NCBI GenBank assembly: GCA_947624495.1 | Contig: CANQKP010000005.1 | Span: forward strand, 1 to 34,297 | Source: an uncultured Monoglobus sp. | GTDB taxonomy: Bacteria > Bacillota > Clostridia > Monoglobales > Monoglobaceae | DNA: 34,297 nucleotides | Direction: 5' to 3' | Part shown: piece by piece, positions 1 to 34,297 of the stretch | Layout of the letters: every line of letters starts with the position of its first letter | How positions within the stretch are numbered: position 1 is the stretch's first letter | Program-made: the position numbers and the translations under genes | Notes under the pieces: model-generated | The model's database searches: none | What the model saw: the letters and a program-made list of their open reading frames with translations, nothing else | What the model was told of the DNA's origin: nothing

Positions 1-375
1 GCTGATTTTTTTCGCGCGGCAGTATATAACAACCGCCAGCGCGGCTCCTATAAGACTGCCGTAAACAGCGATCCCGCCGCCGCGTATGTCAAACACGCTG
101 AGAAGGTCGTCTTTGTACATATCAAAGCTGAATATAACATAATACAGCCTCGCGCACACGATTGCGGTCGGAAGCGCGATCAGGAACATATTCAGCGCGT
201 CGTCCTGCTTTATCCCGCGCTTTTCGACCTCTCGGAACCCATACGCCATCGCCGCGATCATACCAAAAGCGATGATTATGCCGTACCAATAAACGTTAAT
301 GCTGAAAATCGAGAACGCCGCGCGGTTTACCGTAAAGCTAAGTCCTAATCCCGGAAACGAAATGACGTTTGTCAT
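1..375 (-). CDS. lgt: Prolipoprotein diacylglyceryl transferase, N-terminal part
   Basis: This is the first 125 codons of Lgt; the rest lies beyond the left edge. Lgt is an integral membrane enzyme that moves diacylglycerol from phosphatidylglycerol to the lipobox cysteine of prolipoproteins. The visible part reads as family-typical: an early membrane segment with 'INVYWYGIIIAFGMIAA', then 'IVCARLYYVIF' and 'GGGIAVYGSLIGA', matching the conserved first two to three helices. The ATG (373-375) overlaps the TAA stop of the upstream M16 gene by one base (TAATG), so the two are probably translationally coupled. It is the last visible gene of the minus-strand operon starting near 3025. The identification rests on these motifs and is firm; the 3' half cannot be judged. 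Confidence 0.93.
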   Translation of the reverse strand, partial: MTNVISFPGLGLSFTVNRAAFSIFSINVYWYGIIIAFGMIAAMAYGFREVEKRGIKQDDALNMFLIALPTAIVCARLYYVIFSFDMYKDDLLSVFDIRGGGIAVYGSLIGAALAVVIYCRAKKIS

Positions 376-1682
376 TAAACCGCCTCCCCGGCGTCCGCCG
401 GCATAACGGTTGACAGAACGCAGTTATCCACATCAAAGTGGGAGCCGAGACGCTCCATTATGTCATCATAAGTCACGCTGTCAACGACTTTGTTATATTC
501 AAGCGGGTTAATTCCCTTAAGCAGCATCCGTATATACGAATTGCCCATGCCCTCAATATAGTTAAACATCTTTATCGCCGCTGCCTTCATAACCTTTTTG
601 GTGCGGCTTATATCTTCCTTATCAATGCCGTCCCTCTGCGCCTGTGAGATCCTGCTCTTTATCCGCTCGTAAACCGCCAACGGGTCCTTGGACTCTCCGC
701 CGATGAGTGAAAATCCGTAACGCTTTTCAAGCTCGGTCTCTGCGCTGAAGCTGCTGTCTATCAAACCCTCGTCATAAAGCTCGGTGTAGAGTTTGCTGCT
801 CTTGCCGAACAGCACGTCAAGGATTATATCGGTGCATACCTCGCGCCGCGCCAGTTCCTCACCGCCTGTGAATGGAGTAATGTCCTTAAATCCGATGTTG
901 AACATAGGCTGAGACACAACCATTTTCTGCTCGCTGAACTCTCTGACCCGTTCAGACGGCTCATAATATCCGGGTCTGTTTACCTCGCCTAAGTTCTTAA
1001 CGTCCGCCATACGCTTGTCAAGACGGCGCATGACTTCGTCAATATCAACATCCCCGACAAGCACCAGTATCATGTTGCCCGGATTGTAGAATGTGTTATA
1101 GCACTTATACAGAATATCCTTGTCGATTTTCGCTATGCTCTCCACCGTGCCGGCAATATCGATCTTGACCGGATTATTGTGGAACAGCGCTGTCAACGTA
1201 TTGAAGAACACGCGCCATGTGGGATCATCGTCATACATTTTGATTTCCTGCCCGATTATTCCCATTTCCTTGCCGACATTCTCATCGGTAAAGTAGGGGC
1301 TGTTCACAAAATCCACAAGAATATCAAGGTTCTCGTAAAACCTGTCGGTGCAGGTAAAGAGATACGCCGTCAAATCAAAGCTTGTGAAGGCGTTGCTTGA
1401 CGCTCCGGTCAAAGCGAAGCTGTCAAAAGCGTTGCTGCCGTCCGGCTGCTCGAACATCTTATGCTCCAAGAAGTGCGCTATGCCGTCCGGCACCACTGTC
1501 TTTTCGGTCTCTCCGGGAACAATAAACTCCCGGTCGGTCGAGCCGTAATCCGTGCCGTATATGGCATAGTATTTGCTGAAGCCTTTCTTCGGGAACACAT
1601 ACACCCGAAGTCCGCTGCTGTGGGTCGCAAAAAGCATCTCCTCCATTAAGACGTCACTGTAAAATCTCTGAACTCCGCTCAC
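375..1682 (-). CDS. ymfH: M16-family zinc metallopeptidase, active-site-containing (YmfH-like)
   Basis: A 435-residue M16 (pitrilysin/processing-peptidase) protein, the usual size for the family. The inverted zinc motif HxxEH is intact as HFLEH at residues 70-74, and 'GIIGQEI' around 141-147 supplies the likely third ligand (E146). The start is GTG at 1682-1680, overlapping the TGA of the preceding gene (GTGA), with an AAGGAGG site nine bases upstream. It is paired with a second M16 protein (1679-2953) that lacks the motif, and precedes lgt. The same pairing is known as ymfF-ymfH in Bacillus. In M16 families one subunit often carries zinc and the partner shapes the chamber, so a heterodimer is likely. 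Substrate is unknown. No signal peptide is visible, so it is presumably cytoplasmic. Confidence 0.9.
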   Translation of the reverse strand: MSGVQRFYSDVLMEEMLFATHSSGLRVYVFPKKGFSKYYAIYGTDYGSTDREFIVPGETEKTVVPDGIAHFLEHKMFEQPDGSNAFDSFALTGASSNAFTSFDLTAYLFTCTDRFYENLDILVDFVNSPYFTDENVGKEMGIIGQEIKMYDDDPTWRVFFNTLTALFHNNPVKIDIAGTVESIAKIDKDILYKCYNTFYNPGNMILVLVGDVDIDEVMRRLDKRMADVKNLGEVNRPGYYEPSERVREFSEQKMVVSQPMFNIGFKDITPFTGGEELARREVCTDIILDVLFGKSSKLYTELYDEGLIDSSFSAETELEKRYGFSLIGGESKDPLAVYERIKSRISQAQRDGIDKEDISRTKKVMKAAAIKMFNYIEGMGNSYIRMLLKGINPLEYNKVVDSVTYDDIMERLGSHFDVDNCVLSTVMPADAGEAV

Positions 1683-2953
1683 TGCTCCCCGCCTCCTTCG
1701 CTTACGTTTCCTTTCAGGAAGTAAATTACGTCCGGCTCAATTTTTTTGAACGCTTCGACTATCTCTTCCTTTGTGACCTTGTCTATTCTCTCGATCAGCT
1801 CATCGATCCCGCCGTCGTTATTCATTATCGCCTGTGAAAGATAGTAGTCCTCCATTGTTCTGAGGCTGTCCTTCATTGACGTAAAGCGGCTTTTCATATA
1901 AAGCTTCGAGTTTTCGATCTCGCTGTCCTCTATCTCACCGTTTTTCATCTTTTCAAACTGGACCATGATCTCATTTAGCGCCGCGCTGTATTTGTCGGTC
2001 TCTATACCGCAGCTTATAAACATCGTGCTTTTAAACCGCTCAACTCTGGATGTGGCGTAATACGCCAAACTGAGCTTCTCGCGCACGTTGTTGAACAGCT
2101 TTGAGAACGGACTGCCGCCAAAGACGCAGCTGCCCAGTATCAGAGCGTAATACATTTTTGAGGAGGGTTCCGTTCCACATCTTAAACCGATGCACAGCTT
2201 GCTCTGAACCACCGGGATCTCCTCGGTTATTCTCCTCGTCTCGCCCGCCGCCGACGCGATCTCGGTTTTAACATACTCCGCACGACGCTCGGCAAAGGCT
2301 CCGCACAGTTCTGAGCGGATCTCGTCAAGAGCAGCGTCCGAAAAGCTGCCGCCGGCAAACACATCCACCTTAGCGCCGCTTATCACGTCTGTATAAAAGT
2401 CATAAAGACTGCTTCCGGTTATTCCCGGCAGATCCTCAACTCTGCCTGCCTCGAACATTCCGTATCCCTCGCCGCCGAACATCGCCTCACGGCACTTGAA
2501 CTCAACATACTCGCGCTTGTCGTTTATGAGTCCCTCGATTGCGTTTTTAAGGTTTTGTTTTTCACCTTTTAAGTAGTCCTCGTTAAAACTGCCGCCATCC
2601 GTCAAAGGCTCAAAAACAAACTCTTTAAGAAGCTCGATGATCTTCGCGGTAAGGCTCTCGCCTATAAACTCGTCGCGAATGTACTCTATTGTAAAATAGA
2701 GCGCTTCGCCGTCGCCTTTGACTCTTATACCGGCGTGCAGCGTCGCGCTGTACAGTTCGTCAAGGTACACCGATATTTCATTCATCGTCTTATGCTTTTT
2801 TGTACCCCTCTTCATGACCGCGGGCAAAAGCGCCGCGTATGTCACCGTCTCTTTTTTCAGCGGAATGTTGAAGAACACACTTATTGTATTGGTCTTAAAC
2901 TTTTCAGCGTTTAAATATGTGAAGTCAACGCCGCCTTTAATATGCTCAGTCAT
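1679..2953 (-). CDS. ymfF: M16-family peptidase-like protein without the zinc motif (YmfF-like)
   Basis: A 424-residue M16-fold protein and first gene of the operon ymfF-ymfH-lgt. Where an active M16 enzyme has HxxEH, this one reads 'LLPAVMKRGTKKHKTM' (about residues 42-57), so zinc binding and catalysis are not expected. The C-terminal half keeps M16-type segments such as 'SPFSKLFNNVREKLSLAYYA' (about 280-300), the R/Y substrate-binding region of the family. ATG at 2953 is preceded by a modest AGAGGA site. Its 3' end overlaps the next gene by four bases (GTGA), which fits synthesis of the two subunits in equal amounts. The likely role is the non-catalytic partner of the 375-1682 product; the biological substrate is not known to me. 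Confidence 0.85.
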   Translation of the reverse strand: MTEHIKGGVDFTYLNAEKFKTNTISVFFNIPLKKETVTYAALLPAVMKRGTKKHKTMNEISVYLDELYSATLHAGIRVKGDGEALYFTIEYIRDEFIGESLTAKIIELLKEFVFEPLTDGGSFNEDYLKGEKQNLKNAIEGLINDKREYVEFKCREAMFGGEGYGMFEAGRVEDLPGITGSSLYDFYTDVISGAKVDVFAGGSFSDAALDEIRSELCGAFAERRAEYVKTEIASAAGETRRITEEIPVVQSKLCIGLRCGTEPSSKMYYALILGSCVFGGSPFSKLFNNVREKLSLAYYATSRVERFKSTMFISCGIETDKYSAALNEIMVQFEKMKNGEIEDSEIENSKLYMKSRFTSMKDSLRTMEDYYLSQAIMNNDGGIDELIERIDKVTKEEIVEAFKKIEPDVIYFLKGNVSEGGGEQ

Positions 2954-3024
2954 ATAATTTCATCCTCTGCTTTATCGTATTTGGCGCCGGATCAAAACAA
3001 ATTTCTAAATCACGGCTATTATCT

Positions 3025-3054
3025 ATTATATCACGTTTTCCGCCCTTTTGTTAA
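3025..3054 (-). promoter_or_regulatory. Sigma-A-type promoter for the M16-lgt operon
   Basis: On the minus strand a TATAAT box (plus positions 3025-3030) lies 18 bases from TTAACA (3049-3054). It faces the gene starting at 2953 and would give a leader of about 65 nt. The -10 is a perfect match and the -35 matches 5 of 6, with a slightly long spacer. Confidence 0.6.
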
Positions 3055-3189
3055 TTTTGCTTAATTTGTAACAAACCGTTAACCGAATATTAGTATTGCC
3101 TTATTATTATTTTAAAATACGGCTTACCGCGCCGATAATTCCGAAAAGCCCCGTGAATGTCACGCAGCATAACTCAAGCTCTATAAATG

Positions 3190-3225
3190 AACGCAAAATA
3201 AAAGCCTCTCCGTCCGGAGAGACTT
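3190..3225 (-). terminator. Rho-independent terminator after the GGDEF-like gene
   Basis: Reading the minus strand just past the stop at 3247, CTCTCC and GGAGAG (3206-3211 with 3216-3221, loop of four) form a hairpin. Further pairs flank it after one mismatch. It is followed by CTTTTATTTTG, a good U-tract. It separates this gene from the M16 operon promoter. Confidence 0.8.
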
Positions 3226-3246
3226 ATTTAATAAATAGCATTGATA

Positions 3247-4374
3247 TTACATTTTCATTTCTTTAAGTTCAAGATAACCGAAATATTTGTTGCCGCCCTG
3301 TCTGCGTGCCTCGTCAACCGCTTCTCTCGCCATACTGAGCATCGTTTCGTACTCGTCACACTCACACTCAACAACATCCACACAGCCGCAGCTGACCGTA
3401 AGCTTTCCGATTGGCGAACCCTCGAACTCAATATCAAGGTCCCTGATAAGAGAAGATATTCCCTGACACACTCTGCACAAGCCCTTGTAATCATGAATAA
3501 GGCTGACAGCCACCAGGCTTGTTCCGCCGTACCTGTATATTATCAGTTCACCCGGATCGGAGATCCTAAGCATACAGCTGCCGATTTTTTTAAGCGCGCG
3601 GTCGCCCGCCTCTCTGCCGTATTTCGAGTTGTATCTCATGAAATCGTCGATATCGATTATCGCCAGACCGCACAAAGACTTTGCTATCCTGCTGTCCTTC
3701 TCTCCTGACAGATCCTGCATGAGCTTTTTGTAGTTTGGAAGTCCGGTCAGTCCGTCGATCTCAACCTGCCGCGCAAGAATTCGGCTGCTGTTTAAGTTGC
3801 TTATTCTCGATTTGAATATTCTGGCATTTATCATAATTCCCATTGCGGTGCCGACCACCGCGCAGATAACGTCATGAACCGAAATTTCCGGGACCTTTAA
3901 GACCTTTGACGCGATGCAGAACACAAGGCAGGCGCCTGCTGTATATGGCAGCATATGCGACTGCTTATCAAGTATAAGCATCGGCAGCACCGTAAGAGCC
4001 GCTATCGAAACAGCCGCCTCTTTGTCCGGTATATAATAGACCTCAACCACCATGGTAAACGCCACCAGCAAGGTGACATAAAAATATACCAGAGGATATG
4101 TATAGCTAATTAAAACATCAAAAGCGACATATGTCAGCCCGAAGATGATAGCCGAGACGACAAACATCATAAAATATGTCATGGTCGGCGGACTTTCGGA
4201 GCCGGTAATAAAGCTGTACGCGCACATTACAAGCATGATAAATCCGGCGGTCATCGAAAGATGCCGCATGAACATGAGGTTCGCCTTTCTTATTTCATTA
4301 TCGTTAATTTCAAACAGCGACGCGTCGGTGGTAAGCTCCAGAAACTCCGCTATCCTGCGCACTATTTTCTTCAT
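3247..4374 (-). CDS. Membrane protein with degenerate GGDEF domain
   Basis: 375 residues. Residues about 38-185 hold several hydrophobic segments (for example 40-55, 66-88, 92-113, 145-157, 169-183), a multi-spanning membrane sensor region of unknown type. From about 205 a GGDEF-family domain follows, with 'DGLTGLPNYKKL' (207-218), 'IIDIDDFMRYNSKYG' (239-253) and 'GDRALKKIG'. The signature loop reads RYGGTSL (281-287): GGDEF has become GGTSL, so the catalytic/metal acidic residues of the loop are missing. The family normally makes cyclic-di-GMP from two GTP; this protein probably does not, and may bind nucleotide or act as a receptor. The gene stands alone with its own promoter (4434-4462) and terminator. 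The C-terminal 'SMAREAVDEARRQGGNKYFGY' is family-typical. Confidence 0.85.
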   Translation of the reverse strand: MKKIVRRIAEFLELTTDASLFEINDNEIRKANLMFMRHLSMTAGFIMLVMCAYSFITGSESPPTMTYFMMFVVSAIIFGLTYVAFDVLISYTYPLVYFYVTLLVAFTMVVEVYYIPDKEAAVSIAALTVLPMLILDKQSHMLPYTAGACLVFCIASKVLKVPEISVHDVICAVVGTAMGIMINARIFKSRISNLNSSRILARQVEIDGLTGLPNYKKLMQDLSGEKDSRIAKSLCGLAIIDIDDFMRYNSKYGREAGDRALKKIGSCMLRISDPGELIIYRYGGTSLVAVSLIHDYKGLCRVCQGISSLIRDLDIEFEGSPIGKLTVSCGCVDVVECECDEYETMLSMAREAVDEARRQGGNKYFGYLELKEMKM

Positions 4375-4433
4375 ATGCTTTAGCCTCCAATACGCAAGCG
4401 CAGGTCTCAGTCAGCGTTTGCGAAATCGTTTAA

Positions 4434-4462
4434 ATTATAACATAAATAATAGTGTTTGTCAA
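4434..4462 (-). promoter_or_regulatory. Consensus sigma-A promoter for the GGDEF-like gene
   Basis: On the minus strand TTGACA (plus 4457-4462), a 17-base spacer and TATAAT (4434-4439): a perfect consensus. It faces the ATG at 4374 and diverges from the thi promoter about 50 bases away. Confidence 0.85.
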
Positions 4463-4510
4463 ACCCGGCTCCAAAATTTTGGTATGAATAAAATTTTTTC
4501 AAAAAAAGTA

Positions 4511-4539
4511 TTGCAATCGGGTATAGGCTGCGGTATAAT
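4511..4539 (+). promoter_or_regulatory. Sigma-A promoter of the thi operon
   Basis: TTGCAA (4511-4516), a 17-base spacer and TATAAT (4534-4539). Transcription would begin about 4546, only a few bases before the TPP aptamer, as expected for a riboswitch leader. Confidence 0.85.
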
Positions 4540-4552
4540 AATTAATATCACA

Positions 4553-4637
4553 GCTGGGGGGACCGCGCGGCGCGGTTGAGATAGGCTGAAAGAGCCTGAC
4601 CCTTTGAACCTGACGGCTAACACCGGCGTAGGAAAGC
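4553..4637 (+). promoter_or_regulatory. TPP riboswitch (THI element)
   Basis: The conserved landmarks appear in order: GGGGGGACC (4556-4564), an ACCGCG-CGG-CGCGGT hairpin (4562-4576), TTGAGA (4576-4581, the CUGAGA element with U for C), ACCCTTTGAACCTGA (4599-4613), CGGCTAACACCGGCG (4614-4628) and TAGGAAAGC (4629-4637). This aptamer binds thiamine pyrophosphate and normally turns down the downstream thi genes when the cofactor is plentiful. It sits between the promoter at 4511 and thiC at 4721, so it should control the whole thiC-D-M-E-HAD operon. Confidence 0.96.
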
Positions 4638-4677
4638 ATAAATAAAACATTATATAATATTAGAATTATTTGTGCTT
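4634..4677 (+). other. Candidate expression-platform hairpin of the TPP riboswitch
   Basis: AAGCATAAATAA (4634-4645) can pair over 12 positions, one of them G-U, with TTATTTGTGCTT (4666-4677). The left arm overlaps the 3' end of the aptamer, so this stem and the ligand-bound aptamer are probably mutually exclusive. No clean terminator with a U-run follows, and the thiC ribosome site (GGAAGGAG, 4706-4713) lies 29 bases downstream. The switching mechanism therefore cannot be assigned by eye. Confidence 0.45.
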
Positions 4678-4720
4678 GTCAGTTTTGGCGGGCGCTATTT
4701 TATTCGGAAGGAGTTTTAAC

Positions 4721-6019
4721 ATGAATTACACAACACAAATGGATGCGGCGAAGAAAGGCATACTCACGCCGGAAATGAAGATCGTCGCTGAAAAGGAGAA
4801 CATCTCCGTGGACGCGCTTATGGAAAAAGTGGCTAAGGGGACCGTGGCGATCCCAGCCAACAAAAACCACAAGACGCTGTCGCCTGAGGGTATTGGCAAA
4901 GGCTTGCGCACAAAGATAAACGTGAACCTCGGCATATCCAGAGACGCAGCAGACGTTGAACTGGAACTCAACAAAGTGCGCACCGCTATCGACATGAAGG
5001 CAGAGGCGATCATGGACCTTTCGAACTACGGCAAGACCCACGAAATGCGCCGTAAAATACTTGATATATCCACGGCAATGCTCGGGACCGTGCCGGTCTA
5101 TGACGCGATAGGTTACTGTGAAAAGAAGCTTAAAGATATAACCAAGGACGACTTTTTGGATGTTGTGCGCCGCCATGCGGAGGACGGCGTTGACTTCATG
5201 ACCATTCACGCCGGCATAAACAGAGCCACCGCCGAGAAGGTCAAAAAGCATCGCAGACGCACCAACATTGTGTCAAGAGGCGGAGCGCTCCTTTTCGCCT
5301 GGATGGAGATGACCGGAAACGAGAACCCGTTTTACGAGTATTACGACGAGGTTATGGAAATATTCCGCAAATATGACGTTACCATAAGTCTTGGCGACGC
5401 CTGCCGTCCCGGATGCATTGACGACTCCACCGACTCAGCTCAGATCTCAGAGCTTATCGTGCTGGGCGAGCTTACAAAGCGCGCCTGGGAAAATGACGTT
5501 CAGGTTATGGTCGAGGGTCCGGGTCATATGGCAATGAATGAGATCGCGGCAAATATGATCATGGAAAAGCGCATATGCCACGGCGCTCCGTTTTATGTGC
5601 TGGGTCCCTTGGTGACCGACGTGGCGCCGGGATACGACCACATCACTTCGGCTATCGGCGGAGCAATAGCCGCGGCGAACGGCGCGGACTTTTTGTGCTA
5701 TGTAACGCCTGCCGAGCATCTGCGTCTGCCGGATCTTGATGATATGAAGGAAGGCATAATCGCGTCAAAGATAGCGGCGCACGCGGCGGACATAGCCAAG
5801 GGCGTCAAGGGCGCGAGAGACTGGGACAACAAGATGTCGGACGCGCGCAGGGAGATCGATTGGGACAAGATGTTTGAACTCGCTCTCGACCCTGAAAAGC
5901 CTAAGGCGTACAGAGCCGGTTCAAAGCCCAGAGAGGAAAACACCTGTACCATGTGCGGCGAGCAATGTGCCGTCAAAAACATGAACAAGATCCTCGGCGG
6001 CGAGGATATCGGAATTTAG
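4721..6019 (+). CDS. thiC: Phosphomethylpyrimidine synthase ThiC
   Basis: A radical-SAM enzyme of non-canonical type that rearranges aminoimidazole ribotide into HMP phosphate, the thiamine pyrimidine precursor. 432 residues from the ATG at 4721, which has GGAAGGAG eight bases upstream; an upstream in-frame codon at 4670 falls in the leader and is rejected. Family segments include '[17 protein letters not shown]', '[14 protein letters not shown]', '[15 protein letters not shown]' and '[20 protein letters not shown]'. The C-terminal cluster motif is CTMCGEQC (CX2CX3C), one residue tighter than the CX2CX4C of the E. coli enzyme. The length is that of the short form found in anaerobes, without the long N-terminal domain. 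First gene of the riboswitch-controlled thi operon. Confidence 0.97.
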
Positions 6020-6030
6020 GGGGAATTGAT

Positions 6031-6864
6031 TTGAAAAATTTACTTACCATAGCCGGCTCCGACTCAAGCGGCGGCGCCGGAATTCAGGCTGATATCAAGA
6101 CGTTTTCAGCCCACGGATGCTACGGTATGAGCGTTATTACCGCCGTCACCGCCCAGAACACCAAAGGCGTTTACGGCATTATGAACGTTGATTCGGAAAC
6201 GATAAAAGCGCAGATAAAGGCTGTTTTTGACGATATTCCGCCGGACGGGGTCAAGGTCGGGATGTTAGGCGGCGCTGAAGCCGCAGGAGCGGTTGCAGAT
6301 ATGCTCGAAAGCCTGAAACCTCCGCTGCTTATCATCGACCCCGTTATGGTGTCCACCAGCGGCTCAAGCCTTGCCGAGGACGGAGCGAAGGACATTTTGA
6401 TAAAACGTTTGCTGCCTCTTGCCAAAATGGTTACGCCGAATATTCCCGAAGCTGAAGCGCTGAGCGGAATTAAAATAAAGAACATCCATGACATGGGCAA
6501 GGCTGCGCAAATCATCGGAGATATGGGTTCGTCCTACGTCCTGATAAAAGGCGGACACATGAAGTCGGACTCCAACGACCTGCTGTATAACGGCAGAACC
6601 ATGACGATATTCGAGGGCAAGCGCATAAACTCCAAAAACACCCACGGAACCGGCTGCACACTGTCATCGGCTATCTGCGCAAATATGGCGAGAGGCATGG
6701 ACGCTGTTATGGCTGTCGGCGAGGCAAAGATGTACATTGAAACCGGAATAACCCACGCGCCGGGATTGGGCGGCGGCTGCGGACCGATACACCACTTCTA
6801 CAGCCTGTGGCAGACCTCGGACCCAAACGTAGAAACAGAATTTAAATGCATAGAAAAGGAATAA
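6031..6864 (+). CDS. thiD: Hydroxymethylpyrimidine/phosphomethylpyrimidine kinase ThiD
   Basis: Phosphorylates HMP and HMP phosphate to the HMP diphosphate used by ThiE. 277 residues from a TTG at 6031 with AGGGGGA seven bases upstream. The frame is open further upstream into thiC, but those codons overlap thiC and have no ribosome site. The ribokinase-fold signature is clear: 'TIAGSDSSGGAGIQADIKTF' near the N-terminus, 'DGVKVGMLGG', 'IDPVMVSTSGSSL', 'TPNIPEAEALSG', 'VLIKGGHM' and 'NTHGTGCTLSSAI' with the anion-hole/catalytic Cys region. It lies 11 bases after thiC and 10 before thiM. Confidence 0.97.
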   Translation: MKNLLTIAGSDSSGGAGIQADIKTFSAHGCYGMSVITAVTAQNTKGVYGIMNVDSETIKAQIKAVFDDIPPDGVKVGMLGGAEAAGAVADMLESLKPPLLIIDPVMVSTSGSSLAEDGAKDILIKRLLPLAKMVTPNIPEAEALSGIKIKNIHDMGKAAQIIGDMGSSYVLIKGGHMKSDSNDLLYNGRTMTIFEGKRINSKNTHGTGCTLSSAICANMARGMDAVMAVGEAKMYIETGITHAPGLGGGCGPIHHFYSLWQTSDPNVETEFKCIEKE

Positions 6865-6874
6865 GGAGAAATTT

Positions 6875-7699
6875 ATGATAAAATCAATTATTGAAATCAC
6901 GGAAAACATGAGAAAGGAAAAACCGATCGTTGAATGTCTGACAAACCGCGTGACTATCAACGACTGCGCCAATATGCTGCTGGCAATGGGCGCGTCGCCG
7001 ATCATGGCTGAGATCGAGTGCGAAATGGAAGAGATCATGAACGTGGCGGGCGCGCTTGTTATCAACCTCGGTCTCTTGGATGAACCGTATCTCGACGCCA
7101 TGAAGACCGCCGCAAAAGCGGCAAAGAAGCTCGGCAAGCCCATTGTTCTCGATCCGGTCGGCGCCGGAGCGTCAAAATTACGTGACCGGGTGTGCGCCGA
7201 AATGATCGAGCTTGCAAAACCCGATATAATCCGCGGAAATATGTCCGAAATACGCGCTTTGTCAGGCGGAACGGTGGCGAGCCGCGGTGTTGACGCATCA
7301 AGCGACGACGCTGTGACCGAGGACAACAAAGCCGCGCTCGGCGAGCTTGTGCGCGCGCTTTCCGAAAAGACCGGAGCCGTTGTCTGCGCCACCGGCGCGG
7401 TTGACATTATATCGGACGGTGAGAGAATATGCTACATATCAAACGGTCACGAAATGCTCTGCGGCGTTACCGGCACAGGCTGTATGTGTTCGGCAATGAC
7501 AGGCGCTATGGCTGCCGCCGGAGACCCGTTCACAGCGGCGGCTGCGGCGGTTATGATGCTTGGAATTGCGGGCGAGCTTGCCCATGAGTACACCGCGTCG
7601 AACAATGCCGGTATAGGCACCTTTAAGGTAAAGCTGTTTGACTGCATCTACAGCATCAGCGGAGACGATTTTGCATCCCGCGGAAGGATCGAGGAGTAA
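6875..7699 (+). CDS. thiM: Hydroxyethylthiazole kinase ThiM
   Basis: A salvage enzyme that phosphorylates 4-methyl-5-hydroxyethylthiazole to the phosphate used by ThiE. 274 residues, normal length; ATG at 6875 with AAGGAG seven bases upstream. Typical segments are 'PIVECLTNRVTINDCANMLL' near the N-terminus (substrate and Mg/ATP region), 'GALVINLGLLDEPYLDAM', 'PIVLDPVGAGASKLRD', 'RGNMSEIRALSG', 'VVCATGAVDIISDG' and 'GVTGTGCMCSAMTGAM' with the catalytic Cys. It sits between thiD and thiE. In the absence of thiazole synthesis genes here, it suggests that the thiazole moiety is scavenged or made from a distant locus. Confidence 0.97.
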   Translation: MIKSIIEITENMRKEKPIVECLTNRVTINDCANMLLAMGASPIMAEIECEMEEIMNVAGALVINLGLLDEPYLDAMKTAAKAAKKLGKPIVLDPVGAGASKLRDRVCAEMIELAKPDIIRGNMSEIRALSGGTVASRGVDASSDDAVTEDNKAALGELVRALSEKTGAVVCATGAVDIISDGERICYISNGHEMLCGVTGTGCMCSAMTGAMAAAGDPFTAAAAAVMMLGIAGELAHEYTASNNAGIGTFKVKLFDCIYSISGDDFASRGRIEE

Positions 7700-7701
7700 T
7701 T

Positions 7702-8328
7702 ATGAAGAACTTTGACTTAAGCGTGTATCTTGTTACCGACACCGATATGTGTCCCCGCGAAAACCTGCTTGACGTATGCGAAAAGGCGGTGCTGGGTGGC
7801 GCAACCTTAATTCAGCTGAGAGAAAAGAACATCTCATCAAGACTGTTCTATGAGGAGGCAGTCGCTCTTAAGCAGCTTTGCTCTAAGCTTAACGTTCCGC
7901 TGCTCATAAACGACAGGCTGGATATCGCCTTAGCTTCCGGTGCCGACGGCGTGCATATCGGTCAGAGCGACTTACCGATCGAAGCGGTCCGCGGACTCTT
8001 GGGAAATGATAGGATAATAGGAGTGTCGGCGGGCTGCGTCAAGGAAGCGGTAAACGCCGAAAAGCGCGGCGCAGACTACCTTGGTGTGGGCGCAGTCTTC
8101 CCCACATCAACCAAGGACGACGCGGAAAACGTGGGCATAGATATGCTCAGGAAAGTCCGCTCCGCCGTCAAGATCCCAATAGTCGGAATTGGCGGCATCA
8201 ACACCGAAAATATAGAAAAACTGAAAGGAACCGGCATAGACGGAGTTGCGGTGGTGTCCTGCATTATGGCAAGCGACGACCCCAAAGCCGCCGCGGCTGA
8301 ACTTAAAGAAAAAGTGGAAAAGCTATGA
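7702..8328 (+). CDS. thiE: Thiamine-phosphate synthase ThiE
   Basis: Joins HMP diphosphate and thiazole phosphate to give thiamine phosphate. 208 residues, a TIM barrel. Motifs include 'LIQLREKNISSRLF' (pyrophosphate/pyrimidine side), 'INDRLDIALASGADGVHIGQ', 'IIGVSAGCVKEA', 'GADYLGVGAVFPTSTKDD' and 'IPIVGIGGINTENI'. The ATG at 7702 comes two bases after the thiM stop, with a GAGGAG site inside the end of thiM. The stop overlaps the ATG of the next gene (ATGA), tying the HAD phosphatase tightly to this step. Confidence 0.97.
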   Translation: MKNFDLSVYLVTDTDMCPRENLLDVCEKAVLGGATLIQLREKNISSRLFYEEAVALKQLCSKLNVPLLINDRLDIALASGADGVHIGQSDLPIEAVRGLLGNDRIIGVSAGCVKEAVNAEKRGADYLGVGAVFPTSTKDDAENVGIDMLRKVRSAVKIPIVGIGGINTENIEKLKGTGIDGVAVVSCIMASDDPKAAAAELKEKVEKL

Positions 8329-9005
8329 AACTAAACAAAAAAATTGATTTTTCAAAAAAGAAAAACTATATATTGGATATGGACGGCACACTGGTTGACT
8401 CTATGTATGTGTGGGACAACCTGCTGATAGACTTTCTGGCAAATCGGGGATATAAGACGCCGGACGACCTGCTCCGCGATGTGGCGTGTATGTCTATGGA
8501 GCAAAGCTCAGGTTTAGTAAGCCGTATGTTTGATTTGGGGCTTACGGCAGCCGAAATATATGCCGAATGGCGCGGCATGATCTATGACGGATACGCCCAT
8601 GACATAAAGCTTAAGCCCGGCGCGAAGGAGTTCCTTGTCAGGCTTAAGCAGCGCGGCAGATCTATAGTCCTTGCCACTGCCAACTCACAGGAGCTTTCCG
8701 AGGTCTGCTTAAAGAGCAACGGAATATTTGAATACTTTGACTCGTTTGTGTACGCCGACGATGTGGGCTGCGGCAAATCCAGCCCCGACATATACCGCGC
8801 GGCGCTTGACAGCATCCACGGCAAGCCGTCCGACTCGGTGCTGTTTGAAGATATTTTCGAGGCGCTCAAAACCGCGCACGGCATAGGTCTGGACGTTGTA
8901 ATCGTTGAGGACGCCTCTTCCTCCGCCGACCGTGACGCGCTTATCAAGTCGGCGGATATTTACATAAAGGATTTCACCGAGCTTATAGGCGCCGCGGAAT
9001 TATGA
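8325..9005 (+). CDS. HAD-superfamily phosphatase in the thi operon
   Basis: 226 residues. HAD motif I is 'YILDMDGTLVDS' (about 15-26, the two Asp being nucleophile and acid/base). A cap of about 65 residues follows, then motif II 'VLATANSQE', motif III 'GCGKSSPDIY' and motif IV 'VLFEDIFEALKTAHGIGL'. This is the beta-phosphoglucomutase/phosphatase-like subgroup with a helical C1 cap. The ATG overlaps the thiE stop by four bases, so it is co-translated with thiamine phosphate synthase and should be under TPP riboswitch control. From that context I infer thiamine-phosphate (or HMP-phosphate) phosphatase activity; the sequence itself shows only a generic HAD phosphatase. It ends four bases before the convergent gene at 9010. 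Confidence 0.85.
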   Translation: MKLNKKIDFSKKKNYILDMDGTLVDSMYVWDNLLIDFLANRGYKTPDDLLRDVACMSMEQSSGLVSRMFDLGLTAAEIYAEWRGMIYDGYAHDIKLKPGAKEFLVRLKQRGRSIVLATANSQELSEVCLKSNGIFEYFDSFVYADDVGCGKSSPDIYRAALDSIHGKPSDSVLFEDIFEALKTAHGIGLDVVIVEDASSSADRDALIKSADIYIKDFTELIGAAEL

Positions 9006-9009
9006 CCGC

Positions 9010-9276
9010 TCACCTATCGCTTATCCGCTTCAAATTATTCAGCAAGAACTCGTACCGGCTCATCGCACTTTGAATATTGTATATAGAAACATCAACAAGC
9101 TTTTCGTCGCTGACAAAGTCGTAATTATTAACGCAGCGGCGATACTCCGTCAGGGCGTCCAACGCCTCCTCCCTTAAACGTGAGTAGGACGCGTTCTCCT
9201 GACGCATAATTTTTTTGTCTGTCCGCTCCGTGCGGGCAGGCAGATTTTTTTCGTCTTGTACTGCCGTTTCATTCAT
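9010..9276 (-). CDS. Small DUF2508-like protein
   Basis: 88 residues, predicted helical and charged. The C-terminal two thirds resemble the DUF2508/YaaL family by eye: 'LREEALDALTEYRRCVNNYD' followed by 'VSDEKLVDVSIYNIQSAMSR' and 'YEFLLNNLKRI'. The N-terminal 25 residues are low-complexity and charged. ATG at 9276 with GGAGGAG nine bases upstream. Family function is unknown; in Bacillus the relative lies near recR. Here it stands alone, convergent with the thi operon with only a four-base gap and no room for a separate terminator between them. Confidence 0.7.
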   Translation of the reverse strand: MNETAVQDEKNLPARTERTDKKIMRQENASYSRLREEALDALTEYRRCVNNYDFVSDEKLVDVSIYNIQSAMSRYEFLLNNLKRISDR

Positions 9277-9306
9277 AAGCTGCCGCTCTCCTCCTTAATA
9301 AAAAAT

Positions 9307-9348
9307 AAAGCCGGATTTATTATATCTAAATAAACCCGGTTTTATTTA
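9307..9348 (+). terminator. Probable terminator hairpin beyond the thi operon
   Basis: A 15-position stem, AAAGCCGGATTTATT (9307-9321) with AATAAACCCGGTTTT (9329-9343), with two G-U pairs and a seven-base loop. It is followed by TTTATTT on the plus strand. It may end thi transcripts that read across the antisense gene 9010-9276. It also lies in the leader of that gene on the other strand. Confidence 0.6.
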
Positions 9349-9420
9349 TAAATTATTTTATATTTAGCCGTATATTTATTTTAACCCGAATAATTCAAAA
9401 TAAATACGCAAATAATATAC

Positions 9421-9457
9421 GTACACTATTGACACAATGTACATAATATGTTATAAT
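9421..9457 (+). promoter_or_regulatory. Consensus promoter with palindromic candidate operators for the Phd/HicA-like pair
   Basis: TTGACA (9429-9434), 17-base spacer, TATAAT (9452-9457): a perfect sigma-A promoter. The -35 lies inside an imperfect palindrome: GTAC...ATTG-ACA-CAATGTAC (9421-9442, with a three-base bulge). A second short palindrome, ACATAATATGT (9441-9451), abuts the -10. Antitoxins of this class commonly repress their own promoter, so these are candidate operator half-sites. That role is inferred. Confidence 0.7.
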
Positions 9458-9479
9458 AGCTATCAAGGAGTTGAATTAT

Positions 9480-9905
9480 ATGTATGCGGTTAATGCGACA
9501 GATGTGAGGAAGCATTGGAGCGAAGTTATTGACAGTGTTATTCGGGAAAAACCGACTTTTATTAAACGCACTCGTGATTGTGTTGTTTTGACAAATGAAG
9601 CGTTGTTTTCCGAAATGCTTTCCGCCTATAAGTTTTCGGCAATAAAGCACATCGAGGACGACGGCAGTATTACGCTTTCATTACGCGAAATTGACCTTGT
9701 GGCAAACGCGCCCACCGAAGACGAAGCAAAACTTTTGCTTGCAAAGGATATATTGGATTACGCAAATGATTACTATAATGAATTTGCTTATTGGTCGAGC
9801 GCTCCAAACAGAAAGCCCCATATCCCCTATGTTCTCAGAGCAATTATGCTTGATGATATTCACAAGATCGGAGAGTGTATATCGTGCCAAGCTGGAAAGA
9901 ACTAA
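9480..9905 (+). CDS. Phd/YefM-like antitoxin
   Basis: 141 residues from ATG 9480, which has AAGGAG nine bases upstream; a TTG nine bases earlier is too close to that site. The N-terminal 50 residues read as a Phd/YefM DNA-binding fold: 'NATDVRKHWSEVIDSVIREK' then 'FIKRTRDCVVLTNEALFSEM'. The C-terminal 80 residues are longer than in the smallest members. They contain 'DDGSITLSLREIDLVANAPT' and an acidic helix, the likely toxin-binding part. Such proteins neutralise a cognate toxin and repress the operon. The 3' end overlaps the downstream HicA-like gene by 22 bases in another frame, strong evidence of a coupled pair. Confidence 0.75.
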   Translation: MYAVNATDVRKHWSEVIDSVIREKPTFIKRTRDCVVLTNEALFSEMLSAYKFSAIKHIEDDGSITLSLREIDLVANAPTEDEAKLLLAKDILDYANDYYNEFAYWSSAPNRKPHIPYVLRAIMLDDIHKIGECISCQAGKN

Positions 9906-10102
9906 GGAGATTTTGTGAGCGTGACGGATGGGAGTTGTATAAGAATACCGACCATTATTTTTATCGAAAAATATGTAATGACGGAAGTATAAAACGCACA
10001 AAGGTTTCACGCGGCAACGGGGAGATCAAGGGACATTTATGGAAAGAAATATTGAAAAAACAGCTGCAAGTAACCGAGGAATATTTTAATAAAATAATAT
10101 AG
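9884..10102 (+). CDS. HicA-like mRNA interferase toxin
   Basis: 72 residues with a layout typical of HicA/YcfA double-stranded-RNA-binding-fold toxins: 'KELRRFCERDGWELYKNT' (helix 1 and the GW turn), then 'DHYFYRK' holding the likely catalytic His, then 'KGHLWKEILKKQLQVTEEYF' (final helix, as in HicA 'gtlr.Il.q.gls.eef'). HicA toxins cleave mRNA. GTG at 9884 is chosen because GGAG (9870-9873) lies ten bases upstream and the protein then begins just ahead of the first helix; GTG at 9875 is too close to that site. The usual HicA partner is HicB. Here the partner is Phd-like, which is unusual. Confidence 0.7.
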   Translation: MPSWKELRRFCERDGWELYKNTDHYFYRKICNDGSIKRTKVSRGNGEIKGHLWKEILKKQLQVTEEYFNKII

Positions 10103-10122
10103 ACGGCAAAAATGTACGCCGC

Positions 10123-10160
10123 AAACACCGCCAAGCATCATCGCTTGACGGTGTTTTTCT
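10123..10160 (+). terminator. Terminator of the toxin-antitoxin pair
   Basis: AAACACCG-C-CAAGC (10123-10136) pairs with GCTTG-A-CGGTGTTT (10143-10156) with one mismatch and a six-base loop, followed by a T-run to 10160. It lies about 20 bases after the toxin stop. Confidence 0.85.
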
Positions 10161-10221
10161 TATATGAACTTCTTTTTTTAACAGAAATATTAAATTATTT
10201 TATAAAATTTAATAAAATGTT

Positions 10222-10250
10222 TAGACATTTCAAGAAAGTTATGGTATAAT
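10222..10250 (+). promoter_or_regulatory. Sigma-A promoter of the two-component/topoisomerase operon
   Basis: TAGACA (10222-10227), a 17-base spacer and TATAAT (10245-10250). It is followed by a leader of about 30 nt to the response regulator ATG at 10288. No terminator is visible before 17132, so it may drive all five genes. Confidence 0.8.
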
Positions 10251-10287
10251 GAGATTTAAAGCAAAATATTAAAGAGGGGTGTCTGTT

Positions 10288-10983
10288 ATGGAAACCAAAA
10301 CCAAGATACTTATTGTTGACGATGAAGAAAACATATGCGAGCTTGTTCGGCTATACATTGAGAAGGAGGGCTTTGAATCAATAATCGCCCACGACGGTCA
10401 GGAGGCAGTCGCCAAGTTCAATACCGAAAAGCCTGATCTTATACTGCTTGACATAATGCTTCCGATAAAAGACGGCTGGCAGGTTTGCCGCGAGATACGC
10501 GCCCAGAGCAATATTCCGATAATCATGCTCACCGCAAAGGGCGAGACCTTTGACAAGGTACTCGGCTTGGAGCTTGGCGCGGATGATTATGTGGTCAAGC
10601 CCTTTGAACCCAAGGAGCTTATTGCAAGAATTCGCGCAGTCCTGCGGCGCAGCGCAGGTGCCGAGGAGGAAAAGAGCGATGACGATGAGCTTGTTTTCGA
10701 CGGGCTTAAGATCAATCAATCGACTTATGAGGTATATATTGACGACAAAAAGATAGAAATGCCGCCAAAGGAGTTTGAACTTCTTTACTTTCTTGCCAAG
10801 AACACCAACAAAGTGTTTACCCGCGACCAGCTGCTTGACGAGATATGGGGCTATGAATTCTTCGGCGACTCCAGAACTGTTGACGTCCACATCAAGCGCA
10901 TACGCGAAAAATTAGAGGGCGGCGACAGGAACTGGGCGCTTAAAACAGTATGGGGAGTAGGATACAAATTTGAGGTGAGCTAA
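10288..10983 (+). CDS. OmpR/PhoB-family response regulator
   Basis: 231 residues from ATG 10288 with AGAGGGG eight bases upstream; a GTG at 10279 overlaps that site. The receiver domain (1-120) has the acidic pair D11/D12, phospho-acceptor D55 ('LILLDIMLP'), T82 and K104. The C-terminal winged helix (about 130-231) has 'MPPKEFELLYFLAKNTNKVF' and 'GDSRTVDVHIKRIREKLEG' with the recognition helix. It is a transcription factor activated by the kinase encoded directly downstream (0-base gap). Targets are not visible from the sequence. Confidence 0.95.
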   Translation: METKTKILIVDDEENICELVRLYIEKEGFESIIAHDGQEAVAKFNTEKPDLILLDIMLPIKDGWQVCREIRAQSNIPIIMLTAKGETFDKVLGLELGADDYVVKPFEPKELIARIRAVLRRSAGAEEEKSDDDELVFDGLKINQSTYEVYIDDKKIEMPPKEFELLYFLAKNTNKVFTRDQLLDEIWGYEFFGDSRTVDVHIKRIREKLEGGDRNWALKTVWGVGYKFEVS

Positions 10984-12420
10984 TTGTTCGGCAAAACTAT
11001 ATTTTCCAGAGTATTATTCACCAACCTTGCCACGGTGCTTATCGGAATAATCATTCTCGCTTCGCTGCAAATGGTGCTGATGAATAACTTTATTTCCCGC
11101 CAGAGCGAGAACGCGCTCAGTAAAAACGCCGACTCTATCGTAAGCCTTATCAACAACGGCATATCAAGAGAAAATTTGGAGTCGGTACTCACGGGATTTT
11201 CACGCAGCAGCAACAACCATATAATAATAACCGACTCAAACGGCTCGGTGCTGGTAAACACCACCGACAGCGGATACTGGTCAAGCCGTGAAAGCTCCGT
11301 TCCGGTCGAGCTGCTCCGCGAGGTACTTTCGGGAAAGCGCAACACCGTTATGGGAACCATGAACGGCACATTTAACGAGACAATGTTCACTCTTGAGGTC
11401 CCGATATGGAACAGCAATAACGACACAGTTTACGGCGCGGTGCTTATCAGCACGCCCATACCCCAGCAAAGGAACAACCTGCACGAAATGTTCAAAATCC
11501 TGTTGTTCTCCGCCTTGGTGGTATTCATTGTTTCGATAATACTTTCATATATGCTCTCTAAAATTCTCGCCAGCCCGATACGGCGTGTAAGCAGCAGCGT
11601 GCGTGAATTTGCGGAAGGCAACATGAAGTCAAGAGTGGAGATTGACAGGGTCGATGAAAACGTTGCGGAGCTTACCGAGCTTGCCGACTCTTTTAACCAT
11701 ATGGCAGACGCTATCGAACGCTCTGAGGATGTGAGAATGAACTTTATATCGGATGTATCTCACGAGCTGAGAACACCGATGACAACAATCGGCGGATTTA
11801 TTGACGGCATTTTGGACGGAACTGTTCCGGCGGACAAGCAGCAGACTTATCTTAAAATCGTCAAGGACGAGGTTACGCGTCTGACGCGCCTGGTAAACAC
11901 TTTTTTGGATATTACCCGTATGCAGTCGGACAAGTTTAATTTGACGATCTCCGACTTTGACATAAACGAGGTAATAAGGCTGATCATAATCGGACTCGGA
12001 AACAAGATCGACCAAAAAAATCTCGATATAGACCTGGTGTTTGACCGCGATGTAAGCTATGTCAAAGCGGACGCCGACAAGATAAAAATGGTACTCACGA
12101 ACCTGATTGACAACGCGATAAAATTTACCGATGAAAACGGCAAAATCACAATCACAACACGCGTTAAAGGCGGCGAGGTCCAGATCTCGGTACACAATAC
12201 AGGCATCGGAATACCCAAAGAACAGCAGAAAATTATATTCGAGCGTCTTTACAAGGTGGACAAATCGAGGGCTATCAACAAAGAGGGTACCGGCATAGGG
12301 CTGTATATAGCAAAGAGTATGCTTACGGCTCACGGCAAAGACATAAAAGTAAACAGCGTTGAGGGCGAATACGCCGAATTCACGTTCAGCCTTGACAAAG
12401 GCAAGGCTCCGAAGCAGTAA
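10984..12420 (+). CDS. Membrane sensor histidine kinase
   Basis: 478 residues starting with TTG immediately after the regulator stop; GAGGTG lies six bases upstream. Architecture: transmembrane helix at about 12-33, an extracellular sensor loop of about 135 residues, second transmembrane helix at about 172-193, HAMP (about 194-245), HisKA with 'SDVSHELRTPMTTIGGF' and phospho-acceptor H260, then HATPase with N-box N377 ('DNAIKF'), 'GIGIPKEQQKIIFERLY' and 'GTGIGLYIAKSML'. All catalytic boxes are present. The extracellular loop contains 'NHIIITDSNGSVLVNTTDSG', as in PAS/Cache-like sensor domains of PhoR/VicK-type kinases. The ligand is unknown. Confidence 0.95.
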   Translation: MFGKTIFSRVLFTNLATVLIGIIILASLQMVLMNNFISRQSENALSKNADSIVSLINNGISRENLESVLTGFSRSSNNHIIITDSNGSVLVNTTDSGYWSSRESSVPVELLREVLSGKRNTVMGTMNGTFNETMFTLEVPIWNSNNDTVYGAVLISTPIPQQRNNLHEMFKILLFSALVVFIVSIILSYMLSKILASPIRRVSSSVREFAEGNMKSRVEIDRVDENVAELTELADSFNHMADAIERSEDVRMNFISDVSHELRTPMTTIGGFIDGILDGTVPADKQQTYLKIVKDEVTRLTRLVNTFLDITRMQSDKFNLTISDFDINEVIRLIIIGLGNKIDQKNLDIDLVFDRDVSYVKADADKIKMVLTNLIDNAIKFTDENGKITITTRVKGGEVQISVHNTGIGIPKEQQKIIFERLYKVDKSRAINKEGTGIGLYIAKSMLTAHGKDIKVNSVEGEYAEFTFSLDKGKAPKQ

Positions 12421-12429
12421 GGAGAACTT

Positions 12430-12822
12430 ATGAAACCACAGATCATATTTTTAAACGTTTCCGATGAAAAAATCAAAAAGCTCAAGCCTGTTTTGGGACT
12501 TATGGGAATTCGCATAACGGTGATCGACAGCAGCCGCCTTAACGACACGGTGGGTCATATTGCCTATCCGGATATGTTTGAAAACGATTCTGCAGACGGG
12601 AAAACGCAAGAATTTAACGATGAATTCATGCTGATTTGCGGCATGGACGGAAAAATGCTTGACACTGTGCTGAATTTTATGCGCGGCGCAAAACAGAGCA
12701 TCGCGCTTAAGGCAATGCTGACCGAGACAAACAGCCTCTGGAGCCTCAGCCGCCTGATAAGCGAGATAAGCGCGGAGCGTATGATGATCGCGGCTCAGCG
12801 CCAAAATAAAAACAAAAATTAA
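12430..12822 (+). CDS. DUF3783-type protein
   Basis: 130 residues, no signal or membrane segment. The central and C-terminal part matches the DUF3783 pattern by eye: 'FNDEFMLICGMDGKMLDTVL', then 'SIALKAMLTETNSLWSLSRL' and a final helix. The N-terminal 35 residues form a short alpha/beta start ('IIFLNVSDEKIKKLKPVLGL'). ATG at 12430 follows TAAGGAG closely. Function is unknown. It lies between a sensor kinase and topoisomerase genes in one operon, 9 bases after the first and 24 before the second. Confidence 0.75.
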   Translation: MKPQIIFLNVSDEKIKKLKPVLGLMGIRITVIDSSRLNDTVGHIAYPDMFENDSADGKTQEFNDEFMLICGMDGKMLDTVLNFMRGAKQSIALKAMLTETNSLWSLSRLISEISAERMMIAAQRQNKNKN

Positions 12823-12846
12823 TGTTTGGAGAAACGGAGAAATTAT

Positions 12847-14826
12847 ATGTGCGCTAAGAAATATGATAATCAAAGTATAACCGCCTTAAAGGGCGCGGAC
12901 AGAGTCCGCAAACGCCCCGCGGTTATTTTCGGTTCGGACGGTATTGACGGCTGCGAACATTCCGTGTTTGAGATCCTGTCCAACTCAATCGACGAGGCGC
13001 GGGAAGGCTACGGCGACGTTATCACGATAACTCGTTTTCTCGACAAATCAATTGAGATCGAGGATTTTGGGCGCGGAATACCGGTCGACTATAACGAACG
13101 CGAAAAGAAGTTCAACTGGGAACTTGTTTTCTGCGAGCTGTACGCCGGAGGAAAATATAAGAACAACACCGGCGGCAACTATGAGTTCAGCCTCGGTCTG
13201 AACGGTCTCGGACTGTGCGCCACCCAGTACAGCTCCGAGTTCATGAGCGTTACCATACTGCGCGACGGCTATAAGTATGAGCTTGAATTTAAAAAAGGCA
13301 AAAACGTTGGCGGGCTTATGAGGACCCAGTTCCGGCACCGCCACACCGGCTCAAAAATTCTGTGGCGTCCTGACATCAAGGTGTTTACCGATATAGATAT
13401 TCCAATTGACTACTACAAAGACACCCTTAAGCGTCAGGCGGTGGTCAATCCCGGCATACGGTTCGTGCTTAAAAACGAGACCGCGAAGGGTAAATTCGAG
13501 GAATTTGAATATGTTTACGAGAACGGAATTGTCGATTATGTGCGCGAGCTGAGCGAAGACAAGGCGTTTACCGAACCATACTTTGCGGAGGCTGAGCGCA
13601 GCGGCAGGGACCGCGAGGACCTGCCTGAATACAAGCTCAAAATGAGCTTCGCATTCTGCTTTTCAAACGAGATAAGCACGACCCAGTACTATCACAATTC
13701 CAGCTTCCTGGAATACGGCGGCTCGCCGGACAAAGCGGTCCGCAACGCGTTCGTGTACTCAATCGACAAATATTTAAAAGCCGAAAACAAGTACAATAAA
13801 AACGAGGGCAAGATCCAGTACAGCGATATTCAGGACAGCCTTATCTTAGTCTCAAACTCCTACTCTACCATGACAAGCTATGAAAATCAGACCAAAAAGG
13901 CTATCAACAATAAATTTATTCAAGACGCGATGACCGAGTTTCTGCGCAAGACTCTTGACATATATTTCATCGAAAACAAAATGGAAGCGGACAAAATCTG
14001 CAGCCAGATACTTGTCAATAAGCGCAGCCGCGAGACGGCGGAAAAGACGCGCATAAACGTTAAGAAAAAACTGGGCGGCAGTCTCGATGTTTCAAACAGG
14101 GTCAAAAAGTTTGTCGACTGCCGAAGCAAGGATCCGGAAAAGCGGGAGGTTTACATTGTTGAGGGCGACTCCGCATTAGGAGCCTGCAAATTGGGACGGG
14201 ACAGCGAGTTTCAGGCAATAATCCCGCTCAGAGGCAAAATTCTCAACTGTCTGAAGGCGGAATACGACAAGATATTTAACAGCGATGTAATTGTTGACCT
14301 GCTGCGTGTCCTGGGCTGCGGAGTTGAGATAAAATCAAAACACAACAAAGATTTAAGCTCCTTCGACCTTTCAAATCTGCGCTGGAGCAAGATAATTATC
14401 TGCACCGATGCGGATGTGGACGGTTATCATATACGCACTCAGGTTTTGGCAATGATTTACCGTCTGGTCCCCACGCTGATTGAAATGGGGTACGTGTACA
14501 TTGCCGAGTCGCCGCTTTATGAGATCAACACACGCAAGGACACCTACTTTGCGTTTAACGAGCAGGAAAAGACCGATATTCTGGGCAGGCTCGAAGGTCA
14601 GAAGTATTCAGTGCAACGCAGCAAAGGTCTGGGTGAAAACCAGCCTGATATGATGTGGCGCACAACGATGAATCCTGAAACACGGCGGCTTATAAAAGTG
14701 ATGCCCGGCGACATTCAAAAAACGCAGGAGGTTTTCGACCTGCTGCTGGGCGACAACCTGACCGGCAGAAAAGAGCATATAGCCGAAACCGGACACAACT
14801 ATATTGATATGATCGACGTATCATAA
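12847..14826 (+). CDS. parE: Type IIA topoisomerase B subunit, divergent (ParE-like)
   Basis: 659 residues from ATG 12847 (CGGAGA nine bases upstream; a TTG at 12826 is rejected). The GHKL ATPase region has 'EILSNSIDEA' (Mg/ATP Glu and Asn), 'IEDFGRGIPVDYNERE' and the glycine-rich lid 'SLGLNGLGLCATQYSSEF', which departs from the usual 'GLHGVG'. The TOPRIM domain has E439 ('VEGDSALGACKLGRD'), D521, D523 and D525 ('CTDADVDGYHIR'). 'QRSKGLGE' near the C-terminus binds the A subunit and DNA. With the next gene it should form the heterotetramer that passes one duplex through another. The divergence of the lid and of 'RKRPAVIFGSDGID' suggests a second, paralogous enzyme rather than the housekeeping gyrase. 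Confidence 0.88.
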   Translation: MCAKKYDNQSITALKGADRVRKRPAVIFGSDGIDGCEHSVFEILSNSIDEAREGYGDVITITRFLDKSIEIEDFGRGIPVDYNEREKKFNWELVFCELYAGGKYKNNTGGNYEFSLGLNGLGLCATQYSSEFMSVTILRDGYKYELEFKKGKNVGGLMRTQFRHRHTGSKILWRPDIKVFTDIDIPIDYYKDTLKRQAVVNPGIRFVLKNETAKGKFEEFEYVYENGIVDYVRELSEDKAFTEPYFAEAERSGRDREDLPEYKLKMSFAFCFSNEISTTQYYHNSSFLEYGGSPDKAVRNAFVYSIDKYLKAENKYNKNEGKIQYSDIQDSLILVSNSYSTMTSYENQTKKAINNKFIQDAMTEFLRKTLDIYFIENKMEADKICSQILVNKRSRETAEKTRINVKKKLGGSLDVSNRVKKFVDCRSKDPEKREVYIVEGDSALGACKLGRDSEFQAIIPLRGKILNCLKAEYDKIFNSDVIVDLLRVLGCGVEIKSKHNKDLSSFDLSNLRWSKIIICTDADVDGYHIRTQVLAMIYRLVPTLIEMGYVYIAESPLYEINTRKDTYFAFNEQEKTDILGRLEGQKYSVQRSKGLGENQPDMMWRTTMNPETRRLIKVMPGDIQKTQEVFDLLLGDNLTGRKEHIAETGHNYIDMIDVS

Positions 14827-14927
14827 CCCAGCTATCAGAGATACGCGCATCCATATTGGTAACCACTGCCGTGAGGCTGCCATAAAAGCAGACCGAGAAT
14901 AGTAAAATATAATTAAAGGAACAAGAC

Positions 14928-17120
14928 ATGAAGAACAAAAAACCAATTATAAAAGAACAACAGATCACAGATACCCTGGAAGAGAATTATATGCCGTACG
15001 CCATGAGCGTAATCGTCTCCAGAGCGATACCGGAGATCGACGGTCTTAAACCGTCTCACCGAAAGCTGCTTTACACGATGTACAAAATGGGACTGCTCTC
15101 CGGCGGGCTGACAAAATCAGCCAACATTGTGGGTCAGACTATGCGTCTCAACCCTCACGGAGACGCGGCAATATATGAGACCCTCGTCCGCCTGACCGAC
15201 GGCAACGGCGCTTTGCTGCTCCCTCCGGTCAAATCAAAGGGCAACTTCGGACGGGTGTACTCGCGTGATATGGCATATGCGGCGGCAAGGTATACCGAGG
15301 CGAAGCTTAATCCCATATGCGCCGAGCTGTTTGGCGACATCGACAAAAACACCGTTGACTTCACAGACAATTATGACGGCACAATGCAGGAACCGACTCT
15401 GCTTCCGACCACCTTCCCGAATATTCTTGCAAACCCCAATCAGGGCATTGCCGTCGGAATGGCGTCCAACATATGCTGCTTTAACCTTCGCGAGCTGTGC
15501 GGTGCCACAATCGAGGTCATGAAGGATCCGGAAACCGATCTGTCCGAAATTATGCCGGCGCCGGATTTTCCAACCGGCGGACAGCTGCTTTATGACAAAT
15601 CCGAAATTGACGAAATCTATCGGACCGGACGCGGCTCTGTCAAGGTTCGGGCAAAATATAAATATGACAAAAAGCAAAATTGCATAGATATATACGAAAT
15701 ACCTTACAGCACTACCGTTGAAGTGATAATTGATAAGATCGTGGATCTGGTCAAGGCGGGCAAGGCGAGAGAAATCTCTGACATTCGCGACGAGACGGAT
15801 CTGAGCGGACTTAAGATAACCATAGACTTAAAGCGCGGCACCGACCCGGATCAGCTTATGGCAAAGCTCTACAAAATGACCGCGCTTCAGGACAGCTTCG
15901 GCTGTAACTTCAATATTCTGGTCGAGGGTTCGCCCATGGTCCTCGGAGTAAACGACATACTCTGCGAATGGCTCAGGTTCAGGCGCAGCTGTGTAAAGCG
16001 CGCGCTGAGCTTTGACATTGAGAAAAAGAGCGACAAGCTGCATCTGCTTGAAGGTCTGGCTCTGATTTTGCTGGATATCGACAAGGCAATCAAAATTGTC
16101 CGCGAAACCGAGGACGACGCTATGGTTATCCCAAATCTGATGAAGGGATTTAACATAACCAAGGTGCAGGCTGAGTTCGTGGCGGAAATAAAGCTGCGCA
16201 ACCTTAACAAGGACTATATTTTAAAGCGCACAGCCGAGATCGAAAACCTGAAAAGCGAGCTTGAAGAGCTGCGCAGAACCGTTGAAAGCAAGCGCAGGAT
16301 AGACAAGCTGATCGAAAAGCAGCTTAAGCAGATAGCGAAAAAATACGGCTCCGACCGCAGGACGGAAATTATATCAGCCGACGACGCAGTCCTTCCAAGT
16401 GAAGAAGAGACAATTCCGGACTACAGCGTAAAGCTGTTCAGGACCCGCGACGGATACCTGAAAAAGATCTCGCTGGTGTCTCTGCGTACCAGCGGAGAGC
16501 AACGGGTCAAGGAAGGCGACGAGCTTGTTCAGGAAGTCGATGCAAAAAACAGCAGCGAGGTCATCTTCTTTGCCGAGGGCGGAACGGCGTACAAAATGAA
16601 GGCGTACGATATTCCTGACAGCAAAGCGAGTCTTTTGGGCGACTTTATTCCAAATCTTTTGGGGCTTACCGAAAAAGAATCTATACTCGGTATGGCTGTG
16701 ACAGACGACTTTAAGGGCGAGCTGCTGTTCTGCTTTGAAAACGGTAAGGCGGCAAAGGTCCCGCTTGCGGCGTACCAAACCAAAACCAACCGCAAAAAGC
16801 TGACCGGCGCGTTTTCCGCAAAGTCTCCCCTTACGGCAACGTTCTTCATACCCGAAGGCGAGAAGCACGACATTGTGCTTTTTTCGGACAAAGACAGAGC
16901 GGTGGTGTTCAGCACCGAAAAAATACCTCTGAAGTCGACCCGCTCCACCCAGGGCGTAAACGTCATGACATCCCGCAAGGGCAGCAAAGTCGCCCGCGGA
17001 ACATATGCGGAGGACTCCGGACTTGTGAACGTTTCACGGTTCAGAACCAAGACCCTGCCGGCAGTCGGAGCGACCGTCCGCGACGTTGACCTCGGTATTG
17101 AGCAAATCAGCATGGATTAA
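14928..17120 (+). CDS. parC: Type IIA topoisomerase A subunit, topoisomerase IV-like (ParC-like)
   Basis: 730 residues; ATG at 14928 with AAAGGA upstream. The breakage-reunion domain has the catalytic Tyr122 in 'YAAARYTEAKL' and the DNA-gate helix 'NPHGDAAIYETLV' (76-88). The quinolone-contact positions equivalent to E. coli GyrA Ser83 and Asp87 are Ala80 and Glu84. A coiled coil lies at about 430-475. The C-terminal domain (about 490-730) has beta-pinwheel-like blades but no GyrA box (QRRGGKG-type), so it probably relaxes and decatenates rather than supercoils. It is separated from the B subunit by 101 bases without a visible terminator and followed by a strong hairpin at 17132. Confidence 0.9.
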   Translation: MKNKKPIIKEQQITDTLEENYMPYAMSVIVSRAIPEIDGLKPSHRKLLYTMYKMGLLSGGLTKSANIVGQTMRLNPHGDAAIYETLVRLTDGNGALLLPPVKSKGNFGRVYSRDMAYAAARYTEAKLNPICAELFGDIDKNTVDFTDNYDGTMQEPTLLPTTFPNILANPNQGIAVGMASNICCFNLRELCGATIEVMKDPETDLSEIMPAPDFPTGGQLLYDKSEIDEIYRTGRGSVKVRAKYKYDKKQNCIDIYEIPYSTTVEVIIDKIVDLVKAGKAREISDIRDETDLSGLKITIDLKRGTDPDQLMAKLYKMTALQDSFGCNFNILVEGSPMVLGVNDILCEWLRFRRSCVKRALSFDIEKKSDKLHLLEGLALILLDIDKAIKIVRETEDDAMVIPNLMKGFNITKVQAEFVAEIKLRNLNKDYILKRTAEIENLKSELEELRRTVESKRRIDKLIEKQLKQIAKKYGSDRRTEIISADDAVLPSEEETIPDYSVKLFRTRDGYLKKISLVSLRTSGEQRVKEGDELVQEVDAKNSSEVIFFAEGGTAYKMKAYDIPDSKASLLGDFIPNLLGLTEKESILGMAVTDDFKGELLFCFENGKAAKVPLAAYQTKTNRKKLTGAFSAKSPLTATFFIPEGEKHDIVLFSDKDRAVVFSTEKIPLKSTRSTQGVNVMTSRKGSKVARGTYAEDSGLVNVSRFRTKTLPAVGATVRDVDLGIEQISMD

Positions 17121-17131
17121 TATATTAAACA

Positions 17132-17168
17132 ATGCTCAATCAAAGTCTGACAGATTTTGATTGAGCAT
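17132..17168. terminator. Hairpin between convergent parC and thiI
   Basis: A perfect 13-base inverted repeat, ATGCTCAATCAAA (17132-17144) and TTTGATTGAGCAT (17156-17168), with an 11-base loop. It lies between the ends of two convergent genes and probably stops transcription both ways. Flanks are A/T-rich but lack a long uninterrupted T-run. Confidence 0.75.
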
Positions 17169-17175
17169 AATAAAT

Positions 17176-18360
17176 TTAGACCTTAATTATCTCAGCGTCC
17201 TCTATTGCCTTTTCAATCATTTCATCAATGTTCGTGAGGCTTTTTTCGGCTTCGGTTATCTCGTCAAGGCGCGGCTTTGTCTTAGGGTGCTTCGGCACAA
17301 ATATAGTGCAGCAGTCCTCATATGGCTGTATCGAAGTCTCGTAAGCGCCGATCTTTTTGGAGATCGCGGTGATCTCCTCCTTGTCCATTCCTATACATGG
17401 TCTGAACACCGGCAAATTCACGGCGGAATTTGTGCAGTAAAGCGCCTCCATGGTCTGACTTGCCACCTGACCTATACTCTCGCCGGTTATAAGCGCCATA
17501 TCTTTGTTTGACACGGCGATCCTTTCGGCTATGCGCATCATGATCCTGCGCATTATCACAGTCAGGTAATTCTTGGGACAGTTGTCAATTATATCAAGCT
17601 GAATATCGGTAAACGGCACAACATACAGCCGAATACCGCGGGTATAAGCCGACAGGATTTTCGCAAGGTCAACCACCTTATCCTTGGCACGCTCGCTGGT
17701 ATACGGCGGGCTGTGGAAGTAGACCGCGTCAAGCGCAACTCCGCGCTTTGAGATCATCCAGCCGGCGACCGGACTGTCAATACCACCGCTCAGCAGGAGT
17801 GCGGCGCGCCCGCCGGTGCCGACCGGCATACCGCCGGCGCCGCTGATTATGTCGGCAACTATATACGCGTCGTCGCGTATCTCGACCTGAACCAAAATGT
17901 CCGGATCGTGAACGTCGACTCTGATGTTCCTCCCGTCCTTGTTCACGGCGCGGAGAATGGCTCCTCCCACCTCGCGGCTTATTTCGGGAGATTTGAGCGG
18001 GAACCGTTTGTCCTCGCGCTTGGTTTCGACCTTAAAGCTCTTGCCGTCAATATCCATATCAAGCACGCACCGCGCCGCGGTCTCCTTTATGCTGTCCATT
18101 CCCTTCTCGCACCGTGCTGCCGGACAGATATTGACAATTCCGAACACCTTTTTAAGACGCTCGACCGCCTCATACATATCAATTCCCTCATCCAGCGCTT
18201 CAACATATATAGTGGACTGGGCTTTTTTTACACTGAATTTGCCCAAGGGCGCCAGCGCAGAATTGATGTTGTCGATCAGCTTCTGCTCGAACCGCGGGCG
18301 GTTGAGACCCTTAAGGGCTATCTCGCCGTACTTTAACAATAACAAGTTTGTCTTTTGCAT
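17176..18360 (-). CDS. thiI: tRNA 4-thiouridine synthase/sulfurtransferase ThiI
   Basis: 394 residues: N-terminal ferredoxin-like domain, THUMP (about 65-170) and PP-loop ATPase with SGGIDS (191-196). It adenylates U8 of tRNA and receives sulfur from a cysteine desulfurase to make s4U; in some bacteria it also feeds thiazole synthesis. There is no C-terminal rhodanese domain, as in the short Bacillus-type ThiI that works with a dedicated desulfurase. That desulfurase is the gene just upstream (18388-19530, 27-base gap). ATG at 18360 with CAGGAG upstream. Since the thi operon in this window has no thiazole genes, tRNA modification is the safer role. Confidence 0.96.
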   Translation of the reverse strand: MQKTNLLLLKYGEIALKGLNRPRFEQKLIDNINSALAPLGKFSVKKAQSTIYVEALDEGIDMYEAVERLKKVFGIVNICPAARCEKGMDSIKETAARCVLDMDIDGKSFKVETKREDKRFPLKSPEISREVGGAILRAVNKDGRNIRVDVHDPDILVQVEIRDDAYIVADIISGAGGMPVGTGGRAALLLSGGIDSPVAGWMISKRGVALDAVYFHSPPYTSERAKDKVVDLAKILSAYTRGIRLYVVPFTDIQLDIIDNCPKNYLTVIMRRIMMRIAERIAVSNKDMALITGESIGQVASQTMEALYCTNSAVNLPVFRPCIGMDKEEITAISKKIGAYETSIQPYEDCCTIFVPKHPKTKPRLDEITEAEKSLTNIDEMIEKAIEDAEIIKV

Positions 18361-18387
18361 ATCTCTCTCCTGTTTATCATTTAAATT

Positions 18388-19530
18388 TTATCTCATGTTC
18401 AGACGTCTTAAGCGCGGCGCTATTTTTTCAACCGCTTGAATTACCTCGTCAATTTGTTCTGCCGTTGTGAATTCCGACAAACTGAAGCGTATACTTCCGT
18501 CAATCATTCGGGGCTTTACGCCTATCTCGGTCAGCACATAGCTCGGCTCCTTCTTGTGGCTGCTGCAGGCGCTTCCGCTGGAAACGTAAATATCGCTCAT
18601 CTCCAGAGAGTGCAGCATGACCTCGGACCTCACGCCGCCGAACGACACATTCAGAATGTGGGGCGCGCAGCAGTTTGGCGTGTTGATTTTGATATCGTCG
18701 AGCCGCAGCAGTCCCGCTTCAAGCCTCTTGCGCAAAGCCGCAATTCTTTCCGCCTTTTTGTCAAGATCTTGCGACGCCATCATTGCCGCAACTCCAAAGC
18801 CCACAATTCCCGGAACATTCTCGGTGCCGGAACGCAGATTTGTCTGCTGTCCGCCGCCGTAGATTGTCGGCTTAAGCTTAGTTCCGCGCCGCACATACAG
18901 CGCGCCCACGCCTTTGGGACCGTGTATTTTATGAGAGCTTATCGAAATCATATCAACTCTCATGGAATTTACATTTATCGGGACCTTGCCGAACCCCTGG
19001 ACCGCGTCGGTATGCATGAGCGCTCCGGGACGCTTTTTCTTCAAGATCTCAGTCATTTCCGCTATCGGCTCAAGCGTTCCTATCTCATTATTGACCAGCA
19101 TTGCCGAAACCAGAACAGTGTCCGCCTTTATCATTTTTTCAAACCTGTCAAGCATCACTCTGCCGTCACTGTCAACCGGAATATACTCAACTTTATATCC
19201 CCTGTCCCTGAGCACGGGCAAAACGCTCATGATCGCCGGATGCTCAAGAGGCGTTGTCAAAATATGTCTGCCGCGATTGGCTGCAGCCGCGCCCAGCAGC
19301 GCCAAATTGTCGGACTCGGTTCCGCCGGAGGTAAACAGTATCTCTGACGGGTCAGCCTTTATCGCCGCCGCGACCCGCTCCTTTGCGGTTTTGACAGCGC
19401 GTTCCGCCTCAATGCCGAGCTTGTGCAGGGACGACGGATTTCCGTAATTATTGTTCATTGTGTCAAACATCGCCGAACACACCTCGGCATACGGTCTGGT
19501 GGTGGCGCTGTTATCAAGATATACTTCCAT
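18388..19530 (-). CDS. nifS: Cysteine desulfurase (NifS/IscS type)
   Basis: 380 residues, PLP-dependent class V fold. Visible residues: 'YLDNSATT' (4-11), H97 ('EHPAIMS'), PLP lysine K201 in 'SSHKIHGPKGVG' and catalytic C322 in 'VSSGSACSSHKKEPS'. It converts cysteine to alanine and carries the sulfur as a persulfide. As first gene of a two-gene operon with thiI, it most likely supplies sulfur for 4-thiouridine, as NifZ does in Bacillus. ATG at 19530 with GGAGGAAT upstream. The promoter is at 19579-19607 and an 11-bp hairpin lies in the leader. Confidence 0.95.
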   Translation of the reverse strand: MEVYLDNSATTRPYAEVCSAMFDTMNNNYGNPSSLHKLGIEAERAVKTAKERVAAAIKADPSEILFTSGGTESDNLALLGAAAANRGRHILTTPLEHPAIMSVLPVLRDRGYKVEYIPVDSDGRVMLDRFEKMIKADTVLVSAMLVNNEIGTLEPIAEMTEILKKKRPGALMHTDAVQGFGKVPINVNSMRVDMISISSHKIHGPKGVGALYVRRGTKLKPTIYGGGQQTNLRSGTENVPGIVGFGVAAMMASQDLDKKAERIAALRKRLEAGLLRLDDIKINTPNCCAPHILNVSFGGVRSEVMLHSLEMSDIYVSSGSACSSHKKEPSYVLTEIGVKPRMIDGSIRFSLSEFTTAEQIDEVIQAVEKIAPRLRRLNMR

Positions 19531-19545
19531 AAATTATTCCTCCAT

Positions 19546-19571
19546 AGCGGCGTTTTGCAAAAAACACCGCT
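19546..19571 (-). other. Leader hairpin before nifS
   Basis: AGCGGCGTTTT (19546-19556) pairs with AAAACACCGCT (19561-19571): an 11-bp stem, one G-U, tetraloop. It is directly followed on the minus strand by the nifS ribosome site GGAGGA. There is no U-run, so it looks like a stabilising or translation-control hairpin rather than a terminator. Confidence 0.5.
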
Positions 19572-19578
19572 CCTACAT

Positions 19579-19607
19579 ATTCTAACACATTATTCAAAAG
19601 TTTTCAA
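19579..19607 (-). promoter_or_regulatory. Promoter of nifS-thiI
   Basis: On the minus strand TTGAAA (plus 19602-19607), a 17-base spacer and TAGAAT (19579-19584), facing nifS. The -35 and spacer sequence (TTGAAAACTTTTGAATAATG) recurs almost unchanged about 60 bases upstream. Confidence 0.7.
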
Positions 19608-19675
19608 CTGCCATTTTCAAAAACGCCCGCAGTACAGTATATTCGACATTATTCAAAAAGTTGACAACGCATTTA

Positions 19676-19711
19676 AGCGGCGGCAAAACTCAAAAGAGTT
19701 TTGCCGCCGCT
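19676..19711 (-). terminator. Terminator hairpin of the hprK-whiA operon
   Basis: A perfect 16-bp inverted repeat, AGCGGCGGCAAAACTC (19676-19691) and its complement (19696-19711), around an AAAA loop. It lies nine bases past the whiA stop. The U-tract is weak (TTAAATG), but the stem is very stable. Confidence 0.85.
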
Positions 19712-19719
19712 ATGATTTA

Positions 19720-20634
19720 TCACATACCTATTTTCATTATTTTTTTCAGGCGGTGGTTGACGCCCGACTTGGTGAGCGGCGGATTTAACAGCTTTCCCAA
19801 CTCGGTCAGGCTGTAATCCTTGTATTCAAGCCGCAGCCTTGCGATCTCGCGCAGATCATCCGGCAGGCTGTCAAGCCCCACGGTATCCCGAATTTTATGT
19901 ATCGCCCTTATCTGGTCGACCGACGCGTTGATCGTGCGTGACAAATTCGATGTCTCGCCGTTGGCGTTTCGGTTGGCGTCGTTGCGGATCTCCTTTTCGA
20001 TTTTTATGTTTATAAGTTCCATTTGGGAACTGCACGCCCCCAAAAGCGCAAGTATGTCCTCTATAACCTCGCTGTTTTTTACATAAGCCACATATTTCTT
20101 TTTTCTGACTGTCAGGCTGAGCGAAAATCCCAGTTCGGAAAAAACACGGATTATATCTTCACACAACTCCTTGTTCGGTGCGGATATTTCCAAAGCGTAA
20201 TTCTTATTCGGGTCGCTGACCGCGCCCGCACCGAGGAACGCTCCCCTCAAAAATTCGCGCTTGCAGCACACACGCTTGATTTTGCCCGCGCGGAGCAGCA
20301 CATTGCCTTCTCCGTCAAGCATATCGAGGTCGTATAAAAGCTGCGCCACCTTAACGCTGTCACAAAGTTTTGCGCAATATTTTCCGTTCTTGTCGCCGCT
20401 CTGCTTAACAGACGCCTCTATTCCCAAACGCCGGGACAGATCCACAAAGCAGCCTATTACGTCCTGATTGTCGCTTACTACTTTGATCTCGTTTTTGGTT
20501 ATCTGCGCGGCGCCCGGCAAAATCAGTCCCTTAAACCGAGACTTTATGCAGCACGGCTCCCTGACTTCAACTCTATAAAGTTCTCTCTTGATTTTTCGGG
20601 AAAATGATTTGACGCTGTTTTCCGTGTTTGCCAA
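19720..20634 (-). CDS. whiA: WhiA sporulation/division regulator-family DNA-binding protein
   Basis: 304 residues from a TTG at 20634. The preferred start has a near-perfect Shine-Dalgarno, GGAGGTGAT, eight bases upstream; a GTG at 20643 lies inside that site and is rejected. The N-terminal LAGLIDADG-like domain is seen in 'KSRFKGLILPGAAQITK' and 'REFLRGAFLGAGAVSDPNKN'. The C-terminal helix-turn-helix has 'LPDDLREIARLRLEYKDYSL' and 'LGKLLNPPLTKSGVNHRLKK'. WhiA is needed for sporulation gene expression in actinomycetes and affects division and chromosome segregation in Firmicutes. It is last in the hprK operon; the glmR stop (TGA) is embedded in its ribosome site. Confidence 0.95.
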   Translation of the reverse strand: MANTENSVKSFSRKIKRELYRVEVREPCCIKSRFKGLILPGAAQITKNEIKVVSDNQDVIGCFVDLSRRLGIEASVKQSGDKNGKYCAKLCDSVKVAQLLYDLDMLDGEGNVLLRAGKIKRVCCKREFLRGAFLGAGAVSDPNKNYALEISAPNKELCEDIIRVFSELGFSLSLTVRKKKYVAYVKNSEVIEDILALLGACSSQMELINIKIEKEIRNDANRNANGETSNLSRTINASVDQIRAIHKIRDTVGLDSLPDDLREIARLRLEYKDYSLTELGKLLNPPLTKSGVNHRLKKIMKIGM

Positions 20635-20639
20635 GGCAA

Positions 20640-21761
20640 TCACCTCCGTCTGTTTTTCGGACTGTAAAGCAAAACTCCCTCTCCGCTTATCTTCTGACCG
20701 AACTCATTTCTGTTTATACTCACAATGTCGATCAAAGCGTCCGCAAGAACGCCGGTGTTATGTCTTACATGGTTGTGACGGTCAACCGTGACAAGATCCC
20801 GCTCCACCACGGTGATACCGGTAGACAAAAATCTGTTTTTATCGTATTCGACCGCCTGCGCGCCTTCGCCGCTGTATTTCTCGGTAAGCTCCCGACTGAT
20901 TTCTCCGGTGTTCACTATGCAGTAATCAATAAAGTCATCAAATGTATGGTCGAGTATGGCGAGCGCATGGTCAAAAGCGGTGTAGCCGTCGGTCTCGCCG
21001 GGCTGCGTCATAATATTATTTATGTAAACAACGGGCGCGGACGCTTTTTTTATCGCGTCCTTAAGGTCCTCGATCACCAAATTGGGGATCACACTGGTAT
21101 ACAGGCTTCCTGGACCGAGAGTTATAAGGTCTGCGTTTTTAACGTCCTCAAGCACCTCGCTCAGAGTCGCCACCGGAAGCGGCGAATTTGACTTCTCACG
21201 CAGCCGCACTTTCTTTATCGCCGCGTGCCGCTCGCTGACAGAGTGACCGATTTTTGACTCCCCGACCACAGTGCTGCCGTCCTCCATAGTCGCCACAAGC
21301 TCCACATCCGAGGCTGTGACCGGGTAGACTTTGCCTATGATATTAAGTACCTCGCACACGTTTCTGACTCCGGTCACGAAGTCGCCGTCAAACGTTCCTG
21401 TCATAGCCGCAAGAAGCAGATTTCCGAAGCTCTGACCCTTGAGCTGTCCGCTGCTGAACCGATAGTTCAGCAGCTTTTCCATGATCGGCTCGACCTGAGA
21501 AAGGGCGAGTATGCAATTTCGTATATCTCCCGGCGGAGGTATCTTAAGGTCCTCACGCAGCATACCGCTGCCGCCGCCGTCATCCGCAACGCTGACCACC
21601 GCGGTAATATCGGTCGTGTAGGTTTTTATACCGCGCAGCATAGCCGAAAGCCCTGTTCCGCCGCCGACAGAAACTATCTTTGGATTAAAAACTCCGCTCC
21701 GGCTGCCGTATTTTAAGTTTTTATATTTAAGCTCCGCTCCGGATGAACCATCGTTTTGCAT
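20640..21761 (-). CDS. glmR: GlmR/YvcK, UDP-GlcNAc-responsive regulator of cell-wall carbon flow
   Basis: 373 residues, CofD/UPF0052 fold. The nucleotide-binding loop 'IVSVGGGTGLSAMLRGIK' (about 29-46) is followed by 'VSVADDGGGSGMLRED', 'PPPGDIRNCILAL', 'LITLGPGSLYTSVIPNL' and 'VVYINNIMTQPGETDGYT', all typical. In Bacillus the protein binds UDP-GlcNAc and stimulates GlmS, and is needed for growth on gluconeogenic carbon. The first 25 residues are a variable extension. It starts two bases after the rapZ stop. Its own stop lies within the whiA Shine-Dalgarno, indicating tight coupling. Confidence 0.96.
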   Translation of the reverse strand: MQNDGSSGAELKYKNLKYGSRSGVFNPKIVSVGGGTGLSAMLRGIKTYTTDITAVVSVADDGGGSGMLREDLKIPPPGDIRNCILALSQVEPIMEKLLNYRFSSGQLKGQSFGNLLLAAMTGTFDGDFVTGVRNVCEVLNIIGKVYPVTASDVELVATMEDGSTVVGESKIGHSVSERHAAIKKVRLREKSNSPLPVATLSEVLEDVKNADLITLGPGSLYTSVIPNLVIEDLKDAIKKASAPVVYINNIMTQPGETDGYTAFDHALAILDHTFDDFIDYCIVNTGEISRELTEKYSGEGAQAVEYDKNRFLSTGITVVERDLVTVDRHNHVRHNTGVLADALIDIVSINRNEFGQKISGEGVLLYSPKNRRR

Positions 21762-21763
21762 AT

Positions 21764-22633
21764 CTAAACACCCTTTTGTATATCCCTATGAATAATATTG
21801 ACGTTTGATGTGTCATCGCTTTTCAGGAACTTGTAAAGTTCCTCCGCCAGAGTAACACTGCGGTGATGTCCGCCGGTGCAGCCCACAGCAATAACCAGCT
21901 GGTTCTTTCCTTCCTTAATGTATTCGGGAACAAGAAAGTTGATCATCTGTGTCAGCATATTCAAAAACCTCTGGCTTTCCTCAAACCCCATAACATAGTC
22001 ATGCACATTTGTTTCAAGACCTGTGCTGCGCTTAAGCTCCGGAACATAAAACGGGTTCGGCAGAAACCTTACGTCAAACACCAGATCGGCGTCGAGCGGG
22101 ATACCGTATTTAAACCCGAAAGACATAACGTTTATAATAATTCCGGTATCCTTTCTCGGAGCAAACATTCCCTTTATTTTCGCGCCCAGCTGCGCCGATG
22201 ACAAATCCGAGGTATCGATTATATACTCCGCCCTGTTTCTGGCGTCGCTTAGCAATGCGCGCTCTCTTTTAACGCCGTCTATTATCCTTCCTCCGCCGGC
22301 GCCCGGATGCAAACGTCTTGTCTCTTTATAACGTTTGATAAGGGTCTCGTTGGAAGCTTCCAAAAACAAAATATGATGCTCTACGCCCATCTCTTCAAGC
22401 TCGCCTATTGCGTCGGAGAACTCGTCAAACATATTTTCGCCGGCTCGGACATCGGTGACAACGGCGATATATTCCATTCCGTCGTCGGCTTTCGCACAGA
22501 TTTCCGCAAACCTCGGAATAAGCTCGGGCGGCATATTGTCAACGCAGTAATACCCCGTATCCTCAAGCGCCTTTATTACCTGAGTTTTTCCGGCTCCGCT
22601 CATTCCTGTAATAATCAGTATTTTCAAATTCAA
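21764..22633 (-). CDS. rapZ: RapZ/YvcJ nucleotide-binding protein
   Basis: 289 residues. Walker A 'GMSGAGKTQ' (10-18) with 'ALEDTGYYCVDNMPPELIP' directly after. The C-terminal domain contains 'DVRFLPNPFYVPELK' and 'VIAVGCTGGHHRSVTLAEEL', the conserved part used for RNA and protein contacts in E. coli RapZ. There it steers decay of the GlmZ sRNA that controls glmS; in Firmicutes the partner is less defined. Standard position between murB and glmR, with gaps of 12 and 2 bases. Confidence 0.96.
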   Translation of the reverse strand: MNLKILIITGMSGAGKTQVIKALEDTGYYCVDNMPPELIPRFAEICAKADDGMEYIAVVTDVRAGENMFDEFSDAIGELEEMGVEHHILFLEASNETLIKRYKETRRLHPGAGGGRIIDGVKRERALLSDARNRAEYIIDTSDLSSAQLGAKIKGMFAPRKDTGIIINVMSFGFKYGIPLDADLVFDVRFLPNPFYVPELKRSTGLETNVHDYVMGFEESQRFLNMLTQMINFLVPEYIKEGKNQLVIAVGCTGGHHRSVTLAEELYKFLKSDDTSNVNIIHRDIQKGV

Positions 22634-22645
22634 TCACCTCGCGTT

Positions 22646-23557
22646 TTAAAACTCTCCTATCAGCTTTACCTCCGTCTCAAGCTTAACTCTGTCCTTCTCA
22701 AGTACCGTTTTCTGCACATGACGGATGACCTCAAGCACATCCGCCGCGGTTGCGCCGCCGTTGTTTACCACAAATCCGGCGTGCTTTTCTGAAACCGACG
22801 CTCCGCCAACAGAGTAGCCCTTAAGCCCTGCCTGCTCGATAAGAGCGGCGGCAAAATGCCCCTCCGGACGCTTGAACGTGCTGCCCGCGCTGGCTTTGTC
22901 CACAGGCTGTTTTGTTACACGCTTTTCGGTAAGCTCTTTGATATCGTCCATTATCAGCTTCATGCTCCTGTACTTGAGCCGCATTTCCGCACTCAGAATG
23001 ACATAGTTCTTGTCGGTAAAAAAACTGCGTCTGTAGCCGAATTCGCAGGCATCGGCGCTGATCGTCCGTACCTCACACTCGTCGTCAAGATACGTAACGG
23101 ATGTTATGACGTCTTTCATCTCTCCGCCGTAGGCTCCCGCGTTCATATAGACCGCGCCGCCCAGAGAGCCGGGAATTCCGGACGCAAATTCGAGTCCCGA
23201 AAGACCGTTCCGAGCCGCGGAATTTGCCAGCTTTGAGAGCAAAATCCCGCTGCCTGAGGTTATGGTGTCGCCGCTTATATGAATTTCACTCATGTCCTTT
23301 CCTATCTCAATGACCGCGCCTTTTATGCCCTTGTCGCCCACAAGCAGGTTTGAGCCGTTGCCTATTATATAATACTTGATATTAAGCTGTTTGAACAGCT
23401 TGACCAAAGCTATAAGCCGGCTTGTATTCTGCGGCGTAATGTATATCTCCGCCGGACCGCCAACCCTGAATGTTGTATGCGCGCTCATCGGCTCGCCGAG
23501 CTTTACGTTAGACTCCCCGACTATGCCGCGCACCATTGTAACAGCCAAATTATTCAT
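22646..23557 (-). CDS. murB: UDP-N-acetylenolpyruvoylglucosamine reductase MurB
   Basis: 303 residues. This FAD enzyme reduces enolpyruvyl-UDP-GlcNAc to UDP-MurNAc with NADPH. FAD-binding segments: 'IIGNGSNLLVGDKGIKG' (64-80), 'GLEFASGIPGSLGGAVYMNA' (121-140) and 'GAYGGEMKD'. The active site has Y175/R176 ('GYRRSFF') and proton-donor Ser226 in 'SAGSTFKRPEG'; the C-terminal Glu is in 'ETEVKLIGEF'. The length and the missing Tyr-loop insert fit the type II (Gram-positive) class. It links the operon directly to peptidoglycan precursor synthesis. Confidence 0.97.
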   Translation of the reverse strand: MNNLAVTMVRGIVGESNVKLGEPMSAHTTFRVGGPAEIYITPQNTSRLIALVKLFKQLNIKYYIIGNGSNLLVGDKGIKGAVIEIGKDMSEIHISGDTITSGSGILLSKLANSAARNGLSGLEFASGIPGSLGGAVYMNAGAYGGEMKDVITSVTYLDDECEVRTISADACEFGYRRSFFTDKNYVILSAEMRLKYRSMKLIMDDIKELTEKRVTKQPVDKASAGSTFKRPEGHFAAALIEQAGLKGYSVGGASVSEKHAGFVVNNGGATAADVLEVIRHVQKTVLEKDRVKLETEVKLIGEF

Positions 23558-23575
23558 TTAAGTCCTCCATATATG

Positions 23576-24304
23576 TCAAAGTCTGATGTTCTTTCCCGAC
23601 GCGTTCAGAAATCCCACAAATTTTTCGGCGGTCGTGTTCATAATAAGCTCTTCCGGAAAACCGATCTCCTCAAGCATATTCAGCGCGTTTGAAACATTGC
23701 CCACATCAAACGGCGTGTGCGCGTCAGAGCTGACCACTATTCCGCAGCCGACTTCCTTGCACTTTTCGGCAATACGCCGACAGTTCTCGGCGCTCCTCCG
23801 CCTTACAGAATATGAGTGGTTATTAATTTCTATGCACTTTCCTGCGTCCCTTGCCGCACGGACCACCTTGTCAATATCGTACGGGCATCTCGGATCTCCG
23901 CTGTGTCCTATAATATTCACATAAGGATTTTTTATAACGCCGAGCCATGCCTCGGTGTGATCCTCAAGGTCGCGGTCGTCATAGCAGGGCTGATGAATTG
24001 ATGCAACGACCACCTCGGCTTTTTCAAGATGCTCAACATCCAAACTTATCTCGCCCTTTATATTCAGCACGTTCGATTCGCATCCCTTAAGCAAACGCAC
24101 CCCTTCTATATAATCGGGCAATTCATGCATTGTCGTAAAGTGCCATATGTGCGCGCAGTCGGGCATGGGCGGCGTGTGATTGGTCATACAGACAAGCTCA
24201 AGTCCCCGCTGCGCGGCAACGCGCAGATTTTCCCAAACCGTTCCGAACGCATGGTCGCTGCAGTTGGTATGGGTGTGCGCGTCAACAGCTATTTTAATAC
24301 TCAA
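23576..24304 (-). CDS. PHP-domain phosphoesterase (YcdX-like)
   Basis: 242 residues from a TTG at 24304 with GGAGG upstream; the frame is open seven codons further but without a ribosome site. PHP metal ligands: 'VDAHTHTNCSDHAF' with H10 and H12, 'VCMTNHTPPMPDCAHIWHF', 'GCESNVLN', 'ASIHQPCYDDRDLEDHT', 'NIIGHSGDPRCPYD', 'EINNHSYSVRRR' and 'IVVSSDAHTPFDVG'. The trinuclear-metal set appears complete. YcdX-type enzymes hydrolyse phosphomonoesters. A place between hprK and murB is common in Clostridia. The natural substrate is unknown. Confidence 0.93.
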   Translation of the reverse strand: MSIKIAVDAHTHTNCSDHAFGTVWENLRVAAQRGLELVCMTNHTPPMPDCAHIWHFTTMHELPDYIEGVRLLKGCESNVLNIKGEISLDVEHLEKAEVVVASIHQPCYDDRDLEDHTEAWLGVIKNPYVNIIGHSGDPRCPYDIDKVVRAARDAGKCIEINNHSYSVRRRSAENCRRIAEKCKEVGCGIVVSSDAHTPFDVGNVSNALNMLEEIGFPEELIMNTTAEKFVGFLNASGKNIRL

Positions 24305-24346
24305 AATAATACCTCCAATATACAAACACCAAAGGGCGGCTTGTGT

Positions 24347-25279
24347 TTAACCCAATTGGCTCATCTGTTCGGTGATCCTGCGGTTAAGCTCCTCAGCGGC
24401 GTTATAACCCATTCTCTTCTGTCGGTTGTTCATCGCCGCGACCTCAAAAATCACCGCCAGGTTCCTGCCGGGCTTGACCGGAATTGTCAGCGACGGTATA
24501 TCCAGTCCCAAAATATTCGTGTATTCATCGACAAGACCGAGGCGGTCATACTGCTTGTTCCTGTCCCATGTCTCAAGATGAATTATCATGTCTATGTTCT
24601 CGGAGTCCTTAACTGCGCCCATACCGAATATGTTCTTTACGTCAACAATTCCTATGCCGCGTATCTCGATAAAGTGGCGGATAATATCGGGCGCGACCCC
24701 GATAAGCGTTTTGGATGAGACCTTCTTGATCTCCACCGCGTCGTCGGCAACCAAACGGTGACCGCGCTTTATAAGCTCAACAGCTGTTTCGCTCTTTCCG
24801 CCTCCGCTCTCGCCTACGATAAGCACACCCTGACCGTATATTTCGACCAGAACGCCGTGGCGGGTTATCCTCGGCGCCAATTCAACGCTTAAGTACGCGT
24901 TAAGAGTGCTGGTGAAATACGATGTGGGCTGAGCCGTTCTGAGCACAGGCGTCTCGTATTCCTCGGCAAGCTTAAGCATCTCCGCCGAGGCGTTTCCGTT
25001 TCGGGAAAGAATAACGGCGGAAACATTTTTCTCAAACAACCGCTTAAGGTTGTTGTATCGGACCTCCGCCGAAAGACCTGCCAGATACGTGTTCTCGACC
25101 ATGCCGAAAATCTGGATGCGGCTTGGGTCAAAGTAGTCAAAAAAACCGGTTATCTGAAGTCCGGGACGGTTAACGTCCGCCGTCTCGATCATGATCTCCT
25201 TATCGGGATAGTACAGCTTTTCAAGCTTCATTTCGTGAATAACCTTTTCAAGGCTGACGGTAAAAATTTCATTGTCCAT
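24347..25279 (-). CDS. hprK: HPr kinase/phosphorylase
   Basis: 310 residues. Adds or removes phosphate on Ser46 of HPr, the central switch of carbon catabolite control in Firmicutes. Walker A is 'GESGGGKSE' (156-164), with catalytic H141, 'RLVADDAVEI' (D179/D180) and the signature 'EIRGIGIVDVKNIFGMGAV' (205-223). The C-terminal 'RQKRMGYNAAEELNRRI' helix matches the family. ATG at 25279, with AGGGGAATG upstream. First gene of a six-gene operon running to whiA. Confidence 0.97.
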   Translation of the reverse strand: MDNEIFTVSLEKVIHEMKLEKLYYPDKEIMIETADVNRPGLQITGFFDYFDPSRIQIFGMVENTYLAGLSAEVRYNNLKRLFEKNVSAVILSRNGNASAEMLKLAEEYETPVLRTAQPTSYFTSTLNAYLSVELAPRITRHGVLVEIYGQGVLIVGESGGGKSETAVELIKRGHRLVADDAVEIKKVSSKTLIGVAPDIIRHFIEIRGIGIVDVKNIFGMGAVKDSENIDMIIHLETWDRNKQYDRLGLVDEYTNILGLDIPSLTIPVKPGRNLAVIFEVAAMNNRQKRMGYNAAEELNRRITEQMSQLG

Positions 25280-25313
25280 AGTACATTCCCCTGTTTCAAA
25301 ATTTCATACAATA

Positions 25314-25342
25314 ATTATAATTCAAGACGAATTGTTTGTCAA
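25314..25342 (-). promoter_or_regulatory. Consensus promoter of the hprK-whiA operon
   Basis: On the minus strand TTGACA (plus 25337-25342), exactly 17 bases, TATAAT (25314-25319): a perfect sigma-A promoter about 35 bases before the hprK ATG. No cre-like site is obvious. Confidence 0.9.
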
Positions 25343-25437
25343 TACTATAAAGTATATCAAAAAAGGAGTTCCCGTTAGGCGGCTTTTCATAAGACAGTAA
25401 TATCAAATTACGAAGTCTGCCAAAAAGGGTAAAATTT

Positions 25438-25474
25438 AAAACGGATAGAGAAAACTACGCTCTATCCGTTTTTT
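25438..25474. terminator. Strong orphan terminator, likely bidirectional
   Basis: AAACGGATAGAG (25439-25450) pairs with CTCTATCCGTT (25460-25470) in a perfect 11-bp stem, followed on the plus strand by six T. On the minus strand the stem is followed by TTTTAAATTTTA, also U-rich. No coding gene ends here on either strand. It may bound a small RNA or insulate hprK from the A+T-rich region. Confidence 0.75.
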
Positions 25475-25741
25475 GTGTCTTATGTCCGCATATTATACCC
25501 TTAAAACCGCGTGAAATCTTTTGTTTTTGAGGCTGAGATAAATCAAGCGATAAAAGAATATACCTATCAAAAAAATAGGGGCAGGTGTCACGCAGTAGTG
25601 GAAAAATAGACTTCCAAAACCCACGTAAAACCGTTGTTTTTATGCCTTAATTTTTTAAAAATCTGCTATGGTAATATAATTATATTATCAACCCCAAAAT
25701 TACGGTCTTAAATGTCCACGTTTGTGTAACCGATTTTTAAA
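25475..25741. other. A+T-rich stretch without a recognisable gene
   Basis: No ORF with a start and ribosome site was found. A minus-strand frame of about 60 codons ending in the hairpin at 25455 has no start signal. A short hairpin, CCTAT-CAAAAAA-ATAGG, lies near 25566-25582. The stretch might be remnant DNA from the event that brought in the A+T-rich segment. Confidence 0.4.
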
Positions 25742-25770
25742 TTGAAAAATTTATTGTATTATGGTATTAT
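25742..25770 (+). promoter_or_regulatory. Promoter of the candidate type I toxin mRNA
   Basis: TTGAAA (25742-25747), a 17-base spacer and TATTAT (25765-25770): five of six matches in each box. Transcription from about 25777 gives a leader of about 170 nt before the small ORF, starting with the perfect palindrome GCAGTTATAACTGC (25778-25791). Confidence 0.7.
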
Positions 25771-25886
25771 ATATTTGGCAGTTATAACTGCAAGTGTGGA
25801 ATATTCCGTGCGGAGAAACATTTAAGCATAAATAAAATATGCCTATCTAAAAGGCAGAGCCAAAACATAAGGACGGTTGGCCGCTT

Positions 25887-25938
25887 CACTTCCTTTCTAA
25901 ACACTTAATATCGTGTTTAAGACACAAAGAAAGGAGTG
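25887..25938 (+). promoter_or_regulatory. Hairpin covering the ribosome site of the small ORF
   Basis: CACTTCCTTTCT (25887-25898) pairs with AGAAAGGAGTG (25928-25938) over 11 bp with a one-base bulge, which buries the Shine-Dalgarno AAAGGAG. Inside it AAACAC (25899-25904) pairs with GTGTTT (25913-25918). Translation should need refolding or processing of this leader, as known for type I toxin mRNAs. Confidence 0.7.
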
Positions 25939-25945
25939 GATGCGT

Positions 25946-26029
25946 ATGAAAAATTTGTTTTGCAAAGTTTTTCTTGCATTGCTTGTAATTATCGTAATTT
26001 TTGCGATTTTTGCACAGCCAGTGCAATAG
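25946..26029 (+). CDS. 27-residue hydrophobic peptide, candidate type I toxin
   Basis: ATG at 25946 with AAAGGAG nine bases upstream (another in-frame ATG at 25940 is only three bases from it), stop TAG at 26027-26029. The peptide starts MKNLFCK, runs through one hydrophobic segment of about 17 residues ('VFLALLVIIVIFAIFA', residues 8-23) and ends in QPVQ. Short length, a Lys-containing N-terminus and a single membrane span are typical of type I membrane toxins such as TxpA, Fst or Ldr, but it is not a member I recognise. The surrounding RNA architecture (structured leader, buried ribosome site, convergent antisense RNA) supports the call. A leader peptide or fortuitous ORF cannot be excluded. 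Confidence 0.65.
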   Translation: MKNLFCKVFLALLVIIVIFAIFAQPVQ

Positions 26030-26131
26030 AAAAATAACAACCGCCTTAAAGTTTTGACCGACTCGTAAGGCGATTGTTTGATTACCTTTGAAGCGGCCAA
26101 ACCGTTTTTACGCTCTGCCGTTTCTCTTTCT
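26030..26131 (-). ncRNA. Predicted antisense RNA antitoxin of about 100 nt
   Basis: The consensus minus-strand promoter at 26138-26166 predicts a start near 26131. The RNA would end at a good intrinsic terminator: 10-bp stem 26075-26066 with 26048-26039 (one G-U), then GTTATTTTTCT down to about 26028. It therefore covers the whole region just 3' of the small ORF stop and is fully complementary to the 3' part of the toxin mRNA. Its 5' part also repeats the leader sequence ACGGTT(T)GGCCGCTTCA, so it should compete with the leader for the same 3' arm. Confidence 0.65.
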
Positions 26132-26137
26132 ATGATT

Positions 26138-26166
26138 ATTATATATTAATATTATGCTTTTGTCAA
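26138..26166 (-). promoter_or_regulatory. Consensus promoter for the antisense RNA
   Basis: On the minus strand TTGACA (plus 26161-26166), 17 bases, TATAAT (26138-26143): a perfect sigma-A promoter pointing at the small ORF with no protein gene behind it. It is stronger by sequence than the opposing promoter at 25742, as expected for an antitoxin RNA made in excess. Confidence 0.8.
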
Positions 26167-26539
26167 GGATTTTTCTTAAATCAAAATCGTTAGTAGCAGT
26201 GTCTAAATATCTCAAAAGACAACCATTTCCTGTGGATTGCAATGGCGTTTTAGGCGAAATTTCACATAATATATTCAAAATTGCTTTCCGTCAACTTTTA
26301 ATCCCAACATAATTATATATTTTATCAAAAAACTGAATTTACAGAAATTTCTCCGAAAATTTAAGTTGTTCTTTGTCATAGATTTATTCTGTTTTGCATC
26401 ACATTGTAACAAACTCATTGATACATTTGAATAAGTTTAAATTCTTTCATTTGCAGTATATAAAAGTTTATCATTTATTGATTAATTCTAAATACATCGT
26501 TAGTGTAACTCCGTAATAAATTAAATTTAAAACTATTGT
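26167..26539. other. A+T-rich intergenic stretch
   Basis: About 370 bases without an ORF that has start signals on either strand, and no convincing hairpin. No clear terminator is visible after the large gene ending at 26540. Confidence 0.5.
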
Positions 26540-29500
26540 CTATTCTTCGGATAATATACGTGCCTGAATTGAATAACTGCCATCTTCATTTGGTACATAA
26601 AATAATTCTACATTTTTATACTTTAGTATATATTTTATCAATATATCAAAAATGTCTATATTAACATTCGCATAAATAGGATATACTTGTATAAATGCAT
26701 CGCGCATAGTCTGTGCAAGAATATTTTTATATTGTGTTTCATAATCAAGCGCTTTTGATAAAAGCTCTTCCCATTTTTTTATAATGATTTCTTTATTTGC
26801 ATTATCTGCCTTAATATAATTATCTATAATATACAAAAGTGTATTCTCTGTAATAACAATAAGAAATCTCATATTAAGCATACGTTCCATATATGTAAAT
26901 AGTGTAATAATTGGAGTTTTTATATCACATAGAAAATCAATTATTCCAATACTATCAACGTTAAACTCTTTAAGTTGGGTAATAGCCATTGTAGGTATTT
27001 CAGCACCAACAAAGGTTCTTTTTGTGTTTTTGGATAATGATAAAGCATCGTAATCACATATACCAAATGCTCTCGTAAAGAGTTTGTTATTTATACCTCG
27101 AATGCTAAAATCTTGTTTATTGGAAAGGCACTTGATTTGGGAAACATAATTATTTAACTTTACCGCTTCTTGCATAAGAAGTTGTTTATTTTTTTCAGAA
27201 ACTTCATTAATAAACAATTCATCCTCTATAATACCCATAGAAGCTACTGTGTTTTTTCGATTTTTCTTTATTATATTTTCCGTATCATCTTTAATAGTGA
27301 TGTTTATTGATCTTGGTATGACTACATCATTATTGTTGAGGCTATCAATATCAACACCAATTTTATACATAGCAACAAGTGCCGCATATGAAAGAACATA
27401 ATTTTTACCAGCTATATACTTTGAATGATAAAGTTCTCTAAATATTATATCTTTATTATCTAAAAACAATAAAACTGTTTCTGTATAATTTAAATTTGTA
27501 TGCTTAGATAGGGCAAATAATGGTTGGGGAAGACTCGATAAATCCTTATAGGTATCTAGTAAATTAGAAAAAGGATTTTCAGTAATCGTGTTGGCCTTCA
27601 CCCACTTTTTAAATTCATTAATATTTTTTATTTCATTATTTTGTATGTCAAATGAAAATGCTTTAATTTTTCCGTTTTGGATCATTCTTTTATAGCAAAC
27701 ATTTACAAAATAACTATCAAGAGTTGCAATTTTCTCAATAGTGTATTTAGATTTATTTATCTCAACAGAAACACCACATTTTTTCATAAACAATCCTAAT
27801 TCAATCGCCTTGTTTCTAGTTATGTGTGTAGCATTCTCCCAATTATATGGTTCTTGAGGCAAAATATTTTCGTTGTGTATACAATATGTTTCTTCTTCCT
27901 CATTGTTGTTTTCACATACTAATGAAACTACGGTTTCCGTATCTACATATTCTCTATCAATAGATCTGCTATTAACTTCACTATTTTGTTCCTCTAAATG
28001 TATTCCGATGTAATTTCCGCAAAATTCACTAGCATCAGGGGAATTTAATAAGGCTTTTGTTATTAATTTTTTTGCTTTTATTATATCTGTTTGCATAAAA
28101 GTTTGTGCCGCTAATACTAATAGCCTTGGGCTTCCAATAGCAATTGCTGAACTAATTACATCTTCTTTAACCTGTCGTCTATTCTTGATTGAAAGTAAAA
28201 GTATCAAATCAACAATATAGGCATTATCTTTATAATATGGAAAAATATTCATCAAGGTATCCAATGCTTCAATTTCTTTACCTTGTTGCATATTTATTCT
28301 TGATTTTATATAATCCAAGCTATGTCCTACATTATGTAGTACTGTTTCATAAGACTCGATAACTTTATTTGCGTATTGAACTTTTTCATTTTTTAATAAT
28401 ATAGCAGTAAATATCAAAACAGTAATAACAAAAAATGGGTGTACTTCATCTTTATCCATTTTATTAATAATACAATCTAATAATTGGACTTTTTCATCGT
28501 TATTTGAACTATAATATAATGATACCCAATACTCTAGATACTTACCATATGTATCTTTATATTTTGCTATTATTTTAGCGTCTACATCACCTTTTGTTTC
28601 CTTAATTGCACGAACATATGTTAAATAAAGATATAAATCATTATCAATTAAATACTTATTTTCATTTAAAACAGTCATTATATGTTCTTGTGAACTTTGC
28701 GATTTTTTCCAATAATATGGTAATAGGCCAAAATAATCAGATTTAAGACAATATTTTATTATTTCTGTCTCACTTGCCTGATTATTGTCAATCTTACATT
28801 TTAAAACAATTCCTTTTATTTTTATATTTTGAAACAAATATTCAGACATATTGTCCATTATTTTCAAAGCTTCATCAACATTCAAAATTGATAACGCACG
28901 TAATAAAACTATATAATATTGTTCTTGAATTTTTTCTGATGCATATAAATATATATATTCTTCTTTCTTTAACTCTTCAGCAATGTTTGAAAGTTCGTCA
29001 AATAGTGCAGTTTCTTTATCTATTATCGGTTTATTAAGTAATACTAGTTCTTTCTTTTCATATATTAAAAGTTTATCAACAAAAGTTTTATCGTCACCTA
29101 TTATTGTTTCAATGATGCTATCAATATTGTTATAATTCTCCTTTAATATAACGCTAACAACTATTCTTTTTGTTAACCATATTTCATTCTTAAAATCATC
29201 AATTATATGAATTTGATAAATATTAGTATTACTATCCAAAGTTTTTACAAAAAAACTTTCGGCAAAATCATTAATGAGTTTTTTTACTATGCTTTTTAAT
29301 TGTTGGTTTTTTAAGTTACTCATTAATATTGACAATTTTTCTTTGCAGTTCAAATAGAATAACACTAACAATCGTGCAACATCGTCACTAATGAAAGTAT
29401 TAGCTATTTTGGAATGCGCACTTAAAATATCTTCGTTAATTACTTTATAATTGGATAAGATTTCAAGACCAATTTTAATAGCATTTTCTAAACTATCATT

Positions 29501-30139
29501 TTTCCCACTAATAAGCGGAATAATATTATATACCGTCTCAAGATTTCCTCGAAATAATTCTTTCTTTAAAGCATTATACACACGTATAATATCATCTTCG
29601 TGCATTTGTGAACTTTGTGATAATATTCTAACAGCATTTCTTAATTCATCATTGTTGTCAATTAAACTATTCATTTTATCAATTAAAATATTGGTATCTT
29701 GTTTATTAAAATAAATTATATTTCGAGTTTCGTCTGATAAATTAGAGGTGACATAGCAACGTATTTTTTCAAGAAATTGAAATAAAAAGCTTTTTACTAT
29801 CGTTTCATCATAAACTGAATATTGTTTATTATTACGCTCAAGCAAAGTTTTAAACCGATTTAATTCAAATTTTATAAATTCATCTTCTGTCTGCGTTCCT
29901 AAAGTATATCCACAAGCAAACGAAAAAACATGTTGGAGCACAGCATAATGCTTCAAAAAGTTTTCAAATTCACTAGATGTAATAATTGTTCCATCATTAT
30001 ATTTATAAAATTCTTTTAGCCATCTTTTTAATTTGCGCTTGAACTTATATAATTTGAGTTTTGGATAAAATGTATTTTTTTGATCATATATCGCATCTGA
30101 AATTAGATTGATAACGACATTTACAATATTTGAAATCAT
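26540..30139 (-). CDS. Large island protein: N-terminal helical module, helical repeats, PIN-like C-terminal region
   Basis: 1199 residues, not recognised as a named family. ATG at 30139 with AAGGAG eight bases upstream; a GTG at 30148 overlaps that site. Residues 1-160 are helical, starting with an amphipathic segment (1-18), then 'LKRWLKEFYKYNDGTIITSS', 'FENFLKHY' and 'DEFIKFELNRFKTLL'. Residues about 180-770 are helical and look like degenerate TPR-type repeats, for example 'AKKLITKALLNSPDASEF'. A region at about 880-1180 has PIN-nuclease-like spacing: 'NYVLSYAALVAMYKIGVD' (Ser917 where an Asp would be expected), 'VVIPRSINITIK', 'GICDYDALSLSKNTKRTFVG' (D1029, D1031), then 'SIGIIDFLCD'. There is no P-loop, signal peptide or membrane span. 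A+T-rich codon use marks it as foreign. Together with the next gene it may be a defence pair; that is inference. Confidence 0.75.
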   Translation of the reverse strand: MISNIVNVVINLISDAIYDQKNTFYPKLKLYKFKRKLKRWLKEFYKYNDGTIITSSEFENFLKHYAVLQHVFSFACGYTLGTQTEDEFIKFELNRFKTLLERNNKQYSVYDETIVKSFLFQFLEKIRCYVTSNLSDETRNIIYFNKQDTNILIDKMNSLIDNNDELRNAVRILSQSSQMHEDDIIRVYNALKKELFRGNLETVYNIIPLISGKNDSLENAIKIGLEILSNYKVINEDILSAHSKIANTFISDDVARLLVLFYLNCKEKLSILMSNLKNQQLKSIVKKLINDFAESFFVKTLDSNTNIYQIHIIDDFKNEIWLTKRIVVSVILKENYNNIDSIIETIIGDDKTFVDKLLIYEKKELVLLNKPIIDKETALFDELSNIAEELKKEEYIYLYASEKIQEQYYIVLLRALSILNVDEALKIMDNMSEYLFQNIKIKGIVLKCKIDNNQASETEIIKYCLKSDYFGLLPYYWKKSQSSQEHIMTVLNENKYLIDNDLYLYLTYVRAIKETKGDVDAKIIAKYKDTYGKYLEYWVSLYYSSNNDEKVQLLDCIINKMDKDEVHPFFVITVLIFTAILLKNEKVQYANKVIESYETVLHNVGHSLDYIKSRINMQQGKEIEALDTLMNIFPYYKDNAYIVDLILLLSIKNRRQVKEDVISSAIAIGSPRLLVLAAQTFMQTDIIKAKKLITKALLNSPDASEFCGNYIGIHLEEQNSEVNSRSIDREYVDTETVVSLVCENNNEEEETYCIHNENILPQEPYNWENATHITRNKAIELGLFMKKCGVSVEINKSKYTIEKIATLDSYFVNVCYKRMIQNGKIKAFSFDIQNNEIKNINEFKKWVKANTITENPFSNLLDTYKDLSSLPQPLFALSKHTNLNYTETVLLFLDNKDIIFRELYHSKYIAGKNYVLSYAALVAMYKIGVDIDSLNNNDVVIPRSINITIKDDTENIIKKNRKNTVASMGIIEDELFINEVSEKNKQLLMQEAVKLNNYVSQIKCLSNKQDFSIRGINNKLFTRAFGICDYDALSLSKNTKRTFVGAEIPTMAITQLKEFNVDSIGIIDFLCDIKTPIITLFTYMERMLNMRFLIVITENTLLYIIDNYIKADNANKEIIIKKWEELLSKALDYETQYKNILAQTMRDAFIQVYPIYANVNIDIFDILIKYILKYKNVELFYVPNEDGSYSIQARILSEE

Positions 30140-30169
30140 TTTGAACACTCCTTTTAAAGGCTATGTATC

Positions 30170-30197
30170 ATTATAACATATTACCTTTTTATTTCAA
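30170..30197 (-). promoter_or_regulatory. Promoter of the 1199-residue gene
   Basis: On the minus strand TTGAAA (plus 30192-30197), 16 bases, TATAAT (30170-30175), preceded by an extended TG. It lies about 30 bases before the ATG, so the gene can be transcribed apart from its upstream neighbour. Confidence 0.75.
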
Positions 30198-30330
30198 TGA
30201 TATATAAGAAATAATCTTTGTAATCAAAATTAAACACAATACAAGTTATCCCAAAATGCCCAACACAAAAATATTTCTTAATATATCAACGCTTTATTTT
30301 TTAAGTTGTCAGGATAGTTATATTTATTAC

Positions 30331-32079
30331 TTAATTTTTAAATAAGTTAAATATACTTTCTTTTTTTATGCGTGCCTCATCAAAAATATATGCTTTGTTA
30401 CTCTTTATAATAAATTTTCCATCTTCAAGTATCATTGGTTCGTTACTGTGTACAGCAATTTTGATATCATCAGAAAGGGATATTCGGGTGTCTAAAATAT
30501 ATATATTATTTTCAACTGTAAATATAAAATTAATATCATTTGATAATAAAATTCTACTATCATATTTTTCCTTTGAGATAATATCATTTTCTGATATTAT
30601 GACTCTATCAAAATTAATGGCAGAATATCCCTTTTCAATTACATTTGATAAAAAAGTAATCTGCTCTATATCAATAGCTTCTATAATTACAGGCATATTA
30701 ATGCTAAGGTTATATACATTTTCAATTTGTATTAGTCTTCTTAATATATCTATCTTGGATTTATATTCGTTTATTATATCTTTTGCATGAATGTGGAAAT
30801 CCTCCGTTTCAAAAATTATATTATCATCATTATCTATACATATAATAGATTTAGAATTATATAATGCATAAGTTCGTCTATACAATTCAAAAACTTGCTT
30901 AACGGAATTTTGTTTAGTAGGTATTATACTAAAATTTGATTTGTGAGAAGTATTTTGATTTGATACATTTTCTTCTGTTAATTGCAGATCAAATTTATAG
31001 ATTAAACCCTTATTATCTTCACCTTTCAAAACAATATTAAAGATACCATCTACATAGTTGCTTGTTACTATATACTTGGTAAATGGTATTACTACTGCTC
31101 CCAAATCATTTTCAACACTAAAAGATATATATTTAACACTTGGTTTAATTATCACGTCCATTGCCTGAAAATCGCCATTATATAATGGACAATTTTTTGC
31201 ATATATTGTTGGTAATCGCATTTTCAAACCATTGTAAGAACTATTATTATATTCTTTTAAAACTTTCCCATCATGCGTTTTGATAACGAAAAAACAAACC
31301 TTGAATTTAGCTTCCTCACCCTTCAAACGCAAAAACGATAATAGTTCGTCAAAACTATTGAAATTCGTTTTTCTTAAATCAACTTCTATTTCAGCATCGA
31401 TACAAAAATCTTTTTCATTTTTCTTGGCTGCCAAAGTTATATTATAGTCATCCCATGAAAATGATTTAATTTCTTCTGCTCGAATAGGAGAGCCTAATTG
31501 TTTCTCTAAATTTTCTATTTTTAATGATATCTTATCTATTTCTTGCTCCACATTCGATAAACGAACATCTGATTTAGAAGTACTGGAAGACAATAATTCT
31601 TTAATATCTATTTTGGCGCTATCAATTTGATCTAATATTTCGTCCCGAGTATTCAAAATAATATTTGCCATACGTCTCGTATTATCATCCAAAGGTGTAT
31701 TAAAAGTTATATAGGTGGCAAACATTATATTTTTTAATATATTAGTTAAGCGAGATCTCTCATATGGCGCCGGGAGATCATATGATTCTACAAGTTCATC
31801 AATAAAATTATTTGCAGTTTTAGTATCTATGATATTTCTACTAAAACAACGCCTAATAATTTTATCTTCGTTTTTTAAGATAATTTCACTTACACTATCA
31901 TAAAAAGGCTCATTATTATACTTACTGTGCAAAACCAATTCAAGATTTTTCTTATACTCTTTCAACTGTGAATTCATATTATGTTCGTGAATTTGATCTT
32001 TCAACTTTGCGACAAACTTATTTATTATTTTTTTACCTATAGTTGTTATAATTTTTTCAATCAATAATGCTTCAGTCAT
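30331..32079 (-). CDS. Island protein of unknown function: helical module, coiled coil, beta-rich regions
   Basis: 582 residues from the ATG at 32079. Earlier in-frame ATGs at 32091/32088 are possible; the one at 32121 falls upstream of the predicted transcript start. Residues 1-165 are helical: amphipathic start 'MTEALLIEKIITTIGKKIIN', 'LKEYKKNLELVL', 'YDSVSEIILKNEDKI', 'NNFIDELVESYDLP' and 'TRRMANIILNTRDEILDQID'. By eye this follows the same helix order as the start of the neighbouring 1199-residue protein. A coiled coil lies at about 172-196. The remainder is mostly beta-strand, with possible sandwich-like blocks at 205-370 and repeated strand-turn patterns at 480-582 ('SRILLSNDINFIFTVENNIY'). 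No catalytic motif, signal or membrane span is seen. Strongly A+T-rich codons. Confidence 0.75.
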   Translation of the reverse strand: MTEALLIEKIITTIGKKIINKFVAKLKDQIHEHNMNSQLKEYKKNLELVLHSKYNNEPFYDSVSEIILKNEDKIIRRCFSRNIIDTKTANNFIDELVESYDLPAPYERSRLTNILKNIMFATYITFNTPLDDNTRRMANIILNTRDEILDQIDSAKIDIKELLSSSTSKSDVRLSNVEQEIDKISLKIENLEKQLGSPIRAEEIKSFSWDDYNITLAAKKNEKDFCIDAEIEVDLRKTNFNSFDELLSFLRLKGEEAKFKVCFFVIKTHDGKVLKEYNNSSYNGLKMRLPTIYAKNCPLYNGDFQAMDVIIKPSVKYISFSVENDLGAVVIPFTKYIVTSNYVDGIFNIVLKGEDNKGLIYKFDLQLTEENVSNQNTSHKSNFSIIPTKQNSVKQVFELYRRTYALYNSKSIICIDNDDNIIFETEDFHIHAKDIINEYKSKIDILRRLIQIENVYNLSINMPVIIEAIDIEQITFLSNVIEKGYSAINFDRVIISENDIISKEKYDSRILLSNDINFIFTVENNIYILDTRISLSDDIKIAVHSNEPMILEDGKFIIKSNKAYIFDEARIKKESIFNLFKN

Positions 32080-32111
32080 ATTTATCATCATCCAATCTTT
32101 ATTATGGTTTA

Positions 32112-32140
32112 ATGCTACCATATTTCTTGATTATTGTCAA
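32112..32140 (-). promoter_or_regulatory. Promoter of the 582-residue gene
   Basis: On the minus strand TTGACA (plus 32135-32140), 17 bases, TAGCAT (32112-32117) with an extended TGG before it. A start near 32105 would exclude the ATG at 32121, which supports the shorter protein. Confidence 0.7.
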
Positions 32141-32272
32141 CATTCAACAAATATTTGAACATATGTGTAATTTAATATATTGCCGAATCGTAATACAATA
32201 GATATTGCTTTTAAAAATCATTATTTATCTTAATATATTTTTTAATTCGTTCCAAAATTTTACACATATGAA

Positions 32273-32298
32273 AACGAGCGGCGCATTGGCCGCTCGTT
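32273..32298 (-). terminator. Terminator of the secreted-protein gene
   Basis: A perfect 10-bp stem, AACGAGCGGC (32273-32282) and GCCGCTCGTT (32289-32298), six-base loop, followed on the minus strand by TTCAT. It lies 16 bases past the stop at 32315. It also marks the right border of the A+T-rich segment. Confidence 0.8.
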
Positions 32299-32314
32299 GA
32301 CTTTAGCTCATTTT

Positions 32315-34297
32315 TCAGTTTAATATCTCATAATCCTTTTCAAACACTTCGCTAATCGGGGTTATTTCGTTTGTGTTGTTCCATAGTAACAGTTTCAGCT
32401 TATATCGGCCGCTCAAGCCGCTGCAGTCAAAAGTAATATCTTGTATATTTTCGCCTCTGACAAAGCTTTGATTTTCGTTGATCATCACTTTCTTTAATAC
32501 ATCCCCCGTCGGATTATAAGCCGCCAGAATAACTGCCGCGTTATCAATTTTTCCGGCGTTGTTGGTGGTTTTAACCGACAGCTTAATTTGATTACTGTCT
32601 TGGATATACTCATCATCAATTACAACGAAATCCGTAACATCCGAGTCATTCTTGAAATAAGCGGCGGAGTAATTATTGTATTCGTCAATATCGTTTGCCA
32701 AGCTTGATACCGCGTAATATACCGCCTCCGTATCCGTTATTTCAACCGGCGCTTTCACAATCGTATTTTCAAGCGGCATTATGTTTTCAACGGTTTCCCG
32801 ATACACGACCTCGCCGTCAATTGAGCCTTTATGTATTTGAACTTCCACATTATCGGCTGCCACCGAGCCCCTGTTTTCAATAACCGCGTTAACATAATAT
32901 CTGCCGCCCTCATTTGTGACATACGCGTTTGATACCGCCGCGTCTGCCGAGCCTATGACTGTGGTTCCGATATTATCGTCGATATTAAAATCTTCATACT
33001 TCGACGGCAGCGCCTTAATCATGAGGTTTTTGACCGTGTTTGATACATCCGGCATATACGAAACGGCTATATTTTTGGTTTCTCCGGCCTTTATAACATC
33101 ATTTCTTTCAATTGTTTGCTTCAGCTCATCATTTTCATAGACTTCGACAGTTATACCGTTTATTTCTTCTTCTCCGACATTGTCGCAATCAAACGACAAT
33201 GCTATCATGCCCGTTTTGGCATAGGCGTCCTCGCTGACATCCAAAGTGTCCCGATCAAGTGAAATATTATAGGTCGGAACAATGGTGTTCACAAACAAAT
33301 CTGTTTCTCCGGTAGAATAGCCGCCGTCGTCATTTACAACAGCCTTTCCCGTCTTCATATAATTTACCGTGAATGTGCCATCCGCGTTTACGATGATCCC
33401 CGGGTCGCTTATATTATGCTCATCGCCGACAAAGGTTATTTTCTCACTCCATTTTCCGTTGTTGTATCTGACTCCGCACAGCGTGTCATAACCGTTATTG
33501 TGGTCGATCCAGCAGATGTACATATTATTGCCGTTTGATCTTATCACGGGGATAGAATTTAAGTTAATGTCGGCGTTGATCGCGGTTTGCGTCTTTTTGC
33601 CCAAAACATCGTTAATGATCTGCAATTTGTTATCGGCGTCAAAATATGCCAAGACGGTCTTTCCGTTTAAATTGCCAATCGTGTATTGACCGACGCCGGT
33701 ATAATTCAATTGCTTTGTTGAGCCGTCAGTCATTGAAACATAATATATTATACCGTCTTTTTTATAAAATATATTTTCGTTCATTCCGTCCATAGCGATT
33801 CTGGTGACCGCGCCGATATTCTCTACGGTAGCAACATCGGACCAGTCGGAGCCGTTAAACGTCGCGTAATGCAAATCGGTTGTGCCGCTTTGCGATGATA
33901 AATCGGCTTCGGAATTAGAGAGCCACGCCGCGGCCGCGGTATCGCCGTTTGACGAGACCGTTGGTGAAAAATCAAATGTGTTATTGTCGGTCAAGCGCTT
34001 AGATACCCATTCCGTGCCGTTTAAGTACGCGGCGGATATCTCCGTCTGCGATAAGATATCTTTCATCGGCATATCGCCCGACGACATCACGGATCTCATA
34101 TCCTCCCACACCACAAATTTTCCGCTTGCGGATATTGTGCTGTCAAGCGTGCCGTCGTCTTGCACGGGCACAGGCGCTGACCATGTTCCGTCACTGTTCT
34201 GAGCGGAGCATACCAATTTAAGTCCGTTTTGCTGTTCGCGTTCATCGGCGTCAACCGTAAAATACAGATAATTTGTGCCGTTGATGTTTTGCAAAAC
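32315..34297 (-). CDS. Secreted/surface protein, beta-propeller plus CARDB-like domains (N-terminus outside window)
   Basis: At least 660 codons; the frame stays open to the right edge, so the true start and any signal peptide are not visible. The first 340 or so visible residues have propeller-like repeats with motifs such as 'QNSDGTWSAPVPVQDD', 'FNGSDWSDVATVENIG' and 'YNNGKWSEKITFVGDEHNIS'. Two to three immunoglobulin-like CARDB-type domains follow, for example 'AVIENRGSVAADNVEVQIHK' (second) and 'LSVKTTNNAGKIDNAAVILA' (third). No LPXTG, membrane anchor or catalytic motif is seen at the C-terminus, which ends in '...FEKDYEILN'. It is likely exported and involved in carbohydrate or surface binding; that is inference. 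Base composition matches the core genome, not the island. Confidence 0.75.
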   Translation of the reverse strand, partial: VLQNINGTNYLYFTVDADEREQQNGLKLVCSAQNSDGTWSAPVPVQDDGTLDSTISASGKFVVWEDMRSVMSSGDMPMKDILSQTEISAAYLNGTEWVSKRLTDNNTFDFSPTVSSNGDTAAAAWLSNSEADLSSQSGTTDLHYATFNGSDWSDVATVENIGAVTRIAMDGMNENIFYKKDGIIYYVSMTDGSTKQLNYTGVGQYTIGNLNGKTVLAYFDADNKLQIINDVLGKKTQTAINADINLNSIPVIRSNGNNMYICWIDHNNGYDTLCGVRYNNGKWSEKITFVGDEHNISDPGIIVNADGTFTVNYMKTGKAVVNDDGGYSTGETDLFVNTIVPTYNISLDRDTLDVSEDAYAKTGMIALSFDCDNVGEEEINGITVEVYENDELKQTIERNDVIKAGETKNIAVSYMPDVSNTVKNLMIKALPSKYEDFNIDDNIGTTVIGSADAAVSNAYVTNEGGRYYVNAVIENRGSVAADNVEVQIHKGSIDGEVVYRETVENIMPLENTIVKAPVEITDTEAVYYAVSSLANDIDEYNNYSAAYFKNDSDVTDFVVIDDEYIQDSNQIKLSVKTTNNAGKIDNAAVILAAYNPTGDVLKKVMINENQSFVRGENIQDITFDCSGLSGRYKLKLLLWNNTNEITPISEVFEKDYEILN

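Follow-up and report, generated by a model that had tools for sequence, protein, structure and literature searches.

STAND defence proteins, among them the Avs proteins, carry their effector as the N-terminal domain (PMC12931631). Effector-associated domains (EADs) may occur as copies in adjacent genes, and as a rule the nearest relative of such a copy is its neighbour (Kaur 2020, PMC7159879). The TPR-GreAB-C-PIN system (PF20698) consists mostly of stand-alone genes that evolve rapidly and whose N-terminus is exchanged among many modules (Kaur 2021, PMC8195603).

The locus compared here with these systems, two large genes that we call A and B, lies in a stretch of 34,297 nucleotides (hereafter the window) that makes up contig C5 of a Monoglobus genome (2.05 Mb, 179 contigs); its features are collected in Table 1. 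Some 140 N-terminal residues of A are homologous, without gaps, to those of one clostridial Avs2 (AVAST type 2, a STAND NTPase), and the two have the motif NDGTII-SS-F-N in common; unlike Avs2, A has neither a P-loop nor a STAND domain, matches no Avs2 model of PADLOC or NCBIfam and continues in a different body. The same N-terminus resembles an EAD in being small (~165 residues), all-helical when modelled and free of enzyme family matches, and the neighbouring gene may hold a second copy, but it matches no EAD profile in Pfam and this putative copy is not its closest relative. With the TPR-GreAB-C-PIN proteins, A has in common its large size, an N-terminal module of the exchangeable kind and, possibly, a PIN-like region towards the C-terminus; it differs from them in that the PIN match is below the cut-off, GreA/B-C and TPR are not detectable and the setting is one of two genes.

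Table 1. Features of the insert and of genes A and B, in window coordinates
Feature	Position	Strand	Remarks
Insert with genes B and A	~26185-32191	.	empty site in a congener; drop in GC
Gene A, as listed	26540-30148	-	ORF, 1202 aa; GTG start at 30148
Gene A, likelier ATG start	26540..30139	-	~1199 aa; AAAGGAG eight bases upstream
N-terminal module of A, residues 4-167	29648..30139	-	seven helices; homologous to a clostridial Avs2 N-terminus
Motif NDGTIITSSEFEN, A residues 51-63	29960..29998	-	NDGTII-SS-F-N in the clostridial Avs2; absent from B
Possible worn GreA/B-C-like segment, A residues 776-807	27728..27823	-	by eye only; no Pfam match
Candidate PIN-like region, A residues 940-1046	27011..27331	-	PF20698 below cut-off; most canonical acidic positions apparently lost
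C-terminal small domain of A, residues 1078-1202	26543..26917	-	helices and a strand pair; single-sequence model
Promoter-like site upstream of A	30170..30197	-	TTGAAA-16-TATAAT, TG before -10; consensus scan 11/12
Gene B, as listed	30331-32121	-	ORF, 596 aa
Gene B, likelier start 32079	30331..32079	-	start choice read from sequence
N-terminal helical region of B, residues 15-179	31585..32079	-	possible divergent copy of the A module; suggestive only
Promoter-like site upstream of B	32112..32140	-	TTGACA-17-TAGCAT, TG before -10; consensus scan 10/12

An insert of two genes

The island is genuine and its boundaries are sharp. In DNA searches within the genus, a contig of a congener aligned with the window on either side of it, positions 134-734 of G010:C11 with 25582-26189 (94%) and positions 743-2852 with 32189-34297 (97%); the two matches are adjacent there and the ~6.0 kb between them are absent, so that the congener presents the empty site. 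The hexamer AATCGT stands at each end of the insert (26185-26190 and 32186-32191) and may be a target-site duplication or microhomology. The insert has a GC content of 26.1%, against 48.8% in the left flank and 43.2% in the right, and third-position GC is 18-20% in its genes against 62% in hprK. Its only content is two genes on the same strand, B and then A; transposases and integrases are absent from within it, as are defence genes from its flanks. Because the insert is present here and the site is empty in the congener, B and A form a single unit of gain or loss, of which one case was seen. A preliminary description had proposed a two-gene island of foreign base composition: the composition holds, with a stretch at 26-32 kb in which GC falls to 23-29% amid DNA of about 50%, and the island, with its two large ORFs on one strand and an empty counterpart, is better founded than was then claimed.

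The genes on the left, hprK, a PHP-domain gene, murB and rapZ, are ordinary and have a GC content of ~50%. Between them and the insert, a hydrophobic ORF of 27 residues (25946-26029, plus strand; MKNLFCKVFLALLVIIVIFAIFAQPVQ) resembles a type I toxin; it is held within a repeat (25719-26173) that occurs many times over in most of the genomes of the genus, and the region gave no Rfam match. The same description had taken this toxin locus as support for a defence role; we rejected it as a part of the island, as its position is beyond the insert, the empty site has it too and the repeat to which it belongs is scattered genus-wide, and it is uninformative on the island. The hprK flank is common to other genomes only up to 25343, the repeat region begins at 25375, and in the congener hprK is on one contig, the gene at 32315-34297 on another together with the toxin locus; the discontinuity at 25343-25582 comes either from a rearrangement at the repeat or from a join made in assembly. 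The gene at 32315-34297 encodes a long, secreted-looking beta-repeat protein that runs off the contig end and has only weak Pfam matches.

As wholes, A and B match nothing above the cut-off in Pfam, PADLOC, NCBIfam or PHROGs, nor any phage-defence family, and sequence comparison with solved structures gave no match beyond chance; a P-loop (GxxxxGK[ST]) and an RxxxxH-type HEPN motif are absent from both. The lack of known enzyme families, part of the original case for a defence system, is borne out by these searches. B consists of a helical N-terminus followed by a region matching no family. Each gene has its own promoter-like site, so that joint expression is not certain; the sites come from a consensus scan and are candidates, not proof of function. 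A search with full-length A across 341 clostridial genomes, plasmids, phages and viral contigs returned only a near-identical partial copy, 99% identical over residues 761-1202, at a contig end of a Monoglobus metagenome-assembled genome (MAG), the closest relative that sequence comparison gave for the present genome. There, A breaks off around residue 760, where 78 unrelated bases take up the end of the contig (L004:1-79), and the copy may be a remnant left by truncation or an artefact of assembly; a B gene was not found in this MAG, and no relatives of B were found in the same collection. A weak match in genome G356 from the full-length searches carries stop codons and was discarded as noise.

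The N-terminal module of A

Searched alone against 332 clostridial genomes, residues 1-167 of A gave one strong match (G116:C18:346148-346567, E 3.7e-10), which the search with the full-length protein had missed. In BLASTP, residues 8-146 aligned without gaps with residues 2-140 of the matching clostridial protein, of 1374 aa (E 4e-6; 36/139 identical, 26%), and the two N-termini stand at a z of 16 against shuffled sequences. This protein (L073:5450-9574) is Avs2, by both NCBIfam (NF041813, 1122.9 bits, cut-off 1000) and PADLOC (PDLC02162, E 0, 1123 bits). The two models start at its residues 189 and 145, behind the stretch common to A, which thus has the place of the exchangeable effector of Avs proteins; as the module lies outside the Avs2 models, it is one of several exchangeable heads. 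A structural model made from the two sequences (mean pLDDT 69, pTM 0.66) consists wholly of helices, seven in number, and a structure search with it yielded nothing in the PDB at an E below 0.3. On the evidence of the alignments, the N-terminus of A is a true module that recurs on an Avs2 protein, and A itself has a defence-associated front module on a different body that has no P-loop. Among the 332 genomes searched, one Avs2 carrier of the module was seen, and no further copy was found elsewhere in G116.

Apart from the match in G116, the matches to the N-termini of A and B that we inspected are weak and fall inside unrelated proteins; one on a Paenibacillus plasmid (E 2) has a mid-protein position, and one on an Aneurinibacillus plasmid (E 2) is in a gene of phage type with portal and terminase genes nearby. 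The interval L073:10145-12463, upstream of the clostridial Avs2, holds a membrane-plus-coiled-coil protein and an apparent graspetide pair, in which an ATP-grasp-like protein goes with a peptide of repeated TLITxTREGIDRSE units.

The N-terminus of B

The preliminary description had judged, by visual comparison, that A and B begin with the same kind of helical module. Its first half stands, in that the N-terminus of A recurs on Avs2 and is modelled as all-helical; for B, the likeness is suggestive. The predicted order of helices is similar in the two by eye, and a parallel can be seen by eye near the module end, between YVTSNLSDETRNIIYFNKQDTNILIDKM in A and YITFNTPLDDNTRRMANIILNTRDEILDQI in B. 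The NDGTIIxSSxFxN motif is missing from B, and BLASTP of A against B gave no match at the N-termini. An end-to-end alignment of the two N-termini scores 56 (z 4.2); no other pair of windows tested scores as high, and 0.4% of shuffles reach this value. Against real proteins, with the N-terminus of B as the query, the A-B score was reached by 0/570 unrelated windows and the B-Avs2 score by 0.7%; with the N-terminus of A as the query, 1/428 reached the A-B score, that one (144) being Avs2 itself, whose locus had been left in the null. An earlier null, made of loci fetched as matches, was judged to be biased and was replaced by the other real-protein null.

Comparisons by profile gave a divided answer. 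HHalign assigned the pair a probability of 0.4%. An HMM built from the N-termini of A and Avs2 gave B 11.9 bits without bias correction, a score reached by 3/1991 shuffles and 0/479 real windows; with bias correction, the same HMM gave 0.6 bits, which 394/987 shuffles reached. Judging from these comparisons, a common origin of the two N-termini is possible, and we would put it a little better than even. The stronger idea, one adaptor module on both proteins as in EADs, is not demonstrated: the N-terminus of A is far closer to that of Avs2 (z 16) than to that of B (z about 4), and the tendency of adjacent EAD copies to be each other's closest relatives is not seen here.

Readings of the locus

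We read the insert as a mobile two-gene phage-defence cassette in which A senses or scaffolds and its N-terminal module acts through B, a proposal that we hold to be evenly balanced between true and false; the cassette is probably anti-phage and previously undescribed. A two-component defence system, which the preliminary description had found plausible, remains the best reading, given a single AT-rich insert and an N-terminal module homologous to the domain in the effector position of Avs2, while its premise of EAD-type sharing is not demonstrated. The reading draws on the empty site, the foreign composition and the homology with Avs2, on the suggestive likeness of the two N-termini with the same order of helices and on the helical starts of both proteins, which have no P-loop and match no housekeeping family. 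In this cassette, the middle and C-terminal parts of A, probably helical repeats with a fast-evolving C-terminal region, would be the sensor or scaffold, and the N-terminal module a transferable effector or recruitment domain. Phage infection would cause A to change its conformation or to oligomerise; the module would then act, most likely by engaging B through the helical N-terminus of the latter, and the C-terminal part of B would damage or stall the infected cell. Against the defence reading count the single Avs2 carrier in 332 genomes, the co-occurrence of A and B in this insert alone, the lack of a phage-defence family match to either whole protein, the flanks free of defence genes and the separate promoter-like sites; against the recruitment step counts the failure of the B homology in the bias-corrected HMM and in HHalign. 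The most specific version, in which A is an NTPase-free receptor with an Avs2 head that recruits B, an effector bearing a divergent copy of that head, we consider unlikely; in it, anti-phage sensors with and without an NTPase would use a single recruitment code.

The C-terminal half of A leads to another explanation, namely that A is a divergent stand-alone TPR-GreAB-C-PIN protein, with a variable N-terminal module, TPR, a worn GreA/B-C domain touching RNA polymerase and a PIN RNase cutting transcripts, and that B is an independent passenger. The match to PF20698 (profile positions 24-125 of 138) is the one expected from such an architecture, and the family does evolve rapidly and vary at its N-terminus, where many modules replace one another (PMC8195603); the look of the sequence had also led us to foresee the match ahead of the search, and this lends it somewhat more weight. 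Its score, however, is 14.9-16.2 bits (E 0.013-0.032) against a cut-off of 27.8, and Pox_TAP, surely a spurious family, scores higher in the same scan. The acidic residues of PIN seem mostly lost, with one canonical position clear by eye (DYDALSL), and in a single-sequence model of the C-terminal part of A, the PIN-like region is unfolded (pLDDT 20-40) and the fold does not form. The small domain that follows is modelled with a pLDDT mostly of 64-90 (blocks of ten, model residues 201-310) and gave no fold match with E below 0.3 in a search of PDB structures. No fitting Pfam match to TPR or GreA/B-C was found in residues 170-880 at E 10, and PF20698 has no match above the cut-off in 341 + 330 genomes, where three weak matches fell on a short ORF, a small PIN protein and a sigma-54 activator, none of them related to A. 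Finally, A sits in a two-gene insert, whereas the known system is mostly stand-alone. Membership of A in this system is not established, and we regard the explanation as somewhat unlikely.

The insert could also be the remnant of an ordinary genomic island, its genes mere cargo and the module a widespread helical domain with no special link to defence. Relatives are indeed very few, and the module is found on just one other protein; that sole carrier, however, is an anti-phage NTPase of a well-defined type in which the module takes the effector position, the two long ORFs have stayed intact under AT-rich drift and the empty site is clean, all of which make this quite improbable. Least probable of all is a pair that has no connection with phages, either toxin-antitoxin-like or serving conflict between bacteria, in which one protein restrains the other: adjacent genes on one small foreign insert would suit it, and their sizes, unlike those of classic pairs, fit large two-gene addiction modules, but neither gene matches a toxin or antitoxin family, the front module of A is common to a phage sensor (Avs2), and the separate promoter-like sites weakly oppose a tight coupling.

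Overall, if the reading of the insert as a phage-defence cassette is true, B and A would make up a defence cassette overlooked by present defence finders. The head at the N-terminus of some Avs2 proteins, so far uncharacterised, would then be tied to a second, unrelated protein body, and one module on two chassis, with a partner gene adjoining one of them, would give a handle on the function of the head.
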